Below are positions 1-64,000 of a DNA stretch of 64,000 nucleotides, piece after piece. This stretch comes from Spirochaetales bacterium (GTDB taxonomy: Bacteria; Spirochaetota; Spirochaetia; UBA9216): the NCBI GenBank assembly GCA_016839055.1, contig JAEKNX010000010.1, positions 62,001 through 126,000 of the forward strand. Direction: 5' to 3'. Numbering within the stretch: the first letter of the stretch is position 1; each line of letters opens with the position of its first letter. Both the position numbers and the translations under genes were made by a program. A model generated the notes under the pieces. The model did no database searches. It saw only the letters and a list, made by a program, of their open reading frames with translations, and had not been told where the DNA came from.

Positions 1-2
1 TT

Positions 3-137
3 GTGCAGTCGGCATTCAATCGTGATTATACGATGATTATGGGAACTGTTATTGTTTACTCATTAATCCTTGTAATAATGAACTTCCTCGTCGACGTCCT
101 TTACGGATATCTCGACCCGAGAATTTCATACAGTTAG
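3..137 (+). CDS. oppB: Oligopeptide ABC transporter permease OppB/DppB, C-terminal end (partial)
   Basis: Only the last 44 codons lie in the window; the gene begins to the left. The reading frame opening at base 3 runs without interruption to TAG at 135-137. It encodes a last hydrophobic helix (VIVYSLILVIMNFLVDVLYG) followed by the short tail YLDPRISYS. The pattern in which 'DxxYxxxDPR(I/V)xY' closes the protein is typical of OppB/DppB inner-membrane permeases. An OppC-type permease follows 11 bases downstream, then the two ATPases, so this is the first permease of the same transporter. The identification rests on the tail motif and context. Confidence 0.85.
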   Translation: MQSAFNRDYTMIMGTVIVYSLILVIMNFLVDVLYGYLDPRISYS

Positions 138-148
138 GGGGATATGAA

Positions 149-1237
149 ATGAGTAATACAATAAAAACTGATAATAATAAGATGTACAATGAGCTGAATC
201 AGCCTGTAAAAGGCGTCAGCCTCTGGCTGGACGCATGGAGACGTCTGCGTAAAAACAAGATGGCCATGGGCGGTCTTGTTGTAATGATTGTATATGCGGC
301 TATCGCGCTTTCCGCCGGCCTTTTGCCGATTTACTCCTTCAATCAGCAGGTTCTGGACCACCAGTATCTTCCTCCCTCAAGCAGGAGCGCAGGAGAGCTG
401 CTTATCGAGCAGAAGGTGGAGCTTCTGTCAGCCTTCGCCGCCAAAGAAGAGCGGGAGCTGAACAAGGTCGAACTTGGACAGATTGAAAAGCTTAAAGAGA
501 GGGTCGCCACCGAAAAGAAGGTACTTCTGACCGGGGAAGAAATCCTGGTGCATCAGAGAGTCTACCACCTTGGAACCGACGAGCTCGGACGTGACCTTTT
601 GGCGCGAATTATTTACGGCGGTCAGGTTTCGATAATGATTGGCCTCGTCGGTGCTTTGGCGTCGATGTTTATCGGGGTTGTTCTCGGAGCCTTGTCTGGT
701 TATATTGGCGGCCGCTTTGATTCAATAATGATGCGCTTTGTCGATATAATGTACAGCCTGCCTTATATGCTCCTTGTTATCATCATGATGGCCATCTTCG
801 GAAAGAATATCTTGAATCTGTTTTTCGCGCTGGCCGTAGTAAGCTGGCTGACGGTCTGCCGTGTTGTGCGCGGCCAGATTATGTCGCTTAAAAATTCTGA
901 GTTTGTTGAAGCGGCCCGTGCTTCAGGAGCCAGTACCCGGCGAATTGTTTTTAAGCACCTGATACCCAATACCATGAGTGTCATCGTTGTTTATACAACC
1001 CTTCGGGTTCCGGCCTTCATAATGCTCGAAGCCTTCCTGTCGTTTCTCGGACTCGGCGTTCAGGCGCCTTATGCATCCTGGGGAGTCCTCATCCATGACG
1101 GTGTCTATGCGATGACAACCTATCCCTGGATGCTCTGGTATCCTGCTACGGTTATGACTCTTTTCCTGTTTTCGATGAATTTCCTAGGCGATGGACTCAG
1201 GGATGCTCTGGATCCTCAGAGCAAGAACAAACTTTAA
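149..1237 (+). CDS. oppC: Oligopeptide ABC transporter permease OppC/DppC, with a helical insertion
   Basis: This is the second inner-membrane permease of a peptide importer. After a first membrane helix (about residues 38-60) comes the OppC hallmark HLGTDELGRDLLARIIYGG (about 140-158). The EAA loop that docks the ATPase (VEAARASGASTRRIVFKHLIPN) is near 253-274, with hydrophobic helices before and after it. At 362 residues it is longer than the usual roughly 300. The extra length is a charged, probably coiled-coil segment (about 85-135, rich in E, K and L) between helix 1 and the hallmark motif, predicted on the periplasmic side. The start at ATG 149 is supported by AGGGGG at 136-141, which overlaps the oppB stop. 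oppD begins 15 bases after the stop. Confidence 0.93.
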   Translation: MSNTIKTDNNKMYNELNQPVKGVSLWLDAWRRLRKNKMAMGGLVVMIVYAAIALSAGLLPIYSFNQQVLDHQYLPPSSRSAGELLIEQKVELLSAFAAKEERELNKVELGQIEKLKERVATEKKVLLTGEEILVHQRVYHLGTDELGRDLLARIIYGGQVSIMIGLVGALASMFIGVVLGALSGYIGGRFDSIMMRFVDIMYSLPYMLLVIIMMAIFGKNILNLFFALAVVSWLTVCRVVRGQIMSLKNSEFVEAARASGASTRRIVFKHLIPNTMSVIVVYTTLRVPAFIMLEAFLSFLGLGVQAPYASWGVLIHDGVYAMTTYPWMLWYPATVMTLFLFSMNFLGDGLRDALDPQSKNKL

Positions 1238-1252
1238 TAATCGGAGCGTGAA

Positions 1253-2233
1253 ATGAGTGAAGTAATACTGAAGGTCAATGATTTAAAGACCTATTTTAAT
1301 ACGGACGACGGTATAGTAAAGGCCGTCGACGGAGTTTCTTTCGAACTTGAAAAAGGTGAGATGCTGGGAATTGTAGGAGAGTCCGGTTCGGGGAAATCCG
1401 TAACGAACCTCTCACTAATGAAGCTGATCCCCTCTCCTCCCGGAAAAATAATGAGCGGTACCGCAATGCTGGACGGTGTGGACATCTTCAAGATGAATGA
1501 TAATGAAATCAGAAAGCTCAGGGGTAACCGGATAGGAATGATTTTCCAGGATCCGATGACGAGTCTCAATCCCTTCCTGCGGATTTCAACCCAGATGATC
1601 GAGACAATAATGTTGCATCAGGATAAGGATAAAAGCGCGGCACGGGCTAGGGCCGTTGAAATGCTCGAGATGGTTGGTATCCCGAATCCCTCGAAGAGGA
1701 TAAATGATTATCCTCATCAGTTTTCAGGCGGGATGAGGCAGCGTGTAATGATTGCCATGGCTCTTTCCTGTGACCCTGAGATTCTTATTGCGGATGAACC
1801 TACATCGGCTCTGGACGTGACAATACAGGCCCAGATAATCGAGGTTATGCAGGAGCTCTGCAGAAAGCTCAATACGGCGGTAATCATGATTACCCATGAC
1901 CTGGGTGTTGTTGCGGGAATATGCGACAAGGTCTGCGTTATGTATGCAGGCCGGATTGTCGAGAAGGGTTCAAATGATGAAATATTCAAGGATCCGAAAC
2001 ACCCCTACACTCAGGGGCTTATAAAGTCGGTTCCCCGGCTAGATCGGCCGTCTAAGGGTAGACTATATTCAATAGAGGGGCAGCCGCCTAACGTTATCGA
2101 TCTACCGGAATGCTGCCCCTTTCATCCGCGCTGTGAGAAGGCAATGGATAAATGCAGAAATACTTATCCTCCGTTAAAAGTCTTTGGCAAGGGCCGCGAA
2201 GTCAGCTGCTGGCTTTATGAGGGAGAGAAATAA
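1253..2233 (+). CDS. oppD: Oligopeptide ABC transporter ATPase OppD/DppD
   Basis: This is a cytoplasmic ATPase that powers peptide import with OppF. Visible motifs are Walker A GESGSGKS (about 42-49), the Q-loop region MIFQDPMTSLNP, the ABC signature FSGGMRQR (about 159) and Walker B ILIADEPTSALD (about 177-188), with the switch histidine in ITHDLGVVAG. The C-terminal oligopeptide-transporter extension carries a cysteine cluster (CCPFHPRCEKAMDKC and a later C). This cluster is common in OppD/OppF proteins and binds an iron-sulphur cluster in some of them. The stop codon TAA shares its last base with the ATG of oppF, so the two ATPases are translationally coupled. Confidence 0.95.
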   Translation: MSEVILKVNDLKTYFNTDDGIVKAVDGVSFELEKGEMLGIVGESGSGKSVTNLSLMKLIPSPPGKIMSGTAMLDGVDIFKMNDNEIRKLRGNRIGMIFQDPMTSLNPFLRISTQMIETIMLHQDKDKSAARARAVEMLEMVGIPNPSKRINDYPHQFSGGMRQRVMIAMALSCDPEILIADEPTSALDVTIQAQIIEVMQELCRKLNTAVIMITHDLGVVAGICDKVCVMYAGRIVEKGSNDEIFKDPKHPYTQGLIKSVPRLDRPSKGRLYSIEGQPPNVIDLPECCPFHPRCEKAMDKCRNTYPPLKVFGKGREVSCWLYEGEK

Positions 2234-3225
2234 TGGCTGATAATATACTACTACAGGTCAGAAACCTGAAAATGCACTTCCCGATTGAAGAGGGAATTTT
2301 ACTTAGAAAGAAGGTCGGCGCAATCAGGGCCATAGACGGTATAGATTTAGATATAGAGAAAGGGGAGACTCTCGGCCTCGTAGGCGAGTCCGGCTGTGGA
2401 AAATCGACTACCGCCAGATGTATAGCCCAGCTTCACAAGCCTACCGGAGGAGAGGTTCTGTTTCAGGGGAAGGACCTCTGTAAAGCCACCGGATCTGAGC
2501 TGCTGAGCGCCCGAATGGGAATACAGATGATTTTCCAGGATCCTTATGCGTCGCTGAATCCGAGAATGACGGCGGGAAATATTATTGCTGAGCCGATGGT
2601 GATCTACCGTGAACGCAAGATGCTTGATATAAGCAAGAAAGAGATAACATCGAGGGTTGAGGATCTGATGGAAAAGGTAGGCCTTTCCAAACATTTCAAG
2701 AACCGTTATCCTCATGAATTTTCAGGAGGCCAGCGCCAGAGAATAGGTGTTGCAAGGGCTCTCTCCCTGAATCCAAAACTGATTCTGGCTGATGAGCCGG
2801 TTTCCGCTCTTGATGTCTCAATTCAGTCGCAGATTCTTAATCTTCTCGATGATCTTCAGAAAGAATTTGATTTAACATTTCTCTTTATTGCCCACGACCT
2901 GGCGGTAATTCAGCACATCAGTACAAGGGTGGCTGTCATGTACCTCGGCAGGATTGTCGAGATTTCAACTGCTGAGGAACTCTATAAGAAGCCTCTTCAC
3001 CCATATACCGAGGCACTGATGTCGGCTGTTCCAATACCTGATCCGGATATTGAGCGAAACAGGAAGAGAATCATCCTTACCGGGGATGTTCCGTCTCCCG
3101 ATAAAGAGCGTTTCGGATGTTATTTTTATGACCGATGTCCAAAGAGGATGGAGAAGTGTAAGAGCAGCATCCCTCAGCTTAAGGTAATGGAGGGCAAGCA
3201 TCAGGTTGCCTGTTTTCTGCATTAA
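2233..3225 (+). CDS. oppF: Oligopeptide ABC transporter ATPase OppF/DppF
   Basis: This is the second ATPase of the peptide importer. It shows Walker A GESGCGKST, MIFQDPYASLNPRM, signature FSGGQRQRIG, Walker B LILADEPVSALD and the H-loop IAHDLAV. The C-terminal oligo_HPY extension contains HPYTEALMSAVP and the cysteine set RFGCYFYDRCPKRMEKC ... ACFLH, matching OppF. It is the last gene of the operon visible here. The next gene lies on the opposite strand and ends six bases away, and no clear terminator hairpin is visible between the convergent ends. The substrate-binding protein is not in this window. Confidence 0.95.
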   Translation: MADNILLQVRNLKMHFPIEEGILLRKKVGAIRAIDGIDLDIEKGETLGLVGESGCGKSTTARCIAQLHKPTGGEVLFQGKDLCKATGSELLSARMGIQMIFQDPYASLNPRMTAGNIIAEPMVIYRERKMLDISKKEITSRVEDLMEKVGLSKHFKNRYPHEFSGGQRQRIGVARALSLNPKLILADEPVSALDVSIQSQILNLLDDLQKEFDLTFLFIAHDLAVIQHISTRVAVMYLGRIVEISTAEELYKKPLHPYTEALMSAVPIPDPDIERNRKRIILTGDVPSPDKERFGCYFYDRCPKRMEKCKSSIPQLKVMEGKHQVACFLH

Positions 3226-3231
3226 TAAGAA

Positions 3232-3774
3232 CTAATCATTTTTGACAAGGGGGATTCCGCAGAAGTCTGCGAGAATCCCCGCTTTATTCTGGAGTCCTTC
3301 GGTTGTTCGGCTGTCAAGAGCCTCAAGGGTATCTCTATTGCCCGACTTAAAGTTCAGCCGCAGTTCCTGATGCCAGCGTTTATGGATAATCTTGGGCCCC
3401 CGCTGTGAGACTTCCGCCATGTTTTCGGCTGAGAAAGGGCGGCTGAGGTTTATTTCATGATCCGCCTTTCCGTCGGATTTTGCCCCCCGGAGGAAGAACA
3501 TCAGCTCGAAATTCTGGATTTCGGCGAATGAATAAACCCTCTTCCTGTGAAGAAAAACCAGTCCAAATCTGGATGTTATTATTCTCTTGCCGCTGTCGAA
3601 GGTCCACGACTCTTCGTAGAGGGCTGCAACAAGACAAACCATGCCAACGATAATCGGTACAAAGAGTCTCTCGGCATCAGATTCATCCGCGACGACCGCG
3701 ATTACCCCCCAGACGAGAACGCCAAAAAGGATTAGGAAAATTATCCGGAACCAGAATGCCGGGGAATAGGTCAT
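3232..3774 (-). CDS. Hypothetical membrane protein with two N-terminal TM helices
   Basis: This is an unrecognised membrane protein. Two hydrophobic helices sit at the N-terminus (FWFRIIFLILFGVLVWGVIAVV and LFVPIIVGMVCLVAALY). A soluble domain of about 110 residues follows that begins WTFDSGKRIITSRFGLVFLHRKRVYSFAEIQ. This pattern resembles the PH-like domain of small bacterial two-helix membrane proteins in the YcxB/DUF304 style, which is an inference from shape only. I prefer the ATG at 3774 (180 aa) because GAGGA lies just upstream. An in-frame ATG at 3831 would give 199 aa but has no ribosome site. It is convergent with oppF and has no obvious functional partner. Confidence 0.6.
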   Translation of the reverse strand: MTYSPAFWFRIIFLILFGVLVWGVIAVVADESDAERLFVPIIVGMVCLVAALYEESWTFDSGKRIITSRFGLVFLHRKRVYSFAEIQNFELMFFLRGAKSDGKADHEINLSRPFSAENMAEVSQRGPKIIHKRWHQELRLNFKSGNRDTLEALDSRTTEGLQNKAGILADFCGIPLVKND

Positions 3775-4094
3775 GATATCCTCGGATTTTCTGCGTAAAA
3801 TAAGGTTCAGTTTAAACAAACTGCTCTCCATTTATTATTAGTTTAATAATCATAGACTAATAAAATATAGGGGTAAAAGCAAGTAATGATAAAAAGAATG
3901 AGCAATTCTGAATTTGACTGCAATTTCCCCGAATGTCGGCCCTTGCTGACCCCGACACCATCAGAAAAAGGTTCGGAAGACCTCAATTTTATTTGTTCCG
4001 ACATTTCTCTTCGCTGAACGTGAAACCTTTACAGTTCCCGGCCTGTATCTGGTTTCGGCGGCCGGGAGTTGCGATAAGGATGAGGAGATTGTTT

Positions 4095-4811
4095 TCAGTA
4101 TTTCTCTGCGACAGTGAGGATTGAAGCAGTCTCGCCGAAGGCATCTATTGTCTTGCTGTCATTAAGAGGATCCGCGAGAGAAGTTCCGTCTACAATGAAT
4201 TTATATTTATATTTACCTTCCCGTGCTCTTATCGTATAGGTATAGGTCCCGGAGCCCCCTGATTCTCTCATCCTGAACATATAAGGCTCCCAATTGTTGA
4301 AGTCGCCGTATACGTAGACCCTCTGGCCGGGGTTGCCGTTATAGATGAAGGTTATTTGTTTCCCGCTAGTTTGCGGAGATTCCGGCGGACCGGCTTTCTC
4401 CGGGACAGTGAAGCTGGAGAGTGAAATTCCGCCAAGGCCTCTGCTTGTTACTGGGTTCTCAGGATCAGTCATCCAGAGTCCGTCGACTACAATTCTGTAA
4501 TCAAGATTCTTCATATCCTCTTTAAGCGGGTAGGTTAAGACATAAACACCATTGGTATTGATGTAAAACGGATGAATTTTTTTGAAATCTTCATGCTGGA
4601 AGGCTGCCCCGACAAAACGGTACCGTCTCGCGCCCTTGTAAGTTAAAACCAGGTGGTTGTCGATTAGTTCAGGGGGGGAGGCGTCGGTGGCCTCGGTAAT
4701 CGCAAAATGCAGTCTTACTGTCACACGTTCTGCCGAGACCGAAGCAGCAGTCAGAAACAGAAAAAGCAGTGAGAGAATTATTATCTGTGAAAAAGTATGT
4801 CGTGTAATCAT
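4095..4811 (-). CDS. Exported protein with two glycogen-binding (CBM48/AMPK-beta-like) modules
   Basis: A signal peptide (about residues 1-27, ending AASVSA) precedes two immunoglobulin-like modules. The second (about 150-238) is a clear AMPK-beta/CBM48 type: ITFIYNGNPGQRVYVYGDFNNWEPYMFRM ... YTIRAREGKYKYKFIVDGTSLADPLN. The first (about 29-135) is a divergent copy, with a matching YRIVVDGLWMTDPENP. In characterised proteins this fold binds alpha-glucans or acts as a docking domain; no catalytic domain is present here. It is probably periplasmic or surface-located. It is divergently oriented from the FlcA-like gene across 129 bases. The function is not known; the module assignment is firm for the second copy and tentative for the first. 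Confidence 0.75.
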   Translation of the reverse strand: MITRHTFSQIIILSLLFLFLTAASVSAERVTVRLHFAITEATDASPPELIDNHLVLTYKGARRYRFVGAAFQHEDFKKIHPFYINTNGVYVLTYPLKEDMKNLDYRIVVDGLWMTDPENPVTSRGLGGISLSSFTVPEKAGPPESPQTSGKQITFIYNGNPGQRVYVYGDFNNWEPYMFRMRESGGSGTYTYTIRAREGKYKYKFIVDGTSLADPLNDSKTIDAFGETASILTVAEKY

Positions 4812-4940
4812 TGTTCTCTTATTAGTTTCGGTTCTGCTCTGTGAATGCTTGACTGATTAATCCGAGATGATAATTATAAACTTGAGTCAATTGTCTTAAT
4901 TAATCCTAACTCATCGCTTTAAATATTCCGAAATTCAAAT

Positions 4941-7900
4941 ATGCCCGAAATTCGCGAAATCGATGAGTTTAAGAATGAATTTATCCAGCTTGGAAATGAA
5001 CCGGAGATAAGATCTCAGCGCGGTGAACCTCTTCCGAACATAACTGTGCCTGAAATCGCTGAGACAGATGATCTGAGCGCATTGTTTGATGAGTCCAATG
5101 AGTCTGCCGGTGAATCTGAGGATGCCATGGAAACCCCCGATGATTTACTCTCCGGACTTTTCGAAGAAGAAGATGATGATATAGAGCCCGTGGAGTTTGA
5201 TTCCACGGAAGATGAAATCGTCGAAGATTCGCCTGACGAAGAACCCGTTGATGACGGCCTTGAGGAATTCGGTGATCTGGATGAACTTGATTTTAGTGAA
5301 GAAGATGGCGCTCTGGAGGCTGTAGAGGCAGCAGAGGAAGCCGAACCGGCAGAAGATGAGTTCGGTATTCCAGAAGGCCTGACAGGCGGCTTAGAGGACG
5401 ATCTCGAACCACTGGAAGAAGCACCCGAGGACGAAGTCGGCATTGATGATGCGGTTTCTGAACCCGAAACACCTGAGTCGGAAGATTTTGATTTTGATAC
5501 TGATTTTCCTGAAATAGCGGACTTTGAATCTGAGCTTGAAGAGATAAGTGAAGAGATAAGTGAAGAGATAAGTGAAGAGATAAGTGAAGAATCCCCAGAA
5601 GAGGTAATTGAGCAGTCCCATGCAGAGGAGGATGTTTCTTTTGACTCATTCGACGAGATCGCGGACTTTGACAGCCTTGATATGGATGACGAGCCGGGGC
5701 TGCCTGGTGAGGATGAACCGGCGGATACCGGTTACGATTTTGATACTGATGAGAGTTTTTCCGAAACGGAAGAGCTTCCTGAAAGCACAGATGACTTCAG
5801 TTTCGATGATATGGAAGCAGCCGGCGGAGATGAGTTTTCTGATGATGATTTCAGCCTTGAGGATTTCAGTCTCGGTGAAATTGATGGGGATGATATAGAG
5901 GCTACCGAGTTCAGCCTGGGAGATCTGGGGCAGGAATTCGGTATAGATGACGCAGTCGAGACAGGTGTCGGTCAACTGGAAGATGTTGTTTCTCCGCTTG
6001 GGGCTGACGGAGGTGAATTTGGTGACGCCTTTGACGATGACAGCTATGCTGTCCCTGATGATGAATGGATTGGACTGAAGAAAACACTCGGTCAGATGCC
6101 GAGAAATTTGAAGATATTGATAGAGGAGCTGATAGGAGAGAAGAATCTTTCCGGAGAAAATCTTGACAAGCTTCTCAAGGCTTTAATCCGAGGGGCAGGG
6201 GCAAAGGAAATTGCAGCAATTGTATCAAAGATAACCGGTAAAAAGGTTAAGATCCCGATACAATATGAGCGAAGGACAGCTGCGGAATTTGAGAAGGAAA
6301 AAAGCACCTTTGGTTATGCATTCAGGAAAAATTTTATTCCTATGTTCAGGACTGCTGCTCTGGTGGCTGCCGCGCTGGGCCTTTTGATATTTGTCAGTTT
6401 CAGATTTATTTATAAACCGCTTCATGCGGAATCTCTCTACAAGAAAGGCTGGGAGGAGATCTACAATGGAAACAACCAGCAGGCAAATGCCTATTTCGAT
6501 CGGGCATTCAGCGAATTGCGGAAGAGAGACTGGTTTTATAAATATGCCGAGGCTTTCGCGGAGAACAAGCAGTATGTTAATGCTGAGGAAAAATATGAAC
6601 AGCTATTGGGCTGGTATCCGGGGGACAGGGATGGGCTTCTTGACTATGCCGAACTCGAGTTCAAGACTCTTGGGAAGTATCCTGAGGCTGAAGCGTTATT
6701 AAAGAAACAGCTTTTTGAGGATCAGCTCGACTATGACGCCAGATTGATGCTCGGAGATACTTATATGGAATGGGCACGAGAGATTGACCCTTTACTATAT
6801 GAAGAAGCCCGTTTTAACTATGCCAAGCTGCTGGAACAATACGGAGGACAGAACAGCCTTTTATTCCGCATGCTCCGCTATTTTATCAGGACGGATAATT
6901 ATGATGAGGCAATGATTCTCTATGAGGCCTTTCAGGGAAATTCAAAAGCAAAGGTTGAACCTGATATTTATGCCGAACTTGCAGGTTATCTGATAGATAA
7001 TAATCACATGGAAGATGTCAGAGAAATCCTGATGAATGCCAGGTCGATTCAGGAAGATCTTCCGGAGATTCATTATGAATTTGCCAGATATTTTGATATA
7101 CTCGACATTCCGGCCGAGGAGGAAAAAGCTCTGCTTGCGGCGCTATGGCTCTTTGAGAACACTGATCCTCTTACCAGAACCAGGACGGGACTCCTTATTG
7201 ATACATATAATAGATATGGCAAGATTCTTTATGAGAAAGAGTTGTATCTTGACGCAGAAGAAAATTTCAGTAAGGCGGCGCTGAATTATGAGGACGCCCT
7301 GTTGAACGGGCAGCTGAAGCCCGACCCGAAATACGGCACAATATATTCAAATCTTGGAGATCTTGCCTACTACATCAGTGGGAATTATGATCAGGCTCTT
7401 AGTTTTTTCGAGAAAGCGGAAAAGAACGGATATTCTCCATTTAATTTAAAATACAAGAAGGGTTACGTCTATTACTCAAAAGAAGATTTCCGCAAGGCCC
7501 TCGTTGAGTTCTATGATACAGCCGGAGGTTTCTCGGTAGATAAGCAGCTTCTATATTCTACAGCTAACACCCTATTTAACCGTAATGACTATTATCTGGC
7601 TGAAGGATATTATACTCATCTGCAGGACCTTCTTGAGAAAGAATATTCATCGATCAGCTATCTCCTGATTAATGAAGTTCCAGAGCACCGGATTCTGCTT
7701 GAAAATATGATGAAGGTCAGCAATAACCTTGGGGTTACAAAATACAGGCTGTATGAACGTAATCGGGATCCTGAAAAAAATGCCGAGGCAATGGTTCTCC
7801 TGACAGAAGCGACTGAGTTCTATGACAAGCTTGTACGTGATCCAAATTCACTCATAGAACCTGAGACTGTAAATCTCTCCTATCTTAATTCGAAGGCCGT

Positions 7901-7976
7901 TTTTTATCCGGTTCCGGATTACAGACCCCAGATATATCAGGATATTCCTAAGGATATGACTCGGGCTCAATATTGA
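4941..7976 (+). CDS. Large acidic single-TM TPR protein, probably periplasmic flagellar collar protein FlcA-like
   Basis: This is a 1011-residue protein in four parts. Residues 1-370 are extremely acidic and low in complexity, rich in D, E and S, with an EEIS tandem repeat. Residues 373-440 form a short folded helical domain (WIGLKKTLGQMPRNLKILIEEL...). One membrane helix lies near 466-490 (TAALVAAALGLLIFVSFRFIY). Residues 494-980 are TPR-like helical repeats (AEEKYEQLLGWYPGDRDGLLDYAELE, FEKAEKNGYSPFNLKYKKGYVYY). Cytoplasmic acid tail, one helix and periplasmic TPRs is the organisation of spirochaete FlcA (Borrelia BB0326), which builds the periplasmic flagellar collar. The assignment is by architecture, not alignment. 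No ribosome site is evident before ATG 4941. A terminator follows at 8000-8029. Confidence 0.6.
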   Translation: MPEIREIDEFKNEFIQLGNEPEIRSQRGEPLPNITVPEIAETDDLSALFDESNESAGESEDAMETPDDLLSGLFEEEDDDIEPVEFDSTEDEIVEDSPDEEPVDDGLEEFGDLDELDFSEEDGALEAVEAAEEAEPAEDEFGIPEGLTGGLEDDLEPLEEAPEDEVGIDDAVSEPETPESEDFDFDTDFPEIADFESELEEISEEISEEISEEISEESPEEVIEQSHAEEDVSFDSFDEIADFDSLDMDDEPGLPGEDEPADTGYDFDTDESFSETEELPESTDDFSFDDMEAAGGDEFSDDDFSLEDFSLGEIDGDDIEATEFSLGDLGQEFGIDDAVETGVGQLEDVVSPLGADGGEFGDAFDDDSYAVPDDEWIGLKKTLGQMPRNLKILIEELIGEKNLSGENLDKLLKALIRGAGAKEIAAIVSKITGKKVKIPIQYERRTAAEFEKEKSTFGYAFRKNFIPMFRTAALVAAALGLLIFVSFRFIYKPLHAESLYKKGWEEIYNGNNQQANAYFDRAFSELRKRDWFYKYAEAFAENKQYVNAEEKYEQLLGWYPGDRDGLLDYAELEFKTLGKYPEAEALLKKQLFEDQLDYDARLMLGDTYMEWAREIDPLLYEEARFNYAKLLEQYGGQNSLLFRMLRYFIRTDNYDEAMILYEAFQGNSKAKVEPDIYAELAGYLIDNNHMEDVREILMNARSIQEDLPEIHYEFARYFDILDIPAEEEKALLAALWLFENTDPLTRTRTGLLIDTYNRYGKILYEKELYLDAEENFSKAALNYEDALLNGQLKPDPKYGTIYSNLGDLAYYISGNYDQALSFFEKAEKNGYSPFNLKYKKGYVYYSKEDFRKALVEFYDTAGGFSVDKQLLYSTANTLFNRNDYYLAEGYYTHLQDLLEKEYSSISYLLINEVPEHRILLENMMKVSNNLGVTKYRLYERNRDPEKNAEAMVLLTEATEFYDKLVRDPNSLIEPETVNLSYLNSKAVFYPVPDYRPQIYQDIPKDMTRAQY
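5538..5585 (+). repeat. Four perfect 12-bp tandem repeats inside the acidic region
   Basis: The unit GAAGAGATAAGT is repeated four times without a mismatch and encodes EEIS four times in frame. A partial fifth copy (GAAGAA) follows. The repeat keeps the reading frame, so length changes by slippage would be tolerated. Confidence 0.95.
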
Positions 7977-7999
7977 AAAGAGTTCGAGATGTAATATGA

Positions 8000-8029
8000 A
8001 AAAGCCGGCGCGGAGGCGTCGGCTTTTTT
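8000..8029 (+). terminator. Rho-independent terminator after the FlcA-like gene
   Basis: Stem AAAAGCCGGCG / CGTCGGCTTTT with a GGAG-type loop is followed by a T run, 23 bases after the stop codon. The A-rich left arm also gives a T run on the other strand, so it may serve the convergent ilvE gene too. Confidence 0.88.
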
Positions 8030-8051
8030 GGGTTTATAATAGCAAAATGAT

Positions 8052-9143
8052 TTAAATATCAAACATCCAGTTTCTCTCGTCCGCTATGGCTCCGTACTGA
8101 ATGTCTTTGAGTTTTTTCTGCAAATCGGTTGTAAGTTCACCCTGCTTGCCGCCGTTGAATACGGTAGTTTTTTCCATATAGGTGATTGATTCCAGGTACG
8201 ATACTCCGGCGGCGGTTCCGGTGACAAATGCTTCAACCGCGTCGGACATGACTTCATTAATAGGAACCTTTCGCTCTTCAACCTTAATGCCCATGTCTGA
8301 AGCCAGAGTAATTACGCTTTTCCGGTTAATTCCCGGCAGGATTGTATCACCGAGTTCTGGTGTTATGAGGGTGCCGTTTTTAAGTTTGAAGAATATATTA
8401 CATGATGAGCCTTCTTCCACATATTTATGCTCAGTAGAGTCCAGGAATATTGCTTCCATGAAGCCGTTGTTCATGGCTTCTTTTTTTGCCAGAATGGGAA
8501 CGACATAGTTTGAGCTGCATTTAATCCAACCAGTACCGTTCGGGGTTGCGCGGGACTTGTTTGTCACGACTGCTTTAGAGTTTCCGGGGGCGAAGTATGC
8601 GCCTACGGGAGTCGCTACTATTATCACCCATGGATGCTTTGAAACGCCCAGACCGATGCCCGGTTCGGAATAGGTAAATGGGCGAAGATAGATCGAATGC
8701 CCTGCGATATAATTATTTTTTTCCCATTCCGAATCATATTCGGGGAAGAATCCGCAGTCCTGGTTCAGCCTTACGATCTGCTTTGACGCTTCCAGGAATT
8801 TATCAACCGGAAAAGAAGGCATCATGAGGCCCTCCATCGAGGCGCTCATTCTTGCTCCGTTTTCGTCCGGTCTGAAAAGTCTCAGCCGACCATCTTTCTG
8901 AGGAAATGCCTTGAGCCCTTCAAAGCATCCCAACCCATACTGCGTAGTATAATTGACCAGCGGCAGCTGGGGGAAAGAATTTCTTTTGGCGAGAATAGCA
9001 GTTAATTCCTCAGGGCTCATCGCCGCTTCTTCAGCTGGTGTTTTATGCGGATTTTCAATAAATTCCTCAGTCCAGACCTCGTCTTCATTGTACTTTGCTA
9101 TATAAACCCATGGATAGGTCTCCAGGGTAAAACCTTTAGCCAT
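8052..9143 (-). CDS. ilvE: Branched-chain amino acid aminotransferase IlvE
   Basis: This is a PLP fold-type IV aminotransferase that interconverts valine, leucine and isoleucine with their 2-oxo acids in the cytoplasm. Visible motifs are YGLGCFEGLKAF near the N-terminus, LFRPDENGARMSASM, IYLRPFTYS, the likely Schiff-base lysine in GWIKCSSNYV (about residue 206), VEEGSSCNIFF, and the phosphate-binding DTILPGINRKSVI. The C-terminal VTGTAAGVSYLESI is also typical. The start is the ATG at 9143 because AGGAGGG lies 2-3 bases upstream in GGAGGGCATATG. A longer frame to 9239 has no ribosome site and would read through the promoter. Its promoter and a large palindrome lie between it and ssb. Confidence 0.93.
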   Translation of the reverse strand: MAKGFTLETYPWVYIAKYNEDEVWTEEFIENPHKTPAEEAAMSPEELTAILAKRNSFPQLPLVNYTTQYGLGCFEGLKAFPQKDGRLRLFRPDENGARMSASMEGLMMPSFPVDKFLEASKQIVRLNQDCGFFPEYDSEWEKNNYIAGHSIYLRPFTYSEPGIGLGVSKHPWVIIVATPVGAYFAPGNSKAVVTNKSRATPNGTGWIKCSSNYVVPILAKKEAMNNGFMEAIFLDSTEHKYVEEGSSCNIFFKLKNGTLITPELGDTILPGINRKSVITLASDMGIKVEERKVPINEVMSDAVEAFVTGTAAGVSYLESITYMEKTTVFNGGKQGELTTDLQKKLKDIQYGAIADERNWMFDI

Positions 9144-9162
9144 ATGCCCTCCTGAATATAAA

Positions 9163-9193
9163 ATTATAATTATCATAGTGCAAGAAAAGTCAA
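9163..9193 (-). promoter_or_regulatory. Probable ilvE promoter
   Basis: On the minus strand, TTGACT (9193-9188) and a perfect TATAAT (9168-9163) are 19 bases apart. This is slightly long, but both boxes are good. It lies 20 bases before the ilvE start. Confidence 0.45.
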
Positions 9194-9206
9194 CAATCAA
9201 GCGGTA

Positions 9207-9231
9207 TATCGTTGCGAAATTTGCAACGATA
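9207..9231. promoter_or_regulatory. 25-bp palindrome upstream of ilvE and ssb, candidate operator
   Basis: Perfect 9-base arms TATCGTTGC and GCAACGATA flank the centre GAAATTT. The site lies 13 bases upstream of the ilvE -35 box and 91 bases before ssb. It has no T run, so it is more likely a protein-binding site than a terminator. Confidence 0.6.
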
Positions 9232-9321
9232 ATTCTCACTAATTTGAATCAGGTAGAAAAAAATGTGGTTTAACTATTTAAAACGCCGTTCCGGAACAGA
9301 AAAAATCGCAGGAGAATATTA

Positions 9322-9729
9322 ATGAATAGTATTAATTCAGTAATTGTTGAAGGAAATCTGGTAAGAGATCCGGTCATCAGTGAGACTCCTAAGGGAACGA
9401 AGGTTTGTAATTTCACGATTGCGTCAAACAGATTTTACAAGCAGGATGATGAATATCAGAAGGAAGTATCCTTTCTTGATGTTGAAGCCTGGGCTAAGCT
9501 GGCAACGATTTGTGATAGCGGTTTATTGAAAGGGAAGGGGGCCAGGGTTGTCGGCCGGCTGAAGCAAGATCGGTGGGATGATAAGGAAGGCAATCCAAGA
9601 TCGAGAATAAAGGTTGTGGCTGAACACGTTGATTTCAAACCCATATTCAGTAAGGACGCGTCGGCCGAGGAAGTTGCCCAGGTATTTGATTCGGAAAAAA
9701 TCGAAGCAGAATCAGAAATCGTGATCTGA
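9322..9729 (+). CDS. ssb: Single-stranded DNA-binding protein
   Basis: An OB-fold protein that binds ssDNA during replication and repair. The start MNSINSVIVEGNLVRDPVISETPKGTKVCNFTIASNRFYK and the middle DVEAWAKLATICDSGLLKGKGARVVGRLKQDRW match the SSB family. It is 135 residues, on the short side. The usual acidic tip ending in DDIPF, which recruits partner proteins, is not present: the protein ends AESEIVI, acidic but without the Pro-Phe. GGAGAAT at 9311-9317 supports ATG 9322. A terminator follows at 9751-9792. It is possibly a secondary SSB paralogue. Confidence 0.92.
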   Translation: MNSINSVIVEGNLVRDPVISETPKGTKVCNFTIASNRFYKQDDEYQKEVSFLDVEAWAKLATICDSGLLKGKGARVVGRLKQDRWDDKEGNPRSRIKVVAEHVDFKPIFSKDASAEEVAQVFDSEKIEAESEIVI

Positions 9730-9750
9730 AGATTTCACGTCTCAGTTTAT

Positions 9751-9792
9751 GCCGCGGACAGGGCTGTTAGATGGTCTTTACGCGGCTTTTTT
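9751..9792 (+). terminator. Terminator after ssb
   Basis: GCCGCG (9751-9756) pairs with CGCGGC (9781-9786) and is followed by six T. The loop is long (24 bases), so the efficiency is uncertain. Confidence 0.6.
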
Positions 9793-9839
9793 ACGGGGAA
9801 ATTTTCCTCGGAAATGATCTACGGGGAAATTTTCCCCGG
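9792..9839. promoter_or_regulatory. Twin palindromic boxes, candidate upstream activator sites for the sigma-54 promoter
   Basis: Two copies of TACGGGGAAATTTTCCYCGG lie at 9792-9811 and 9820-9839, 28 bases apart start to start. Each is an inverted repeat GGGGAAA/TTTCCCC around one T; the first copy has one mismatch. They sit about 80-125 bases upstream of the -24/-12 promoter, the usual distance for an enhancer bound by an NtrC-family activator such as the one encoded at 11887-13212. Confidence 0.7.
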
Positions 9840-9918
9840 CTCATTCTTCTTGGACTCATTAAAACCGCTTGAAACCGCCTGAAAATATACATATTTCACC
9901 TCATTTACCCATTAGGGT

Positions 9919-9934
9919 TGGCACGCCGTTTGCT
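9919..9934 (+). promoter_or_regulatory. Sigma-54 (-24/-12) promoter
   Basis: TGGCACG at 9919-9925 and TTGCT at 9930-9934 are separated by four bases, an exact match to the RpoN consensus TGGCACGNNNNTTGCW. Transcription would start near 9946, giving a short leader with AAGGAG at 9957-9961 before ATG 9968. Confidence 0.9.
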
Positions 9935-9967
9935 ATATAAGGATTACAATAAAACAAGGAGTGAACA

Positions 9968-10567
9968 ATGAAGAAGATAATAATTGTTTCAATTATGATT
10001 TTAGCAGCGGCGGCAGTTTTTGCCACCGGTAATCAGGAAGCGAATGAGGCTGGTGTAGTCGAGCTTGTACCACGGGCGCTGGTTCAAGATAATTTTTTAA
10101 ACGACCTTGAAAAGGTTGAGGTGAGTGGTGTTGTAAAGTTTGAATCACCGGTTCCTGAACTCGTCTCCAGCGGAAAAGATTATACTCTTACCGCCCCCGG
10201 CTTGCAGATGTTTGCCGGAATGGTTACAGAAGGACAGCTTATTACCGTAAGTGGTTACCTTATCGATGATGATGCCTATTTTGGACCCGGCATGGGCAGG
10301 AATGGGGGCAGAGGCGTGGCCGGAGGCCGGCTTCAGGATACCGAAGTTCTAGAGGGAAACATAAACCTCCTGGTGGAAACCGTAGAGATCGACGGTGTGG
10401 TCTATCAGCTCCCATGGGTTAACAGAGGCGGGTTCGGAGCCGGTTTCGGCAGCGGAAAAGGCCGGGGAAACGGCCGGGGAAACGGCATGATGGGCGGAAA
10501 CGGTAATTTTCGGCAGGGCGGCAGAAACGGCGGTTATGTTAATGAAGACTGCCCCTACTACAATTAA
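9968..10567 (+). CDS. Exported Gly/Asn/Met-rich protein under sigma-54 control
   Basis: A secreted or periplasmic protein of 199 residues. The signal peptide (1-20) ends AVFA before TGNQE. Residues about 45-100 look like a small beta domain of OB type (VEVSGVVKFESPVPELVSSGKDYTL... GQLITVSGYLID). From about residue 102 the protein is low-complexity and rich in Gly, Arg, Asn and Met (GMGRNGGRGVAGGR; GRGNGRGNGMMGG). It directly follows an ideal sigma-54 promoter and precedes a histidine kinase and a sigma-54 activator. The arrangement parallels zraP-zraSR, where a small periplasmic protein responds to metal or envelope stress. The role as metal- or stress-binding protein is inferred from this context; no homologue was recognised. 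Confidence 0.72.
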   Translation: MKKIIIVSIMILAAAAVFATGNQEANEAGVVELVPRALVQDNFLNDLEKVEVSGVVKFESPVPELVSSGKDYTLTAPGLQMFAGMVTEGQLITVSGYLIDDDAYFGPGMGRNGGRGVAGGRLQDTEVLEGNINLLVETVEIDGVVYQLPWVNRGGFGAGFGSGKGRGNGRGNGMMGGNGNFRQGGRNGGYVNEDCPYYN

Positions 10568-10585
10568 AACCAATCTGCTGGTTTT
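10566..10585 (+). terminator. Weak intercistronic hairpin with T-rich tail
   Basis: AAAACCA (10566-10572) pairs with TGGTTTT (10579-10585) around a six-base loop and is followed by ATT. It begins right at the stop of the secreted-protein gene and could attenuate expression of the downstream kinase. Confidence 0.45.
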
Positions 10586-10613
10586 ATTCAAAACTTTATT
10601 GTATTCTTTTTAA

Positions 10614-11909
10614 ATGAACATAATGAAGAAAAGACCGGGGGTAATTTTACTCCCGGTTTCTGCAGTATTTATAATCTTCATCATCCTTCTTTTTCTTCTG
10701 ATCGGACAGAAACGGAATAATAGTGCTATCCTGCTTGAGTACCGAGCGTCCAGAATAATGAGCATAATGCTTGATTTTTACGTTGAGGGAGACATTCCCG
10801 ACCCGGCTGAGCTTGATGAGAATATTCTAGGATTTGGAATCTACACTCAAGAAGGGCGGGGAGTGTTTTTGTTCGGCACGGCACCGCCGCGGCTCAATGC
10901 CGGACGCATGCTCGGCAATGAGATAACGATTAATAAAAACCGCAGCATTAGGATAGTCCGATCGGTTTTCGATACTGAAGATTTTATGAACGGTAATACG
11001 GCGCCGCGGCCTCCGCGGGGCATGGGGCAGCATCTGCGGGACAGAAATGATCAGAACAAAAGGGGTTCTGGAATGATGCCCATGATGCGAAAGTATCAGG
11101 CAGGAGTTTATCTGGAATACAGCAACAGTTCATATATTACTGAGCGAAGACTCATAATATTGATTATTCTGCTGTTTGCCGCTTCGTTTACTTTCCTTTC
11201 CGTCCTGATTTATAATCTATATAACAGCAATCGAAGGCTGACAATAAAGTCGGAGCATGAAAAGCAGCTCATCCAGCTCGGTGAGGCCGCTCGGACTCTC
11301 GCTCATGAAATCAGGAATCCCCTCGGTACCCTCAAGGTTCAGAGAGATCTGCTCAAGAAGAAGCTGCCTGAGGGCTATGAGGGAAACCTTGAGACAATTG
11401 ATCGTGAGCTGAAGCGGCTTAATACCCTCGTTGAACGGGTTGGTGATTTTCTGCGTAATCCGGTTGGCAAAAGGAGTGTTATAGATCTTTCAGTATTTCT
11501 TTCCAGTCTTTATGAGGACCGGATAGATGTCCGGCTTGACGGTCTTCCTCCTGAAGCCGGAATCTGTTTTAACTCTGAACGCCTCCGGACCGTCGTGGAT
11601 AATGTGATTAATAACGCGGTAGACAGCGGCGGGGAAGCCATGGTCAGGATAACGGATTCAGGGAACTATCTTATCCTTCAGGTCGAGGATGGGGGCGAGG
11701 GGATTCCGGAAGAACTTCTGGGCAGAATATTTGAGCCGTTCTTCACCACCAAGGACAAGGGATCAGGGCTGGGCCTGGCGGTTGTGAAACAGCTTATGGA
11801 AGCTTCCGGCGGCTGGGTTAAAATAGAAAATAATTACCCCGGCGTCTGCGCGCGGCTCGGATTTCGGAAGACAGGCGGAGAAGATTGTGAGAATATTAGT
11901 AGCCGATGA
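10614..11909 (+). CDS. Membrane sensor histidine kinase paired with an NtrC-type regulator
   Basis: Two membrane helices (about residues 10-30 and 180-202) enclose a periplasmic sensor region of about 150 residues. This contains a Met/Arg-rich stretch (RPPRGMGQHLRDR ... GSGMMPMMRKY), suggesting metal or redox sensing. The cytoplasmic part has the phosphoacceptor H-box LAHEIRNPLGTL (His about 231), N-box NVINNAVDSGG, and ATP-binding DGGEGIPEEL and GSGLGLAVVKQL. It belongs to the NtrB/ZraS-type HisKA kinases. The ATG at 10614 has no ribosome site, but TATTCT ends seven bases before it; an in-frame ATG at 10623 is an alternative. Its end overlaps the regulator gene by 23 bases. Confidence 0.9.
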   Translation: MNIMKKRPGVILLPVSAVFIIFIILLFLLIGQKRNNSAILLEYRASRIMSIMLDFYVEGDIPDPAELDENILGFGIYTQEGRGVFLFGTAPPRLNAGRMLGNEITINKNRSIRIVRSVFDTEDFMNGNTAPRPPRGMGQHLRDRNDQNKRGSGMMPMMRKYQAGVYLEYSNSSYITERRLIILIILLFAASFTFLSVLIYNLYNSNRRLTIKSEHEKQLIQLGEAARTLAHEIRNPLGTLKVQRDLLKKKLPEGYEGNLETIDRELKRLNTLVERVGDFLRNPVGKRSVIDLSVFLSSLYEDRIDVRLDGLPPEAGICFNSERLRTVVDNVINNAVDSGGEAMVRITDSGNYLILQVEDGGEGIPEELLGRIFEPFFTTKDKGSGLGLAVVKQLMEASGGWVKIENNYPGVCARLGFRKTGGEDCENISSR

Positions 11910-13212
11910 TGAGAAGGGCCTGCGGGACTCTATTGCCGAGTATCTGAGCCTCGACGGGTTTGAGGTCAGGACAGCAGAGAACGGGCTCTCGGCCATGAGG
12001 TTGATGGAGGATGAAGTATTCGATGTCCTCGTAACGGACCTGAAAATGCCCGGCGCCGACGGTCTTGAGGTGCTCGCTCACCTCCGCAGTATTGAATCGG
12101 ACATCCCGGTTATTATGATATCCGCCTTCGGTGAGATTTCTGATGCGGTCGAGGCTATGAAGCTTGGAGCCGAGGATTATCTTGTAAAGCCCTTTGAGAC
12201 CGAGGAGCTGCGGCTAAAGGTTATCAGGGCCGGAGAGAAGCGGATGATGCGGCGCGAGATAGAGCGTTTGAGGTCAAGAGGAGAGCAGGGGCTCACCCTT
12301 GAGAGTAATAATACCGCGATGAAGAAGCTGATTGCCCTTGCCGAAAGAGCCGCCCCGGCACCGGCGAATGTTCTGATTACGGGAGAGAGCGGTACCGGAA
12401 AAGAAGTCCTGGCCCGTTATATTCACAGTAAATCAGAGAGGGCCGGCGGACCCTTTGTTCCGATAAATGTAGGCAGCATACCAGAGACCCTGCTTGAGAG
12501 TGAGCTGTTCGGCCATGAAAAAGGGGCGTTCACCGGCGCCGACAGGATGAAGACCGGAATGTTTGAGGCAGCCAACGGCGGAACTCTTTTTCTCGATGAG
12601 ATAGGCGACATGCCGCAGCATCTGCAGGTCAAACTCTTGCGGGCAATTCAGGAAAGGAAGATTCAGCGGCTTGGTTCTATTAGGTTGCTATCGCTGGATG
12701 TCAGAATTATTGCCGCTACCAATAGGGATCTCGAGAGGGATGTAAAGGACGGCCTGTTCCGTGAAGATCTATTCTACAGGCTGAATGTTATGAGAATGCA
12801 TCTGCCGCCTTTGCGGGACAGGCTTGAAGACCTGAGCCTTCTATCTGCCGGCTTTCTCTCCATGATGAATGAGAGGATGGCCAGGTCAGTTTCAGGAATT
12901 ACCGCCGATGCTGTAGAGAAGCTGAAGTCTTACGACTTTCCGGGTAATATCCGTGAGCTTGAGAACCTGATTGAGCGAGCAGTGATCCTGAGTGACGGGG
13001 GAGAGCTTACTTCCTCCGATTTTATGCTGCCGGGAGCCGGCGGGCAGCAGGGAGAGATTCCCGCCGCGAGGACTCTGAGGGAAGTGGAACGGCAGGCAAT
13101 AATTAACGCGCTGGCCAGATGGGAAGGCAAAAAAACCAGGGCTGCCGAAGAGCTTGGAATTGACCGGAAAACCTTGTTTAATAAAATACGGGAATACGGA
13201 CTCGGGGACTGA
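11887..13212 (+). CDS. Sigma-54-dependent response regulator (NtrC/ZraR family)
   Basis: A 441-residue activator. The receiver domain (1-115) has the phosphorylation site Asp51 in [12 protein letters not shown] sigma-54-interacting AAA+ ATPase domain follows (about 135-365) with Walker A GESGTGKE, the GAFTGA loop that contacts sigma-54 (about 213-218), Walker [13 protein letters not shown] and arginine-finger region LFYRLNV. The C-terminal Fis-type helix-turn-helix (about 400-441) includes [18 protein letters not shown]. The GTG start at 11887 lies inside the kinase gene after GGCGGAGAAG, indicating translational coupling. It probably binds the twin boxes at 9792-9839 and activates the promoter at 9919, forming a self-contained circuit. 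Confidence 0.95.
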
Positions 13213-13297
13213 TACCGTCGCTCTGATTATCAGCAATATTTTTGTTGGATCCTGGTTTTTAATATAGTATCATTATAGAATATTTATGGAGTGTAAT

Positions 13298-14650
13298 ATG
13301 CGTTATGTTATAATTGGCGGAGACGCCGCGGGTATGAGTGCATCATCAAGGATAAAGAGAAGAGAGCCTGATTCTGAAGTAATTGTCTTTGAGAAAACTC
13401 AAGACGTCTCCTACAGCGCCTGTGGTATGCCGTACAATATCGCTGACGCGGATAAATCAATAGACAGCCTGATTGTCAGATCGGCTGAGGCTTTCAGAAA
13501 CAGTCAGGGAATCGACCTCCGGACAGGTCATATAGTCCGGAAAATTGATCACGCGGCAGGGAAGGTCTCAGGGACAAATTCCGTTGGTGATGATTTTGAG
13601 ATTGAATATGATCGTCTGCTGATAGCAACCGGAGCTTCCGCCATAATCCCGAAGGTGCCCGGAACCGATCTCGAGGGGGTTTTTGTTCTGAAAACCCTCG
13701 AAGACAGCCGCAGGATAAAGACCTTTCTTGAAAAGAAGGATGTCCGTAAGGCTGTAATAATAGGAATGGGATACATAGCTCTTGAAATGAGTGAGGCTCT
13801 CAGCGCCAGGGGCTTAGATGTTACAATGATTAAAAAGAGAGAGCAGCTTCTTCCCTGGATGCTTCCCGAGCTCTCCGAGGTTGTTAAAAAAGAATTGACT
13901 GAAAAAGGCGTAAGCCTGAATTCAGGGCTTTCGCTCGAGGGAATTGTGAAGACTGAAGGCGGACTCCGGGTGAATGCGGGCGGGAAAATCTTTGATGCCG
14001 ACTTGGTCCTCATTGCCGTCGGCGTAAAACCAGAATCATCCCTGGCTGCTGAAGCCGGTATTGAGCTCGGCGCGTCCGGTGCTGTTTCGATTGACCGGAA
14101 CATGCAGACCTCAGTTTCCGGGATTTATTCTGCCGGTGACTGCGCCGACACTCTGAGCATTGTCAGTGGGGGCAAGATCTGGCTCCCTCTTGCTCTAACC
14201 GCGAACAGGGGCGGACGGCTTGCTGCGGACAACATGATGGGTGAGCGGCAGGATTTTAACGGGATTGCGGGAACCGCGGTTTTCAAGGTGTTTGATATTG
14301 AGGTAGCAAAGACCGGGCTGACAATCTCGGAGGCGGAAGTTGCCGGATTTAATCCCGTCTATAAAACTGTGGTGGCAAAATCCAAGGCCCACATCTTCGA
14401 AGGGGCGGCGCCTATACACGCCTCCTTCATTGCTGACAGGGATACCGGACGGATCCTCGGAGCCCAGATGGTCGGAACAGAGGGCGTTGCCCGGCGGATA
14501 AACGCTGCCGCGGTTGCTCTCCAGGCAAAGATGACGATTTCCGAATTTTATGAATGTGATTTGGCCTATGCGCCGCCCTTCAGTCCGGTCTGGGATCCTC
14601 TTCTTACCGCTGCGTCCATGTTGATGAAGAAAACCGGAGTGCCGGATTAG
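13298..14650 (+). CDS. FAD-dependent CoA-disulfide reductase / NADH oxidase family enzyme
   Basis: A pyridine-nucleotide-disulfide oxidoreductase with a single redox-active cysteine. The N-terminal FAD site is MRYVIIGGDAAGMSAS. The active-site motif SYSACGMPYNI puts Cys42 where CoA-disulfide reductases and NADH oxidases (Nox) have theirs. The NAD(P)-binding site is KAVIIGMGYIALEMSEAL, and the second FAD motif is VSGIYSAGDCAD. The C-terminal dimerisation domain ends with ECDLAYAPPFSPVWDPL, typical of the CoADR group. It may reduce CoA disulfide, persulfides or oxygen; sequence alone does not decide. GGAG at 13288-13291 favours ATG 13298 over the in-frame ATG at 13286. Its stop overlaps the end of the convergent gene by four bases. 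Confidence 0.88.
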   Translation: MRYVIIGGDAAGMSASSRIKRREPDSEVIVFEKTQDVSYSACGMPYNIADADKSIDSLIVRSAEAFRNSQGIDLRTGHIVRKIDHAAGKVSGTNSVGDDFEIEYDRLLIATGASAIIPKVPGTDLEGVFVLKTLEDSRRIKTFLEKKDVRKAVIIGMGYIALEMSEALSARGLDVTMIKKREQLLPWMLPELSEVVKKELTEKGVSLNSGLSLEGIVKTEGGLRVNAGGKIFDADLVLIAVGVKPESSLAAEAGIELGASGAVSIDRNMQTSVSGIYSAGDCADTLSIVSGGKIWLPLALTANRGGRLAADNMMGERQDFNGIAGTAVFKVFDIEVAKTGLTISEAEVAGFNPVYKTVVAKSKAHIFEGAAPIHASFIADRDTGRILGAQMVGTEGVARRINAAAVALQAKMTISEFYECDLAYAPPFSPVWDPLLTAASMLMKKTGVPD

Positions 14651-16152
14651 CCAATATTGAAGAATAGGGTGAAGGATTCTTTATCAAGGAATATTTCTCC
14701 CTTGAGGGTTTCCACGAGGGTCTGGATCATTATTTTTGAACTCTCATCTTCAATTATTTCAGCATAGCTGCTGAAGATCTTTTCGGTTGCCCTGATTTTC
14801 AGTTGAGCGATACTATCATTTACCAGGAAGGTGATGGTTGTGGGTACTATACCGCTGTTGACTTTATCCTGTATTTTCAGAATCAGTGTTAGCAGTTCGG
14901 TAACGAGCAGGGATATCGTTATTGCGCTGTCTTCGGGTAAATTGATTGTGTCGCAGTGCAGTTCTATCTTCTGCATCCAGGGGTTTCCGGCATAAGATGA
15001 AATGAGGTGTTTGATTATGTCATCCATATAGGACTGCATGTTTATCTTTATCTTGTCGTTGATTGTGACCATATTTTGATAGACCAGTGAGAGAGTGTAA
15101 ATCTGAATCTGAACCTCGTTAAGCGCCATACATGAGATTGGCTCATTGCAGAGACTCTGTTTTAATGATACAAGGCTGCTCAGCACCTGGAGTTTATTGT
15201 TAATAAGGTGCATGACCTCATTGTGGGCGAGTGCGCCCTCTGTAGCAAAAATGCTTTCGGCCCTATTTTGAGAGAATGGTGAATCCAACTGTAGGTTGTT
15301 CTCCCTTATTATACCGGCTGTTCCGACTCCTTCCATATCATTTTGCTGGAAACCCGAATATCCGATGGATGAAACTTCTCCGTATGCCGTAAGTGAGACG
15401 TTAATAGAGCCTCCGATCGAAGGTTTTCGGCGCAGTTTAAGTTGAAGTCCCCGGGTCATCCTCGAGCCGGTTCTGCGTTCGTCGAATAATTTTGGTGACC
15501 TGTCTTCACCGGTTACTACACCACGCAGCGCTGGGAGCAATTCGCCCCGCGATACCTTCGGCACATCGTCATGAAACAGCAGTTCAGTGAAATGTCTTCC
15601 GATAAGTTCTACCGGGTCCCATCCCAAAATTCTTATCGCATTATTGATGAAAGTAAAATTGCCCTCGGTATCCAGAACGTAAATAATATCCGGAAGAGCC
15701 TGGACAAGGTTCATATACTGTTTTTCCGAAATTTTTAGGAAGTTATTATGACGTTCCAGACTCTCGCGTATATTCAGAACCTTCCTTAACATGCTCGGAA
15801 GGTAATTCAGGTGGGAGAAATTCTTCCTTCTTAGAAGAAAAGAGCTTGATTCATCGCTGAGAACTTTGTCGATCTTTTCTGATTCTTCGAGATCAACGAG
15901 CAGAATAAAGGGGTATGGCCAGAGCACCAGCCAATCAACCAGGCTTCCGTTCTGAAAATCCATATCGGTAATGATGAGTTTTATTTCGTAGTCTGATGTA
16001 ATCTTGTCTAATTCGCTTAATTTTTCCGGACAATGTACATTAAAAGGCAGATTTCTTTCATTCAGCATCTGAATGAGTTTATTTCTCTCTTTTTCAATTG
16101 AAGTTGCCAGGATTATATCCACGTTAGCTGAATCTTTTTTCTCGCTTCCCAT
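14647..16152 (-). CDS. PAS-domain HisKA_2-type sensor protein with degenerate ATPase
   Basis: A 501-residue soluble protein. Residues 10-110 look like a receiver-type fold (VDIILATSIEKERNKLIQMLNE ... LIITDMDFQNG). A PAS domain follows (about 150-250: LVQALPDIIYVLDTEGNFTFINNAIRILGWDPVELIG). A helical histidine segment then appears as EVMHLINNKLQVLSSLVSLK (His about 315), aligning with the HisKA_2 box EIHHRVKNNLQVISSLL. The last 130 residues should be the ATPase domain, but the N-box asparagine (TELLTLILKIQ) and the glycine-rich boxes cannot be found. It may be a pseudokinase, a phosphatase or a scaffold. It is monocistronic and convergent with the CoADR-like gene. Confidence 0.7.
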   Translation of the reverse strand: MGSEKKDSANVDIILATSIEKERNKLIQMLNERNLPFNVHCPEKLSELDKITSDYEIKLIITDMDFQNGSLVDWLVLWPYPFILLVDLEESEKIDKVLSDESSSFLLRRKNFSHLNYLPSMLRKVLNIRESLERHNNFLKISEKQYMNLVQALPDIIYVLDTEGNFTFINNAIRILGWDPVELIGRHFTELLFHDDVPKVSRGELLPALRGVVTGEDRSPKLFDERRTGSRMTRGLQLKLRRKPSIGGSINVSLTAYGEVSSIGYSGFQQNDMEGVGTAGIIRENNLQLDSPFSQNRAESIFATEGALAHNEVMHLINNKLQVLSSLVSLKQSLCNEPISCMALNEVQIQIYTLSLVYQNMVTINDKIKINMQSYMDDIIKHLISSYAGNPWMQKIELHCDTINLPEDSAITISLLVTELLTLILKIQDKVNSGIVPTTITFLVNDSIAQLKIRATEKIFSSYAEIIEDESSKIMIQTLVETLKGEIFLDKESFTLFFNIG

Positions 16153-16384
16153 TAGGTATAAGTATATATACTATCCCTCGAATCTCAAGCCTTCGGAGGA
16201 AAATTATTTAATAGATGTAATTAATCCCTATACTAAAGGCAGCGGCATCAATTACGTCCACTCCGGGCTGTCATAGCTTAGAAGCGCGGTTAGATTTACC
16301 CCGATATGAATGAGCATGTAATACTTGATATTATCAGTCAATATACGATACTTTAAGCTAACTGACCCACAAGAGGAGTGAATT

Positions 16385-16861
16385 ATGTTTGAATGTCCAT
16401 GCGGAAGCGGAAAGCAGTATGCGGCCTGCTGTGAATTATATATTAGCGGAAAGAATCAGGCTCCGGGACCTGAGCAGCTGATGAGAGCCAGGTATTCGGC
16501 TCATGTTAAGAATGAAATCGATTATATTGTTGAGACTCATAACCCTGACAAGCGTACTAAGCTTGACCGCGAATCAACCGAGAAATGGGCGTCAGAAGCC
16601 ACCTGGCTCGGGCTCGATATCATGCGGGCCGAAACCACCGGCGACGAGGGTGTTGTTGAATTTGTCGCTAAATTTCGACAGGACGAGGTGGATTATGATC
16701 ATCATGAAATCAGCAGTTTCGTAAAGAAAGATGGAAAGTGGTATTTTGATGACGGCTACACCCCGTCGGCAACCGTTGTCCGGGATGCTCCGAAAGTTGG
16801 ACGTAATGAACCCTGTCCCTGCGGCAGCGGTAAAAAATACAAAAAATGTTGTGGCGCATAA
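16385..16861 (+). CDS. YchJ-family (UPF0225) SEC-C protein
   Basis: A 158-residue protein with a zinc-binding SEC-C motif at each end: [13 protein letters not shown] (4-16) and [13 protein letters not shown] near the C-terminus. An NTF2-like middle carries the family signature [24 protein letters not shown]. YchJ proteins are widespread and their biochemical role is not established. SEC-C motifs bind zinc and in SecA contact SecB or ribosomes. AGAGGAG just before ATG 16385 fixes the start. The last codons and stop fall inside a terminator hairpin. Confidence 0.9.
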
Positions 16862-16875
16862 GCGCACAACATTTT
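16843..16875 (-). terminator. Terminator embedded in the 3' end of ychJ, serving the azlCD operon
   Basis: AAAATGTTGTGGCGC and GCGCACAACATTTT form a 14-bp stem with one bulged G and loop ATAA. On the minus strand the stem is followed by a T-rich run (TTTTTTGTATTTTTT within the ychJ coding sequence). It would therefore stop azlCD transcription and, weakly, ychJ transcription from the other side. Confidence 0.7.
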
Positions 16876-16938
16876 CAAGTGTCTGTGGAGCATAGCGAAG
16901 CAACACTTCCAAATGCCTGCGGTGCTTAGCGCCGCGGC

Positions 16939-17256
16939 TTAGCCGAAAAAATGCAGCAGCGTCATATAGATCCCGGTACCGCCAAAGATGCTTATAAGCG
17001 GATGCTTAAAAAGCAGGTGCAGGATGCTGACCGCTGCTACCCCTGACAGCGGAATCCAGGTGCCGGGTAATGTGAAATTCAGATTATGCGGGATGCTCGA
17101 AACTACTAGTACCATCATAACGGCGCCGGGAATCAGCCTTGAGCCGGTCAGCAGCCACTGCGGCGGCTTGCGCCTTGAGAACAGCAGGAAGGGGAAGAAG
17201 CGTGTCAGCTGGGTGGCGAGCGTCATTACGGCAATAGCGATTATTATTCTAAGCAT
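16939..17256 (-). CDS. azlD: AzlD family branched-chain amino acid exporter small subunit
   Basis: A 105-residue, four-helix membrane protein (LRIIIAIAVMTLATQLTRFFPFLLF ... RLIPGAVMMVLVVSSIP). AzlD works with AzlC in exporting branched-chain amino acids or azaleucine in Bacillus; LIV-E type function is inferred from the family. The start overlaps the end of azlC by eight bases, as is normal for this pair. Confidence 0.88.
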   Translation of the reverse strand: MLRIIIAIAVMTLATQLTRFFPFLLFSRRKPPQWLLTGSRLIPGAVMMVLVVSSIPHNLNFTLPGTWIPLSGVAAVSILHLLFKHPLISIFGGTGIYMTLLHFFG

Positions 17257-17944
17257 TTGCTGCCTCCGCTTTAGGCTTCTTCAGAAGGAAGCAGCCGACA
17301 GAACTAATTACAATTCCGAGAAATAGGGCCTCTTCGGTGAATCCGAATGCATAAAGCAGTACCGGGGCTGCAAAGCCGAGGATAAACGGGCCCGGCCTCT
17401 TCAGGGTTTTAATCTGCTCAATCAGAAGTACGACAAAGAGGGCGGTCAGCGCGAAATCCAGTCCGGGCGCGTTCCAGGCGATTGCCGTACCGAGAAGCGA
17501 ACCGATAAGCCCGCCGACGGTCCAGTAAGATTGATTTAGCGCTGTAATGCAGAAGTCAAAGAACTCAGGGTCGGCGTCCTCTGGAGGCTCTACAGTTGTT
17601 ATTAGCGCATAGGTTTCATCTGTTAGACCGAATATCAGATATTTCTTAAACTTCTTGAAGGGCGCGTAACGTTCGAGAACCGAGAAGCCGTAGACCATGT
17701 GGCGGGCGTTCAGCAGAAAAATAGCCAGCCCAATCTCGATAAATCCCTTGTTCTGGTTGATGAGGCTTATTGCCATAAACTGGGCCGCGCCGGCGAATAT
17801 AGTCAGGCTCATGATTGGGGCCCAGTACCACTGGAAGCCCGATTTTACCAATAAAAATCCGTACGCAAATCCTATAGAGATGTATCCGAAGAATACCGGG
17901 GCCGAGGCCTTAAGTGCTGCTGTGAATGCTTTCTTCCTGCTCAT
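17249..17944 (-). CDS. azlC: AzlC family branched-chain amino acid exporter large subunit
   Basis: A 231-residue inner-membrane protein of the AzlC family. It starts SRKKAFTAALKASAPVFFGYISIGFAYGFLLVKSGFQWYWAPIMS and continues GAAQFMAISL and LNARHMVYGFSVLERY, all characteristic of the family. It forms an exporter with AzlD. No ribosome-binding site precedes the ATG; instead a promoter with its -10 box eight bases upstream is present, suggesting a leaderless mRNA. There is no other gene in the operon. Confidence 0.9.
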   Translation of the reverse strand: MSRKKAFTAALKASAPVFFGYISIGFAYGFLLVKSGFQWYWAPIMSLTIFAGAAQFMAISLINQNKGFIEIGLAIFLLNARHMVYGFSVLERYAPFKKFKKYLIFGLTDETYALITTVEPPEDADPEFFDFCITALNQSYWTVGGLIGSLLGTAIAWNAPGLDFALTALFVVLLIEQIKTLKRPGPFILGFAAPVLLYAFGFTEEALFLGIVISSVGCFLLKKPKAEAANA

Positions 17945-17952
17945 GTCAGGAA

Positions 17953-17981
17953 ATATTACAGGAGGGAGGTAGGGTTGTAAA
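17953..17981 (-). promoter_or_regulatory. azlC promoter, giving a leaderless transcript
   Basis: On the minus strand, TTTACA (17981-17976), a 17-base spacer and TAATAT (17958-17953) are followed eight bases later by the azlC ATG. Transcription would begin at or next to the start codon. Confidence 0.5.
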
Positions 17982-18046
17982 GGTACAGTCTGCGGGTTTT
18001 TACCGGTAACAGTTTGAAGAAATGCTGGACTTCTATCGATATGGTA

Positions 18047-18070
18047 AATATTATATATATATATAATATT
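18047..18070. promoter_or_regulatory. Perfect 24-bp AT-only palindrome before the rhodanese gene
   Basis: AATATTATATAT and its exact reverse complement meet without a spacer, ending directly before the ribosome site AGAGGAG (18071-18077). It could be an operator, a melting element, or an mRNA hairpin beside the ribosome site. Confidence 0.6.
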
Positions 18071-18084
18071 AGAGGAGATTTATT

Positions 18085-18756
18085 GTGAAGGTTATAAGTG
18101 TCATTTTTCTTAGTTTGTTAGTTGCCTTTTCTGTTTCTGCGACGGGAAAGTCTGAAGAGGTTTCGGGGCCATCAGGTGCCGTTGAAGGCGGGTTGAGGGT
18201 TCTGGAAGTTGCCGATGGAAGTGATCAGCTCAATTATACAATTTATCGGGGCGATTATATAGTTTTTAATTTTGCAGAGGACGGAAGTTTTGATTTCACG
18301 GTTCCTGAACTTGAGATAAATGAAGTTGTGCCCAAACCTGAAGGGGAAACATCCTATATTAAAATGAAAAAAAGCGGTGACTATTCTTTTACTCTTGGTG
18401 ATCGCAGAGGCGTTTTTCATATTCTGGAACTGGAATCACAGAATTACCATGAACTTTCAGCTTCTGAAGCATCAGATTTGATTGAGAATGTTAAGCCGCT
18501 GGTACTCGATGTGCGGACTAAATCAGAATTTGATTCAGGCCATATCTCAGGCGCGAACCTGCTTCCAGTGCAGGTCTTCGCTGAAAATATAGACAGACTG
18601 GCAGAGTATAAGGATCAGGATATTCTGCTTTACTGCGCCTCGGGAAACCGAAGCACTGTAGCGGCAAAAATGCTGATCGATGCGGGTTTTTCCAGGGTTT
18701 ACAATCTCCGTCATGGTATTGGTGACTGGGTTCGGAACGCTCTGCCTGTAGAGTAA
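18085..18756 (+). CDS. Exported cupredoxin-like plus rhodanese protein
   Basis: A signal peptide (1-19, SVSA-TGKSEE) is followed by a beta-rich domain (about 38-116: DYIVFNFAEDGSFDFTVPELEIN ... GDYSFTLGDRRGVFHILELE). This resembles a cupredoxin fold, but no His/Cys/Met copper ligands are visible. A rhodanese domain follows (125-223), with LVLDVRTKSEFDSGHISGA and the catalytic loop CASGNRS, Cys184. Rhodanese domains transfer sulfane sulphur or act as thiol sensors; an exported one probably works in the periplasm. The GTG start at 18085 is fixed by AGAGGAG. The fusion is seen in the sequence; the cupredoxin assignment is tentative. Confidence 0.8.
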   Translation: MKVISVIFLSLLVAFSVSATGKSEEVSGPSGAVEGGLRVLEVADGSDQLNYTIYRGDYIVFNFAEDGSFDFTVPELEINEVVPKPEGETSYIKMKKSGDYSFTLGDRRGVFHILELESQNYHELSASEASDLIENVKPLVLDVRTKSEFDSGHISGANLLPVQVFAENIDRLAEYKDQDILLYCASGNRSTVAAKMLIDAGFSRVYNLRHGIGDWVRNALPVE

Positions 18757-18758
18757 GC

Positions 18759-19304
18759 TTATATGGGCGCTTGATTCAGTTTAACGCTGTGCAGGGGAAT
18801 ATAGGAAAGCTTTCCCTCAACTTTCCGGCTTTCCATCAGCTCGATTGATTCTATCTGCACCGGCGGAAGGTCGAAGCGCATCTTCTTGAGCACTTTCAGG
18901 GTCTGGTGGTTCATCTCGGCCCGCCGGACGAGGGTTATATGAGGCTTCAGGGGTTCGGTGTCACCGGTTTTCAGCTGACTTTTGAGGATTCCGGAGAGAA
19001 TCTGCAGGGAGTCGCCGGTGTTTTTTATCTTCACATAGAGAAGATCCTGCACCCCCTGCCGAAATGAGCCATAGGATGTGAACCTTATGGTAAAGGGTTC
19101 AACGGTTTCCGCCGCTTGGTCTAGTGCCTTTTTATAGATAGGAAGGTCCTTTTCATTAATCTCACCGATGAAGTACAGGGTAAGGTGGAGGTTTTCATCT
19201 TGTGACCACCTGCCTGCGCGGACATGTTCCTTAAGATTCTCCTGAAGCTTCAGAAGGCCGCTGCTTGTTTCTTTATCAAAGTTGACTGCGTAGAATATTT
19301 TCAT
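18759..19304 (-). CDS. thpR: RNA 2',3'-cyclic phosphodiesterase (ThpR/LigT family)
   Basis: A 181-residue member of the 2H phosphoesterase family. The two catalytic HxTx motifs are visible as HLTLYFIGE (about residue 41) and HITLVRR (about 121). The N-terminus MKIFYAVNFDKETSSGLLKLQ also fits. The family hydrolyses 2',3'-cyclic phosphate ends of RNA. No ribosome site precedes the ATG, but a perfect TATAAT ends eight bases before it (19318-19313), so the mRNA may be leaderless. It ends two bases from the convergent rhodanese gene. Confidence 0.92.
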   Translation of the reverse strand: MKIFYAVNFDKETSSGLLKLQENLKEHVRAGRWSQDENLHLTLYFIGEINEKDLPIYKKALDQAAETVEPFTIRFTSYGSFRQGVQDLLYVKIKNTGDSLQILSGILKSQLKTGDTEPLKPHITLVRRAEMNHQTLKVLKKMRFDLPPVQIESIELMESRKVEGKLSYIPLHSVKLNQAPI

Positions 19305-19312
19305 TGATGATT

Positions 19313-19318
19313 ATTATA
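19313..19318 (-). promoter_or_regulatory. -10 box of thpR
   Basis: Perfect TATAAT on the minus strand, eight bases before the thpR ATG. No convincing -35 is present at 16-18 bases. Confidence 0.4.
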
Positions 19319-19395
19319 CAATATTTATGGTTTAAAACCAGAAGGATTCAGGGCCTACTATCAAAAAAAACATTCTTCTGCTGCAAGAGTCGCAA

Positions 19396-19875
19396 TTATA
19401 ACAGCTTTTTAATGTCATCTATAAGTTTAGTCGGTTCTGTTTTCGGAGCAAACCGTTTTACGGGAGTACCGTTTTTGTTGATAAGGAATTTTGTAAAATT
19501 CCATTTTATTTTTTTTCCAATAACGCCCGGAAGAGCATCACTTAGATATTTGAATACAGGATGAGCATCGCTTCCGTTCACTTCAACCTTGCTGAAAAGC
19601 GGAAATGTAACACCGAAATTCAGGCTGCAGAAATTTCTGATTTCATCATCCGTGCCTGGTTCCTGATGCGCAAACTGATCACACGGAAATCCAAGAATTT
19701 CCAGACCGGCATCCTTATACTCTGAATAAAGTTTCTGCAGTTCCTCGTATTGCGGTGTAAATCCGCATTTACTTGCAGTATTCACAACAAGGACAACCTT
19801 TCCTGTGTATTTATCCATTGATTCTTCTTTTCCGTCTATCGTCTTAGCTTTTAATTTATAGAATTCTGATTGCAT
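19396..19875 (-). CDS. Glutathione peroxidase family thiol peroxidase
   Basis: A 159-residue enzyme that reduces hydroperoxides. Peroxidatic Cys37 sits in VNTASKCGFTPQYEELQKLY, the family block GFPCDQFAHQEPG follows, and the active-site Trp-Asn is in IKWNFTKFLINKNG. Bacterial members of this family generally use thioredoxin rather than glutathione and carry Cys instead of selenocysteine, as here. AGGAGT lies 5-6 bases before the ATG. It stands alone, with 36 bases to the cobalamin gene upstream. Confidence 0.93.
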   Translation of the reverse strand: MQSEFYKLKAKTIDGKEESMDKYTGKVVLVVNTASKCGFTPQYEELQKLYSEYKDAGLEILGFPCDQFAHQEPGTDDEIRNFCSLNFGVTFPLFSKVEVNGSDAHPVFKYLSDALPGVIGKKIKWNFTKFLINKNGTPVKRFAPKTEPTKLIDDIKKLL

Positions 19876-19911
19876 ATTATACTCCTATATTGTTTCTCTT
19901 CAAAATGCTGC

Positions 19912-20433
19912 CTATGACTCAATCCCCTTTCGGGCAGGAACGCCAGCGTCAAAATAATGCTTAATCAACTTCATCTCGGTTACAAGGTCTGCCCTTTCAA
20001 TCAGCCATTCCGGTGCGCTGCGTCCTGTTAGCACAAGCTCCGTTCCTTCGGGCTTTTTGTCCAGGAAGGCCTCAAGCCGTGCCTGTTTAACCAGCTTGTA
20101 TCCGGCCACGATGTTAAACTCATCGAGCACCATCAAATCCCAGATTCCGCTCTCCATCTCGCGCTCGGCCTCTTCTATCCCGGCGAGGGCCGCCTTGAAG
20201 TCCTCCTCGTTCATCGGCTCGAGCACCGGGCGCTTTGTGCCGAACTGGCGAATCTTTAGAGCGTCCCCCGCGAGCTTCTCAAGGGTCTTAATCTCGCTGT
20301 AGCGGTTGTTCTTAAGGAACTGGCCGAAGTAAACCCTCATGCCGCCCCCGAGCGCGCGGACTGTCAGCCCCATCGATGCGGTAGTCTTACCCTTTCCGTC
20401 TCCGGTGTAAACCTGCAAGTAGCCTTTGTTCAT
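19912..20433 (-). CDS. cobO: Cob(I)alamin adenosyltransferase, CobA/CobO/BtuR type
   Basis: Transfers the adenosyl group of ATP to cob(I)alamin, making coenzyme B12. The P-loop YTGDGKGKTTASMG lies at the N-terminus, followed by LGGGMRVYFGQFLK, and MVLDEFNIVAGY is the Walker-B-like region. ELVLTGRSAPEWLIERADLVTEMK is the family C-terminal block. The ATG at 20433 is chosen because GGGAGG lies a few bases upstream; a frame extending to 20463 has no ribosome site. No other B12 gene is adjacent. Confidence 0.93.
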   Translation of the reverse strand: MNKGYLQVYTGDGKGKTTASMGLTVRALGGGMRVYFGQFLKNNRYSEIKTLEKLAGDALKIRQFGTKRPVLEPMNEEDFKAALAGIEEAEREMESGIWDLMVLDEFNIVAGYKLVKQARLEAFLDKKPEGTELVLTGRSAPEWLIERADLVTEMKLIKHYFDAGVPARKGIES

Positions 20434-20504
20434 CAGAGCCTCCCTGTGCTGTAATAATAACACAGGCGGCGGCCTTACTCAAATATTCCTGTTTGAAAAT
20501 TTTC

Positions 20505-20625
20505 AGGCGGCCCCGGCATAGCCGGGCGGGCTTTCCGCTGTAGCGCCTCTTCCTTGCGGCCTATCCGGCTTACTCCGCTCCGCCGGGCCGCAGGGGCGCT
20601 GCCGCTGCAATCCCTTCCGCGGAAA
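20505..20625. repeat. GC-rich structured intergenic element
   Basis: This stretch between cobO and the next gene is far richer in G and C than its surroundings. It contains small palindromes (CCCGGC-ATA-GCCGGG; CCGCGG). A shorter element with a closely similar hairpin (GCCGGC-ATGA-GCCGGC) and a similar right part occurs at 35824-35876. No open frame or T run explains it. It may be a dispersed intergenic repeat, but copy number cannot be judged from one window. Confidence 0.4.
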
Positions 20626-20663
20626 GATGTTGCATTCATTGATATAAATGATATGCTTCATTT

Positions 20664-21284
20664 ATGAACAGAGAAAAATTAATATTAGCCCAGAAATCAT
20701 TTTTGAACAGATATCCCGAAGGGTTCGACTCCCCCGAGATGATGGAGATAGGCAAGAAGCATAAGCTTGCTAAGATGACGAAGATGGCCCGGGAAGGGCT
20801 TGCCCCGGAATCTTTCGATGACACCGACGCGGTCCTCGAGACCATGCGCAAGATTGTCAGCTCATCCTCGATGGTTTCGGTATTTGAGAAGCCGAAGTTT
20901 CGTGATCTCTTAAAAGATCTCAGTGCCGGGGAAAGCGCCGAGCTGGCCGACGGGCTTAAAAACGCCCTCCATGGTGATCAGGAAAAGGGTTTCAGGCAGA
21001 TGATCTCCGTTCTCCTGCCGTTTAAACTCGCTAAATGGACCCTCTTGACTGTCTGCCTTGTGTACTATCGCCCCGATGAGGAGGTATTTATAAAACCTAC
21101 AACCGTGAAGAACGTGATAACTCACTTTGAACTCGAAGGGCTCAAATACAGCCCGACGGCTTCCTTTGAATTCTATAATCTATACCGGGAGCAGATAAAT
21201 CAGATGAAGAGCATGGTCGATGAGCGTCTGAAGGTCGATAATGCCGCCTTCAGCGGATTTTTGATGATGAGTCTTGGCGGGTAA
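20664..21284 (+). CDS. Conserved-looking hypothetical cytoplasmic protein
   Basis: A 206-residue, mainly helical soluble protein that I do not recognise. It starts MNREKLILAQKSFLNRYPEGFDSPEM and has an Ala/Leu/Glu-rich middle. A distinctive stretch (FKLAKWTLLTVCLVYYRPDEEVFIKPTTVKNVITHFE) may be its core. No signal peptide or membrane helix is seen. The ATG has no ribosome site, but TATGCT ends six bases upstream, the leaderless pattern seen elsewhere in the window. It is a single gene, with AT-rich spacing before feoA. Confidence 0.7.
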   Translation: MNREKLILAQKSFLNRYPEGFDSPEMMEIGKKHKLAKMTKMAREGLAPESFDDTDAVLETMRKIVSSSSMVSVFEKPKFRDLLKDLSAGESAELADGLKNALHGDQEKGFRQMISVLLPFKLAKWTLLTVCLVYYRPDEEVFIKPTTVKNVITHFELEGLKYSPTASFEFYNLYREQINQMKSMVDERLKVDNAAFSGFLMMSLGG

Positions 21285-21337
21285 ATAAAAAATTATTTAA
21301 AAAGTATAGAAAATCCTTCACTCCGGCAAATAGTTAA

Positions 21338-21366
21338 TTGACATTAACAGATTATTATCTTAGAGT
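21338..21366 (+). promoter_or_regulatory. Promoter of the feo operon
   Basis: TTGACA (21338-21343), 17 bases, then TAGAGT (21361-21366). The -10 box is partly covered by the palindrome at 21365-21380. Confidence 0.6.
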
Positions 21367-21380
21367 TAGTTACGACTAAC
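21365..21380. promoter_or_regulatory. Operator-like palindrome in the feo promoter
   Basis: Perfect arms GTTAGT and ACTAAC around TACG. The TTAG...CTAA core resembles DtxR/IdeR iron boxes. The site overlaps the -10 box and the expected transcription start, ideal for repression. The DtxR-like protein at 24266 is the obvious candidate binder. Confidence 0.65.
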
Positions 21381-21399
21381 AAAAGATGGAGAGTGTAAC

Positions 21400-21669
21400 A
21401 TGAGGCAAAACAGACATCACCAATGCTGCAGCTTAGAGGAAATGACGGCCGCTGATCTTGAGATTGGCCAAAATGCCTTCATATCATCCCTCGGGAAGGG
21501 GCGAGGTTTCAGGGCCAAAATGCTCGGGCTCGGGCTCAGGCCCGGAGTAAGCATGAAAATTGTCGGAGGTTATAAAAGCGGCCCCCGGATTATCGAGGTC
21601 GGCAGGCAGAAGTTCATGCTCGGCGGAGAGATGCTGTCTGCTATCTTCATAGAGGGAGAAGTGAAATGA
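21400..21669 (+). CDS. feoA: FeoA-like ferrous iron transport protein (first copy)
   Basis: An 89-residue SH3-like cytoplasmic protein of the FeoA family (LGKGRGFRAKMLGLGLRPGVSMKIVGGYKSGPRIIEVGRQKFMLGGEMLSAIFI). FeoA is thought to bind FeoB and influence Fe(II) uptake. An N-terminal extension of about 20 residues carries HH and CC (RQNRHHQCCSLEEM), possible metal ligands not usual for FeoA. GGAGAG upstream supports the start. It overlaps the next feoA by four bases. Confidence 0.9.
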   Translation: MRQNRHHQCCSLEEMTAADLEIGQNAFISSLGKGRGFRAKMLGLGLRPGVSMKIVGGYKSGPRIIEVGRQKFMLGGEMLSAIFIEGEVK

Positions 21670-21914
21670 ATAAGACAAAAATCATAAAGCTCTCAGGGCT
21701 GAAGCCGGATGAGAAGGCGATCATCTCCGGTTACAGTCAGGGTAAGAAGGAGTATCGTAGAAAGCTCCTTTCATTCGGTCTTACTCCGGGAACGGAAATA
21801 ACCATGAAAAAAGCAGCTCCGCTCGGAGACCCGGTTGAAATATCTTTACGGGGATATAGCCTGAGTCTTAGAAAGGCGGAGGCCGAAGTTCTTGAATTGG
21901 AGAGAAAGATATGA
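21666..21914 (+). CDS. feoA: FeoA-like ferrous iron transport protein (second copy)
   Basis: An 82-residue second FeoA (LSGLKPDEKAIISGYSQGKKEYRRKLLSFGLTPGTEITMKKAAPLGDPVEISLRGYSLSLRKAEAEVLEL). This copy matches the family core better than the first, including the GDPVEI...G..L.LR segment. ATGA overlaps at both ends tie feoA1, feoA2 and feoB into one translationally coupled operon. Tandem feoA genes are found in several anaerobes. Confidence 0.92.
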   Translation: MNKTKIIKLSGLKPDEKAIISGYSQGKKEYRRKLLSFGLTPGTEITMKKAAPLGDPVEISLRGYSLSLRKAEAEVLELERKI

Positions 21915-24211
21915 GCATTGCAGTTAAAGGGAAAACACTGACGATAGCTCTGGCAGGTAACCCGAACTGCGGCAAGACTACCATCTTCAATGGCCTTACC
22001 GGCGCCACCGCAAAGGTTGGTAACTGGCCGGGAGTAACCGTCGAGCGGAAACAGGGAGTCTTCAGAGACGGTGATCGGGAATTCAATATTGTCGATCTTC
22101 CGGGAATTTACAGTCTCTCAGCGGAGTCCGAGGATGAGCGTGTATCGCGGAACTTCTTAATAAGCGGTAATGTCGATCTAGTCGTTAGCATTGTTGATGC
22201 CGCGAATCTTGAGCGAAACCTGTTTTTAACAATTTCCCTTATTGAAAGCGGAGTTCCGGTCATCTTGGCTCTTAACATGATGGACTCAGCCGAGAAAGAA
22301 GGAATACAGGTCAATGCAGCCGAACTGTCAAGGCAGCTGGGATGCCCTGTATTTCCGCTATCAGCGGTAAAGAAAGACAGCCTGAATCTGTTTAAGGAAG
22401 GTCTGAAGAAAGAATTATCCATGGAGAGAAGGCCTCGCTCGGGGAATCTGATAAAGTATATTCCTGAGATTGAAAATATTGTTACTTCCTGGGATCGAAA
22501 GATGACCTATGCCGCGGCGGAACTTAACCTTAATTCGAGGTTTCTTTCGCTGAATCTGCTGGAGGGAGATGATTATATCAGATCTCTTGTCACGGACATT
22601 ATAACAGGAGAAGAGATTGATGCAAAAATTGAGGTTCTTGAATCGAACTTGAGTAAGGGTGCCGATATGTTAATTTCCGAGGGGCGCTACAGCTGGATAA
22701 CATCAGTCTGCGGGAAATGCATAAAGCATCCGGAAGAGAAAAAAATGGGGTCAGGCCGGGCTGATAAAATTATGATGCACAGGTTTTTTGGGATACCGAT
22801 ATTTATAGCTGTAATGTATCTGGTTTTCTGGGTGACTATGAGCATCGGGGGCTCCTTCATCGATTTTTTTGATATTATCTTCGGTGGAATATTTGTCGAC
22901 GGACTCGGCGCCTTGATGGGCAGCCTTGGAAGCCCTGAATGGCTCATATCGCTTATTGCAGGCGGAATAGGCGGCGGTATACAGACTGTCTCAACCTTTG
23001 TTCCGATAATTTTTGTGATGTTTTTCATGCTGGCGATACTCGAGGACTCGGGTTATATGTCGAGGGCCGCCTTCGTGATGGACAGAGCGATGATGGCTGT
23101 CGGGCTGCCGGGTAAGGCCTTTGTGCCGATGCTCGTAGGCTTTGGTTGTACCGTTCCCGCGATAATGGCAACGAGGACTCTCGAATCAAAGAGAGACAGG
23201 TTTATGACCATTTTCATGACTCCCTTCATGTCGTGCGGGGCGAGACTCCCTGTCTACGCGCTTTTTACCGCTGCTTTTTTCGGTACGAAATCAGGAGGCG
23301 TGGTCTTTTCCATTTATCTATCTGGAATAGTCCTTGCAATTCTGACGGGAATGCTTCTTAAAAACAGCATTTTTAAAGGAGAATATTCTCCCTTCGTGAT
23401 GGAACTTCCCGATTATCACATGCCGAGATTTGCCCAGATTTCAAAGTCTGCCTGGCACAGGCTGAAGACTTATGTCTTTCGAGCGGGAAAGGTGATTATC
23501 CTTGTTGTCCTCGTGCTTGCATTTTTTAACTCACTCGGCTTAGACGGCAGTTTCGGGAATGAGGATTCGGAAGATTCTGTACTTTCTGTAGTCGGAAAGG
23601 CCGTCACACCTGTGTTTTCCCCTATGGGGATAAAAAAGGAGAACTGGCCGGCTACAGTAAGCCTTTTTACCGGGCTCTTCGCGAAGGAGGCTGTTGTCGG
23701 GACACTTAACTCCCTTTATTCACGGGGGGCTGAGGAGAATGAGGCTGAAGCAGATGACCCATGGGCTCTTGGGCCGATTTTTGCGGATGCCTTCGTGACC
23801 CTGGGCGGCAACCTTGCCGGAGTTTTTGACGGCCTCAAAGACCCCTTCGGTCTGGGAATAATCAGCGGAGATGAAGCGCAGGCCCGTGAAGAACTTGAAG
23901 CGGATGACAGCGTCTTTAACGGACTCAGGGCAAACTTTACCCCGGTCAGCGCCTATGCCTATCTCCTATTTATCCTGATATACTTCCCCTGTATAGCGGC
24001 TCTCGGGGCGGCAATTCAGGAAACAGGCCGGGCTTATGGGGTGTTGCTTGTTACTTATCTGACCCTCCTTGCCTGGATAGTCTCCACACTCTTCTATCAG
24101 CTTTTTGAGGGAGGTTCTGTAGTCTGGATTATTGTATCAATTGCTCTTGCAGCGGGAATCTACTTCTCTTTTAAGCTGATGGGCAGGAAGTCAAGAGCTG
24201 CATTGAAATGA
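21911..24211 (+). CDS. feoB: Ferrous iron transport protein FeoB
   Basis: A 766-residue Fe(II) transporter in the inner membrane. The N-terminal G domain has G1 GNPNCGKTTIFN, the switch region VGNWPGVTVERK, G3 DLPGIYSLSAES and G4 ALNMMDSAEK. The membrane part contains two Gate-type segments: YMSRAAFVMDRAMMAVGLPGKAFVPMLVGFGCTVPAIMATRTLESKRDR and GLFAKEAVVGTLNSLY. The cysteine in GFGCTVPAI is the conserved pore cysteine. Full length. It ends with a strong terminator at 24222-24249. Confidence 0.97.
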   Translation: MSIAVKGKTLTIALAGNPNCGKTTIFNGLTGATAKVGNWPGVTVERKQGVFRDGDREFNIVDLPGIYSLSAESEDERVSRNFLISGNVDLVVSIVDAANLERNLFLTISLIESGVPVILALNMMDSAEKEGIQVNAAELSRQLGCPVFPLSAVKKDSLNLFKEGLKKELSMERRPRSGNLIKYIPEIENIVTSWDRKMTYAAAELNLNSRFLSLNLLEGDDYIRSLVTDIITGEEIDAKIEVLESNLSKGADMLISEGRYSWITSVCGKCIKHPEEKKMGSGRADKIMMHRFFGIPIFIAVMYLVFWVTMSIGGSFIDFFDIIFGGIFVDGLGALMGSLGSPEWLISLIAGGIGGGIQTVSTFVPIIFVMFFMLAILEDSGYMSRAAFVMDRAMMAVGLPGKAFVPMLVGFGCTVPAIMATRTLESKRDRFMTIFMTPFMSCGARLPVYALFTAAFFGTKSGGVVFSIYLSGIVLAILTGMLLKNSIFKGEYSPFVMELPDYHMPRFAQISKSAWHRLKTYVFRAGKVIILVVLVLAFFNSLGLDGSFGNEDSEDSVLSVVGKAVTPVFSPMGIKKENWPATVSLFTGLFAKEAVVGTLNSLYSRGAEENEAEADDPWALGPIFADAFVTLGGNLAGVFDGLKDPFGLGIISGDEAQAREELEADDSVFNGLRANFTPVSAYAYLLFILIYFPCIAALGAAIQETGRAYGVLLVTYLTLLAWIVSTLFYQLFEGGSVVWIIVSIALAAGIYFSFKLMGRKSRAALK

Positions 24212-24221
24212 GAATATTTGA

Positions 24222-24249
24222 CCCCCGCGGTTATGCCGCGGGGATTTTT
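24222..24249 (+). terminator. Terminator after feoB
   Basis: CCCCGCGG and CCGCGGGG form a perfect 8-bp stem with loop TTATG, followed by ATTTTT. The next gene starts only 17 bases beyond it. Confidence 0.92.
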
Positions 24250-24253
24250 GGTG

Positions 24254-24259
24254 TAGAAT
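24254..24259 (+). promoter_or_regulatory. -10 box of the DtxR-like gene
   Basis: TAGAAT ends six bases before ATG 24266 and lies just after the feoB terminator. The -35 position is weak (TTATGC at 24231-24236). Transcription would start at the ATG itself. Confidence 0.4.
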
Positions 24260-24265
24260 TAAAAT

Positions 24266-24958
24266 ATGGAAACAGAAAAAGAGCTGACAATTGCAGATCT
24301 GAATGAAAAGTATCCCGCCGCGCTTGAGTATTTAACAGAAATATTTTTAATACATCGGGATTATGGACTCGTAAAAAATTCGGTCATTGCCAAACGGCTG
24401 GGTGTCTCGAAGCCGGCTGTGACCCAGGCAATGAAGCGGCTTAAAAAGTACAGCCTCATAGAACAGGATCTCTACGGCTCTATACTTCTGACCCCCGCAG
24501 GCCGGCGTGTGGCCGCCAAGGTACTCAAGAGACATTATCTGATAGAGCACCTTCTTATTCATCAGCTTGATTATCCCTGGGTAAAGTCCGACGAAGAAGC
24601 CGCGCGGATACAGGCAACTCTATCTGATGAATTTACCGATTATCTTTTCGAGTTTTTTAACAGACCTGATTTCTGTCCGCATGGAAATCCTTTTCCGGGC
24701 TCCGTGTCCGAAAAAAAAACTCTCTCTGCGCCGCGTCTTTCTTCCGCGGTGTCCGGAACAAGGGGCCTTATCGTGCGCATTACCGAAGAGGGCGAGGTAG
24801 CAGACGGACTTCTGCAGTTTTGCTATGAAAATCGGATGCAGCCCGGAGTTGAGTTTGTTATTCTTAAAACATCCGGAGATTTTGTGACAGTCCGGCTTGG
24901 AGAAATTAAGATTGACATCCCTTCAGGCATTGCCGATTTTATCTGTTTTACCGAATAG
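24266..24958 (+). CDS. DtxR/MntR-family regulator with an altered metal-binding helix
   Basis: A 230-residue regulator. The winged helix is LVKNSVIAKRLGVSKPAVTQAMKRLKKYSLIEQDLYGSILLTPAGRR. A dimerisation domain (KRHYLIEHLLIHQLDYPWVKSDEEAARIQATLSDEF ... FCPHGNPFPG) and a C-terminal FeoA/SH3-like domain follow. Compared with C. diphtheriae DtxR from memory, the site-one residues His79 and Glu83 are kept (RHYLIE). His98, Cys102, Glu105 and His106 are replaced by Asp, Ala, Gln and Ala. It probably controls feo through the palindrome at 21365, but its metal response may be unusual. It has no ribosome site and is separated from feoB by a terminator. Confidence 0.88.
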   Translation: METEKELTIADLNEKYPAALEYLTEIFLIHRDYGLVKNSVIAKRLGVSKPAVTQAMKRLKKYSLIEQDLYGSILLTPAGRRVAAKVLKRHYLIEHLLIHQLDYPWVKSDEEAARIQATLSDEFTDYLFEFFNRPDFCPHGNPFPGSVSEKKTLSAPRLSSAVSGTRGLIVRITEEGEVADGLLQFCYENRMQPGVEFVILKTSGDFVTVRLGEIKIDIPSGIADFICFTE

Positions 24959-25020
24959 AGTTAATTCTTATCTCATCAGCATGCCCTAATTTAACTAATA
25001 CGTTTTTTACTGAGGAACAT

Positions 25021-25049
25021 TTGCAATTGGATAGATTAAAATTTACAAT
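25021..25049 (+). promoter_or_regulatory. Promoter of the soluble PAS kinase gene
   Basis: TTGCAA (25021-25026), 17 bases, TACAAT (25044-25049), then eight bases to ATG 25058. There is no ribosome site, so a leaderless or near-leaderless message is expected. Confidence 0.5.
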
Positions 25050-25057
25050 TAAACAAG

Positions 25058-27490
25058 ATGCTATCTGAAAACTCTAATGAACAGGATTCAGAATACCTGC
25101 GAAAGCGGGTTTCTGAACTTGAGCAGCAAAATGAAATCTACAGAGAATCTCAAAGAAAACTGACACGTTTCAGGAAGGTTCTTAAATGCCTCCGTCTGAT
25201 TAACAGGCTCATTATAACAGAAAAAGATTCCGGCAGACTTATCCGGAAGACCTGTGAGTATCTGATAAAATACCGGAACTATTATAATGCCTGGATAATT
25301 CTATTCGGCGAGGACGGCAGATATGAGACTTCCGCAGAAGCCGGTCTTGGGGAAAAATTCCATTTGCTTCGGGCAAATCTTGAAAAAGGTGTTGTTACTG
25401 AATGCTGCCGCCTGGCCATCGATAGTCCGGCTGTGAATATTGTTGACAATACTGCTAACAGCTGCCCTTATTGTCCAAATAAAGACCTTCATGTAAACAA
25501 GGCGGCCATGACAGTCCGGCTTTCTTATGAGGGCCGGATATATGGAACTCTCACGGTCTCCATCCCTGTTGAATATGCCGGAGATGAGGAGGAAATTGAA
25601 ATAATTGCCGATACAGCGGCTGATTTAGGATTTGCTCTTCACACTCTCTGGGCTGAAGAAAAGACCCGTCTGTTTGACTACATAATAAAAACACTTCCTC
25701 AGACCTTTTCTTTTCTGTCTTTAGATTTTACCTATCTTGCGGTTAGCAATATTTATTCTAAATTATTCAATGCCCCTTTGGAGAACATTATCGGGCATAA
25801 GATCGCCGAATTTTTTGATGAAGAGACCTTTGAGGGTAAAATTCGGCCAATGCTGGAGCGGTGCGCGGCGGGTGAGACTGTTGCCTATGATTTGGAGTTG
25901 AATTTACAGACTTTCGGTACCCGCTGGATGCATATGTGCTACTACCCTTATATTAACGGCAGCGGTAGCTTAGGTGGAATTATCTCACATGGAATGGATA
26001 TTACTGAAAGGAAGGCTGCCGAAAGTGAGCTGCGCAAGTTTAAGACAATCAGTGATAATGCCCTTCACGGAACTGTTCTTGCCGATCTCCAGGGACGGCT
26101 TATCTACATAAATAACTATTTTGCGAACATTCACGGCTATACGCCTGAGGAGCTCATAGGAGAACATCTTGCAGTCTTTCACACTGATAATCAGCTTGCC
26201 GATGTCATAGAAATAAACCAAAGGCTTCTGATTGAGGGAAGTTATGAGATGGCTGAAGTATGGCATAAGCACAGGGATGGAACAGTCTTTCCAATGCTTA
26301 TGAGCGGCCTTGTTCTTGATGATGACCGGGGAGTGCCCGCGTTTACAGCCGCGACGACAATTGATATCACCGGTCTCAAGAAAATCGAGAAGCAGCTCAT
26401 CGAAAGTGAAAGTAAGTACCGTTATTTGGTTGAGACCGCCTCTGATATAATAAAACAGATCTCCGCAGACGGTATAATTACTGAGGTGAATGAATATACT
26501 TGCAGCCGCCTCGGACGCAGGAAAGAAGAGCTGGTCGGTCAGCCGATAACTGTCGTAGATCCGAATTATTCAGTTGCAGCCTTCAAAGATTTTTGGGCGG
26601 ATTTTCCCATTAACAAGCAGCGGGTTTTTGAAACAACCCATCAGGAAAAAGGCGGGAGTGTTTTTTCGGTGGAGGTTCACGCAAAAAAATACAAGGTTAA
26701 TGAAAGTACCTTTATCATGAGCGTTGCCAGGGATATCTCTGATCGAAATAGGGATAGAAAGAGGCTGGTTCTGGCCCTTGAACGCGCGGAAGAAGCCGAC
26801 AGGCTTAAGTCGGCATTCCTTGCTAATATGAGCCACGAGATACGCACTCCCCTAAACGGGGTTCTCGGTTTTGCATCGCTGATGAATGATCCGACAATAT
26901 CGCCGATAAAACAAGAACAGTATTATAATATCATTGTGAAAAGCGGAAAGCGTCTGCTAACGACTATCAATGACCTGATCGATATCTCGAGGATTGAGTC
27001 AGGCCTTGTTGAGGTTGATCTGTCCGATATCAGCATAAAGGAACTATTTGAAGATTTATATCAGTTCTTCTCTCCCGAAGTCGCGGATAAGAACCTCAGG
27101 TTTGAGCTTGAAATTCCTGAGGAGTGTGAAGATGCGGTAATAAACTCTGACAGGGATAAACTTTATGCTGTAATGATGAACCTGTTGAAAAATGCCGTAA
27201 AGTTCACAAAAGAGGGCAGCATCTTATTTGGATATCTCTGTCAACCGGACAGAATTGAGTTTTATGTTACGGATACCGGAAATGGTATTCCTAAAGATCA
27301 AATTGATGCGGTCTTTGATCGCTTCATCCAGGCTGATCTGAGTCTGACTAAACCTTTTGAGGGCTCAGGGCTAGGGCTTTCAATCAGCAGTGAATACGTG
27401 GAAATGCTCGGCGGAAAAATAAGCGTGGAGTCGTCGGAAGGAAGGGGCTCGAAGTTCTCTTTTTCACTCCCTAGTCGACTTGAGGATTAG
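25058..27490 (+). CDS. Soluble GAF/PAS sensor histidine kinase
   Basis: An 810-residue kinase without membrane helices. A short coiled coil (1-40) leads into a GAF-like domain (about 60-205), which holds a cysteine cluster CCRLAI ... CPYCPNKD that might bind metal or an Fe-S centre. Three PAS domains follow (about 205-320, 325-445, 450-565). The histidine box FLANMSHEIRTPLNGVLGF (His593) and a full ATPase domain (NLLKNAVKFT, VTDTGNGIPKDQ, GSGLGLSISSEYVEMLGG) end the protein. No receiver is attached and no response-regulator gene is adjacent, so the partner is unknown. The ligand is unknown; multiple PAS domains suggest cytoplasmic redox, oxygen or small-molecule sensing. Confidence 0.9.
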   Translation: MLSENSNEQDSEYLRKRVSELEQQNEIYRESQRKLTRFRKVLKCLRLINRLIITEKDSGRLIRKTCEYLIKYRNYYNAWIILFGEDGRYETSAEAGLGEKFHLLRANLEKGVVTECCRLAIDSPAVNIVDNTANSCPYCPNKDLHVNKAAMTVRLSYEGRIYGTLTVSIPVEYAGDEEEIEIIADTAADLGFALHTLWAEEKTRLFDYIIKTLPQTFSFLSLDFTYLAVSNIYSKLFNAPLENIIGHKIAEFFDEETFEGKIRPMLERCAAGETVAYDLELNLQTFGTRWMHMCYYPYINGSGSLGGIISHGMDITERKAAESELRKFKTISDNALHGTVLADLQGRLIYINNYFANIHGYTPEELIGEHLAVFHTDNQLADVIEINQRLLIEGSYEMAEVWHKHRDGTVFPMLMSGLVLDDDRGVPAFTAATTIDITGLKKIEKQLIESESKYRYLVETASDIIKQISADGIITEVNEYTCSRLGRRKEELVGQPITVVDPNYSVAAFKDFWADFPINKQRVFETTHQEKGGSVFSVEVHAKKYKVNESTFIMSVARDISDRNRDRKRLVLALERAEEADRLKSAFLANMSHEIRTPLNGVLGFASLMNDPTISPIKQEQYYNIIVKSGKRLLTTINDLIDISRIESGLVEVDLSDISIKELFEDLYQFFSPEVADKNLRFELEIPEECEDAVINSDRDKLYAVMMNLLKNAVKFTKEGSILFGYLCQPDRIEFYVTDTGNGIPKDQIDAVFDRFIQADLSLTKPFEGSGLGLSISSEYVEMLGGKISVESSEGRGSKFSFSLPSRLED

Positions 27491-27496
27491 TGGGCG

Positions 27497-27525
27497 TTGA
27501 AGAATGGATTAATAAGTGATATCCT
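27497..27525 (+). promoter_or_regulatory. Promoter of the thiol-redox operon
   Basis: TTGAAG (27497-27502), 17 bases, TATCCT (27520-27525), 31 bases before the GTG start. Confidence 0.4.
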
Positions 27526-27556
27526 TAAATAAAAGAGTAATTCAGGCAGGTGAGTT

Positions 27557-28060
27557 GTGAAGAGTAAAGGTTTTGTAGTTATAATAATTTTTTTATTAAT
27601 ATCGGCATCCGGTCCTCTGTTCGCAGTTGAAGTCGGAGAGAATGCGCCGGCTTTTGTCCTGACAGACATTGATAAAAACTATGTTTTCTCGAAAAAACTA
27701 TACGGCACAGGCTGGGTTCTGGTAGATTTTTATGCAACCTGGTGTGAAAACTGCAATGAAGAACTTCCCTATATTGAAGAACTATATGATGATTTTGCCG
27801 ACAGTGGTTTTCAGGCAATGCTGCTTGCCACCGATGATGAGGGGCATTCCGTTGTTAAGCCGTATTTCGCGTCGGCTCCGACTACACTCACTGTCCTGAT
27901 TGATAAATATAAGAAGGCGGTAGGATCATTCGGTGTTCAGGCCCTCCCTTCACTTTTTCTGGTTGATCCGGATGGGAAGATTGCGTTTAAATCAGTCGGA
28001 TACCATGAAGAGGATATTGTGAGTCTTCGGGCAATTCTCGCAGAAGCCTATAATGAATAA
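27557..28060 (+). CDS. TlpA/ResA-like exported thioredoxin
   Basis: A signal peptide (1-23, GPLFA) precedes a thioredoxin fold of the TlpA type: VGENAPAFVLTDIDKNYVFSKKLYGTGWVLVDFYATWCENCNEELPYIEELY. The redox pair is Cys63-Glu-Asn-Cys66, and the cis-proline loop is FGVQALPSLFLVDPDGKI. It would act in the periplasm as a thiol-disulfide reductase or oxidase. The GTG start is preceded by AGGTGAG. It overlaps the next gene by eight bases, so it belongs to a three-gene unit with a CcdA-type electron conduit. Confidence 0.92.
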   Translation: MKSKGFVVIIIFLLISASGPLFAVEVGENAPAFVLTDIDKNYVFSKKLYGTGWVLVDFYATWCENCNEELPYIEELYDDFADSGFQAMLLATDDEGHSVVKPYFASAPTTLTVLIDKYKKAVGSFGVQALPSLFLVDPDGKIAFKSVGYHEEDIVSLRAILAEAYNE

Positions 28061-28967
28061 GCGAGCCGCGGGAATGAGGACAGTCCTTGTCTCTGCCTTG
28101 CTGCTGCTTTTTCCAATAATAGGGCTCTCCGCCGATCCTGATCTGTCCATCTATTATACGGCTTCCCTGAACGGCAATCTCATCGGCTGTCAGTGTAGGG
28201 GGGTGCCAAAGGCCGGGCTCTCGACTACCGCCGCCTATCTGCGCAGCCTTGATCCCTCGCGGTCAATTCTCCTTGATCTGGGTGATTTCAGCGACGCCAG
28301 GGTTGATGAGCTCCTGTCTGGCAAGCTGCTGGAACTTTATAGCGACCTCGGATATTCCGCTTCGGCCCTGGGTGATCAGGAGCTCGGCTCCGGACTTGAT
28401 TATTTTAAAAAATCGGCAGAGGACTTCAACTTTCTCTGCAACAATATAAAGATTGAAGGGCGCAGTCTCAGTAATGGCCCGATGATCATCGAGAAGCAGA
28501 GAATTAAAATCGGAATAGCCGCCGTGATAGACCCGGCAGTGTTTTTTTTCTACCCAGATGATGTGAAAAGCAGGATAGAGATCTCCGATCCTGCTGAGGC
28601 CGCTTCCGAGGCGCTGGCAGAACTCAAGGCCGCCGGCAGCAGCTATAATATTTTGCTGTTTCACGGCCATGCAGAGGAAGCCCGGGCTGTTTTCGACACT
28701 GAAACAGGCTGGGATGCAGTCCTTTTTGCCCATGATCAGATGCTGTTTGATGAAAAGACTGATAACCGTATCTTTGCCTCCCCAGGCGAAGAAGGCAACC
28801 GCGTGGGACGGCTCGACCTTTTTTTTCGGTTCAGGAAACTCAGCAAAGCCGAGAACAGTATGAGATACTTCAAGTATGAGGCGGATCCTGAAGACCCAGA
28901 AGTTCTTCAAGTATTCGAGGATTATAAAAAGGAACTGATAGAAAACCTTAAGAATGGAAAAAAATAA
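28053..28967 (+). CDS. Exported metallophosphoesterase/5'-nucleotidase-like protein with a CxC motif
   Basis: A signal peptide (about 1-27) leads a 304-residue protein whose motif order follows the UshA/5'-nucleotidase phosphoesterase domain. YTASLNGNLIGCQC stands where HTNDLHG is usual, then LLDLGDFSD, GYSASALGDQEL (for GNHE), LCNNI, ILLFHGHAEE and DAVLFAHDQ. Several metal ligands are changed (His to Ser/Asn in the first motif, Asn-His to Asp-Gln), so hydrolysis is doubtful. Cys46-x-Cys48 follows strand one, as in CGC-type relatives found beside cytochrome genes. It may handle sulphur or metal rather than nucleotides. It is coupled to neighbours on both sides (8- and 14-base overlaps). Confidence 0.65.
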   Translation: MNKRAAGMRTVLVSALLLLFPIIGLSADPDLSIYYTASLNGNLIGCQCRGVPKAGLSTTAAYLRSLDPSRSILLDLGDFSDARVDELLSGKLLELYSDLGYSASALGDQELGSGLDYFKKSAEDFNFLCNNIKIEGRSLSNGPMIIEKQRIKIGIAAVIDPAVFFFYPDDVKSRIEISDPAEAASEALAELKAAGSSYNILLFHGHAEEARAVFDTETGWDAVLFAHDQMLFDEKTDNRIFASPGEEGNRVGRLDLFFRFRKLSKAENSMRYFKYEADPEDPEVLQVFEDYKKELIENLKNGKK

Positions 28968-30387
28968 ACGGGTCCTTGTCTTATCTATATTTATTCTGAT
29001 ATCGGCCGCTGTCTCCGGATTTGCCGACGGCGGGCTTGAGCTTAGTATTACAGAATGGGATACCGGCCTGCTCGAAGCAGGTGTGATCCCCGAGCAGGCG
29101 GTTGAGATAACAAATAACACCGAAAACGCCGTCGAGATAAACCTTATAAGCACATGCAGCTGTTTGACCACTTCGGCGGATCTTCTCTCCATCGCGTCCG
29201 GGGATAGCGGAACTTTCACGCTTTTTTTCGACAGCTCCGATGATGAGGGTGATTTCGAAAAGATTCTGATAATCCAGACCGACTCCGATGAAATGCCGAA
29301 AGGCTTTTTTCTTGTAAGGGGGAGTGTCGATGTACCGGAAAAATCGGCCGAACAAGCCAGGGGCAGTGAAGGCTCCGCGAACATTCCTGCCGGCAGCGGG
29401 CTTGAGTATTACTATACGCCCGGATGCAAGAGCTGCAATGAGTTTTTGAGAAAGGCAGAAATTGCTATAGAAAAATTTGATATCACGGAACCTCAATATT
29501 ATGAGCAGCTCCAGAGACTGCTCTCCGATCGCGGAGCTTCACTTAGAGAAGTACCCGTGATGGTTACTTCTGATTCGATCTTTCAGGGAGAGATGGAGAT
29601 TCGTGAAGCTTATGAGGCCCTCCTTGAGGGCCGGAGTATCAGGGAGGCTGTTAATTCAGGAACGCCAAAGCCGGGCGGGATATCGCTTTCCGTACTGCCT
29701 GTAATGGTCGCCGGCCTCCTTGACGGGATTAATCCCTGCGCGTTTACGACCCTGATTTTTCTTTTAAGCGCGCTTGCAGTCGCCGGCCGCAGCCGCCGTG
29801 AGACCCTTATTATCGGACTCTTTTTCACTGTCTCGGTTTTTATAACCTATTATCTTATAGGACTCGGGTTTTTTAAGATAATCAGGATTGCTGATTCCTT
29901 CGAGCTTGTAAGCAGGATTATCAGATGGGTTCTTTTTTCTGTCCTGATTCTTTTCGCGGTCTTAAGTTTCTATGACTATACAAAGATCCGCGCCGGTAAG
30001 GCGAAAGATATTCTTTTGCAGCTGCCCGGCAGCGTGAAGCGCAGGCTGCACTCATCAATCCGGACATATTCCAAGTCCGCCGCCCTTGCCGGGTCTTCAG
30101 TTGTCATGGGAATCCTCATCTCCATCTTCGAGCTTGGTTGTACCGGGCAGATTTATTTCCCGACTATAGCCTACATCATTCAGACTGATGAGGCCTCCTC
30201 GGGTTATCTGTACCTGGCCTTATACAACCTTGCTTTTATCCTGCCGCTTGCGGCCGTCTTCGTCATCGTTTTCTTCGGGGTTACATCAAAAAAGATTACA
30301 AAAATGTTTCAGACCAATCTCGGCATAATAAAGATTCTGACTGGTCTACTGTTTCTCGGTTTCGCCGCTCTTATGCTGCTCCTATAG
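28954..30387 (+). CDS. DUF1573-glutaredoxin-CcdA three-part fusion
   Basis: A 477-residue membrane protein. The signal sequence (1-24) is followed by a DUF1573/ASH-like immunoglobulin domain (28-125) with Cys68-Ser-Cys70. A glutaredoxin-like domain follows (150-225) with YTPGC158KSC161NEF and cis-Pro EVPVMV. A CcdA/DsbD-type six-helix conduit (245-477) has its two conserved cysteines in LDGINPC262AFTTLIF and IFELGC396TGQIYFP. CcdA proteins carry electrons from cytoplasmic thioredoxin across the membrane. Here the acceptor domains appear built in, and the TlpA protein of the same operon is a likely further acceptor. Domain order is seen; electron flow is inferred. Confidence 0.85.
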   Translation: MEKNKRVLVLSIFILISAAVSGFADGGLELSITEWDTGLLEAGVIPEQAVEITNNTENAVEINLISTCSCLTTSADLLSIASGDSGTFTLFFDSSDDEGDFEKILIIQTDSDEMPKGFFLVRGSVDVPEKSAEQARGSEGSANIPAGSGLEYYYTPGCKSCNEFLRKAEIAIEKFDITEPQYYEQLQRLLSDRGASLREVPVMVTSDSIFQGEMEIREAYEALLEGRSIREAVNSGTPKPGGISLSVLPVMVAGLLDGINPCAFTTLIFLLSALAVAGRSRRETLIIGLFFTVSVFITYYLIGLGFFKIIRIADSFELVSRIIRWVLFSVLILFAVLSFYDYTKIRAGKAKDILLQLPGSVKRRLHSSIRTYSKSAALAGSSVVMGILISIFELGCTGQIYFPTIAYIIQTDEASSGYLYLALYNLAFILPLAAVFVIVFFGVTSKKITKMFQTNLGIIKILTGLLFLGFAALMLLL

Positions 30388-30401
30388 TAAGGCAGGACCT
30401 C

Positions 30402-30430
30402 TTGAAAATAAAGAACTATTGACATATCTT
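30402..30430 (+). promoter_or_regulatory. Promoter of the MFS gene
   Basis: TTGAAA (30402-30407), 17 bases, TATCTT (30425-30430), then eight bases to ATG 30439. Leaderless geometry; no ribosome site is present. Confidence 0.45.
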
Positions 30431-30438
30431 AGCTCGAT

Positions 30439-31602
30439 ATGAAAGCCAAACTACTAGGCCATAGCGCCAATGATCTATTCTGGTTTATTCTTCCGCTTGT
30501 TCTGCCATCTCTTCTGGTACGCTATAGTCTCAGCTATGCAGAGGCGGGTGGAATTCTTACCATATATCTGCTTGTGTTAGCGATGTTCTCCTTCATGATG
30601 GGAAAGCTCTCCGACAGGTTTTCACGAAAGAAGATCCTCAGTTTGGGTTTTTTTCTTGCGGCCCTGGGGCTTATTGCCTCGGGCTTTGCTCCGGGTCTTT
30701 CTGTATTTCTGGTGCTGATCTCTATTACGGCGGTGGGAGTCAGTACTTTTCATCCGGTTATGTATGCCGTGATCCATGATACTTATTCTGAGAATAGGAG
30801 CAGGATGATGGGGCTCTATGAATGCTTCGGGACGGGCGCTATCTTTGTCATGTTTCTCGTGAACGGCTATCTTCTTGAATCGATAGGAGTGCGAGGAGTT
30901 CTGATTCTGACAGCCGTCCCGGCCCTTATTATGGGCTTTGTCTACGTTTTTTCAGATTCGATTTCTAATGACAGAGCCGACCTTCCGAGCCCAGACCCTA
31001 CAGGGGTTTCCGGCAGAGGCCGGGTTCTCAGGTTCATGCTTTTTCTTTTCAGTGTTATTCTGAGGGTTTTTAGTGTGACGGCGGTGCTAAACTTTCTTCC
31101 TATTATTTTTGTAGACTTCTTCGGACTTGACCCAGGAGGGGCCGCGTATTCGACGGCCTTCTTTTTCGCAGGCGGAATAGCCGGTTCTCTTGTGTTTGGA
31201 AGTCTTTCCGCCAGATATAATTCTTTCGGTATAATCCTTGCCGGTTCAGTCTTTATCGGCGGCGCGATGTTTGTGCTTTCAGCCTCTTTACCCGTCTGGA
31301 TATATTTAATAATAATAGCTCTTTTTGGAGGTTTTGCTTCAGGCTGCGTAATAAATCAGAACCTGCTGATGGGAAGACTCGGCGGATCACTTGGCAAGGG
31401 AGAAGTTTTTGGAATCCTGATGGGGGTAATGACGGTGACATCAGCCTTCAGTCCGGCGGTTTTCGGGACGGTTATTGATACGATAGGATACCAATCCGCC
31501 CTCAGACTCTTTGTTCTGCCCCTGATTCTCAGTTCTGCAATTCTCATCTACCTTCTCAGGACAGATAAGACAAGAGCAGGAATGGTCGAAACATCAACCT
31601 GA
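30439..31602 (+). CDS. MFS transporter, Fsr (fosmidomycin resistance)-like
   Basis: A 387-residue twelve-helix carrier. The opening LLGHSANDLFWFILPLVLPSLLVRYSLSYAEAGGIL and the GVSTFHPVMYAVIHD segment resemble the Fsr branch of the major facilitator superfamily, which starts H.xND.......P.L....LSY.qaG and has GS.FHP. The conserved cytoplasmic loop after helix 2 is GKLSDRFSRKKIL. The substrate is unknown. It lies 51 bases after the thiol-redox operon and has its own promoter, so it is probably a separate unit. Confidence 0.85.
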   Translation: MKAKLLGHSANDLFWFILPLVLPSLLVRYSLSYAEAGGILTIYLLVLAMFSFMMGKLSDRFSRKKILSLGFFLAALGLIASGFAPGLSVFLVLISITAVGVSTFHPVMYAVIHDTYSENRSRMMGLYECFGTGAIFVMFLVNGYLLESIGVRGVLILTAVPALIMGFVYVFSDSISNDRADLPSPDPTGVSGRGRVLRFMLFLFSVILRVFSVTAVLNFLPIIFVDFFGLDPGGAAYSTAFFFAGGIAGSLVFGSLSARYNSFGIILAGSVFIGGAMFVLSASLPVWIYLIIIALFGGFASGCVINQNLLMGRLGGSLGKGEVFGILMGVMTVTSAFSPAVFGTVIDTIGYQSALRLFVLPLILSSAILIYLLRTDKTRAGMVETST

Positions 31603-31812
31603 TTAAACCGGCTGCCGCGTTTAGAGTTTTTTATATTGAATTTTCTCTTTATAATGCTTTTGCATGAAGATGATTAAATATATACTATACAACAATTTAC
31701 AGAGACAGCATTTTTATCTATTGAAGCTCTTTTAATAAATCTCGATTTTTGAAAGACCCTCTCTTTATTATCCCGGATTTTTTCGTTATATTTAAATCTT
31801 CAAGGGGGAGGT

Positions 31813-33219
31813 ATGAAGCTTAAAATCGCAGCAGCGGTCCCGGTTTTGCCAGCAGTTATAATTAGTTTATTATTTTCCGGATGTGTAACTCCGTTCAAAG
31901 GCGGCCCAGGTGAGGGCGATCCTGAAAAAGGCGCTATTGGAATTGTGGAACGTCCCGAGGAAAATACTTATAGTAATATAGAAAAACTCATTGCGGACGG
32001 CGATCAGGATTCAGCAGTTAAGGAATTTGAAAAAATTAATAATGATGACTCTGAAACAGTATTGGCCTATGCCGGGCTCCTTATGTCAGCCGGTGAGTAT
32101 CAGAGGGCTACTGACCAACTTATCGGCCTTCTCGAGCGCGAACCCTATAATGCCGATGCATATTTTAACCTCGCCCTCGTGATGGGGCTTCAGGATCTAT
32201 CTGATGAGCAGATTGAGTTTCTCGAAAAATCAATTGCCATTGATCCGCACCACTCAGGAGCGTTGTCAATCAGAGGCAGCATCTATCTGTCCGATTCAAA
32301 GCTAAAGAAAGCCTCCGAGTATTTCGAGCGCGCGCTTGACTCTGATCCGGATAATATAATTGCGCTTACCGGCTACGGCTCCGCCCTGATTCGTCAGGAG
32401 GAATACGAGAGGGCCGAAGTCTACCTTGATCGCGCTGTAGAGCTTGATCCGGCTAATCCCTTTACCTATCTTGATCGCAGCGGCGTCCGGGCGGCAAATG
32501 ACGACATGCAGGGAGCCGAGGAAGACCTTTCATCGGCAATCGAGCTTGAACCTGATTATTTCTGGCATTATATTGACCGTGGACGGCTCCGTATTCGGGA
32601 CAGAGGCGACAGGACAGGCGCTCTGGAAGATTTCAACAGGGCTATTGAGCTGAATCCCGAAAATTTTTATCCCTATGTATTCCGTGGAGGAATATATGAT
32701 GAGATGAAAGAGCTGGAAAAGGCTTCTGAAGATTATAAGAAAGTCATTGAGATGAAGCCCGATTACTACTTTACGTATTCGGCGCTCGGGATTGTCCAGT
32801 TTATGCTTGGAGAGTGGGACGCCAGCCGGAAATCATTTGAAAAGGCGTTTAAATATGAACCGAAGGAGTTTGCCTTTCTTGCGATGGCTGCCGTAGCCGA
32901 GATGAAGAAAGGGGACGCCGCCGCAACGAAAAAGTATTGCAGTAAGGCTATTGATAAAATTCCGGCCGGCAATATTTACGCGCATATCCTGAGATCCTTT
33001 AAGGAGAGCGGATATGATGCCTACGTTCTCCGGCTGATCCAGGAGGAGAAAGATAAAATAGTACAGAAGAGGCTTTTATTTTATATTGCCGAACTATACC
33101 ATGAAAATGGAATGGAAACCGCGGCCTACAGTTATTTCGCGCTGGTTAGAGACGCCAGTGATTACGGTCTGTGGGAGAGCCGAATATCGGCCTTTGAACT
33201 TGAAAACCATTATGAATAA
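31813..33219 (+). CDS. TPR-repeat lipoprotein
   Basis: The lipobox LLFSGC (Cys24) marks an envelope lipoprotein. It is followed by about ten tetratricopeptide repeats (for example AYAGLLMSAGEYQRATDQLIGLLEREPYNADAYFNLALVMGL; ALTGYGSALIRQEEYERAEVYLDRAVELDPANPFTYLDR). TPR lipoproteins act as scaffolds, in outer-membrane assembly (BamD-like) or in peptidoglycan and secretion complexes; no specific role is indicated. AAGGGGGAGG fixes the start. The 210 bases upstream are AT-rich without a gene. The stop codon overlaps the ribosome site of the TraB-family gene, so the two are translationally coupled. Confidence 0.88.
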   Translation: MKLKIAAAVPVLPAVIISLLFSGCVTPFKGGPGEGDPEKGAIGIVERPEENTYSNIEKLIADGDQDSAVKEFEKINNDDSETVLAYAGLLMSAGEYQRATDQLIGLLEREPYNADAYFNLALVMGLQDLSDEQIEFLEKSIAIDPHHSGALSIRGSIYLSDSKLKKASEYFERALDSDPDNIIALTGYGSALIRQEEYERAEVYLDRAVELDPANPFTYLDRSGVRAANDDMQGAEEDLSSAIELEPDYFWHYIDRGRLRIRDRGDRTGALEDFNRAIELNPENFYPYVFRGGIYDEMKELEKASEDYKKVIEMKPDYYFTYSALGIVQFMLGEWDASRKSFEKAFKYEPKEFAFLAMAAVAEMKKGDAAATKKYCSKAIDKIPAGNIYAHILRSFKESGYDAYVLRLIQEEKDKIVQKRLLFYIAELYHENGMETAAYSYFALVRDASDYGLWESRISAFELENHYE

Positions 33220-33229
33220 GGAGTATTCG

Positions 33230-34423
33230 GTGGATGAACGAATAGAAAGCGAAACAGTTCGCAGAATCAAGCTGGGAGACAGGGAGATAATTCTCTGCGG
33301 AACAGCCCATATATCAAAAGAGAGTGTTGTCGAAGTAGAGCGTCTGATCCGTGAAGAAAAACCGGGCAGGGTCTGTATCGAGATAGACGCGGCCAGATTT
33401 AAATCTCTGAAAGAGGGGCAGAACTGGAGCAGCCTTAATATCGGTCATGTTCTGAAGAATGGCCAGGCCTTCCTTATGCTTGCCAGTCTTGTGCTCTCAG
33501 CCTACCAGCGGCGGCTTGGAATGGATGTGGGATCTAAGCAGGGGCAGGAAATGCTGATTGCGGCAGATCTCTGCGAAGAGCTTAATCTGCAGTATTCATT
33601 CTCAGACCGTGATCTTCAGACAACCCTTCGGAGAGCCTGGTCAAAATCCAGCTTCTTTCAGAAGATGAAGATGCTCGGTGCGCTTATCGGATCTGCCTTC
33701 ACAAATGAAAAGCTTTCGGAAGAAGAGCTTGAAAGCCTGAAGCAGAAGACTGCCCTGCAGACAATGATGGATGAGCTGGCTGACTACCTTCCTGCTGTTA
33801 AAGAAGTTTTCATTGATGAGCGCGACCAGTTCCTGGCAACCAATATTTTTCTCGAAAGGGAAGATAAGGTGCTCGCTGTAGTGGGTGCCGGCCATATGGA
33901 CGGAATTGTGCAGTGGCTTGAAAAACTCGAGACAGGAGAAAAGAAAGCGAATCTTGAGGAAGTCTCAGTTGTTCCGCCGAAAAACAAATGGATTAGCAAA
34001 ATCCCATGGCTTATAACGATTGCTGTTGTAGCCCTTATTGCCTCAGGCTTTATCCGCAATGGAGCCAAAGATGGTTTTGAAATGCTCCTTGTTTGGATTC
34101 TCGCCAATGGAACGCTCTCGGCGATAGGTTCGATTATAGCGCTGGCCCATCCGCTGACGATTGTTATTTCGTTTCTTGCCGCGCCCTTTACGTCAATGAA
34201 CCCGACCATCGGTGTCGGAATCGTGACAGGGCTCATTCAGGCCTGGATTCGAAAACCCAGAATTGAAGATCTTGAGAACCTGAATACTGATATTTCGAGT
34301 ATCAAAGGTTTCTATAAAAACCGGCTTACGAAGGTTCTCCTTGTCTTTTTCTTATCGAGTATCGGCAGCAGCATCGGGACATTCGTAGCGCTGCCATATC
34401 TTACCGCTCTTATTGTTGGCTGA
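33230..34423 (+). CDS. TraB-family (pheromone shutdown-like) membrane protein
   Basis: The N-terminal TraB/TIKI-fold domain carries IILCGTAHISKESVVEVERLIREEKPGRVCIEID and, further on, VLAVVGAGHMDGIVQWLE, the conserved GTAH and GAGH motifs with catalytic-type His and Glu. The C-terminal third has four to five hydrophobic helices (WLITIAVVALIASGFI; MLLVWILANGTLSAIGSIIALAHPLTIVISFLAAPF). Enterococcal TraB stops pheromone production and TIKI proteins are metalloproteases; the function of prokaryotic PrgY/TraB is not settled. The GTG at 33230 is preferred: AAGGAG at 33218-33223 lies six bases before it and overlaps the previous stop. ATG 33212 is the alternative. Confidence 0.88.
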   Translation: MDERIESETVRRIKLGDREIILCGTAHISKESVVEVERLIREEKPGRVCIEIDAARFKSLKEGQNWSSLNIGHVLKNGQAFLMLASLVLSAYQRRLGMDVGSKQGQEMLIAADLCEELNLQYSFSDRDLQTTLRRAWSKSSFFQKMKMLGALIGSAFTNEKLSEEELESLKQKTALQTMMDELADYLPAVKEVFIDERDQFLATNIFLEREDKVLAVVGAGHMDGIVQWLEKLETGEKKANLEEVSVVPPKNKWISKIPWLITIAVVALIASGFIRNGAKDGFEMLLVWILANGTLSAIGSIIALAHPLTIVISFLAAPFTSMNPTIGVGIVTGLIQAWIRKPRIEDLENLNTDISSIKGFYKNRLTKVLLVFFLSSIGSSIGTFVALPYLTALIVG

Positions 34424-35759
34424 TTTTTTCCCCTCCGAATATTTTATTTATACTGTCTTTAAGCCCTGAGGTGTTCTCAGGGCTTATGAAATTTGAGAAA
34501 CCCATATCGGATGATGTTTTGCTGCGGCGCCCGGAATGGGCAACCGGCATAATCTCCCCCGCGAGGCTTATCTCCCCCGAGCATGCCGTCTGCTTCGGTA
34601 CTGGAATACCCGTCCTTGCCGAGTAGAGGGCGAGGGCGAGCGGCAGATCAGTTCCGACCTCTCCAATCTTTATTCCGCCTGCGACATTCACGTATATGTC
34701 CTGATCGCTGAATCGCAGCGACAGGTTCTTCTCAAGCACGGCCGCTACCCTCGACACCCGCCTCTGGTCAATCTTGTCAGAGAATATCCGCGAGAGCCCT
34801 CCCTTTGCCGGGACAGTCAGCGCCTGAATCTCCATCATCAGTACCCGGGAGCCTTCATAGACGGCGGCAGTGCAGATGCCGGCAGGCTGTTCGCCTTTTC
34901 GTTTAACAAGAAAGAGCGATGCCGGCTCATCAACCTGATTCAGCCCCTTCTCAGACATCTTGAAAATGCCGATCTCGTCTATCGAGCCGAAGCGGTTCTT
35001 CATTGCCCGAAGCAGCCTGACATCCGAATCGCCGTGCTCAAAATAGAGGACGGTATCAACCATATGCTCAACAACCTTCGGCCCGGCTATGGCTCCCGAC
35101 TTTGTTACATGGGCAACAAGGAAGACAGGGCAGTTGTAGAGTTTTGCCCTGTCAATCAGCTCCGAAGTGCAGAACTTAATCTGGTTTACAGTTCCTGCAA
35201 CAAGACCAAGATCCCTATCGTAGAGGGTCTGTACCGAGTCGGTTATTATCAGAACAGGTTTGAGCCTGTCTATTGTTTTCAGAATAATATTTATCTCGGT
35301 TTCACAGAAAACCTCTATCTCCCGTTTTATATTCAGCCTGTCGGCTCGCATCTTCAGCTGAGCTGCAGATTCCTCACCTGAGATGTAGAGAACAGGGCCC
35401 TCCCTCGTAGCAGAACTACAGAGCTGGAGCATCAGCGTCGATTTTCCTATTCCGGGCTCGCCGCCCACGAGAACTGATGATCCCCGCATTATCCCGCCGC
35501 CTAGTACTCGGTCTATCTCGGAAGTTCCGGATGAATACCTCGTGCCCTCATCGGTGTTAATGGTTGACAGCCGCTGCGGCCTGGGTTCGGTCTTTCCTGC
35601 CGATTTTTCCGTGCTCCTGCCGGCGCCAGTCTTGCTGCCGGTGCCGCCCTTCATCTCGATGAAACTGTTCCAGCTTCCGCAGCCGGTACATTTACCGAGC
35701 CACTTCGGTTCGGTCTGTCCGCAGGAGGAGCATTCAAAATATGTTTTCTCTTTAGCCAT
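34410..35759 (-). CDS. radA: DNA repair protein RadA (Sms)
   Basis: A 449-residue RecA-like branch-migration protein for recombinational repair. The N-terminal zinc finger has C10xxC13 and C24xxC27 (ECSSCG...CTGCG). The RecA core has Walker A GGEPGIGKST, LYISGEES, Walker B PVLIITDSVQTL, and the RadA-specific KNRFG (MKNRFGSIDEIGIF). The Lon-like C-terminal domain has DLPLALALYSARTG. The start is taken at the ATG whose product begins MAKEKTYFECSSCG, the usual RadA beginning, although no good ribosome site precedes it. The ends of radA and the TraB-family gene overlap by 14 bases. Confidence 0.95.
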   Translation of the reverse strand: MAKEKTYFECSSCGQTEPKWLGKCTGCGSWNSFIEMKGGTGSKTGAGRSTEKSAGKTEPRPQRLSTINTDEGTRYSSGTSEIDRVLGGGIMRGSSVLVGGEPGIGKSTLMLQLCSSATREGPVLYISGEESAAQLKMRADRLNIKREIEVFCETEINIILKTIDRLKPVLIITDSVQTLYDRDLGLVAGTVNQIKFCTSELIDRAKLYNCPVFLVAHVTKSGAIAGPKVVEHMVDTVLYFEHGDSDVRLLRAMKNRFGSIDEIGIFKMSEKGLNQVDEPASLFLVKRKGEQPAGICTAAVYEGSRVLMMEIQALTVPAKGGLSRIFSDKIDQRRVSRVAAVLEKNLSLRFSDQDIYVNVAGGIKIGEVGTDLPLALALYSARTGIPVPKQTACSGEISLAGEIMPVAHSGRRSKTSSDMGFSNFISPENTSGLKDSINKIFGGEKISQQ

Positions 35760-35823
35760 AGTTGATTCTGCTATAAAGACGGGGTTCCTGCAAGCGGAAA
35801 AGGTTTTTAGCTTTCCGGGCGTT

Positions 35824-35850
35824 GCCGGCATGAGCCGGCCGCCTTCGGCG
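35824..35850. other. GC-rich hairpin pair between merR-like gene and radA
   Basis: GCCGGC-ATGA-GCCGGC and CGCC-TTC-GGCG are adjacent hairpins. They resemble the element at 20505-20625. No T run is seen, so termination is uncertain. Confidence 0.35.
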
Positions 35851-35862
35851 CCCCTTCAATTC

Positions 35863-36690
35863 CTAACGCGGGAAGAAATGAGTAGCTTGAGATTTGTCAA
35901 TTAGAACTATGCATTCAGTGACGTAGTTTTTCGGATTTCCTGTAAAGATTATTCCGGGACCTTTAATGAAGTGTTCGATAATGGGGGGCGTCGGAGTATA
36001 TCCCTTCTCGTGGCAATAGTTGAAGAGTTTAAGGTATGTGCCTCCCTGATTTCCGTATTGGCCCCTGTAAATTGTTTTAACACAGCTAAGGTTTTCGATT
36101 CTGCGATATTTAAGACCGTCTATATGCATCTTGCGGTTTATCTCCATGGCAGCTTCCATCCTTGCGTCTTCTTCCTGATATTCCAGATCGTAGTAAAAGC
36201 CGTAGGGTTTTCCAACACCGTAGCGGCCGCCCTTTTTGTATAAAAGTTTGAATCCGGCACTAAGCTCATCATATCTGCCGCGTATTGGCGCTGCAAGAAG
36301 GTGCGGAATGGTAAGTGTTATCTCCTGAATCTCATCGGAGAGATCGGGAGGTTCTGTATCGATCTGTCGTTCAAAGGCAGATAATCTGTCTTCAAGTTCT
36401 TTCAGCTCTGCCGCCTTTGAACGTATGTCTTTAAGTTTCTGTATTATAAACCTGTGAAGGTCGTCTTCTGATTCACATTCATCAAGAATTGTTTTAATTT
36501 CAAGGAGAGCGAAGCCCATATCCTTTAGAGCAATTACGGCAGTCGCCTGGTTGTAGGACTTGTCATCGTAATAGCGGTATCCGGTCGTCTGATCCACCCT
36601 TATCGGCACAAGAATACCAAGTTCATGATAATACCTGAGCGTCTTGATTGTCATTCTGGTAACCTGGGAAAATTCTCCAATCGACAGCAT
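35863..36690 (-). CDS. MerR-family regulator with GyrI-like ligand domain (BmrR-like)
   Basis: A 275-residue regulator. The MerR winged helix is LSIGEFSQVTRMTIKTLRYYHELGILVPIRVDQTTGYRYYDDKSY. A dimerisation coiled coil lies near 75-115, and a GyrI/BmrR-type effector domain (about 125-275) follows. It is of the class that activates efflux genes on binding lipophilic cations, although no efflux gene is adjacent and the target is not evident. GGAGGGAG lies before the ATG. An inverted repeat lies at 36702-36720. radA is downstream in the same direction, about 100 bases away. Confidence 0.88.
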   Translation of the reverse strand: MLSIGEFSQVTRMTIKTLRYYHELGILVPIRVDQTTGYRYYDDKSYNQATAVIALKDMGFALLEIKTILDECESEDDLHRFIIQKLKDIRSKAAELKELEDRLSAFERQIDTEPPDLSDEIQEITLTIPHLLAAPIRGRYDELSAGFKLLYKKGGRYGVGKPYGFYYDLEYQEEDARMEAAMEINRKMHIDGLKYRRIENLSCVKTIYRGQYGNQGGTYLKLFNYCHEKGYTPTPPIIEHFIKGPGIIFTGNPKNYVTECIVLIDKSQATHFFPR

Positions 36691-36701
36691 AACTCCCTCC
36701 G

Positions 36702-36720
36702 CTCATCATTTTAGGATGAG
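36702..36720. promoter_or_regulatory. Inverted repeat upstream of the MerR-like gene
   Basis: CTCATC and GATGAG are perfect six-base arms around seven bases, located 12 bases before the start codon. Candidate autoregulatory operator. Confidence 0.4.
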
Positions 36721-36743
36721 ACAGAAGGAATGAATAGTATTTT

Positions 36744-37880
36744 TTACTGATTATTTTTATCGCTTTCCACTGGTTGCCGGATGTGTTCATAAAACTTTTT
36801 TTCAGTTTGGTAGATCTTCTCCGCGCTCTGAGATAGCCCGGTCAGTGCGGCTTTTAGCCGCTCTTTGTTTTTCAGCCTTATTTTGTCATCTGAGAGTTTT
36901 TTCATATCGAGGGCTAGCTTGCTCCATGCGGTCACAGCCGGTTCAAGCCTTTGGGCTGCTTCCATGATAAATTGGCTGCCGCTGGTCTTTCCTGTTTCCT
37001 CAAGAAAATTATAATACATTTTTCTGAAGGCAGCGCCCCCTGTTCCGTTAGTCTCAATACAGCCGTAGTGAAAGGTGAGAACCTGCGCAAGGAGATAAGA
37101 CGGAACCCTCTCATCAAAATCAGATAGTACGGATGGGTATTTGGACAGGCCGTCAAATCCTATAAGATTACCATTTACAGACTTTGCGCTACACATAGCC
37201 CTTTCTGTTTCAGTAAGAGAATCTATTGCAATCTTTTCCCAATCAAAGACAAAATCCGGAGCCTTTTTCTCTGTCCAGTAAAACTCGCCCTCGGGCGGGA
37301 AAACCTTGGTGTTACTGAATCTTGCGCGGTGGAGATCCTTAAGTTTTATCTCCTGCAGCCCGGTGTTCTCCGTATCCGTAACATAGGCTGTCTGTTTTTC
37401 TTCGTTCATGCCTGTAATGCATATCATATGCCATCCGAAAGACATATGTTTAGACCCGTATTTTTCGCCGTAGAGATAGGGAAGGTATCTCATATCTACC
37501 CTGAGAGCCACCGGGCTGTCCTCTTTCAGAAGACTATAGATCTTCTCCCAGCCATCGCCGTGTTTTTCGATTGTCCCGCGCTGCCAGGTTATGCCTGTAG
37601 TCCGTTCAACATTCTCCTTAAGCTCAAGATTTCTTCCTCCCAGAAAAGGGAAACTGGAAGAATCAAGGGTGAACCCGAGAGCCGATCCGGCACCTATGAT
37701 CTGATTTTCCGTGATCTCATAGCCCTGATGCTGCAGCAGGTTCAGCATTGCGCTACTCTCGCAGTGATATCCTTTTTGAACCTTGAACCCGTCAAGCATG
37801 ACGCTGTCGGGCAGTTTCCATTCTGAACCTGCACAGCCGAAAAGGCTTCCGATTCCAAGAAGTATTATAGCTTTTTTCAT
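36744..37880 (-). CDS. BtrH-like (BtrH_N/DUF4872) lipoprotein, papain-like fold candidate
   Basis: A 378-residue protein. Cys16 in SLFGC is a probable lipidation site. It then shows the pattern of butirosin-biosynthesis protein H: KGYHCESSAMLNLLQHQGYEITENQIIGAGSALGFT ... FPFLGGRN. Cys40 in HCES and His in SFGWHMICITG are the likely nucleophile and base. YVTDTENTGLQEIKLKDLHRAR continues the papain-like core, and a helical C-terminal half matches DUF4872. BtrH is an acyltransferase moving an acyl chain from a carrier protein to an antibiotic. Here no carrier protein or biosynthetic gene is near and the protein is exported, so the substrate must differ. GGAGTG supports the start. Confidence 0.7.
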   Translation of the reverse strand: MKKAIILLGIGSLFGCAGSEWKLPDSVMLDGFKVQKGYHCESSAMLNLLQHQGYEITENQIIGAGSALGFTLDSSSFPFLGGRNLELKENVERTTGITWQRGTIEKHGDGWEKIYSLLKEDSPVALRVDMRYLPYLYGEKYGSKHMSFGWHMICITGMNEEKQTAYVTDTENTGLQEIKLKDLHRARFSNTKVFPPEGEFYWTEKKAPDFVFDWEKIAIDSLTETERAMCSAKSVNGNLIGFDGLSKYPSVLSDFDERVPSYLLAQVLTFHYGCIETNGTGGAAFRKMYYNFLEETGKTSGSQFIMEAAQRLEPAVTAWSKLALDMKKLSDDKIRLKNKERLKAALTGLSQSAEKIYQTEKKFYEHIRQPVESDKNNQ

Positions 37881-38041
37881 AATTCACTCCATTTTTTGTT
37901 CATTAAAATAGAGAATAAACCCTCCAGTATAGGGGAGAGGCAAGTGGGAAATGAAGAAAACTATAGAGCGGAAACAGAACCTCAGGCATGAAACTGAAGT
38001 GTCTGTCTGTCCTTCCTCTACTCATCCAGTTAAAACCATAT

Positions 38042-38047
38042 TATAAT
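38042..38047 (+). promoter_or_regulatory. -10 box of the DUF763 gene
   Basis: Perfect TATAAT with six bases to ATG 38054. The -35 region is weak. No ribosome site is present, so a leaderless transcript is likely. Confidence 0.45.
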
Positions 38048-38053
38048 ATCTGC

Positions 38054-39364
38054 ATGAAACGAAGCGGAAGCGCAGACCTTCCTTTACATTACGGAACTAT
38101 TCCTCCTTGGCTGGCAGACCGAATGATGAAGCTTGGAACTGCCATGGTTGAGGCTGTTATTGCCGATGCCGGAACTGATGAGGTTCTGCGCCGTCTTTCG
38201 GATCCCTGCTGGTTTCAGGCCTTCGGCGCTGTGCTGGGGATGGACTGGCATTCCTCCGGAATAACGACCTCAGTTATGCGGGCTATCCAGCGTGGTATTA
38301 ACCCTAGAAGTAAAGAGCTCGGGCTGGCGGTACTGGGCGGCAGGGGCAAATATTCCAGACAGACTCCGCAAGAGCTCATTGAATATTCAATGAAAACAGG
38401 GCTTTCGGGTGATGAGCTGACCCGCGTAAGCCGTCTTACGGCTAAAATTGATAATTCCTGTCTTCAGGATGGTTTTCAGATATATCTGCATAATTTTATC
38501 ATAACCGAAGACGGCAAGTGGGCTGTCGTTCAGCAGGGAATGAACAAGCAGACGGGTACTGCCCGCCGTTATCACTGGCATTCTGAAGGGCTTCGCTCTT
38601 TTTTCGATGATCCTCATGCTGCAGTGGTGGGGCCGTTTCAGGGAGAGCTTGTTAACCTGAGCGACAGCCGGGCAGAGCAAAACCGCAGCGGAATTCTTGA
38701 GTTCATGAATGAATACCCTGAGCGGCAGCAGCGCGAGCTTGATTCGCTTTTGCGCTCCCGCCGTATTGTGCTTCCGTCGCATCACGAGGTAAAACCGGAG
38801 GATGTTATTTCAAAGCGCCTCGGTGCGGTGCTGTCTGCTGCATGGGATAAAAACTTCAGCGACTTCAGTGAGGCGCTGCTTATGCAGGGGGTGGGGCCGC
38901 GGACGGTGCAGTCTCTGGCTTTGGTTAGCGAGGTGATCTATGGGGGGCCAAGTCGTTTCACTGATCCTGCGCGCTTTTCCTTCGCCCATGGCGGAAAGGA
39001 CGGGCATCCGGCTCCGGTACCGCTCAAGGTTTATGACAAAAGCATCTCGGTTGTTAAGCGGGCACTTGAGGATGCAAAAACCGACAAGGCCGGGAAGCTC
39101 AGCGGAATAAAGAATCTTGACCGCTTCACCCGCTGGATTGAATCAACAGTCGCCCCTGATGCGGATGTTGATGAGGTAATAGCCCATGAATGGGAAAACT
39201 CTCACCGCTGGGGAGGCCAGACGGTAATGGGGCGGGCTGTGCCCGGTGACAGCTATGAAAAGCACTCTTTAAGATATCAGGGCTCATCCGGGCGCACGAA
39301 GAGCCCTGTCCCTGCGCGGAGTGTCCAAAATGATGACAATCGGCAGATGGAACTGTTTGATTAA
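38054..39364 (+). CDS. DUF763 protein
   Basis: A 436-residue protein of the DUF763 family, common in archaea and thermophiles and scattered in bacteria. It starts KRSGSADLPLHYGTIPPWLADRMMKLGTAM and contains GMDWHSSGITTSVMRAIQRGINP and RYHWHSEGLRSFFDDPHAAV. A helix-hairpin-helix-like LLMQGVGPRTVQSLALVSEVIYG segment suggests DNA contact. It ends RQMELFD. No function is established for the family; a nucleic-acid role is inferred from the HhH-like motif. The frame could begin at 37988, but that extension is hydrophobic and covers the -10 box. Confidence 0.85.
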   Translation: MKRSGSADLPLHYGTIPPWLADRMMKLGTAMVEAVIADAGTDEVLRRLSDPCWFQAFGAVLGMDWHSSGITTSVMRAIQRGINPRSKELGLAVLGGRGKYSRQTPQELIEYSMKTGLSGDELTRVSRLTAKIDNSCLQDGFQIYLHNFIITEDGKWAVVQQGMNKQTGTARRYHWHSEGLRSFFDDPHAAVVGPFQGELVNLSDSRAEQNRSGILEFMNEYPERQQRELDSLLRSRRIVLPSHHEVKPEDVISKRLGAVLSAAWDKNFSDFSEALLMQGVGPRTVQSLALVSEVIYGGPSRFTDPARFSFAHGGKDGHPAPVPLKVYDKSISVVKRALEDAKTDKAGKLSGIKNLDRFTRWIESTVAPDADVDEVIAHEWENSHRWGGQTVMGRAVPGDSYEKHSLRYQGSSGRTKSPVPARSVQNDDNRQMELFD

Positions 39365-39518
39365 TTCAAAGCCATAATTCAAGCTTAGGAGCGAAGTCCG
39401 AAAATCTATACAGAGTTGCTGGTTAGAGAATGGGAACAGCATAATTATTAACTGTAGGTAACAGCTCGCGGTTTTCAATGTGTTATTATTAGAGATACTA
39501 TTTATATGAGGAATACTA

Positions 39519-40070
39519 ATGAATATAACTATTCTTGATGGAAGTCCTTCGGGTTCGGCGACCAAGCTTCCGCCTTTGCTTGGGAGGTTATCGGCGGGTA
39601 TTAGGGAGAAACATAGCGTAAACCATTTTTCTCTTGCATCGATGGATCTGCACTTCTGTACCGGATGCTGGAGCTGCTGGTGGAAAACCCCTGGACTTTG
39701 CGCGATAAAGGATGATGCTGAAGAGATCTTCCGGGCCGTAATCAATTCCGACCTTGTTATCTTTGTATCGCCGCTTAAGGCGGGATTTACCAGTTCGCTG
39801 TTGAAGAAGATTACCGACAGGCTTATTGTTCTTCTTCATCCTTACATCGAAATCAGGAATAATGAGTGCCATCATATAAAACGTTATGAGTCTTATCCCG
39901 ATATCGGTTTGATTTTTGAAAAGAGCACGGATACCGATGATGAAGATCTTCAGATTATTAGGGATATATATGAGAGGTTAGCGCTGAATTTTCACAGCCG
40001 CCTGAAGTATGCAATGTCTATAGATGATAATACATTAGAGGAAATTCTAAATGAAACTTGCAGTATTTAA
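39519..40070 (+). CDS. Flavodoxin-fold NAD(P)H reductase-like protein (first of a pair)
   Basis: A 183-residue protein with the FMN-binding start MNITILDGSPSGSATKLPPLL and the FMN_red family block ASMDLHFCTGCWSCWWKTPGLCAIKDDAEEI. This keeps the C.gC..C pattern of iron-sulphur flavoprotein-like reductases. SDLVIFVSPLKAGFTSSLLKKITDR is the second flavin loop. It is probably a cytoplasmic FMN-dependent reductase. GAGG upstream supports ATG 39519. Its last 20 bases overlap the next gene, so the two are coupled and may form a heteromer. Confidence 0.82.
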   Translation: MNITILDGSPSGSATKLPPLLGRLSAGIREKHSVNHFSLASMDLHFCTGCWSCWWKTPGLCAIKDDAEEIFRAVINSDLVIFVSPLKAGFTSSLLKKITDRLIVLLHPYIEIRNNECHHIKRYESYPDIGLIFEKSTDTDDEDLQIIRDIYERLALNFHSRLKYAMSIDDNTLEEILNETCSI

Positions 40071-40713
40071 CGGATCGCCCCGGGGGCAGGGCAGCAACTC
40101 ATCTGTTCTTATCCAACAGTTTCTGAAAGGGTATATGTCGGTCGAGCCGGCAGATGTTCCGGTGATAAATATTGCCAAAAGAAACAAGTTGGCTGAAAAT
40201 GTTGTTACGGCAGGTGCGGCGGAGAATATTATCATAGTATTCCCGCTTTATACCGACTGTATGCCGGGGATAGTTCTTGAATTTCTTGAGGCTCTGTCTG
40301 AAAAAAAGGCGGATGGAAGTAAGAAGCTCGGCTTCATTGTGCACTCCGGATTTCCGGAATCGGTTCATTCCGAATGGGTTGAGCGCTATCTGAAGAAATT
40401 CTCTGAGAGAACAGCTTATAAATACCTCGGCACAATAATTAAAGGCGGGTCGGAAGGCATCCGCTTAATGCCTGAGAAAATGATGAAGAAACTCTTCGGC
40501 CGTTTTAACGAGCTTGGCGGGCATTTTGCCGGAACCGGCGGGTTTTCTGCGGGGTTGATCGAGGAGCTTAAAAAACCACGCAGGCTCTCCGCCTTCGGGA
40601 GGCTGATTTACAGCCTGTTGGGTAAAATAGGGCTGACCAATATGTACTGGAACTCTAATCTCAAGAAGAATAATGCTTACAAGGATAGGTTTGCAAAGCC
40701 TTTCAAGATGTAG
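40051..40713 (+). CDS. Flavodoxin-fold protein (second of a pair)
   Basis: A 220-residue protein starting MKLAVFNGSPRGQGSNSSVLIQQFLKGY, the same flavodoxin-like nucleotide loop as its neighbour. IIIVFPLYTDCMPGIVLEFLEAL gives the second flavin-contact loop. The cysteine cluster of the first protein is missing, and the C-terminal half is longer and basic. It is likely a partner of the upstream reductase. AGGAAA lies inside the previous gene. A strong terminator follows at 40756-40785, so the unit is these two genes. Confidence 0.78.
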   Translation: MKLAVFNGSPRGQGSNSSVLIQQFLKGYMSVEPADVPVINIAKRNKLAENVVTAGAAENIIIVFPLYTDCMPGIVLEFLEALSEKKADGSKKLGFIVHSGFPESVHSEWVERYLKKFSERTAYKYLGTIIKGGSEGIRLMPEKMMKKLFGRFNELGGHFAGTGGFSAGLIEELKKPRRLSAFGRLIYSLLGKIGLTNMYWNSNLKKNNAYKDRFAKPFKM

Positions 40714-40755
40714 GTATATATTGACTGAACTGTTTAACTTATATATGTTTAATTG

Positions 40756-40785
40756 AAGACGAATCAGTTGGATTCGTCTTTTTTT
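40756..40785 (+). terminator. Terminator of the flavodoxin pair
   Basis: AAGACGAATC and GATTCGTCTT form a perfect 10-bp stem with loop AGTTG and are followed by five more T. Confidence 0.95.
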
Positions 40786-40817
40786 ATTCGTAGTATGACA
40801 ATTTGGCAGGAAAATAA

Positions 40818-42362
40818 ATGGATTCACAGGATCAGAAGATCTATACAGAGCTAGAAATTAATCAGTGTATAAGTATTCTCACGGCCCTCGCCGAGGAAGG
40901 GGAAGCCTTTACGGCTTTGCCTGTAAAGCAGCAGATAGAGCTGATGAAGGCAGCAGGCAGGCTCTCCCGTCCTGATTACTATCAACTTAAGCAGCGTAAG
41001 AAGGCTGTTCTCAAGAAGAAGAAGCAGCAGATAGTTAAAGTCGAACGCGATGCGAGGGCGGCAACCGGAATCCGGAGGGCAAGGGAGACATCGGTGTTCA
41101 CAGCTCCCCTTCAGCTTCCGGATTCTTCCGCGGCAGAGGGTGAGCCTCTGGAGCTAAACTCTCCACGGAACTGCTATGTCTGTAAAGCTGAGTTTACGAA
41201 ACTTCATTTTTTCTATGACACTATGTGTCCTGACTGTGCCGATCTTAACTACCGCAAGCGTTTTCAGAGCGCCGATCTCCGGGGGCAGGCAGCGCTTATT
41301 ACCGGCTCAAGGCTGAAAATAGGTTATCAGGCTACCCTCATGATGCTGCGCGCGGGCGCCACGGTAATTGCAACTACCAGGTTCCCGAAAGATTCGGCTC
41401 TAAGGTATTCGAAAGAGCAGGATTTTCAGCAGTGGGGAAACAGGCTGCACATCTACGGACTCGATCTTCGGCATACTCCGAGTGTCGAAATATTTTGCCG
41501 CCACATTGAAGAAACCTATGACAGGCTCGATATCCTGATAAATAACGCGGCCCAGACTGTCCGTCGTCCTCCCGGATTCTACGCGCACCTGATGTACAAT
41601 GAGACTATGCCCTTCAGTGAGCTTCCACCCGATGCCCGGAAGCTTCTGATTAATTTCCAGCAGTGTAATGATAAGATAAACTCCCTGAAGTCGATAGGAA
41701 GCGCCTCAGATGCGGCTCTTCCTGTGTCATGGAATGTAAAACTGCCGGGAATCGGGCTCCGTGAGTCGGCTCAGCTTTCCCAGATTCCCTATGCATATGA
41801 TGATAATCATTCGGTCGATGCGGTTTTTCCAAAGGGCAAGCTGGATGTCGATCTGCAGCAGGTGGATCTTCGAACCACCAATAGCTGGCGCCTTAAAATC
41901 GGCGAAATTCATACCGCCGAAATGCTCGAAATTCAGCTTGTTAATGCAATTGCTCCCTTTGTCCTTTGCAACAAATTAGTTCCGCTTATGAAAAAAGAGA
42001 ATACGGGCCAGAAGCATATTGTGAATGTTTCCGCGATGGAAGGGAAGTTTCTGCGCTTCAAAAAGGGCGAGCGTCATCCTCATACGAATATGGCCAAAGC
42101 CGCGCTCAATATGCTCACCCATACATCGGCGAGTGAGCTTACAGACCACGGTATCTTCATGAACGCGGTGGATACCGGCTGGGTGACTGATGAAGACCCG
42201 GCACAGCTTGCTAAACTTAAAGAAGAAATGCATGACTTTCAGCCGCCGCTTGATATTGTAGACGGCGCGGCAAGGGTCTGTGACCCGTTTTTTGACGGAA
42301 TAAATACCGGAAAGCACTGGTGCGGGAAGTTTTTGAAGGATTATTTCCCCATCGACTGGTGA
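40818..42362 (+). CDS. Zinc-ribbon plus short-chain dehydrogenase fusion with atypical active site
   Basis: A 514-residue protein. The N-terminal 110 residues are helical and basic. A zinc ribbon NCYVC...MCPDC lies at about 113-137. The Rossmann domain starts [34 protein letters not shown] and has [15 protein letters not shown]. The catalytic serine is Ser405 in NVSAMEG. The usual Tyr of YxxxK is Thr423 (HTNMAK427). The gap from Ser to that position is longer than usual, so it may not be a standard oxidoreductase. An insert of about 90 residues separates NNAAQ and NVSA. AGGAAAA precedes ATG. It is monocistronic. Confidence 0.78.
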
Positions 42363-42407
42363 AATTCAGTCCGGAATGGCCTGGCAAGGCTCTAATTGAA
42401 AAAATAA

Positions 42408-42436
42408 TTGACACCCCTATCTATAGAATGTAGTAT
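42408..42436 (+). promoter_or_regulatory. Promoter of the small membrane protein gene
   Basis: TTGACA (42408-42413), 17 bases, TAGTAT (42431-42436). A TATAAA at 42434 overlaps. Confidence 0.5.
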
Positions 42437-42479
42437 AAAATTAGGTATAGAGTAATTGATTTTTTATAAGGAAAATAAT

Positions 42480-42638
42480 ATGAAAAAGAAAGTTGAACGA
42501 AAAAATGTACTTGTCTTCTGTCTCATCATGCTTATCGCTGGATTTTTTGTCGGTCAGTTTATTCATATTCCGGCTTTTGATGATTACAATCTACTCGATG
42601 CAATGCAGCGGCCCGGTGGAAACAGCCATAGAAGGTAA
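42480..42638 (+). CDS. Small single-span membrane protein
   Basis: A 52-residue protein: a basic start (MKKKVERKN), one hydrophobic helix (VLVFCLIMLIAGFFVGQFIHI), then a short polar tail ending PGGNSHRR. It is not a lipoprotein. AAGGAAA lies seven bases before ATG 42480, and a good promoter precedes it, so it is probably real. An in-frame ATG at 42456 lies before the ribosome site and is not used. It stands 150 bases before the nine-gene envelope operon and may or may not belong to it. Function unknown. Confidence 0.65.
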   Translation: MKKKVERKNVLVFCLIMLIAGFFVGQFIHIPAFDDYNLLDAMQRPGGNSHRR

Positions 42639-42763
42639 GAGTAAGCTTATCAAATAAAAATTGTTTAAGTACAATAGCGGTTTCTTAACCCGACATTTCG
42701 GCATTCGTCTGCCAGTGTGTACGTCCTCAAGTAGTTATCCTAAATAAGTCCGAATAACCGGAT

Positions 42764-42772
42764 TGTTATAAT
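42764..42772 (+). promoter_or_regulatory. Extended -10 promoter of the envelope operon
   Basis: TGT-TATAAT is a perfect extended -10 without a recognisable -35. Transcription would begin near 42779, right at the ribosome site GGAGGGG of the first gene. Confidence 0.55.
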
Positions 42773-42787
42773 TTAAATGGAGGGGAT

Positions 42788-43237
42788 ATGAAAAAAGTAC
42801 CCTTTTTACTCTTGCTTCCGTTCTTTGTTCTCAGCTGTGTTCCCGGCAGCGAAGACGGAAATACAAAGGAATATGTCATCGTTGATCAGAACAGCAACAA
42901 GGTTCTCAGCAGTTATGAATACACAGAAGACACAAACACCCTTGTTCGAACTTCGAGCTATAATCAGAAGCAGCAGGTAAAGAAGGGTATTGAATATGAA
43001 TATGATACTCAGGGCAACCTCGTGAAGACAATCGAAACAGTCCCCGGTTCTGATCCGAAGACAATCACCTATGAGTCCGAGCGGGAGTTTGATGCCGCCG
43101 GACGCCTTGTTAAAATTATCCGCACTTCCTCCGAAGGAAAGGTTGTAGAAACCAACTTCGGATATGATGAAACCGGAACCCTGCGCGGTGTAGTCGAGCA
43201 GACGGACAAGGGTGCCGTACTGATGAAGGATTATTAA
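42788..43237 (+). CDS. Small lipoprotein with RHS/YD-like repeats, first gene of the envelope operon
   Basis: A 149-residue lipoprotein (lipobox VLSC, Cys17). The rest shows three or four YD-repeat-like strands: GIEYEYDTQGNLVKTIETV, REFDAAGRLVKIIRTS, FGYDETGTLRGVVEQ. Such repeats form extended beta structures at the cell surface in Rhs-type proteins; here there are too few for a shell. GGAGGGG fixes the start. It is followed after 18 bases by an exported protein, and the whole run to 53593 has gaps of 22 bases or less. Confidence 0.75.
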   Translation: MKKVPFLLLLPFFVLSCVPGSEDGNTKEYVIVDQNSNKVLSSYEYTEDTNTLVRTSSYNQKQQVKKGIEYEYDTQGNLVKTIETVPGSDPKTITYESEREFDAAGRLVKIIRTSSEGKVVETNFGYDETGTLRGVVEQTDKGAVLMKDY

Positions 43238-43255
43238 AATGAGGAGAGTTATTTA

Positions 43256-44680
43256 GTGAAAAAGTATCTGGCCTTAACAATATATTTGCTTGGCTTGGTT
43301 TCGGGCTCTCTTCTCTTTGCCCAGATTCCGATGACAGGTTACAGCGCTATTCTGACCGAGAGGGTTGTAGACCTTCGGGCTACCAGTGTGCTTCCTCCCC
43401 GGTCCGGCAATGAGCCGGGATCGAGCCTTACCCCTGAAAATCTTGAGATCGGCTCAATCTTCCTGACTGTTGATAACGAGGCCAGGAAGGTTGTTGATAT
43501 ATATGAACACAACGGGAAAACTATAATAGAGACAATTGAACCCCGGCCCGAAGAAGTCTTTCTGGGCCTCTATGTTCCGGATTTTGAGGTGGATCTCGGA
43601 AGGGAGAATGTTGATATGTCCTCTCTGGCCGACGGCGTAACCCTCCTTCCGGATGGGGCCGGCAGTAAAGACATGCTCTCATCATCATTCACCGCGCCTG
43701 CTGAACTCGACAGGAGCGTTACCTGGATGGAAACAGATCCAGACAATGACGGAGTTGATATTCTGGCGTTTAATGTGGATATCCCTCTCTGGAAGAAGGA
43801 TATCTCAGGAGACGTACTCGCGGCACTGCAGGATAAGCAGGAAACCGCGCAGGATGAGAACAGTCAGGATAATGATGAAGATGGTGTTTCCACCGAGACA
43901 GGCGGAAAACCGTCCCTCGATATGGGAGTGGCGGGTGAGATAAGGCTCGTCGGAACCATGAGACTGGCTGAACCTACTTTTTACGGCGGAACTAAAATGC
44001 CCAAAATGAGGTTCTCCTGGGTAAGCAAGTGGTGGGGCGGCTACTTTACGATTAATTTTGATGAAGGATATGCAAAGGCTGGGGTACGCGCAGCCCAGCA
44101 GTTTGATTTTAAGCTTACCGGAACAGTGCAGCTGACAGCCGAACTTAAAATACCGCTGTTTGCCATAACCGCCACCTATTACGGGGTCACTGGAACAGTA
44201 GGATTCTATGCGAAGGTCTCGCTCGAAGGGGAAATCTCTCTAGCCGTTGAATGTTCGGAATACACGACTCATGATGTCGGGGCGAAGTGCAAGCTTGTCT
44301 GGCCCTTTATTCCTGTGAAGTTCACGGGCAATAATGATACCTACCTCAACTTCGCCTTCAGGCCGATTATCTCGGCCGAGGCGGAGCTGAAGGCCGGACT
44401 CTACCTGGGCGCTGAACTCGAGGTTGCCGGTATTACTATCGTCGGTGCTGAAGCGGGAGGCGGAGCCTATATCCTCGTACAGGGATATATGGAGCCGATG
44501 GGAATTATGGGCTATGACACAAACATTGGAATGTACGGGAATTTCAATGACTGGATACTCGATCTATATGCCGAAGCCGGAGCCTATGCCGAGGTGACAG
44601 CCGAAATACTCACAATAGAATTGTCCTTGTGGGATCAGAAATGGCCGTTCTGGGAATGGCATCAGAGTTGGGAGTTATAG
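43256..44680 (+). CDS. Exported protein of unknown family (474 aa)
   Basis: A signal peptide (1-22, GSLLFA-QIP) starts this protein from GTG 43256, with AGGAGAG upstream. The N-terminal half is mixed, with an acidic Asp/Gln/Asn linker near 195-225. The C-terminal half is a long beta-rich region of alternating small and aromatic residues (FKLTGTVQLTAELKIPLFAITATYYGVTGTVGFYAKVSLEGEI; AEAGAYAEVTAEILTIELSLWDQKWPFWEWHQSW). Repeats like AELKAGLYLGAELEVAG look like barrel or beta-solenoid strands. I do not recognise the family. It sits between two RHS-like lipoprotein genes. Confidence 0.72.
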   Translation: MKKYLALTIYLLGLVSGSLLFAQIPMTGYSAILTERVVDLRATSVLPPRSGNEPGSSLTPENLEIGSIFLTVDNEARKVVDIYEHNGKTIIETIEPRPEEVFLGLYVPDFEVDLGRENVDMSSLADGVTLLPDGAGSKDMLSSSFTAPAELDRSVTWMETDPDNDGVDILAFNVDIPLWKKDISGDVLAALQDKQETAQDENSQDNDEDGVSTETGGKPSLDMGVAGEIRLVGTMRLAEPTFYGGTKMPKMRFSWVSKWWGGYFTINFDEGYAKAGVRAAQQFDFKLTGTVQLTAELKIPLFAITATYYGVTGTVGFYAKVSLEGEISLAVECSEYTTHDVGAKCKLVWPFIPVKFTGNNDTYLNFAFRPIISAEAELKAGLYLGAELEVAGITIVGAEAGGGAYILVQGYMEPMGIMGYDTNIGMYGNFNDWILDLYAEAGAYAEVTAEILTIELSLWDQKWPFWEWHQSWEL

Positions 44681-44682
44681 AG

Positions 44683-45975
44683 ATGAAAGCAGATAAACTT
44701 ATTATACTTTGTCTGGCGGCGCTCGTTTTCTCCGGATGTCCGCTCAATGCTCCTCCTTCGGCTGAAGAGGGCGCGGTAAACTATTATTCGAAGGAGATCG
44801 AGACCTCGGTCTATGTTGACCCCGATGATGCCTTTCTTGAGCCAATTGAGCAGCGAATCTATGATGAGCAGGGCAGGCTGACTGCTATATCCAAGCATAC
44901 TTACAGTTATTTAAACGAGGCCTCCCCATCTGAATATCCTGTTTACAAGATATCAAGGACCGATGTTTATGAGGTGTCATCTGACGGCACCGAGACTAAG
45001 GTCGAATATTATCTATACACTTACCTGCGGGATTCGTATCAGTGGGTTGATGACGACGGGGTAACCCAGGACGCTGTTGATTATGTCCTGCTTACTGGAA
45101 AGTCATATACTGCAGATGACACCCTCCGGCTTTATTATGATGTTGTTTATGATGCCCCGGATGCAGCCAACTATGATGTGTATCTGTCTATAACAGACAG
45201 GGAAAATGCAGGCGGAACGATAACCGCGCTGCAGGAGTCCACATATGTACTACATGGAGACGGGGTTAAGCGCTTCCGGACTGAGAAGTACTACGACCTG
45301 GACAGCAGCGACACGCTTAAGCTGTCCAAGGAATTTGCCACCTGGTATGATGCCGCCGAACCCTATGACTACCTCTATGATTTATATCATTCCTTCCGCA
45401 GCGATGATACCGGCGCCGACGAAGAATTCTATTACTTCACAAGGTACTCCCGGAACGGCAGCGGCTACATCTATGAGCAGGCGGATTATGACTATGATTG
45501 GGAAAATGCTCTTGTTTCCGCGACCCCCCTTATACGGGATGTAGACAAGTCATTCACCGTTCCTTTTGCCTATGATATTGAGTTTCTGATGATAAAGGAC
45601 AAGGCCACTGTGCTTACAACCGAATATGATTCGCTCGGCAATATTATCCTCGATGAGAGGACGCTTAATGGCGAACTTAATGAGTATACAAGGTACACTT
45701 ATAACAGGGCCTCTGAGTTAACCGATCAGCTCCGCTACACCAGGGGCGGCTCCCTCCTTCATGACCGGACGACGATCCGCTTTACCGAAGAATACCGGGA
45801 GGACGTTTATCACCGTCTCAAGGAAACATGTGTATACAAGTATTATGACTATAATTCCTCACCTGAGTCTCAGGAGGCGAGGGGTCTCATCCGGTCGGCG
45901 GACAGCTTTACCGGCAAGAGTGATGAGGAAATCCGTCAAGCCATGTATGAAAAAATGAATAAGCATTACCGTTAA
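44683..45975 (+). CDS. Lipoprotein with Tyr-rich RHS-like strands
   Basis: A 430-residue lipoprotein (lipobox ALVFSGC, Cys about 18). The rest is Tyr/Asp-rich with scattered YD-like segments (EQRIYDEQGRLTAISKHTYSY; TEYDSLGNIILDERTLNGELNEYTRYTYNR). These resemble the small lipoprotein at 42788, so the two may be paralogues of different length. ATG 44683 follows GGAG at a normal distance and begins two bases after the previous stop. An earlier in-frame ATG at 44629 would place the signal peptide internally. Function unknown. Confidence 0.75.
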   Translation: MKADKLIILCLAALVFSGCPLNAPPSAEEGAVNYYSKEIETSVYVDPDDAFLEPIEQRIYDEQGRLTAISKHTYSYLNEASPSEYPVYKISRTDVYEVSSDGTETKVEYYLYTYLRDSYQWVDDDGVTQDAVDYVLLTGKSYTADDTLRLYYDVVYDAPDAANYDVYLSITDRENAGGTITALQESTYVLHGDGVKRFRTEKYYDLDSSDTLKLSKEFATWYDAAEPYDYLYDLYHSFRSDDTGADEEFYYFTRYSRNGSGYIYEQADYDYDWENALVSATPLIRDVDKSFTVPFAYDIEFLMIKDKATVLTTEYDSLGNIILDERTLNGELNEYTRYTYNRASELTDQLRYTRGGSLLHDRTTIRFTEEYREDVYHRLKETCVYKYYDYNSSPESQEARGLIRSADSFTGKSDEEIRQAMYEKMNKHYR

Positions 45976-45997
45976 AACTGATAGGAGAAACTATAAC

Positions 45998-47677
45998 ATG
46001 AAAAAGTATTTAGCATTTGCAATAATCGGACTCCTGTCAGTCACTATGGTCTTCGGAGATACTGATATCGACCCGGAGGATTTCCTCTATCTGACGCCGG
46101 CCAACGAGGTTCTCTATCCGGAACTTGATTATAAGAGCAATCCGGCGGTTCTAAGTGATATTAATGAGAATCTTCTGCTGGTTAATTTAGACTTCACCGC
46201 GGCTTATGCAGAAAGTCTGAAGACAAGGATAGATGATTCGGTAGGACTCTTGGGTGGAACAGAGATAATCTCATCCTTCAGTATGTCACCCGGAGGAGAT
46301 CTGACGATGTTTTTCCCTCTTGAGGACGGGAGTCTGTTCGGCTTTGATCTCTTCTATGATTCAGAACATTCCAGCGACAGGGCCGATTCTTTGAATTACA
46401 ACGGAGTAACGGAGAACAAGAAGATTCTCACTGATGAGAATATCTATAATGCGGGCACCGACCTGTATTTTGCTATGAATCCTGCGAAGGAATTTGATTT
46501 GGGGTTTTCGCTCGGCTATAACCTCAACTATGATCCGGCTGTTTTTAAATGGGTAACCGACAGTACCATTAGCCCGGCACTACAGTATACCGAGCCTCTT
46601 CTGTCATCCGATAATTTTAATGAGCTTACAAACGGTCTCAATGCCGCAGTCGGCGTGACTCTTCCATTTGATAACTATAAGTTATTACTCGGAGTTGTCT
46701 ATAACGGCAGCTATAAAGACGGTACTGATGAGCTGGTTGAGGTGGACACGAATGCCGACGGCTACAAGGATACCCCCTACAGTCTCTCGGATTATTATGC
46801 CCTCGCCGCTTCTGCCGGAGGCCCGGCCGAGGCCGTCACAGGACATAGCTTCATTGATTATACCCTAGTGACTGCTGTTGACCTGAATGCTGCTTTTTTC
46901 TGGGAGATCGATGAAAGTACCTCGATGATTTTAAGCGGACGTTATGATGTAATGGATTATACATATAATCATTACGCAAAACATGTTCTGACAGGCACAG
47001 TTCTTACTGATGATAGCTATCTTGATAAAATTTATGACTCAGGACTCGGAAGTTTTAATGCAAATATCGGATTTGACTTCGAGGATAAGGAGAATAATTC
47101 CTGTCTAAGAATTGGGCTCGGCTATTCCAGGTGGGCGGAGCGGTATTCACAGGACGGTGATACGGTTGCCGGCTTGATGCTGTTCAGCAGTCAGAATACG
47201 GGTAATTATACCGAGCTCAGCCTCGGTACCGAACCAATTAATAATGCGCTGGTTGATGCCAGCCTGTATCCGTCGGAGCGGGAAATTCATCAGATAGGAT
47301 TGAATGCCGGATGGCGATGGATCCCTGAACGGGTGGTTACGATTTTCTTCGATTTCGGAGTTTCAGCATTTCATGATACGAATACCTATCGAGCTTTCAA
47401 TCTCGATACGCTCACTGTCTGGGAAGAGAAGGTTGTTGCGGCGGAAATCAGCTGGCTGATTACTTCAGCTGCAGGGGTTTCCTTTCCTCTCGGAGAAGAG
47501 TTTATATGTACCCTTGATCTTCAGAATATCGGAACTATCGGAGATGCCTCTCTCACCGATGAGACCCATATGTATGACCAGACCTTGGACCGGATATCGA
47601 CAAACGGCATAGGTTTTCTTCAGGATAATAATGCTCTGAATGTGAAACTTGATATTACATTTGAGGTGAGCTGGTAG
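45998..47677 (+). CDS. Probable outer-membrane beta-barrel protein
   Basis: A 559-residue exported protein (signal peptide 1-20, TMVFG-DTD). It shows many amphipathic strands (DLGFSLGYNLNYDPAVFKW; NYKLLLGVVYNGSYKDG; TSMILSGRYDVMDYTYN; SCLRIGLGYSRWAERYS). It ends NVKLDITFEVSW, a C-terminal aromatic residue typical of barrels inserted by the BAM complex. Size and pattern suggest a barrel of 12-16 strands, but no family is recognised. GGAGAAA fixes the start. Its stop shares a base with the GTG of the next gene. Confidence 0.72.
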   Translation: MKKYLAFAIIGLLSVTMVFGDTDIDPEDFLYLTPANEVLYPELDYKSNPAVLSDINENLLLVNLDFTAAYAESLKTRIDDSVGLLGGTEIISSFSMSPGGDLTMFFPLEDGSLFGFDLFYDSEHSSDRADSLNYNGVTENKKILTDENIYNAGTDLYFAMNPAKEFDLGFSLGYNLNYDPAVFKWVTDSTISPALQYTEPLLSSDNFNELTNGLNAAVGVTLPFDNYKLLLGVVYNGSYKDGTDELVEVDTNADGYKDTPYSLSDYYALAASAGGPAEAVTGHSFIDYTLVTAVDLNAAFFWEIDESTSMILSGRYDVMDYTYNHYAKHVLTGTVLTDDSYLDKIYDSGLGSFNANIGFDFEDKENNSCLRIGLGYSRWAERYSQDGDTVAGLMLFSSQNTGNYTELSLGTEPINNALVDASLYPSEREIHQIGLNAGWRWIPERVVTIFFDFGVSAFHDTNTYRAFNLDTLTVWEEKVVAAEISWLITSAAGVSFPLGEEFICTLDLQNIGTIGDASLTDETHMYDQTLDRISTNGIGFLQDNNALNVKLDITFEVSW

Positions 47678-48408
47678 TGAGTTCTAAGAAAACGAACAGG
47701 ATAATACTGGCAGCTGTCATTCTCTACGCGCTCTGGCTCGTTTTTTATATGATCTGTCTGTATTTTGATTTTTTCAGACTGCCGGACAATTCGGCATCTT
47801 TCGGCTTTATGGCGGCGGCTCTTGTTTCCACCATCATTATCTCAGCCCGGATTGAAGATCTGCAGTATTCTCCGATCATCCTGATTCTTGTATTTGCCAT
47901 GGGCGGCAGACTCACGGGCTTCATTGGAGACTTTATCTCAATCTCTGGTTCAGGAAAGGCGCTATTCCTGCTGCCCTTCGGTGGCTTCGATTTTTTTCTG
48001 TTTAATATGCTGATGCTCGGATTGTTCCGTTATCTTACTTCAGGCCTCTCCAGCAAAAAGGCCTTTCACCCGGTCGTCCTCATTCCTCTTGTCCTGTTTG
48101 CGGCGCCTGTGCTTATTCACCTTCGACTGGACGGACTCAATGCTTTGACAGTTTATTCTTTTATTTTCACTTCAGTTGCTGTCTGGACCTTGTCTACGGC
48201 TGTAGCCTTTGCCTTGAATTATCCCGGGCGCAGACGCTTTGCAATTGCCGTCGCCGCCGCTGTTATCGCGGATATGCTGGTTTATCTCGGTTTAACACCG
48301 CTATCAGTCCATCTTCCCCCGGGGCTGAACTACCTTCTTCTTCCCTGCGCATTGTTTTATCTAACTTCCGCAGCCGCGGATTTGACAAAGGATGATGTAA
48401 ATGATTGA
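47677..48408 (+). CDS. Seven-helix membrane protein of unknown function
   Basis: A 243-residue integral membrane protein with about seven hydrophobic helices (IILAAVILYALWLVFYMICLYF; FGFMAAALVSTIIISA; SPIILILVFAMGGRLTGF; RRRFAIAVAAAVIADMLVYLGL; and others) and few charged residues. I do not recognise it. Start GTG 47677 overlaps the preceding stop by one base, and its end overlaps the PrsW-like gene by eight bases, so the three are translationally coupled. It could be a partner of the intramembrane protease. Confidence 0.72.
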   Translation: MSSKKTNRIILAAVILYALWLVFYMICLYFDFFRLPDNSASFGFMAAALVSTIIISARIEDLQYSPIILILVFAMGGRLTGFIGDFISISGSGKALFLLPFGGFDFFLFNMLMLGLFRYLTSGLSSKKAFHPVVLIPLVLFAAPVLIHLRLDGLNALTVYSFIFTSVAVWTLSTAVAFALNYPGRRRFAIAVAAAVIADMLVYLGLTPLSVHLPPGLNYLLLPCALFYLTSAAADLTKDDVND

Positions 48409-49081
48409 AGCTGTATATTTCGGAACCCTGATTCCACTGCTTTTTCTGATAATTGTAATAAAAGGCGAGTACCGCAGGCTTATCCTGTTTTTTGCATGGG
48501 GGATGACCTCGGCAATTCTTGTTTATTTAATAAATATACTTTTAGATACACACTTTGTCATAGGACAGACCTTTTTTTTGACTCAGTTGATTCCGGCCAT
48601 GGAGGAACTGATAAAAGTTTTTCCTCTGCTTTTCATGTTGCGGGTTGGGAAAAAGGCCACTGAGTTCAGTATTATACGACTTGCCATGGCTTCGGGAATA
48701 GGTTTTTCAATTCTTGAGAATTATCTTTATCTGTCTATAACCGCATCTTCAGGACTCGCAAACAGCATATTCTTTATCATCACCAGGAGTCTGACAGCCT
48801 GTGTCCTGCACGGATCTATGACAGCTCTCATCGGATGGGCCATTCAGATTATGAGAAACCGAGGTTTCTTTTCGTTCGGACTTCTTTCGGGAATGTACTT
48901 ATTGGCCGTTGCTATTCATTCACTTTATAACTCATTAGGCCTGATGGGGAATCTTCAGGTAGTCGGTATCCTTATACCACTGTTCCTGTTTACTGTTGAA
49001 TATTATCTCTTTAATTTTTTCGGCAGAAAGAGAATTATCCGCCGAAAGAGCCCCGGAGGGAAAAATGGAGAGGGGAGCTGA
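48401..49081 (+). CDS. PrsW-family intramembrane protease
   Basis: A 226-residue membrane protein with the PrsW motif set: QLIPAMEELIKVFPLLFML (EExxK), ASGIGFSILENYLYL (F..xEN), VLHGSMTALIGWA (H near helix 5) and AIHSLYNSLG (HxxxN). These carry the putative catalytic residues of the PrsW/CAAX-protease-like superfamily. In Bacillus PrsW cleaves an anti-sigma factor. No sigma or anti-sigma gene is near; here it may process a membrane protein or lipoprotein of its own operon. AAGGATG precedes the ATG. Confidence 0.85.
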   Translation: MIEAVYFGTLIPLLFLIIVIKGEYRRLILFFAWGMTSAILVYLINILLDTHFVIGQTFFLTQLIPAMEELIKVFPLLFMLRVGKKATEFSIIRLAMASGIGFSILENYLYLSITASSGLANSIFFIITRSLTACVLHGSMTALIGWAIQIMRNRGFFSFGLLSGMYLLAVAIHSLYNSLGLMGNLQVVGILIPLFLFTVEYYLFNFFGRKRIIRRKSPGGKNGEGS

Positions 49082-49082
49082 T

Positions 49083-50924
49083 ATGATAAAAAAGAGGTTA
49101 CTAATCACTGCCGCAGTTACCGCCGTGATTTTATTTACTCTCACCGGTTGTGAGATTTTCAATCCACCGCTAGTTTCTGGGCAGATCGAGTTTGTCGACT
49201 ATAAGGAGCAGCAGAAGATCATCGCCGGTAACGAGGGAACCATGGCCTTCGGAGAGAAGCTGGTCGGACTCGGCGACCGGGACGTTCTGCCGCTTGCCAT
49301 CAAGAACACTGGCGAAGGGCCGCTTGTAATCACGAATATGTATGTGAAAACTATCAAATCCGAGCCGGATGAAGCTGATATCTTCAGCATTATCGACGGG
49401 ACCTTTCCCGATCTTCCCTTGAGCATTCCGTCTGGCAAGACAGTCAACGATATTTTCCTTGAATTTGCTCCGGTTACAGCTGGAGAGTTCTCCGGGAAGG
49501 TTTTTATCGACACTGAGACCGACACCTACAACCTCGATTTAAGCGGAACCGGCCTCTGGAGGTTAACGCTGATTGGTGATCCTGACGGCACGATAACCCT
49601 GCCGATTGAGGTTGATAATGGTGAATCATTGGATATAACAAGTTCGACGGGAATATTCTATCTTGCCTGCGAAACTGGTTTTCTTCGTGAGTTCAACAGC
49701 TGGGAGGTGGTATCGCCAGTGGTTGCCGACCCTCTCGATCCGCCTGCAAATGTCATGGTGTTCGATAATATCAAAGCAAAGAAGACTGAACTCGTTATTA
49801 AGGCACACACATCTCTGACTGTAGATATTCTAAATCCTTATGTATTAGTCCCAAATGATGCAGCTGATATTCAGACTGCAATTAATAATTGTGCAGCGGA
49901 TAACACTAAAATTGCTGTTGTAGTCAGAGCCGGAACCTATAACGTCACCGGTGATATAACGATGAAAACCGGTTTAGTCGGAGCTGCATCGAATATTGGT
50001 ATTCCCGTTTACGGCGGCTATAACGCAGCATGGAGTGTCCGTAGTTACAAGACGCCTGCTAACAGGCTGGACGCCGCATATCAGACGGTGATCAACATCA
50101 CCGGCTCGGTCAATGCTTCCGGAGCAGCTCTTAATAACAAGGTTGTCCTTGAGGGCTTTACCCTCACAAAGCAGGCCGGCGGAAATGACAATGCCCTGGT
50201 TGTTTTTAATAATTCTACGACGGCGGGTCTGCTTTATAATACTATTACAGCGGGTGGAACTAATGCATCAATTGGCGTCCACTGTACTAATTCGGCGGCG
50301 CCCCTTATCCGCTACAACTATATAAACGCAGGGACTACGTCTGCAGATTACTCCGAGACCTACGGTATCAAGATTACTGAGGGCGCGACTCCTGTCATTT
50401 ACAAGAACAGCATAAGCGGCGGATCGGCTGGCGGAACCGGTTCTAAATCATTCGGTATTTTCAGTGACTTTGAATGTGAGCCGATAGTACGGAATAATGC
50501 CCCTACGGCAACCGACAGCTATGGTATCTACGGAGGCTCGGCTTCTGGTTCGGGCGGCGAGTCCTACGGCATCTATATTATCAATAACGGTAAAATTATT
50601 GCCTCCTACAACGACATAAACGGCGGCGCCGGGGGCTCGGCTACTGCCCTGTTTGCGAACTACGGCGGTTATTTTAAGCTTTATAGTAATAATATTCATA
50701 CCGGCGGCGGCACCTCCCGAAAGGGGGTCAGGATTGGAATGTCGGGCCGAGTCTATGCATTCACCGGGAATGGTATTTATGATTGTCCGGACGCGCTTCT
50801 GGAGGAGTATTTCGGTGGCGCAATGACTGATATAGATGATGTGAACGACAAATTTCATGTGGACACCAATACCGATGCGGCCGTCGATCTTTCGGCTGCT
50901 CCGTCTGAGGTGATGTATGAATAG
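49083..50924 (+). CDS. Large lipoprotein with ASH-like and beta-helix domains
   Basis: A 614-residue lipoprotein. The lipobox TLTGC gives Cys about 23. Residues about 35-160 form an immunoglobulin/ASH-like domain (DRDVLPLAIKNTGEGPLVITNM ... KTVNDIFLEFAPVTAGEFSGKVFIDTETDTYNLDLSGTG). A beta-sandwich segment follows. From about 260 it is a right-handed parallel beta-helix with Asn ladders (ADIQTAINNCAADNTKIAVVVRAGTYNVTGDI; PLIRYNYINAG; PVIYKNSISGG). Such domains bind or cut polysaccharides; no catalytic residues are obvious. GGAGAGGGG precedes ATG 49083. Part of the envelope operon. Confidence 0.82.
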   Translation: MIKKRLLITAAVTAVILFTLTGCEIFNPPLVSGQIEFVDYKEQQKIIAGNEGTMAFGEKLVGLGDRDVLPLAIKNTGEGPLVITNMYVKTIKSEPDEADIFSIIDGTFPDLPLSIPSGKTVNDIFLEFAPVTAGEFSGKVFIDTETDTYNLDLSGTGLWRLTLIGDPDGTITLPIEVDNGESLDITSSTGIFYLACETGFLREFNSWEVVSPVVADPLDPPANVMVFDNIKAKKTELVIKAHTSLTVDILNPYVLVPNDAADIQTAINNCAADNTKIAVVVRAGTYNVTGDITMKTGLVGAASNIGIPVYGGYNAAWSVRSYKTPANRLDAAYQTVINITGSVNASGAALNNKVVLEGFTLTKQAGGNDNALVVFNNSTTAGLLYNTITAGGTNASIGVHCTNSAAPLIRYNYINAGTTSADYSETYGIKITEGATPVIYKNSISGGSAGGTGSKSFGIFSDFECEPIVRNNAPTATDSYGIYGGSASGSGGESYGIYIINNGKIIASYNDINGGAGGSATALFANYGGYFKLYSNNIHTGGGTSRKGVRIGMSGRVYAFTGNGIYDCPDALLEEYFGGAMTDIDDVNDKFHVDTNTDAAVDLSAAPSEVMYE

Positions 50925-50943
50925 GATGACAGGAAGAATGAAG

Positions 50944-51924
50944 ATGCAAAAACTACTGAAATTCGGAATGATCTTTTTATCGGCTGTATTGATGTCCTGT
51001 GATCCTGACCCGTTTACGGGGACGATTAAAGACGGTATAAGAAATATTACCCTGGATATTGAGAACTCCATGTTCAATCTCCCGACAGCCGCCGACGCCT
51101 GGGATCAGGGGCCGGGGATGACCAGCCTTACGGTCACAATTGTCCTTGAGAGCGGGGAAGTCGATGTTATTTTGACCGCGGCGGATGTCGCTGCCGGTGA
51201 CTATACTCAGCTTGTTAAAGAGGTTTCCGGAAAGCTTCTAAGGGTGGACGCCGCAGTTGTGAATGCCGCCGGCACAACATTTTCAATCTCGATTGAAGAC
51301 AAGGCCGAATATGATGAGATTGCCGGCTGGGAGATTTTTGCTAATGTGACGCGGTTCAGGCTTGCCTACAGCGGCAATTCGGCCGAGAGCTGGGCAGACG
51401 GCTTTCTTTCTCTGGACATTGCTCCCAGAGGCGGAACTGGCCTGAGGTTTAAGATCGACTCTGGTGTCACGACTACGATGACAACCGACTGGCCAGTTGC
51501 CAGTCCTCTTACAACAAGACAGCTAGCGGTCGAACCTGTTTTGAGTGAGAATCCAACGGGCCTTAGCTTTGATATCTATACTGCGATAGTCAGTGAAAAT
51601 CTTCGTGAAAAATATAAGCCCGGATATATCACTCCCGGGGCTGATTATGAATATAATCCCTGGGAAGATGTCTGGACCTATGATGAGGTCACTTTAAGTG
51701 GAAAGCTTATATCGGACACCACCTATACCATGACGAAATATAACAGCGGAGATCCTCTGCCCTTCGTGGAGCCTTCCGGCACGGGAAACGGATACAATTC
51801 ATTTCTGATTGACCTGTCTTCGGAGGAAGATGACCCTGTGGGCAAATTCCTGCTCATCGCAGTCGTGATGAAGTGGGATGTTTTAACGGTGCCCTCCGCC
51901 GTGGAAGTCGTGGAGATAAAGTAA
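50944..51924 (+). CDS. Lipoprotein of unknown family
   Basis: The sequence MQKLLKFGMIFLSAVLMSC contains a lipobox (LMSC). The remaining 308 residues are beta-rich, with DPDPFTGTIKDG at the mature end and LFSLDIAPRGGTGLRFKIDSG-like strands later. No family is recognised. Candidate starts are ATG 50917, 50938 and 50944; AGGAAG at 50931-50936 best fits 50944. It lies between the beta-helix lipoprotein and the clostripain-like gene, four bases before the latter. Confidence 0.72.
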   Translation: MQKLLKFGMIFLSAVLMSCDPDPFTGTIKDGIRNITLDIENSMFNLPTAADAWDQGPGMTSLTVTIVLESGEVDVILTAADVAAGDYTQLVKEVSGKLLRVDAAVVNAAGTTFSISIEDKAEYDEIAGWEIFANVTRFRLAYSGNSAESWADGFLSLDIAPRGGTGLRFKIDSGVTTTMTTDWPVASPLTTRQLAVEPVLSENPTGLSFDIYTAIVSENLREKYKPGYITPGADYEYNPWEDVWTYDEVTLSGKLISDTTYTMTKYNSGDPLPFVEPSGTGNGYNSFLIDLSSEEDDPVGKFLLIAVVMKWDVLTVPSAVEVVEIK

Positions 51925-51928
51925 GGAT

Positions 51929-53593
51929 ATGAGAGTTTTTCAGCTGCGACTGCTTGCGGCGGCCTTTCTCCCGCTGCTGTTTCTCGGCTGCGGACTGTTC
52001 GGGGCGAGGTATACTCTGACTCTGTCTGTCGAGAATGAGACCGGAGGGCAGATTACAGCCGATCCCCAGAGTCCGGATTATCTTGAAAACACAATAGTAT
52101 CGCTCTCCGCCGTACCATCTGCTGGCTGGGAATTAGATTCCTGGTCGGGGGTGACCTCGTATGACGGCGAATCATCGTCGGTCCTGATGGACGCCAACCG
52201 TACTGTTACTGCCGTCTTTAAACCATTGCTGTCCCGGTCCAATCCGACCGATGGAATAAGCAATCCTCCGGTCGTTGGTTTTGCACCGGATATGAACGAA
52301 AAATGGACATTCATGATTTATCTCGACGGCGACAACAACCTCGAGGATTATGCCCTCCTCGACTTCGAGGAGATGGAGAAGGGGCTGAAAGAATCCGGAA
52401 ACTCTGCGAATATGAATATAATTGTCCTTTTCGACCGAAAGGATGACGGAGCACTCGATACACAGTGGACGGATTCCCGCTTCTACAAAATTGTTCCCGA
52501 TGTCAGCGACGGCATCGACTCGACCCGACTATATCCACCCGGATTTGATCCTGAGCTGAATATGGCTGACCCTGAAACCCTTACAGGCTTCCTCAAATAC
52601 TGCCGGGACGAATATCCAGCGGAACATTACGCCCTCATGTTCTGGAACCACGGCGGTGGTGCAAGAAGTATAGCCACGAATCCCGTGTCAACAGTGGAGA
52701 CCAGCCGTCACATCTGTGAGGATGTGAGCAGCCCTGGTGACTATCTTTTCACAGATGAGATTCAGCAGGCTGTGAGCGCAGCCTTTCCGGGCGGAATCGA
52801 TGTTATCAGTATGGATGCCTGTGTCATGGGAACGGTGGAGGCCGCCTATGAGTTTCGCGATCTCGCACACTACTATGTCGCATCGATGTCTAATGTAAAC
52901 GCATACGGTTGGGATTATGCCGATCTTTTCGGGAGGATGACATCGGGAGGTTCGGGCTCCGAAGATCTTGCCGCTCTGATGGTTGACTCATACAGGAATT
53001 CGACTTCCTCCCGGACGGATCAGAGTCTTGCGGCAATAAAAACCTCAGGCCTGAGCGCTCTTAAGACAAGGATTGACTTGCTTGCATCAGTACTATATTC
53101 AGCTGATAAAAAGGTGATACTCGAAGACATTCGGGATAATACTGTCAAATTTTTTAACGAAGCCTATGAGCCGGAGGTGATAGCTCAGCCCTATTATGAT
53201 CTCAGTGATTTCTGCTACATGCTGCTCAGTAATGAGGCCTATCTCTCGGCCGAGGTCACATCTGCCGCCCGCGGTGTCCTTGCCGGGCTCGAGGCGGTTG
53301 TCCTTTCGGCCTACGGCGGAAGCGCCTGGGGGAACTACTACGGCTCGGGCACTGACGTAAAGCGCGGGCTGTCGATTTTCTTTTCAAACGGAGAGCGGCA
53401 ATATAACAATGCTTCCCATTATGCCAAGCAGTACTGGTATACAGCCCTTGACTGTTCCTCCCGGGGCCCCTACGGGTTTATCGATTTCTGCACATCCGAC
53501 GAGGACGGCATTGTCGAGACCTGGCGGGAGCTGATGGAGGCATGGTATGATCCCTTCCGGCCGCCTGTAGGTTTTACTCCCGGCTGCTGGTAA
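51929..53593 (+). CDS. Clostripain-family (C11) cysteine protease lipoprotein
   Basis: A 554-residue lipoprotein (lipobox LFLGC). After it comes a divergent InlB B-repeat-like domain (YTLTLSVENETGGQITADPQSPDYLENTIVSLSAVPSAGWELDSWSG ... ANRTVTAVF). The C11 peptidase follows: KWTFMIYLDGDNNLEDYALLDFEEME, catalytic His241 in MFWNHGGGA and Cys298 in VISMDACVMGTVEAAYEFRD. This dyad is diagnostic of clostripain-like proteases, which prefer basic residues at P1 and often self-process. It is the last gene of the envelope operon and the likely processing enzyme of its products. The start codon has a ribosome site only two to three bases away. Confidence 0.9.
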   Translation: MRVFQLRLLAAAFLPLLFLGCGLFGARYTLTLSVENETGGQITADPQSPDYLENTIVSLSAVPSAGWELDSWSGVTSYDGESSSVLMDANRTVTAVFKPLLSRSNPTDGISNPPVVGFAPDMNEKWTFMIYLDGDNNLEDYALLDFEEMEKGLKESGNSANMNIIVLFDRKDDGALDTQWTDSRFYKIVPDVSDGIDSTRLYPPGFDPELNMADPETLTGFLKYCRDEYPAEHYALMFWNHGGGARSIATNPVSTVETSRHICEDVSSPGDYLFTDEIQQAVSAAFPGGIDVISMDACVMGTVEAAYEFRDLAHYYVASMSNVNAYGWDYADLFGRMTSGGSGSEDLAALMVDSYRNSTSSRTDQSLAAIKTSGLSALKTRIDLLASVLYSADKKVILEDIRDNTVKFFNEAYEPEVIAQPYYDLSDFCYMLLSNEAYLSAEVTSAARGVLAGLEAVVLSAYGGSAWGNYYGSGTDVKRGLSIFFSNGERQYNNASHYAKQYWYTALDCSSRGPYGFIDFCTSDEDGIVETWRELMEAWYDPFRPPVGFTPGCW

Positions 53594-53752
53594 TATTTTG
53601 CTTCTTATAATACCGTAATCAAGAAGCTAAAAAGAAGGGCAGAGTCCAAAGTCTAAGCCCCGCCAATGAAAAACAAATTTTTTTATCCTCTTGCTCGCTG
53701 TTGCCTGTCGCCTGATAGGACTTCGTGGCTATAAGGCATTTTTCTTGAATTT

Positions 53753-53784
53753 AAAAAAGGCCATCCAATTTTTATTGGACAGCC
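53753..53784 (-). terminator. Terminator of the serA-immunophilin unit
   Basis: On the minus strand GGC-TG-TCCAAT and ATTGGA-TG-GCC pair around a four-base loop and are followed by TTTTTT, 27 bases after the immunophilin stop. The 217 bases between the two convergent genes hold no other feature. Confidence 0.85.
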
Positions 53785-53810
53785 CTAGCCTTCTTTATTA
53801 TCAATCTAAT

Positions 53811-54878
53811 TTAAAAATCAATCAGCTCGACTTCAAACACCAGATAGGCGTTCGGGGGGATTACACCAGGATGGCCCCGCTCGCCGTATCCGAGTTCGGG
53901 CGGAATGATGAGGGTTCTCTTCTCTCCTTTGCTCATGTCCATTAGTGCCTCATTCCAGCCTTGGATTACCTGGCCGATCTTGAATGTAGCGGGCTCTCCG
54001 CGGTCGACAGAGCTGTCAAACTTTGTTCCGTCTAGGAGGGTTCCTGTATAGTGAGTGGTAACCGCGGTTCCCATTTTGGGTTTGTCGCCGCCGTCGCCTT
54101 TTATTTCTACGATATATCTGAGGCCTGATTCTGTTTCAACTGCAGCGGGCCAGTTCTTTTTAATTAAATCAAGTTCGCCCTTGCGTGCTTCTTCGAGTTT
54201 AGCTTTCGCGTTCGCAGCGGCTCCGCCGATGAGTTCGTCGAAGGCTGCCTGATCGGCTTTGAACGCTTCGGCTTCGGCTCCCTGCCGTATTATTGTTACC
54301 TTCTCAAGCTTGTCGCCCTTCTTGATAGCGTTGACTACATCCATGCCGTTAACAACATGACCGAATACAGTGTGCTTTCCATCGAGCCAGTCAGTCTTGA
54401 CATGGGTGATGAAGAATTGGCTTCCGTTTGTTCCGGGTCCGCTGTTTGCCATTGAAAGGATTCCTGGGCCTGTGTGTTTCAGGCTCGGGTCAAACTCGTC
54501 AGGGAATTTATAACCTGGATCACCGGTTCCTGTTCCCAGGGGGCATCCGCCCTGAACCATAAAGTTGTCGATTACCCGGTGAAATTTAAGGCCGTCATAG
54601 AATGGTCCATCACCCTTTGAGTTCTTTATTGTTCCCTCGGCAAGGCCAACAAAGTTGGTAACAGTCATCGGGGTTTTTTTGTATTCAAGTTCCAGCAGGA
54701 TTGTTCCCCTGCTTGTTGTCATCTCGGCATATAAGCCGTCACTTAGCGCCATCTGCGCCTCCTTGTGTTCGGTTGTATCTGCTCCGGCTGTGTTCTTACT
54801 ATTCTCGGTGTTCGTGCAGGAGAGGAGCATAATTGAGAGTGCAGCCAGAAGCAGAGCTGTAATATTTTTATTCAGCAT
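53811..54878 (-). CDS. Cyclophilin-FKBP dual-domain peptidyl-prolyl isomerase lipoprotein
   Basis: A 355-residue lipoprotein (lipobox MLLSC, about Cys21). It holds two different proline isomerases: a cyclophilin domain (about 48-205: [55 protein letters not shown]) and an FKBP domain (about 265-355: [61 protein letters not shown]). A linker with a charged helix separates them. Such cyclophilin-first dual immunophilins have been reported from Treponema and Flavobacterium. It probably folds or repairs envelope proteins. ATG follows GAGGGAAA inside the serA stop region, so it is coupled to serA. Confidence 0.93.
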
Positions 54879-56051
54879 TTATTTTCCCTCTATTATTCTT
54901 GTAAAAATAACACCATCTATCTTTTCGATAGCGTCTTTCACATTTTCGGGCACCGGGCCGTCTATGTCAATAAGATTATAAGCATAATCACGCTTGTTAC
55001 GGTTTATCATGTTTGCGATATTGAGATTGTGTTCTGCGAGAAGAGATGAAATCTGACCGACCATATTCGGAACATTTTTGTTTCCAATTATTATTCTCGT
55101 GTCTCCGTTCATCTCCATCTCACAGTCGGGGTAATTTACGGAGTTTCTGATGTTTCCGGTTTCAAGAAAGCTGACAATCTGGTTTACGGCCATTACTGCG
55201 CAATTCTCCTCGGCCTCCGGAGTTGAAGCGCCGAGATGCGGAATGGGGATTATGTTTTCGCTGCCGAGCATGTCCTTGTCAGGAAAATCGGTCACGTAGC
55301 GGTCTATTATTCCTTCGTTTATCGCCTCTTTCAAGGCCTTGGTCTCAACTAATCCGCCTCGGGCAAAGTTGAGGATTTTTACGCCCTTCTTCATTAATCC
55401 GATTTTTTCTTTATTAATAAAATCCTTGGTCGAATCGTTCAGGGGGATGTGGAGACTGATATAGTCACAACAGGAAAGCAGTGCTTCGACCGATTCAGCC
55501 TTTGATACAGCCCTGGACAACCCCCAGGCGGCGTCGATAGATATATAGGGATCATAACCGATAACATTCATTCCGAGGGCGGCTGCGTCATTTGCCACCA
55601 TCACTCCAATCGCGCCAAGGCCGATAATTCCGAGAGTCTTACCCTTTATTTCGCTTCCGGCGAAGGCTGATTTACCCTTCTCAACGAGTTTCGGGATGTC
55701 GTCTCCCTTGCCGGCAAGCTCTTCTGTCCACCTGACTCCGCGGATGATCTTCCGAGATGAGATGAAAAGACTCATCAGGACGAGTTCCTTCACGCTGTTT
55801 GCGTTTGCACCCGGGGTGTTGAAGACGACAATTCCCTTCCCGGTGTACTCCTCGACCGGAATGTTGTTAGTGCCGGCTCCGGCACGGGCGACCGCCTTTA
55901 GTCCCGCGGGAAGCTCCATTCCATGCATCTTGAAACTTCTGAGAATTATTGCATCCGCGTAAGCATCCTCTCCGTCTACGGAGTACCTGCTGTAATCAAT
56001 AAGATTCAGTCCTTTTTTTGATATCTTGTTAAGAGTAGTAATATTATACAT
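54879..56051 (-). CDS. serA: D-3-phosphoglycerate dehydrogenase SerA
   Basis: The first enzyme of serine biosynthesis: it oxidises 3-phosphoglycerate with NAD. Visible are AVARAGAGTNNIPVEEYTGKGIVVFNTPGANANSVKEL, the NAD site LGIIGLGAIGVMVANDAAALGMNVIGYDPY, FARGGLVETKAL and the catalytic His in IPHLGASTPEAEENC. A C-terminal ACT domain (about 318-390) is the usual serine-sensing module. The 390-residue length fits the short form without the intervening domain. GAGGA precedes the ATG. serC and serB are not adjacent. Confidence 0.95.
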   Translation of the reverse strand: MYNITTLNKISKKGLNLIDYSRYSVDGEDAYADAIILRSFKMHGMELPAGLKAVARAGAGTNNIPVEEYTGKGIVVFNTPGANANSVKELVLMSLFISSRKIIRGVRWTEELAGKGDDIPKLVEKGKSAFAGSEIKGKTLGIIGLGAIGVMVANDAAALGMNVIGYDPYISIDAAWGLSRAVSKAESVEALLSCCDYISLHIPLNDSTKDFINKEKIGLMKKGVKILNFARGGLVETKALKEAINEGIIDRYVTDFPDKDMLGSENIIPIPHLGASTPEAEENCAVMAVNQIVSFLETGNIRNSVNYPDCEMEMNGDTRIIIGNKNVPNMVGQISSLLAEHNLNIANMINRNKRDYAYNLIDIDGPVPENVKDAIEKIDGVIFTRIIEGK

Positions 56052-56099
56052 CGTTGTCCTCGTCTGTCGCTGTGCTGTTTATTTATGACTCTTTTGGAG

Positions 56100-57071
56100 T
56101 CATTCTTTTATTTCCACCAGGCTGCTGAGCATTTCATCATCATCGAAGATAAATTTACCGGAAAGCTTTTCACCTTTTAGCATACGCGGAAGCCAGAGTG
56201 CGTCATCGGCCCACATTTTTCCCAGCGGAATCTGTTCGATGTTGCACCAGAAGGGTTCTGCTTCATCAGTCTCAATCATCTCACCCTCAAAGGACTCTGC
56301 ATAGAAGACAAAACCCCTCAGTGAATGACCGTTCTTGAAGATGAAGGATAGATCGGTTACATATTCAGGATCAATCGGAGTTAGTCCGACTTCTTCCTGG
56401 CATTCTCTAACCGCTGCTTCCAGGGGCATCTCTCCTGCTTCAATTCTTCCGCCGGGGGCGTTGACTTTACCGGCTCCGAGTCCTGTTTTCTTATTAATCA
56501 GAAGGAGCTGATCCTTGTCTCTAATATAACAGATTACTGCCTGCTCGGTGAATTTCCAGCTGTCCCAGTCAACTTCGTCGACTGTGTCCGGAACTACGAC
56601 AGGTTCTTCTGCGACGGGTTCCGGTTTCGGCGGTACTTTCATGAGTTTCTGGAGGAATCCGGGCTTGGGTTCGTCTTCTTCTACGGGCGGGTCACAAACG
56701 GGGCACATGTTCGAATCATAGTACAAGATCCGGTTGTGATCGAGTTTTGCTCCGCAGGATGTACATTTGAGGGTGTAGGGAAGGGCTTTCTTCCGAAGAA
56801 TATAGGCGGCAACTGCTATAATAGCTACCCCGGCGATTAGAAAATAATCGGAGATCGCCTCTTTGGCCGCTATCAGTATTACAATTACGTAGAATACGAA
56901 GACCAGGGCGGCCCAGATAAGAGTAGATATTCTTTTCTTTTCACAATGTTTCTGGTGTCTTCTTTGGGTAATATTTAGTATGGCTGTGGCTGCGAGCACC
57001 CAGAAGACTGGTTCTGTAAGTTTTTCTGCTATCATGAAATAGAAAATAGCAATAGGCTGATTAATAGTCAA
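56100..57071 (-). CDS. Membrane-anchored NUDIX hydrolase with zinc-ribbon
   Basis: A 323-residue protein. Two or three hydrophobic helices occupy the first 90 residues (ISTLIWAALVFVFYVIVILIAA; YFLIAGVAIIAVAAYIL). A zinc ribbon CTSCGAKLD ... NMCPVCDPP follows (about 99-125), then a Pro/Glu-rich linker. The NUDIX domain (about 172-323) has the complete box GRIEAGEMPLEAAVRECQEEVGL. The box is intact, so pyrophosphohydrolase activity is expected, though the substrate is unknown. TTG 57071 is chosen because an ideal AAGGAGG lies ten bases upstream; ATG 57035 is an alternative. The ribosome site overlaps the -35 box of the divergent gene. Confidence 0.8.
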   Translation of the reverse strand: MTINQPIAIFYFMIAEKLTEPVFWVLAATAILNITQRRHQKHCEKKRISTLIWAALVFVFYVIVILIAAKEAISDYFLIAGVAIIAVAAYILRKKALPYTLKCTSCGAKLDHNRILYYDSNMCPVCDPPVEEDEPKPGFLQKLMKVPPKPEPVAEEPVVVPDTVDEVDWDSWKFTEQAVICYIRDKDQLLLINKKTGLGAGKVNAPGGRIEAGEMPLEAAVRECQEEVGLTPIDPEYVTDLSFIFKNGHSLRGFVFYAESFEGEMIETDEAEPFWCNIEQIPLGKMWADDALWLPRMLKGEKLSGKFIFDDDEMLSSLVEIKE

Positions 57072-57086
57072 TGGCGGATTCCCTCC

Positions 57087-57115
57087 TTGATTTTTTAATG
57101 ATTGCGGGCTATAAA
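57087..57115 (+). promoter_or_regulatory. Promoter of the PAP2-like gene, leaderless
   Basis: TTGATT (57087-57092), 17 bases, TATAAA (57110-57115), then eight bases to ATG 57124. The -35 overlaps the ribosome site of the divergent NUDIX gene. Confidence 0.6.
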
Positions 57116-57123
57116 CTGATGGA

Positions 57124-58017
57124 ATGAAAAATCATAGAAAGAATAAGAATGGAATACAGAAAACAACCCCGGTTTTTTTATGGATATCCGCTTTATTCAG
57201 ACCTGAAATTCGCGCAGGTCTGGGTAAAACATTGTCGGCAATTTTTATAAAATTCTTCTTTTATCAATTTCAAACGGTTCTCTTCCCCAAGACCAGACCA
57301 GTTGTAAACATTGATCATCCGTTGGATGAGAATATTCCGTTTGATCCCTCATGGGTCGGTCTTTACAATACTTTTACCGTATTCTGGATGAAGTCGGCCG
57401 GCTGGCTGCTTAAAACCTTCGGTCCTGAGGCTGCCTCCGATGTTGCCGCTTTTACAAGGGATATTGCGCTGATGTATAACACCGCCGGTGATGTATACGG
57501 AAAATGTCAGTCTACAACAAACCGTCCGGCAGTATTTGCCAATTTTAACTTCATTATAATACACATCTTCGATCCTCATCTGCACTGCATTCCGAGTCTT
57601 CATGTCATGGTTTGTGCCTACACCGGCTTCATGACCTCCGAGATTATTAAAAAACATGCTGATGATCCCGAAAAATACCGGGCAGAGCTTGACTGGGTTC
57701 ATAAGAACGCACTTGAGATTATTGAATCGGTCCTTCTTGTAAAGCAGCACAGTGTTAACTGCATTCCTGCGGGCTATTTTATGATGTCGATGCTGTTCGA
57801 TAATTTTCGCACAGCCTGGGCTAGTCGTTATATGGATGAAATGTTTCAAGATGACCCGAAGGGCATTTCCGAAGTTCCGATAATTGTTGAATATATCAAA
57901 AATTTATATACGCGCTTCATGAATGATTATAAAATAAATGGTGATCAAACCCAGGTTCTTCTGGATTTCCTTAAAGAATATGAGAATGGTAAAAAGAAGA
58001 TAAAAAAAAGCACCTAG
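57124..58017 (+). CDS. PAP2-like protein of unknown function
   Basis: A 297-residue protein. Two segments match the phosphatidic-acid-phosphatase (PAP2/AUR1) signature: HCIPSLHVMVCAYTGF (about 152-168, for the PSLH motif) and LLVKQHSVNCIPAGYFMM (about 203-220, for TKQHxxxDxxAG). In the latter, Asp is replaced by Cys. The first motif KxxxxxxRP is not found and only weak hydrophobic stretches are present, so it may be a soluble or peripheral relative. Activity is uncertain. The following gene begins 10 bases downstream, so the two form a unit. Confidence 0.6.
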   Translation: MKNHRKNKNGIQKTTPVFLWISALFRPEIRAGLGKTLSAIFIKFFFYQFQTVLFPKTRPVVNIDHPLDENIPFDPSWVGLYNTFTVFWMKSAGWLLKTFGPEAASDVAAFTRDIALMYNTAGDVYGKCQSTTNRPAVFANFNFIIIHIFDPHLHCIPSLHVMVCAYTGFMTSEIIKKHADDPEKYRAELDWVHKNALEIIESVLLVKQHSVNCIPAGYFMMSMLFDNFRTAWASRYMDEMFQDDPKGISEVPIIVEYIKNLYTRFMNDYKINGDQTQVLLDFLKEYENGKKKIKKST

Positions 58018-58027
58018 GGAGTAGAAA

Positions 58028-59176
58028 TTGGTCGAGACAAAGCGTAATCCTGAAACCGAGAGGTTTCTAAAAAGTCTTGGATTTCCGGTAGTTAATGTTC
58101 ACAATTCGAACAACCATCATGATTTTACCAGACCTTCGAGGAGGATTCTGGTGATAGGACCTATGGGTTCGGGAAAGACCGAATTCTCAGCCCGTGTGTG
58201 GCGTGATTCAAAGGTTGCTCTTAAGAAATCAGAAGAAGTAGAGGACCTTACTACGAGTCACGGAGCCGATCGGCGACGGGTTTTTTTTGTCCGATCACTT
58301 CTTGATGCCGGGCGGTTTTCCGATTATCCGGAGGACGCTCTTGCATACCGGGGCGGATATGAACGCTGCGGCGCGAATATCGCCCGTATTCGAGACTCCT
58401 TCGAACTTGAGGCTGTAATCGAGAAGCATCTTGAGGTTGGAACATGGATAATCGATGAGGCCTCTTTTTATGATGAGCGGATTGCCTATGTAGTAAACCG
58501 TTATTCTGAACAGTACGGGATGAATTTTATCTTTCCAACTCTTATTCTTAACTTCAGGCGTGATATTTTCAATGCCTCGGCAAGGTTTCTGCTCGGTGTG
58601 TCTACCGATGTGTTTACTCTCACTGCTTATTGCGAGCATGAGGACTGCATTGCTGATTCCTACTATACCTACAGGTATTACCGGGTCGATGGAAATGAGT
58701 GTCCGGCACTCTATTTTGATCCGCTTATAATAATCGGTGGAGACTCCGAGAAAGAAAATCCGCTCGAACCTAACTACTGTACCCGCTGTGATGAGCACCA
58801 TTATCTGCCAGGAAAGGATTATACCTTTCTCGTCCTCAAGCCGCTTGGGCTGGAGGCCTCACGAGGAAACATCGATCCGCTGAAGCAGGAACTCTTTTCT
58901 ATCAAGAATGAGATGGAACGCTCACAGCTCTATCAGGTGCTCAGGGAAGTCTTCCTTGATACCGAACCGTCCGAGCCAATATGCATGAACGCGCTGAATG
59001 TCCCTTGCATAGCGGAGAAGGCCCTGATATATCTTTTTGCCGAGGAAAACCTTCTGTCTGAGGATCAGCTCAAGCGCCTCGCCGAAGAATTATCCCTCGA
59101 TGCTACCTACATGTCCAAAACCCTTGAAGACAACAGGCGCCCTGTTAACTTTGAACAGTTGACACTCTTCAGTTAG
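58028..59176 (+). CDS. Thymidine-kinase-like P-loop protein
   Basis: A 382-residue protein with the general layout of bacterial thymidine kinase (type II). The P-loop is RRILVIGPMGSGKTEFSARV (residues 44-51). VGTWIIDEASFYDERIAYVVNRYSEQYGMNFIFPTLILNFRRDIF corresponds to DE-Q-F and the lid. A cysteine block CEHEDC ... NYCTRCDEHHY corresponds to the TK zinc ribbon. Long insertions and a 100-residue helical C-terminus are not normal TK. It may be an authentic but divergent TK or a regulator built on the fold. TTG 58028 follows AGGGAG by six bases. Confidence 0.65.
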   Translation: MVETKRNPETERFLKSLGFPVVNVHNSNNHHDFTRPSRRILVIGPMGSGKTEFSARVWRDSKVALKKSEEVEDLTTSHGADRRRVFFVRSLLDAGRFSDYPEDALAYRGGYERCGANIARIRDSFELEAVIEKHLEVGTWIIDEASFYDERIAYVVNRYSEQYGMNFIFPTLILNFRRDIFNASARFLLGVSTDVFTLTAYCEHEDCIADSYYTYRYYRVDGNECPALYFDPLIIIGGDSEKENPLEPNYCTRCDEHHYLPGKDYTFLVLKPLGLEASRGNIDPLKQELFSIKNEMERSQLYQVLREVFLDTEPSEPICMNALNVPCIAEKALIYLFAEENLLSEDQLKRLAEELSLDATYMSKTLEDNRRPVNFEQLTLFS

Positions 59177-59206
59177 GATCTCCATTTTTCCCCTGAGTAT
59201 CTGTAC

Positions 59207-59236
59207 TTGACACATTATGTAACCATAAGGTAACAT
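59207..59236 (+). promoter_or_regulatory. Promoter of the TetR unit
   Basis: TTGACA (59207-59212), 18 bases, TAACAT (59231-59236). The operator overlaps spacer and -10. Confidence 0.6.
59217..59236. promoter_or_regulatory. TetR-type operator
   Basis: A 20-bp palindrome, ATGTAACC-ATAA-GGTAACAT, matching its own reverse complement at 16 of 20 positions. It covers the promoter of the TetR gene, as expected for autoregulation. Confidence 0.6.
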
Positions 59237-59255
59237 CTGTTCAACAGGAAGAACA

Positions 59256-59876
59256 ATGAAAAACAGAACTGAAACAGAAAGCCGAATCCTTGATGCGGTT
59301 ACGGCCATCGTGCTCGAGGAAGGAATGACAGGAGTCGGAGTAAACAGCATTGCCGTGAAGGCGGACTGCTCAAAGGTGCTTATTTATCGGTATTTTGGAG
59401 GACTCGACGGACTGCTCTCAAGGTGGGCGGAAGGCAACAACTACTGGATCAGGCAGGTCGGGAGGCAGAATTTGGCGGCGCTATCTGGGGCCACTCTCGA
59501 ACTTAAGGAAAAGATAACAGCTGATGTATTCAAAGGTCAGCTGAAGGACATGCGGTCAGAGCGGGTTATGCGGGAGCTTATCCGCTGGCAGCTAAGTGAG
59601 GATAATCCTGTCTGCAGAGCTATGATGGCCCGGGCTGAAGAGAAGGGTCTTGGCCTGACGACTGCCCTTCTGGAGAATACCGAGACTAATCTTGATGTTG
59701 AGGCAATTACAGCCCTAGTCGTCAGCGGAATATTTTATCTGACTCTGTCATCTGACCATGCTCCGGTTTTCAATGGAGTGCGGCTCGATGCAGAGGAGGG
59801 CTGGGAGCGGATAGAAGGCGCAATCGAACAGATTGCAGATATGATGTTTTCACGAATACAGGAGAAGAAGAAATGA
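59256..59876 (+). CDS. TetR/AcrR-family repressor
   Basis: A 206-residue regulator. The N-terminal helix-turn-helix is TESRILDAVTAIVLEEGMTGVGVNSIAVKADCSKVLIYRYFGGLDGLL. The rest is the ligand-binding helical domain, with no specific subfamily seen. AGGAAG precedes ATG 59256. It overlaps the next gene by four bases (ATGA), so repressor and lipoprotein are coupled. The palindrome in its own promoter is the probable binding site. Confidence 0.92.
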   Translation: MKNRTETESRILDAVTAIVLEEGMTGVGVNSIAVKADCSKVLIYRYFGGLDGLLSRWAEGNNYWIRQVGRQNLAALSGATLELKEKITADVFKGQLKDMRSERVMRELIRWQLSEDNPVCRAMMARAEEKGLGLTTALLENTETNLDVEAITALVVSGIFYLTLSSDHAPVFNGVRLDAEEGWERIEGAIEQIADMMFSRIQEKKK

Positions 59877-60601
59877 ATAGTATCAAATGGATTATTTTGT
59901 CGGTAATGGCAGCTGTAGCGGTAATTTCGTGCAGCAGTTCCGGTGGAGCTGAAGTCAGGGCAGAAATTGATGGTGATTACAGGCTGGTGATAGAGACAGG
60001 TGATTCATGGCTGCATGAGTTTGATCTCTTTCTTTGGTTTAAACTGGATAATCCGCCTCAGTACGCGGTCTGGATGGAAGATTTGGACGGGAATTATCTT
60101 GAGACTATTGCCGTCACAGAGAAGATTGCGAAGGGGAAATGGATTGCAAACGATGGAAACAGAAGAGTGGAAGCTCTTCCGTACTGGAGTCACCGCCGCG
60201 GAGTGGTTTATTCTGACGGCCTCATGTTGCCAAGTGGTGATAACCCCCTGCCGGATGCCGTCACAACAGCTTCGGCAAAAACTGATTCTCGACTGGGGTT
60301 TAATCCTGAAATTGAGGGACCTGTCCGAATAGTAGCGGAGTTCAACCATTCTATGGATTACAATACGGAATATCCGGAAGATGCAGGAACCGGTGGGGCC
60401 GACAGTAACGTCAGCGGACAGCCTTCTGTTGTATTTTCAGCAATAGTTGATCTGAGAGAACTTGCTCCAGGATCTGTTCAGCTCAATCTATCTGGTCATG
60501 GTTCTCCGGATGGTTCGGACGGGAACTTGTATTCTGACCTCGGCAGCCTTACAACGGCTTTGAGTATTGTCGATTCAGTTTGGATTGAGGGGAATTTATA
60601 A
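59873..60601 (+). CDS. Lipoprotein controlled with the TetR repressor
   Basis: A 242-residue lipoprotein (lipobox AVISC, Cys20). The mature part is beta-rich: DYRLVIETGDSWLHEFDLFLWFKLDNPPQYAVWMEDLDGNYLETIAVTEKIAKGKW, then RVEALPYWSHRRG and GPVRIVAEFNHSMDYNTEYPEDA. The PPQYAVWMED segment recalls the exported DUF2271 family, but this is a weak memory match. It is translationally coupled to the TetR gene. The substrate or signal is unknown. Confidence 0.72.
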   Translation: MNSIKWIILSVMAAVAVISCSSSGGAEVRAEIDGDYRLVIETGDSWLHEFDLFLWFKLDNPPQYAVWMEDLDGNYLETIAVTEKIAKGKWIANDGNRRVEALPYWSHRRGVVYSDGLMLPSGDNPLPDAVTTASAKTDSRLGFNPEIEGPVRIVAEFNHSMDYNTEYPEDAGTGGADSNVSGQPSVVFSAIVDLRELAPGSVQLNLSGHGSPDGSDGNLYSDLGSLTTALSIVDSVWIEGNL

Positions 60602-60633
60602 TGAAAATATCAGAATATGCATTATAATGTTCG

Positions 60634-60732
60634 GAGTCTCTTTCAAAATAGTTGTTTTTGAAAGAGACTCGGGAGTGTTTTTGACAGATACTGCTGATAC
60701 AGTCAGAGTTCAGCCGCTTGTCAAAAAACTCC
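60634..60732 (+). ncRNA. Structured leader of the nucleoside phosphorylase gene
   Basis: Two hairpins lie in the 150 bases between the lipoprotein gene and pdp. The first is a perfect 15-bp stem (GAGTCTCTTTCAAAA, 60634-60648, with 60656-60670; seven-base loop). The second is a 14-bp stem with one bulged G (GGAGTGTTTTTGACA from 60672 with TGTCAAAAAACTCC ending 60732), with a smaller ACTG/CAGT helix inside its loop. The second stem ends nine bases before the ribosome site AGGAGG. Neither has a T run on the plus strand. This suggests a cis-regulatory RNA; the class is not recognised. Confidence 0.5.
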
Positions 60733-60752
60733 AAACTTTCAGGAGGCGCCGG

Positions 60753-62057
60753 ATGCATATTACAGATGTTATTTTAAAGAAGCGGAGCGGAGAGAAGCTC
60801 AGTAGGGAAGAAATAGATTTTTTTATCAAAGGTTATGTGTCGGGAGATATTCCTGATTACCAGGCTTCAGCTCTATTAATGGCTATATGGTTCAAGAGGA
60901 TGGATTCACGTGAGACGACCGATCTGACTCTGTCGATGGTAGCCTCGGGGGACACTATTGATCTTTCGGGAATTGAGGGAATCAAGGTTGATAAACACTC
61001 GACCGGAGGCGTCGCCGATACTACCACCCTCATTGCAGGACCTCTGGTGGCCGCCTGCGGAGGCCGGGTTGCCAAGATGTCGGGCCGCGGTCTCGGGCAT
61101 ACCGGCGGAACTCTTGATAAGCTTGAATCAATCCCGGGGCTTTCAATTGAGCAGTCGATGGAGAGCTTTCAGAATATAGTCAACAAACACGGACTCTCGG
61201 TTATCGGACAGACGGCTAATCTGGTACCGGCTGACAAGAAGCTCTATGCGCTCCGCGATGTAACGGTGACAGTTGATAACATGTCCCTCATCGCCGCGAG
61301 TGTCATGAGCAAGAAAATTGCCTCGGGAGCGGATGCTATAGTTCTTGATGTGAAGACCGGAAGCGGCGCCTTCATGAAGAAGACCGAAGACGCCTTTGAG
61401 CTTGCCGGAATAATGGTTGAAATCGGCAAACTCGCCGGCCGGAATACCGTGGCCCTTGTTACCGACATGAATCAGCCTCTTGGAAACGCGGTCGGCAACG
61501 CGCTTGAGGTAAGAGAGGCCATCGAGATTCTCAAAGGGGGACACGCGGGAGATCTAAAGGACGCGGCCCTAGCCTTGTCGGCCTGGATGCTGCGGCTGTC
61601 AAATCTTGCCGGGACCGAGGCTGAGGCTATGAAAATGCTGAACAGCGTGATTGAAAACGGCGCTGCGCTGAAGAGCTTTGCCGGAATGATTGAAGCTCAG
61701 GGTGGAAACCCCGCCGTAACTGATGATGTTTCTCTTCTTCCGTCTGCCGGAAAAATTATAGAGGTGAAAGCCGATAAGGCCGGATGGGTTTCCGAGATGG
61801 ATAATACCGAGATTGGAATAGCGGCTATGCTCCTCGGTGCCGGACGGCAGACAAAGGCTGACGTGATTGACCCTGCTGTAGGGCTATGGATGAAGAAACG
61901 CCTCGGCGACGCGGTTTCCCTTGGAGATGTCCTTGCCGAGTTTTATGTGAATGATGAGAAGAATCTAAAAGAATCAATCGACCGCTTCAAGGCGGCCGTC
62001 AAGATTGGCAGCGAGAAGCCGGAGGATCTTCCGCTGATCTATAAAGTTATAGAATAG
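60753..62057 (+). CDS. Pyrimidine-nucleoside/thymidine phosphorylase
   Basis: A 434-residue enzyme that phosphorolyses thymidine, uridine or deoxyuridine to base plus (deoxy)ribose 1-phosphate. The family signatures are clear: MHITDVILKKRSGEKLSREEIDFFIKGYVSGDIPDYQASALLMAI, KVDKHSTGGVADTTTL, KMSGRGLGHTGGTLDKLESIPG and KKIASGADAIVLDVKTGSGAFMK. Deciding between DeoA and Pdp from sequence is uncertain; length and KTGSGAFMK fit Pdp. AGGAGG lies six bases before ATG 60753; an upstream in-frame start at 60567 would run through the hairpins and is rejected. The gene ends with a bidirectional terminator. Confidence 0.95.
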   Translation: MHITDVILKKRSGEKLSREEIDFFIKGYVSGDIPDYQASALLMAIWFKRMDSRETTDLTLSMVASGDTIDLSGIEGIKVDKHSTGGVADTTTLIAGPLVAACGGRVAKMSGRGLGHTGGTLDKLESIPGLSIEQSMESFQNIVNKHGLSVIGQTANLVPADKKLYALRDVTVTVDNMSLIAASVMSKKIASGADAIVLDVKTGSGAFMKKTEDAFELAGIMVEIGKLAGRNTVALVTDMNQPLGNAVGNALEVREAIEILKGGHAGDLKDAALALSAWMLRLSNLAGTEAEAMKMLNSVIENGAALKSFAGMIEAQGGNPAVTDDVSLLPSAGKIIEVKADKAGWVSEMDNTEIGIAAMLLGAGRQTKADVIDPAVGLWMKKRLGDAVSLGDVLAEFYVNDEKNLKESIDRFKAAVKIGSEKPEDLPLIYKVIE

Positions 62058-62064
62058 TAGGATG

Positions 62065-62088
62065 AGCGCGGCTATTTAGCCGCGCTTT
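62065..62088. terminator. Bidirectional terminator between pdp and the metal permease
   Basis: AGCGCGGCTA and TAGCCGCGCT form a perfect 10-bp stem around TT, eight bases after the pdp stop. It includes the last codons and stop of the permease gene. The T tract is short. Confidence 0.75.
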
Positions 62089-63400
62089 CTATAACTGTGT
62101 ATCCGGCGTTTTTCACCGCGCCTTCGGCGTCGGAGACCGTGAAGTTCCCGTTTATGTAGGCGCATTTATCATCTAGGTTTACTTCAATCTTATCAATTCC
62201 ACTTACAAGGCTGAGTGCTTTTTCAACGTTAGCCTTGCAGTGGCCGCAGGTCATTCCCTCAATAGCAATCTTCGTCATTTTCACCACTGTGTCTGACTCC
62301 TGATTATGACTGCATTCCCCGCTGCAGCAATCGGATGACTTGCCTTTGAGCTTAGCACGAAGTCTTCTCGCGAAAAGGAAAATCAGTGCCGCAAGGAAGA
62401 TCAGCGATGAGGCGATAATAAACGGGCTAAGGCCTTTTTCTCCCTGAACCTGATTCATGGCCGCTCCGAAGGGAGATATTCCGAGTTTTGTAAACAGCAT
62501 ATTCATCAGGAATCCGAATAGAAGGCTGCCGGTGATGATTGTTATGAGATATCTTATTGTCGTCTTTTTCCCGAGTGCCTTACTTATAATCGCAAGTGAG
62601 GCTGCGTTGGTAGCAGGGCCTGCCACGAGGAAGACATAGGCGGCGCCAGGTGAGATTCCTTTTGCAATCAGCGCTACAGCTATAGGGATGCTTGAGGTTG
62701 AACATATATACATCGGTATTCCGATTATTACCATGATAACCATGCTAACCAGCGGGTTTGCTAAGAATGAACTTGAGAAGAAATTCTCGGGAATTACTAT
62801 AGAAATAACGGCTGCTATCGCGAGGCCTATGATAAAGTTTACTGCAATATCGTCAAGCAGTTCGAAAAATGCGTATCTGAATATTTCCTTGATCTTACCG
62901 AAGAAGCCTGGGTACTGAGTTTGGAGCAGTTCAGGCTCTATTGACGGTTTTACTGCCGCGGCAGGAGTTGAGGTCTTATCTCTCTTCTCGAGAAGAAAAT
63001 CGGCCATGCCTCCGGCCATCCCCATAATAAGGGCTGCAGCCGCCTTGAAGAAGGCGAATACGGGTCCGAGCATTCCATAGGTTGCCGCTATACTGTCAAC
63101 TCCGGTTTGAGGTGTGGATATCAGAAATGAGGTAACAGCTGCCTTTGAGGCGCCGGAGTTTTTTAGGTATACCGCGGTTGGAACAACTCCGCAAGAGCAG
63201 AGCGGAAGCGGTACTCCGAAGAGAGCGGCCTTAAAGACTGAAGAGAGGTTGTTTCCGCCGACATGCCTGGCGACGAAGTCTTTGCTCAGGAAGACATGAA
63301 GCACTCCGGCAATAAGAATGCCGAGCATAATATAGGGGGCCATCTCGAAGAAGAGCTTTACAGCCTCTGTAAAAAAAAGTTTTATATATTCAAGTATCAT
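62072..63400 (-). CDS. UPF0718/ArsP-type metal-export permease with C-terminal HMA domain
   Basis: A 442-residue permease. The first half has EMAPYIMLGILIAGVLHVF and FGVPLPLCSCGVVPTAVYLKNSGASKAAVTSFLISTPQTGVDSIAATYGMLGP. The LCSCGVVP motif marks the SO_0444-like Cu/Zn efflux branch. The second half repeats the motif style (MYICSTSSIPIAVALIAKGISPGAAYVFLVAGPATNAASL). A Cys-rich stretch SSDCCSGECSH (about 357-367) is followed by an HMA domain (375-442) with GMTCGHCKAN (Cys385, Cys388). It would export zinc, copper or a similar ion, with the HMA delivering metal. GGAGGA precedes ATG. The operon is shared with the zinc-sensor gene 13 bases upstream. Confidence 0.9.
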   Translation of the reverse strand: MILEYIKLFFTEAVKLFFEMAPYIMLGILIAGVLHVFLSKDFVARHVGGNNLSSVFKAALFGVPLPLCSCGVVPTAVYLKNSGASKAAVTSFLISTPQTGVDSIAATYGMLGPVFAFFKAAAALIMGMAGGMADFLLEKRDKTSTPAAAVKPSIEPELLQTQYPGFFGKIKEIFRYAFFELLDDIAVNFIIGLAIAAVISIVIPENFFSSSFLANPLVSMVIMVIIGIPMYICSTSSIPIAVALIAKGISPGAAYVFLVAGPATNAASLAIISKALGKKTTIRYLITIITGSLLFGFLMNMLFTKLGISPFGAAMNQVQGEKGLSPFIIASSLIFLAALIFLFARRLRAKLKGKSSDCCSGECSHNQESDTVVKMTKIAIEGMTCGHCKANVEKALSLVSGIDKIEVNLDDKCAYINGNFTVSDAEGAVKNAGYTVIESAAK

Positions 63401-63413
63401 AATTCCTCCGATC

Positions 63414-63767
63414 CTATTCGTTTATGTGACTCAGGCCGATGGCCAGGATGTCGTCAATATGTGAATCGTTCAGTGAATAGAAGACCTGCTTCCCGTCTTT
63501 GCGGTATTTCACCAGCCTTGCCTGCCGGAGAGATTTAAGCTGATGGCTGACCGCTGTCTGATTCATTTCGACAAGGTTTGATATGTCATGAACGCAGTAC
63601 TCGCCGTGTTTCAGTAGAAACAGTATTCTAATCCTCGTGGGATCTCCGAATACCTTGAAAAATTCTGCCAGATCCTGAATCTCTTCATCAACAGGCAGTT
63701 TTTTCTTCAGTTCTTCAGCCTTGCCTTCGGTCAGGTTACAGGATATTTTTTTGTCTGTTGCAGCCAT
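63414..63767 (-). CDS. ArsR/SmtB-family zinc-type metal sensor
   Basis: A 117-residue winged-helix repressor (AEFFKVFGDPTRIRILFLLKHGEYCVHDISNLVEMNQTAVSHQLKSLRQARLVKYRKDGKQVFYSL). In helix five it has Asp101-x-His103-x10-His114-x2-Glu117, exactly the alpha-5 Zn(II) ligand set of SmtB. Cys58 and Cys10 could add an alpha-3N site. Derepression by zinc, or cobalt/cadmium, is therefore expected. The promoter and operator upstream fit autoregulation of the sensor-permease operon. AAGGAAGG precedes ATG 63767. Confidence 0.93.
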   Translation of the reverse strand: MAATDKKISCNLTEGKAEELKKKLPVDEEIQDLAEFFKVFGDPTRIRILFLLKHGEYCVHDISNLVEMNQTAVSHQLKSLRQARLVKYRKDGKQVFYSLNDSHIDDILAIGLSHINE

Positions 63768-63790
63768 ATCGACCTTCCTTGTTTATGTGT

Positions 63791-63814
63791 ACATATGAGC
63801 AGTTGTGCATATGT
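63791..63814. promoter_or_regulatory. SmtB/ArsR-type operator
   Basis: ACATATGAGCAG and TTGTGCATATGT form a 24-bp imperfect palindrome, nine of twelve arm positions symmetric. It resembles the ATATGAAC..GTTCATAT sites of SmtB/ArsR repressors. It lies just beyond the -10 box, covering the transcription start of the sensor gene. Confidence 0.75.
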
Positions 63815-63816
63815 AA

Positions 63817-63845
63817 AATATAGATCGATAATGATTAGTTGTCAA
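63817..63845 (-). promoter_or_regulatory. Promoter of the metal sensor-permease operon
   Basis: On the minus strand: TTGACA (63845-63840), exactly 17 bases, TATATT (63822-63817). Confidence 0.85.
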
Positions 63846-63884
63846 GGGTTAGGCAGTCACCTTATGCTGAAATGACTGAGGCGC

Positions 63885-63913
63885 AAAAAAGCCCCTCCAG
63901 GATGGGGAGGGGC
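63885..63913 (-). terminator. Terminator of the gene entering from the right edge
   Basis: GCCCCTCC and GGAGGGGC form a perfect 8-bp stem. On the minus strand it is followed by six T (complement of 63885-63890). It lies 24 bases after the partial gene's stop. Confidence 0.9.
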
Positions 63914-63937
63914 GGAGTGAAGTGAAGTATGCTTTTT

Positions 63938-64000
63938 CTACCAAATATAAAGACTGTAGGTTCCGCTTGAAGATGTGCTGAAACCTTCTACCTTAATATA
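63938..64000 (-). CDS. C-terminal fragment of an unknown protein (partial)
   Basis: The minus strand has 20 codons ending in TAG (63940-63938): YIKVEGFSTSSSGTYSLYIW. It is beta-strand-like, with an aromatic end, and resembles the end of exported beta-sandwich domains, but is too short to identify. A terminator follows directly, which supports this frame as real. The start is outside the window. Confidence 0.55.
   Translation of the reverse strand, partial: YIKVEGFSTSSSGTYSLYIW

Follow-up and report, generated by a model that had tools for sequence, protein, structure and literature searches.

FlcA (BB0326) of Borrelia burgdorferi, a protein of 931 amino acids (PMC8609358), is described in section 8 of PMC11750108 as the S-shaped density at the rim of the flagellar collar, where it contacts FliL and MotB and raises stator occupancy. 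According to passages of PMC11750108 and PMC8609358, motors without FlcA fall into two classes, one without stators and one with some. In PMC11870540, the Campylobacter proteins PflA and PflB are discussed along with FlcA and FlcB under the heading of periplasmic TPR scaffolds, whose sequence and gene order are not conserved across taxa, and part of a 2026 review (PMC13023049) states that components of the collar are still missing.

The stretch of 64,000 nucleotides analyzed here (the window) encodes a protein with the same two NCBIfam domains as BB0326, and both proteins run from an N-terminal motif through an acidic linker, a pre-membrane domain and a membrane helix to the TPRs. The proteins have nevertheless diverged: BLASTP aligns the window protein to a Borrelia-like copy with about 27% identity outside the linker (178 bits, E 5e-52), and the linker is longer and more acidic than that of the Borrelia-like copy at locus L037 (328 vs 210 aa, 43% vs 35% D+E). 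Another Borrelia-like copy is 931 aa long and scores above the cut-off of both NCBIfam models. When the complete model is compared with known folds, the top match is the C-terminal TPR domain of LIC11990 from Leptospira interrogans (PDB code 8ebf; Foldseek E 2e-10), but TM-scores of 0.31 and 0.43 and an identity of 14% are low and generic TPR proteins score almost as well (4.9e-9). Orthology with LIC11990 is therefore not established.

Identification and domain organization of FlcA

The gene and the parts of its product are located as follows.

4941–7976, forward strand: flcA, 1011 aa with an ATG start, defined by the open reading frame and both NCBIfam FlcA models
4941–5054, forward strand: conserved N-terminal motif, residues 1–38 (FlcA_NTERM), with two short predicted helices
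5055–6056, forward strand: acidic linker, residues 39–372, predicted to be disordered from its composition and from pLDDT values below 50 over most of its length
5067–5090, forward strand: second short element, DDLSALFD, residues 43–50, found in most near relatives (held-out loci L056–L078)
5537–5590, forward strand: perfect, in-frame 12-bp tandem repeat of 4.5 copies within the linker
6057–6236, forward strand: predicted cytoplasmic four-helix domain, residues 373–432, from the model and conserved
6330–6422, forward strand: membrane helix, about residues 464–494, from hydropathy and lying within a long modelled helix (457–508)
6417–7964, forward strand: periplasmic TPR solenoid, residues 493–1008, from Pfam TPR, FlcA_CTERM and the model, with its side taken from the Borrelia literature

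Both NCBIfam models match above their cut-offs: FlcA_CTERM covers residues 379–1006 with 644.5 bits (cut-off 300) and FlcA_NTERM residues 1–38 with 44.2 bits (cut-off 28). The N-terminal motif occurs once in the genome, inside this reading frame. The nearest flcA loci are those of Spirochaeta sp. UBA9216 (76%), a Spirochaetales bacterium (75%) and Candidatus Thalassospirochaeta sargassi (73%). The genome also has four flagellin matches, which mark the organism as flagellated, the periplasmic position of the filaments being taken from its phylum, and an operon with the order fliF-fliG-fliH-fliI-fliJ-flbB-fliK-flgD-flgE-motA-motB-fliL-fliM (named by eye where the products were not scanned). Its FlbB (220.7 bits, cut-off 110) and MotB (346.6 bits, cut-off 300) exceed the NCBIfam thresholds, MotA and FliL match clearly below theirs, and FliM scores 280 bits in Pfam. 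With the TPR region aligned to FlcA and the genome carrying flagellar genes, the proposal of the initial annotation that the ORF is an FlcA orthologue is confirmed. NF047369 and NF047370, considered as models of other collar proteins, describe an unrelated toxin–antitoxin pair and were discarded. Elsewhere in the same genome (L055, 2375–3571), a FliY/FliN-like protein carries a long repeat of GQMGGM type between its domains.

A full-length model of FlcA, built from 48 sequences, has a mean pLDDT of 72.3 and a pTM of 0.58. Its N-terminal helices (4–16 and 20–27) have pLDDT values of about 76–82, and the solenoid is helical to about residue 1008 with values mostly above 90. The protein contains one hydrophobic stretch (about 464–494) with positive residues on either flank, and its orientation is taken from Borrelia. 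The architecture originally sketched for the protein corresponds closely to these data: the roughly 370 acidic residues are a stretch of 352 residues without Lys or Arg (28–379) that contains 145 Asp or Glu, the single membrane helix is the hydrophobic stretch, and the roughly 490 residues of repeats are the Pfam TPRs from about residue 500 and the modelled solenoid to about 1008. The conserved N-terminal motif and the predicted folded domain before the membrane were overlooked in that sketch.

The pre-membrane stretch modelled alone reaches a pLDDT of 80.8 and a pTM of 0.53. Searches of this domain against known folds gave a best Foldseek E of 1.2 and a best VIA-align Z of 3.8 at an rmsd of 12.1, and a profile search against solved chains gave a best E of 0.39. 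In Pfam, the RsmI_C HTH family matched 10 of 42 members with a best E of 7e-4, which is under the cut-off for the member shown. The predicted domain thus has no convincing known fold, and we do not claim a new one.

The distribution of FlcA was followed in 296 genomes of the phylum, 281 of them with flagellin; 178 lie outside the class of the organism, and the class itself is represented by 103 genomes with flagellin and 15 without it (families f9 and f12). FlcA_CTERM is found in all 103 flagellated class genomes at E 5e-52 or better. Eight of the 15 flagellin-less genomes have no match and the other seven have weak ones (best 2.5e-11), and the N-terminal motif is found in none of the 15. The motif occurs once per genome in 107 of the 296 genomes, including 101 of the 103 flagellated class members; because two of these (G185 and G267) lack it and 6 of the 178 genomes outside the class have it (E 0.001), the N-terminal hook is not universal.

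An acidic linker between conserved ends

The charge of the linker is unusual within the window. Of the non-overlapping ORFs that reach 150 aa, 50 in number, flcA has by far the longest run free of Lys and Arg, the next being 96 residues; with flcA set aside, these ORFs have on average 12.6% D+E and 10.4% K+R. Among FlcA proteins, acidity is the rule. All 89 linkers measured are acidic, with 22–47% D+E, 0–6.7% K+R and lengths of 210–740 aa (median 360); they comprise 30 sequences of a first set and 59 of a second, between which further overlap is possible after removal of L067 as a duplicate of L044. Twenty sequences per set, in which the N-terminus was cut off or unrecognized, were excluded, and L053 was not recovered; eight of the excluded sequences, read from the first methionine, have 24–42% D+E and 2–11% K+R. 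The shortest linker is that of L037 and the longest measured that of L101 (740 aa), with about 900 aa in G247 as judged from coordinates. At 328 aa and 43% D+E, the window linker ranks 36th of 89 from the shortest and fifth in acidity, and is one of eight with no Lys or Arg at all. The tail had been called an exceptional expansion. Neither description is supported, as all 89 linkers are acidic and many are longer; the window linker does stand out in acidity, its complete lack of Lys and Arg being shared with seven others.

A comparison of the window protein with its two nearest relatives reveals where the sequence is kept. The linker is 40–48% identical and gapped, the N-terminal motif 74–79%, the pre-membrane part 79–83% and the TPRs 73–76%. 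The linker retains its composition while its sequence drifts. The acidic tail is an old trait of the class and no strain-specific expansion. The in-frame 12-bp repeat shows one possible route of change in length. Synonymous sites of the linker are mostly saturated, and dN/dS was therefore not used. A gapped 4-mer search found that most top motifs of the discovery set of linkers are rare in the test set; the few common to both include DF.IP (10/40 and 16/52) and DFSL (6/40 and 19/52). The element DDLSALFD keeps an about constant place in most near relatives (held-out loci L056–L078). Three FlcA-like sequences from outside the class (L050, L051 and L054) share a different N-terminal motif, of the approximate form FDxIxKxLGxE as read by eye, which precedes the acidic linker as though it had taken the place of the hook. 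A search of the open-licence literature for FlcA together with disorder returned nothing relevant.

The best overall explanation, to which we give a probability of about 80%, is that the gene encodes FlcA, an outer-rim collar protein with an old, three-part cytoplasmic half. The C-terminal solenoid would lie in the periplasm, where Borrelia FlcA meets FliL and MotB and stabilizes the 16 stator units, with the single membrane helix as anchor. How the cytoplasmic half works can be proposed more tentatively. On this side, the N-terminal helices would form a hook, carried by a disordered, negatively charged tether that starts from a folded domain set against the membrane. As a charged and self-repelling chain, the tether may allow each of about 16 FlcA copies to reach and hold a cytoplasmic partner and may keep neighbouring copies apart; candidate partners at the motor, by the stator or the rim of the C-ring, include MotA, the C-ring itself or an assembly factor. 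We infer this tethered hook from the layout of the cytoplasmic half, in which both ends are conserved and the middle is constrained in charge and free in length. A disordered acidic tail may, however, have no specific partner, and we place the mechanism, including its function and partner, at somewhat less than even odds.

Its main rival, which we regard as unlikely though worth serious attention, is an electrostatic bristle that spaces the FlcA copies and has no specific partner; it might also hold DNA and anionic lipid away from the collar, favouring a DNA-free cell end. Retention of charge while linker sequence and length drift is what such a bristle predicts. Yet a bristle has no need of a conserved far N-terminus, which is preserved here as well as the TPRs are (74–79% between nearest relatives) and which 101 of the 103 flagellated genomes in the class carry.

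Much less probable, at a small fraction of the chance we allow the bristle, is a tail that carries many FliM-like peptides of the form [DE]LxxLL and holds CheY or a switch protein. FliM and FliY of the same genome do start with SQDEIDxLL, and the first 50 linkers contain 50 matches in 29 of them against 5.8 expected (the maximum of 200 shuffles was 14), for a motif chosen post hoc. The held-out set of 59 linkers gave 19 matches against 6.9 expected, and these divide into 14 against 2.0 in 15 near relatives, mostly in a single fixed position, and 5 against 4.8 in the 44 sequences of Treponema type; the reversed motif gave 2 against 6.9 in this set. Having failed in the held-out set, the multivalent motif was rejected as a general property of the linker. 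Individual linkers are nonetheless rich in it, with eight DLxxLL-like copies in L052 and five in L054 that resemble the start of FliM and FliY.

Finally, an ordinary TPR membrane protein outside the collar, FlcA-like through its repeats alone, is hardly credible: TPR solenoids match many proteins and FlcA_CTERM gives weak matches in 11 of 14 control genomes, but none of these exceeds the cut-off, which identifies them as TPR background, whereas the window protein scores twice the cut-off, also fits the non-TPR FlcA_NTERM model (0 of 14 controls) and belongs to a family whose distribution tracks flagellin.

The divergent CBM48-like gene and its neighbourhood

Upstream of flcA, the window contains the following features.

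149–3225, forward strand: oppC-, oppD- and oppF-like genes, named by eye
4095–4811, reverse strand: divergent neighbour of flcA, 238 aa, CBM48/AMPK1_CBM-like, with an apparent signal peptide
4812–4940, no strand: intergenic region of 129 bp common to flcA and the divergent CBM48 gene

The neighbour protein matches PF16561 (61.1 bits, cut-off 26.8) and PF02922 (31.9 bits, cut-off 22.4) over residues 151–236 approximately, and the solved chain closest to it is 1z0n (E 9.8e-10). By PF16561 and 1z0n it resembles the carbohydrate-binding module of the AMPK beta-subunit and CBM48; it differs from these in its apparent signal peptide, recognized by eye and hydropathy, and in having no attached kinase or glycogen enzyme. 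All 31 members of the family match PF16561 at E 0.01 or better. The first half of the protein, with a weak Pfam match or none, carries a similar motif, DGLWxxDPxNP. Within the family, Trp174 (NNW, second half) is invariant and Trp113 (DGLW, first half) nearly so; tryptophans of this kind presumably make the glucan contacts in AMPK. The intergenic region holds a TTGAC element that is kept in two relatives, identified from consensus matches only.

The pairing with flcA is widespread. The flcA start could be placed in 95 loci, in some only as the first methionine, and 72 of these have at least 900 bp upstream; a divergent homologue is present in 65 of the 72 (64 of 71 if the duplicate L067 is set aside), the exceptions being L037, L045, L048, L049, L050, L051 and L054. 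Whole-genome coordinates, available for all but one of the 107 genomes that carry the N-terminal motif of FlcA, place the homologue divergent to flcA at 46–615 bp in 64, 6.9–12.3 kb away in 30 Borrelia-like genomes, and far off or on another contig in 12.

The CBM48 gene of the window has flcA on one side and oppC, oppD and oppF on the other. The Borrelia-like locus L138 has, by eye, the order flcA, acyltransferase-like gene, three oppA, oppB, oppC, oppD, oppF, CBM48 gene and eno; because opp genes thus stand beside the CBM48 gene in both, the opp link is old, and opp, the CBM48 gene and flcA form an old shared neighbourhood. The three elements lie together at 149–7976 of the window and in rearranged form at 804–14948 of L138. 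A tblastn search with the window opp genes in the fetched flanks of Treponema-type loci found none near flcA, and the CBM48 neighbour stays there. The Borrelia-like copy between oppF and eno is one that we take to be P26/BB0336. Searches of the open-licence literature found no paper for BB0336 or TP0710, P26 only as a primer name, and no link of glycogen binding to spirochete flagella or the collar among the matches listed.

Across the phylum, a profile of the family finds matches in 270 of the 296 genomes (E 0.001). These include all 103 flagellated genomes of the class, every one at 5e-45 or better, and 165 of 178 outside the class. Of the 15 flagellin-less class genomes, 13 have no match and two (G224, 6.5e-10; G261, 4.3e-13) match with the second domain only. 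A plain Fisher test that ignores relatedness gives 3e-19 for the association with flagellin in the class, where the flagellin-less genomes belong to two families and may reflect one or two loss events. All 30 of the small f5 genomes retain the gene, which also persists where it has moved away from flcA, and the Borrelia-like genomes surveyed have one copy each.

On these grounds, the neighbour may be an overlooked periplasmic flagellar protein that works with FlcA, perhaps as one of the unassigned collar densities or as a clamp between the collar and cell-wall glycan; we consider this possible and somewhat short of probable. FlcA would then grip the stators and, by way of its acidic tether and hook, a cytoplasmic partner, and the CBM48 protein would fix the rim in the periplasm. 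Against a flagellar role, CBM48 domains are common, many genomes have several matches to the family (up to ten outside the class), and 13 flagellated genomes outside the class have none. Nor is it helped by the relocated CBM48 genes, since in the five stretches inspected (L142–L146) none is beside flagellar structural genes. In two of these stretches (L142, 3315–4022; L146, 3157–3858), the CBM48 gene is near murA-, pth- and lptB-like genes, named by eye.

Implications for the spirochetal collar

The passages on FlcA cited here concern its periplasmic half. The survey adds that the cytoplasmic half follows a design that is conserved, and constrained in charge, throughout the flagellated part of the class, and a truncation experiment is therefore well defined. 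The neighbour gene, with a distribution that follows flagella, is a candidate for the missing collar components. The conserved cytoplasmic design of FlcA, together with the neighbour gene as a new lead, is what is worth keeping from this locus.

Follow-up and report, generated by a model that had tools for sequence, protein, structure and literature searches.

What does a spirochaete gain by placing a thioredoxin, a phosphoesterase-like protein with a CxC motif and a three-domain membrane protein in a single run of overlapping genes, and where might electrons travel in such a set? The question is raised by the 64,000-nucleotide stretch of DNA from a Spirochaetales bacterium analysed here (the window), in which an earlier note had described three overlapping genes and their cysteines. 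Both the genes and the cysteines were confirmed (Table 1).

Table 1. Positions in the window of the three genes, their domains and their cysteine motifs
Feature	Position	Strand	Remarks
TlpA/ResA-like periplasmic thioredoxin	27557..28060	+	GTG start, 167 aa; CxxC C63-C66, codons 27743-27754
UshA-fold (calcineurin-like metallophosphoesterase fold) extracytoplasmic protein with CxC	28053..28967	+	304 aa
Codons of the Cys46-Gln-Cys48 motif in the UshA-fold gene	28188..28196	+
DUF1573-glutaredoxin-CcdA membrane protein	28954..30387	+	477 aa
DUF1573 Ig/PapD-like domain, residues 25-128	29026..29337	+	CxC C68-C70 at 29155-29163
Glutaredoxin-like domain, residues 148-232	29395..29649	+	CxxC C158-C161 at 29425-29436
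CcdA/DsbD-type six-helix conduit, residues 244-477	29683..30384	+	C262 (29737-29739) in TM1, C396 (30139-30141) in TM4

The tlpA and UshA-fold genes overlap by 8 bp and the UshA-fold and fusion genes by 14 bp, which suggests that translation of the three is coupled. All five other genomes of the genus or family that carry the CxC gene have the trio in the same order, with identities of 41-69% for the CxC and fusion proteins. Such conservation goes far beyond chance. A scan of the operon for promoters and terminators gave a signal near background.

Upstream of the operon, at 21911-27490 of the window, lie genes encoding FeoB, a DtxR-type metal regulator and a PAS/GAF histidine kinase, and this linkage is kept in the genus. 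Iron control of the operon via FeoB and the DtxR-type regulator was considered and rejected, as the linkage is limited to the genus. In genus relatives, a GNAT acetyltransferase gene that is absent from the window lies between the histidine kinase gene and tlpA (L044:4041-4535, L045:4038-4499 and L058:4101-4553). Some 9 kb before the operon, the window also encodes a rhodanese-domain protein (18085-18756).

The TlpA-like protein matches Pfam AhpC-TSA/Redoxin (2.8e-19) and, below the cut-off, NCBIfam ResA (6e-27). Its sole cysteines, C63 and C66, are both invariant in six relatives.

The membrane fusion protein

The fusion protein has exactly six cysteines, which make up three pairs (C68/C70, C158/C161 and C262/C396). 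Among 30 fusion proteins, C68, C70, C158, C161 and C262 are invariant, with the reservation that C158 and C262 lay inside the patterns used to search for the loci and their invariance is partly built in; C396 is found in 29, the remaining protein having an unresolved letter at this site. The search patterns did not select for C68/C70, C161 or C396. Loss of the C158/C161 pair from relatives had been named beforehand as an observation that would speak against a redox relay, and the pair is present in all 30.

The DUF1573 domain (PF07610) is recognized with 31.4 bits against a gathering cut-off of 26.1 (1.9e-7), and Foldseek places this N-terminal domain with HYDIN/PapD-like and MSP Ig domains (2.3e-7). 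The glutaredoxin-like (Grx) domain matches NCBIfam GlrX_YruB (0.0016), and its relatives give Grx/Trx Pfam matches. For the conduit, the genome search gave a match to DsbD_TM (PF02683; 8.2e-5) of 23.1 bits, below the cut-off of 27.1, and the best NCBIfam match, also below cut-off, is an ArsG-type CcdA relative. In the structural model (pLDDT 84), a beta-sandwich is followed by a Trx-like domain and then by the six helices of the conduit; the pTM of only 0.58 is too low for the inter-domain geometry to be read from it. Loop charges, following the positive-inside rule, place the N-terminus of the protein outside. In a PDB sequence search with the fusion protein no match was significant (a MasB protein came up, with E 0.24), and a search of the plasmid collection gave weak partial matches only.

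The earlier note had regarded DUF1573 within a CcdA fusion as unusual, a view that does not survive the comparison with relatives: in the tree, 29 of 76 have DUF1573 fused to Grx-CcdA and, by record title, they come from about nine phyla, most of the records being metagenome-assembled, so that single taxon names may be wrong. The DUF1573-Grx-CcdA architecture is common, though apparently undescribed, and in the literature searched we found no mention of DUF1573 and CcdA together.

The DUF1573 dithiol is not constant throughout. Eight relatives in a spirochaete clade (L060, L061, L063-L065, L067, L070 and L076) keep Grx-CcdA and carry a DUF1573-like domain without the CxC. Their Ig domain is homologous to that of the fusion protein (hhalign 97%, 1.4e-11), and thus the dithiol can be lost, or is dispensable, in these organisms. 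None of the eight has an adjacent UshA-CxC gene, as against 12 of the 30 proteins with a CxC-bearing DUF1573 domain (Fisher p 0.039, a statistic that ignores kinship), which hints that the presence of the DUF1573 dithiol goes with the UshA-CxC partner. Downstream of the fusion gene in L053 there are genes encoding GcvH-like, lipoyl synthase-like and lipoate ligase-like proteins; homologues follow in L059, and a homologue of the first one in L056.

The UshA-fold protein and its dithiol

No Pfam family matched the UshA-fold protein. Its best NCBIfam match is UshA_like_PCGU (NF041198; 6.7e-15), with 54.6 bits against a cut-off of 275; the match spans profile positions 22-276 of 519, and the second half of the profile is missing. 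The best of the tested relatives score 184 against the same cut-off. The SoxB model TIGR04486 gives 10.8 bits, the cut-off being 550. In the AF2 model (pLDDT 90.8), the protein has the fold of the 5'-nucleotidase catalytic domains, which are the best Foldseek matches (3.5e-20, TM 0.79).

The protein has three cysteines, C46, C48 and a non-conserved C129. The CxC follows the first metal motif, at the position where NF041198 proteins have CxC or CxU. C46 and C48, which were not part of the locus search patterns, occur in all 47 non-Sec members of the UshA-CxC family (n = 49), and they are invariant, together with G41, G55 and G77, in 22 aligned UshA-CxC proteins.

The metal site is less well preserved. 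Alignment with solved cyclic-phosphodiesterase and nucleotidase chains maps the UshA residues D41, H43, D84, N116, H117, H217, H252 and H254 (in what we take to be the numbering of E. coli UshA) to S38, N40, D78, D108, Q109, H204, H227 and Q229. Equivalents of D84, H217 and H252 are kept and N116 is replaced by Asp; D41, H43, H254 and the catalytic H117 are replaced. The protein does not have the two-metal ligand set with the catalytic His (DxH, D, NHE, H, GHxH). As judged from sequence, the M1 ligands are gone and an M2 half-site (D78, D108, H204 and H227) is kept. Across the 49 family members, the commonest residues are Ser at position 38, Asn at 40, Gln at 109 and Gln at 229.

These results bear on three points of the earlier note. 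It had made its reading depend on C46 and C48 being conserved in orthologues, which they are, and on orthologues not having intact phosphoesterase ligands, of which there are none among those with the CxC. Its description of a protein that replaces most phosphoesterase ligands holds for the M1 ligands and the catalytic His and is overstated as regards M2, where the half-site remains.

Since 42 of the 49 members keep D78, 44 keep H204 and 41 keep H227, the UshA-fold protein could still be an active, SoxB-like mononuclear metallo-hydrolase that acts on a sulfur-containing substrate. The CxC would then regulate the enzyme or carry the substrate as an S-adduct, and TlpA and the conduit would reset it, much as SoxV and SoxW reset Sox proteins. 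Several relatives have SoxB as their second-best match among curated families, and rhodanese neighbours occur in other families, both of which would suit such an enzyme. We nevertheless consider it unlikely, because no member has the catalytic His (Gln or a different residue takes its place), and because M2 is lost wholly or partly in the L039, L041, L042, L069, L086 and L098 genes, whereas the CxC (or its UGA form) is retained. The dithiol is thus a more constant feature of the family than the metal site.

Fusions, selenocysteine forms and the predicted electron route

Domain fusions connect the UshA-fold protein with the other components of the operon. Nine loci, which come from Omnitrophota, Spirochaetota and WOR-3 (L069, L073, L084, L086, L088, L091, L092, L097 and L102), encode a Grx-CcdA protein with UshA-CxC at its N-terminus. 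The tree of conduit domains needs three changes to account for this fusion, and may also be compatible with one origin. A TlpA-UshA fusion is encoded upstream of DUF1573-Grx-CcdA in L066 and L087, and in L034 a single gene, next to one for TlpA, joins UshA-CxC to a Grx-like domain.

In L098, two adjacent UshA-like genes (2881-3846 and 4543-5502) each have a reading frame that is open except for one TGA, at the CxC site, where the first reads U-G-C and the second C-P-T-U. The second gene stops 4 bases short of a Grx-CcdA gene, and the genome encodes a tRNA-Sec above the curated cut-off. Both genes probably encode selenoproteins, and standard gene prediction would cut them short. Reviews include UshA-like proteins with CxU and a DUF1573 form with UGC among the selenoproteins (PMC13188914, PMC2398784). 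The host genome of the window also has a tRNA-Sec above the cut-off (G000:C10:167293-167379), yet the operon encodes Cys only. Together, the gene fusions and the UGA forms strengthen a redox reading of UshA-CxC.

A different arrangement occurs in other spirochaete families: in 17 of 28 loci (L015-L036, L039), the genes after UshA-CxC encode, in place of CcdA, a rhodanese anchored in the membrane and a MauE/DoxX-like protein that has a CGC motif. These neighbours belong to those families and not to the window operon; the pairing points to sulfur/thiol redox.

The most probable reading, in our view, is that the trio is a dedicated extracytoplasmic thiol-reduction operon. Cytoplasmic thioredoxin would supply electrons to the CcdA-type conduit (C262/C396), from which they would pass through the glutaredoxin domain (C158/C161) to the terminal donor, the Ig-fold DUF1573 domain (C68/C70). 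In the periplasm this domain would have two partners to reduce, one being the TlpA-like thioredoxin and the other the CxC of the UshA-fold protein. The UshA-fold protein would be a former two-metal hydrolase in which the dithiol just after the M1 position serves as a catalytic or acceptor centre. Most likely it would reduce or cleave a small sulfur-containing substrate, our best guess being a persulfide or a thiosulfonate-like compound. A path from the CcdA conduit through the built-in glutaredoxin and DUF1573 to the CxC protein or TlpA had been put forward in the earlier note, and cysteine conservation, the fusions and the UGA forms argue for it. The comparisons show the anatomy of the operon, the conservation, the fusions, the UGA forms and the fold, and they support the route well; its direction and order we infer from them, and the substrate is a guess. 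The CxC could alternatively be oxidising or metal-binding.

The CxC is a common soft-metal motif, and metal-thiol handling would give the operon another role: the CxC motifs of the UshA-fold protein and DUF1573 would bind a soft metal or metalloid (Cu, Hg, As or Fe), the conduit would keep their thiols reduced, and the whole would act in chaperoning or detoxification. The ArsG-type match of the conduit, below cut-off as it is, would fit this role, as would the suggestion that Sec residues are metal ligands in other selenoprotein families (PMC13188914). The operon does follow FeoB and the DtxR-type regulator in the genus, but this linkage is confined to the genus and the neighbourhoods of L046, L047, L049-L051 and L054 differ. 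Moreover, the conserved unit contains no metal transporter, chaperone or Mer/Ars gene, and direct fusion to Grx-CcdA suits disulfide turnover better than storage, so that metal handling seems to us distinctly improbable.

It is very improbable that the operon serves disulfide reduction in the periplasm at large, or the maturation of cytochrome c in the ResA/CcdA manner, with the UshA-fold protein as an accessory. A TlpA/ResA-like protein with CcdA is a classical pair and DsbD feeds CcmG (PMC3961690), but the cytochrome c assembly protein PF01578 has no match in the host genome (97% complete; control positive in 9 of 14), on which ground cytochrome c maturation was rejected. The genome already encodes DsbD in its canonical form and, next to a thioredoxin-like gene, a second small protein resembling CcdA, and the physical fusion of UshA-CxC to the conduit in other lineages indicates that its presence is not incidental.

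Returning to the thiol-reduction reading, a broader proposal is possible, though we hold it only tentatively. DUF1573 may be a second, independently evolved Ig-fold thiol oxidoreductase and DUF1573-Grx-CcdA a convergent, permuted DsbD, driving a new class of reductase in which the two-metal phosphoesterase site has become a centre of one metal and a dithiol (or a selenol-thiol pair). DUF1573 would be the second Ig-type domain, of a different family, in this role, which would suggest that the Ig/Trx/conduit machine was built twice, and the altered site would be a clear example of a hydrolase fold that has probably been converted to redox use. Lists of selenoproteins have included the UshA-like CxU protein since 2008, and DUF1573 selenoproteins are catalogued as well, in both cases with no function assigned. 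New here are the occurrence of both CxC modules in one operon and, elsewhere, the fusion of UshA-CxC to a transmembrane reductant conduit, which provide the two with a joint predicted electron donor that can be assayed.

Comparison with known systems

In E. coli, DsbD passes electrons from thioredoxin to its membrane domain, from there to the Trx-fold cDsbD and the Ig-fold nDsbD, and finally to DsbC and CcmG (PMC3961690). Like DsbD, the fusion protein has an Ig-like domain with a Cys pair, a Trx-fold domain with CxxC and a conduit with cysteines in TM1 and TM4 (C262/C396, conserved in 29-30 of 30), and as DsbD has a TlpA/CcmG-type protein among its clients, so the window operon encodes a TlpA-like protein. 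Unlike DsbD, whose order is Ig-TM-Trx, the fusion protein has the order Ig-Trx-TM, with no C-terminal Trx-fold domain; its Ig domain is DUF1573 (PapD/HYDIN-like, with CxC), which is unrelated to the DsbD_N (PF11412) of DsbD, and its TM part is weakly related to that of DsbD. In the Pfam search PF11412 was absent from the fusion protein; another protein of the host genome, L132, has it. Lacking DsbD_N and having a different domain order, the fusion protein is not a member of the DsbD family: that it works like DsbD is well supported, that it is a DsbD is not. Since a canonical DsbD (DsbD_N, DsbD_TM, Trx) is encoded elsewhere in the host genome, as is the small CcdA-like protein, DUF1573-Grx-CcdA looks like a dedicated second route.

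The SoxB/SoxV/SoxW system likewise combines a UshA-fold periplasmic protein, a CcdA-type conduit and a TlpA-like thioredoxin, but the window protein scores far below the SoxB cut-off and does not have the SoxB metal set. A genome search for SoxY (PF13501) gave 0 matches, but the control also matched nowhere. With the CcdA and ResA/CcmG branch of cytochrome c maturation, the operon shares a CcdA-type conduit and a TlpA-like thioredoxin; it differs in adding the DUF1573, Grx and UshA-CxC modules, in a host genome without the cytochrome c assembly protein.

The NF041198 UshA-like (seleno)protein is the best curated match, with the same fold and the same position of the CxC/CxU motif. The window protein differs from it in its low score, in the absent second half of the profile, in being the Cys form and in its replaced M1 ligands. 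Finally, the UGC form of DUF1573 (PF07610) has the same domain with a C-x-C-type motif as the fusion protein, whereas the form in the window has Cys and is built into a conduit protein.
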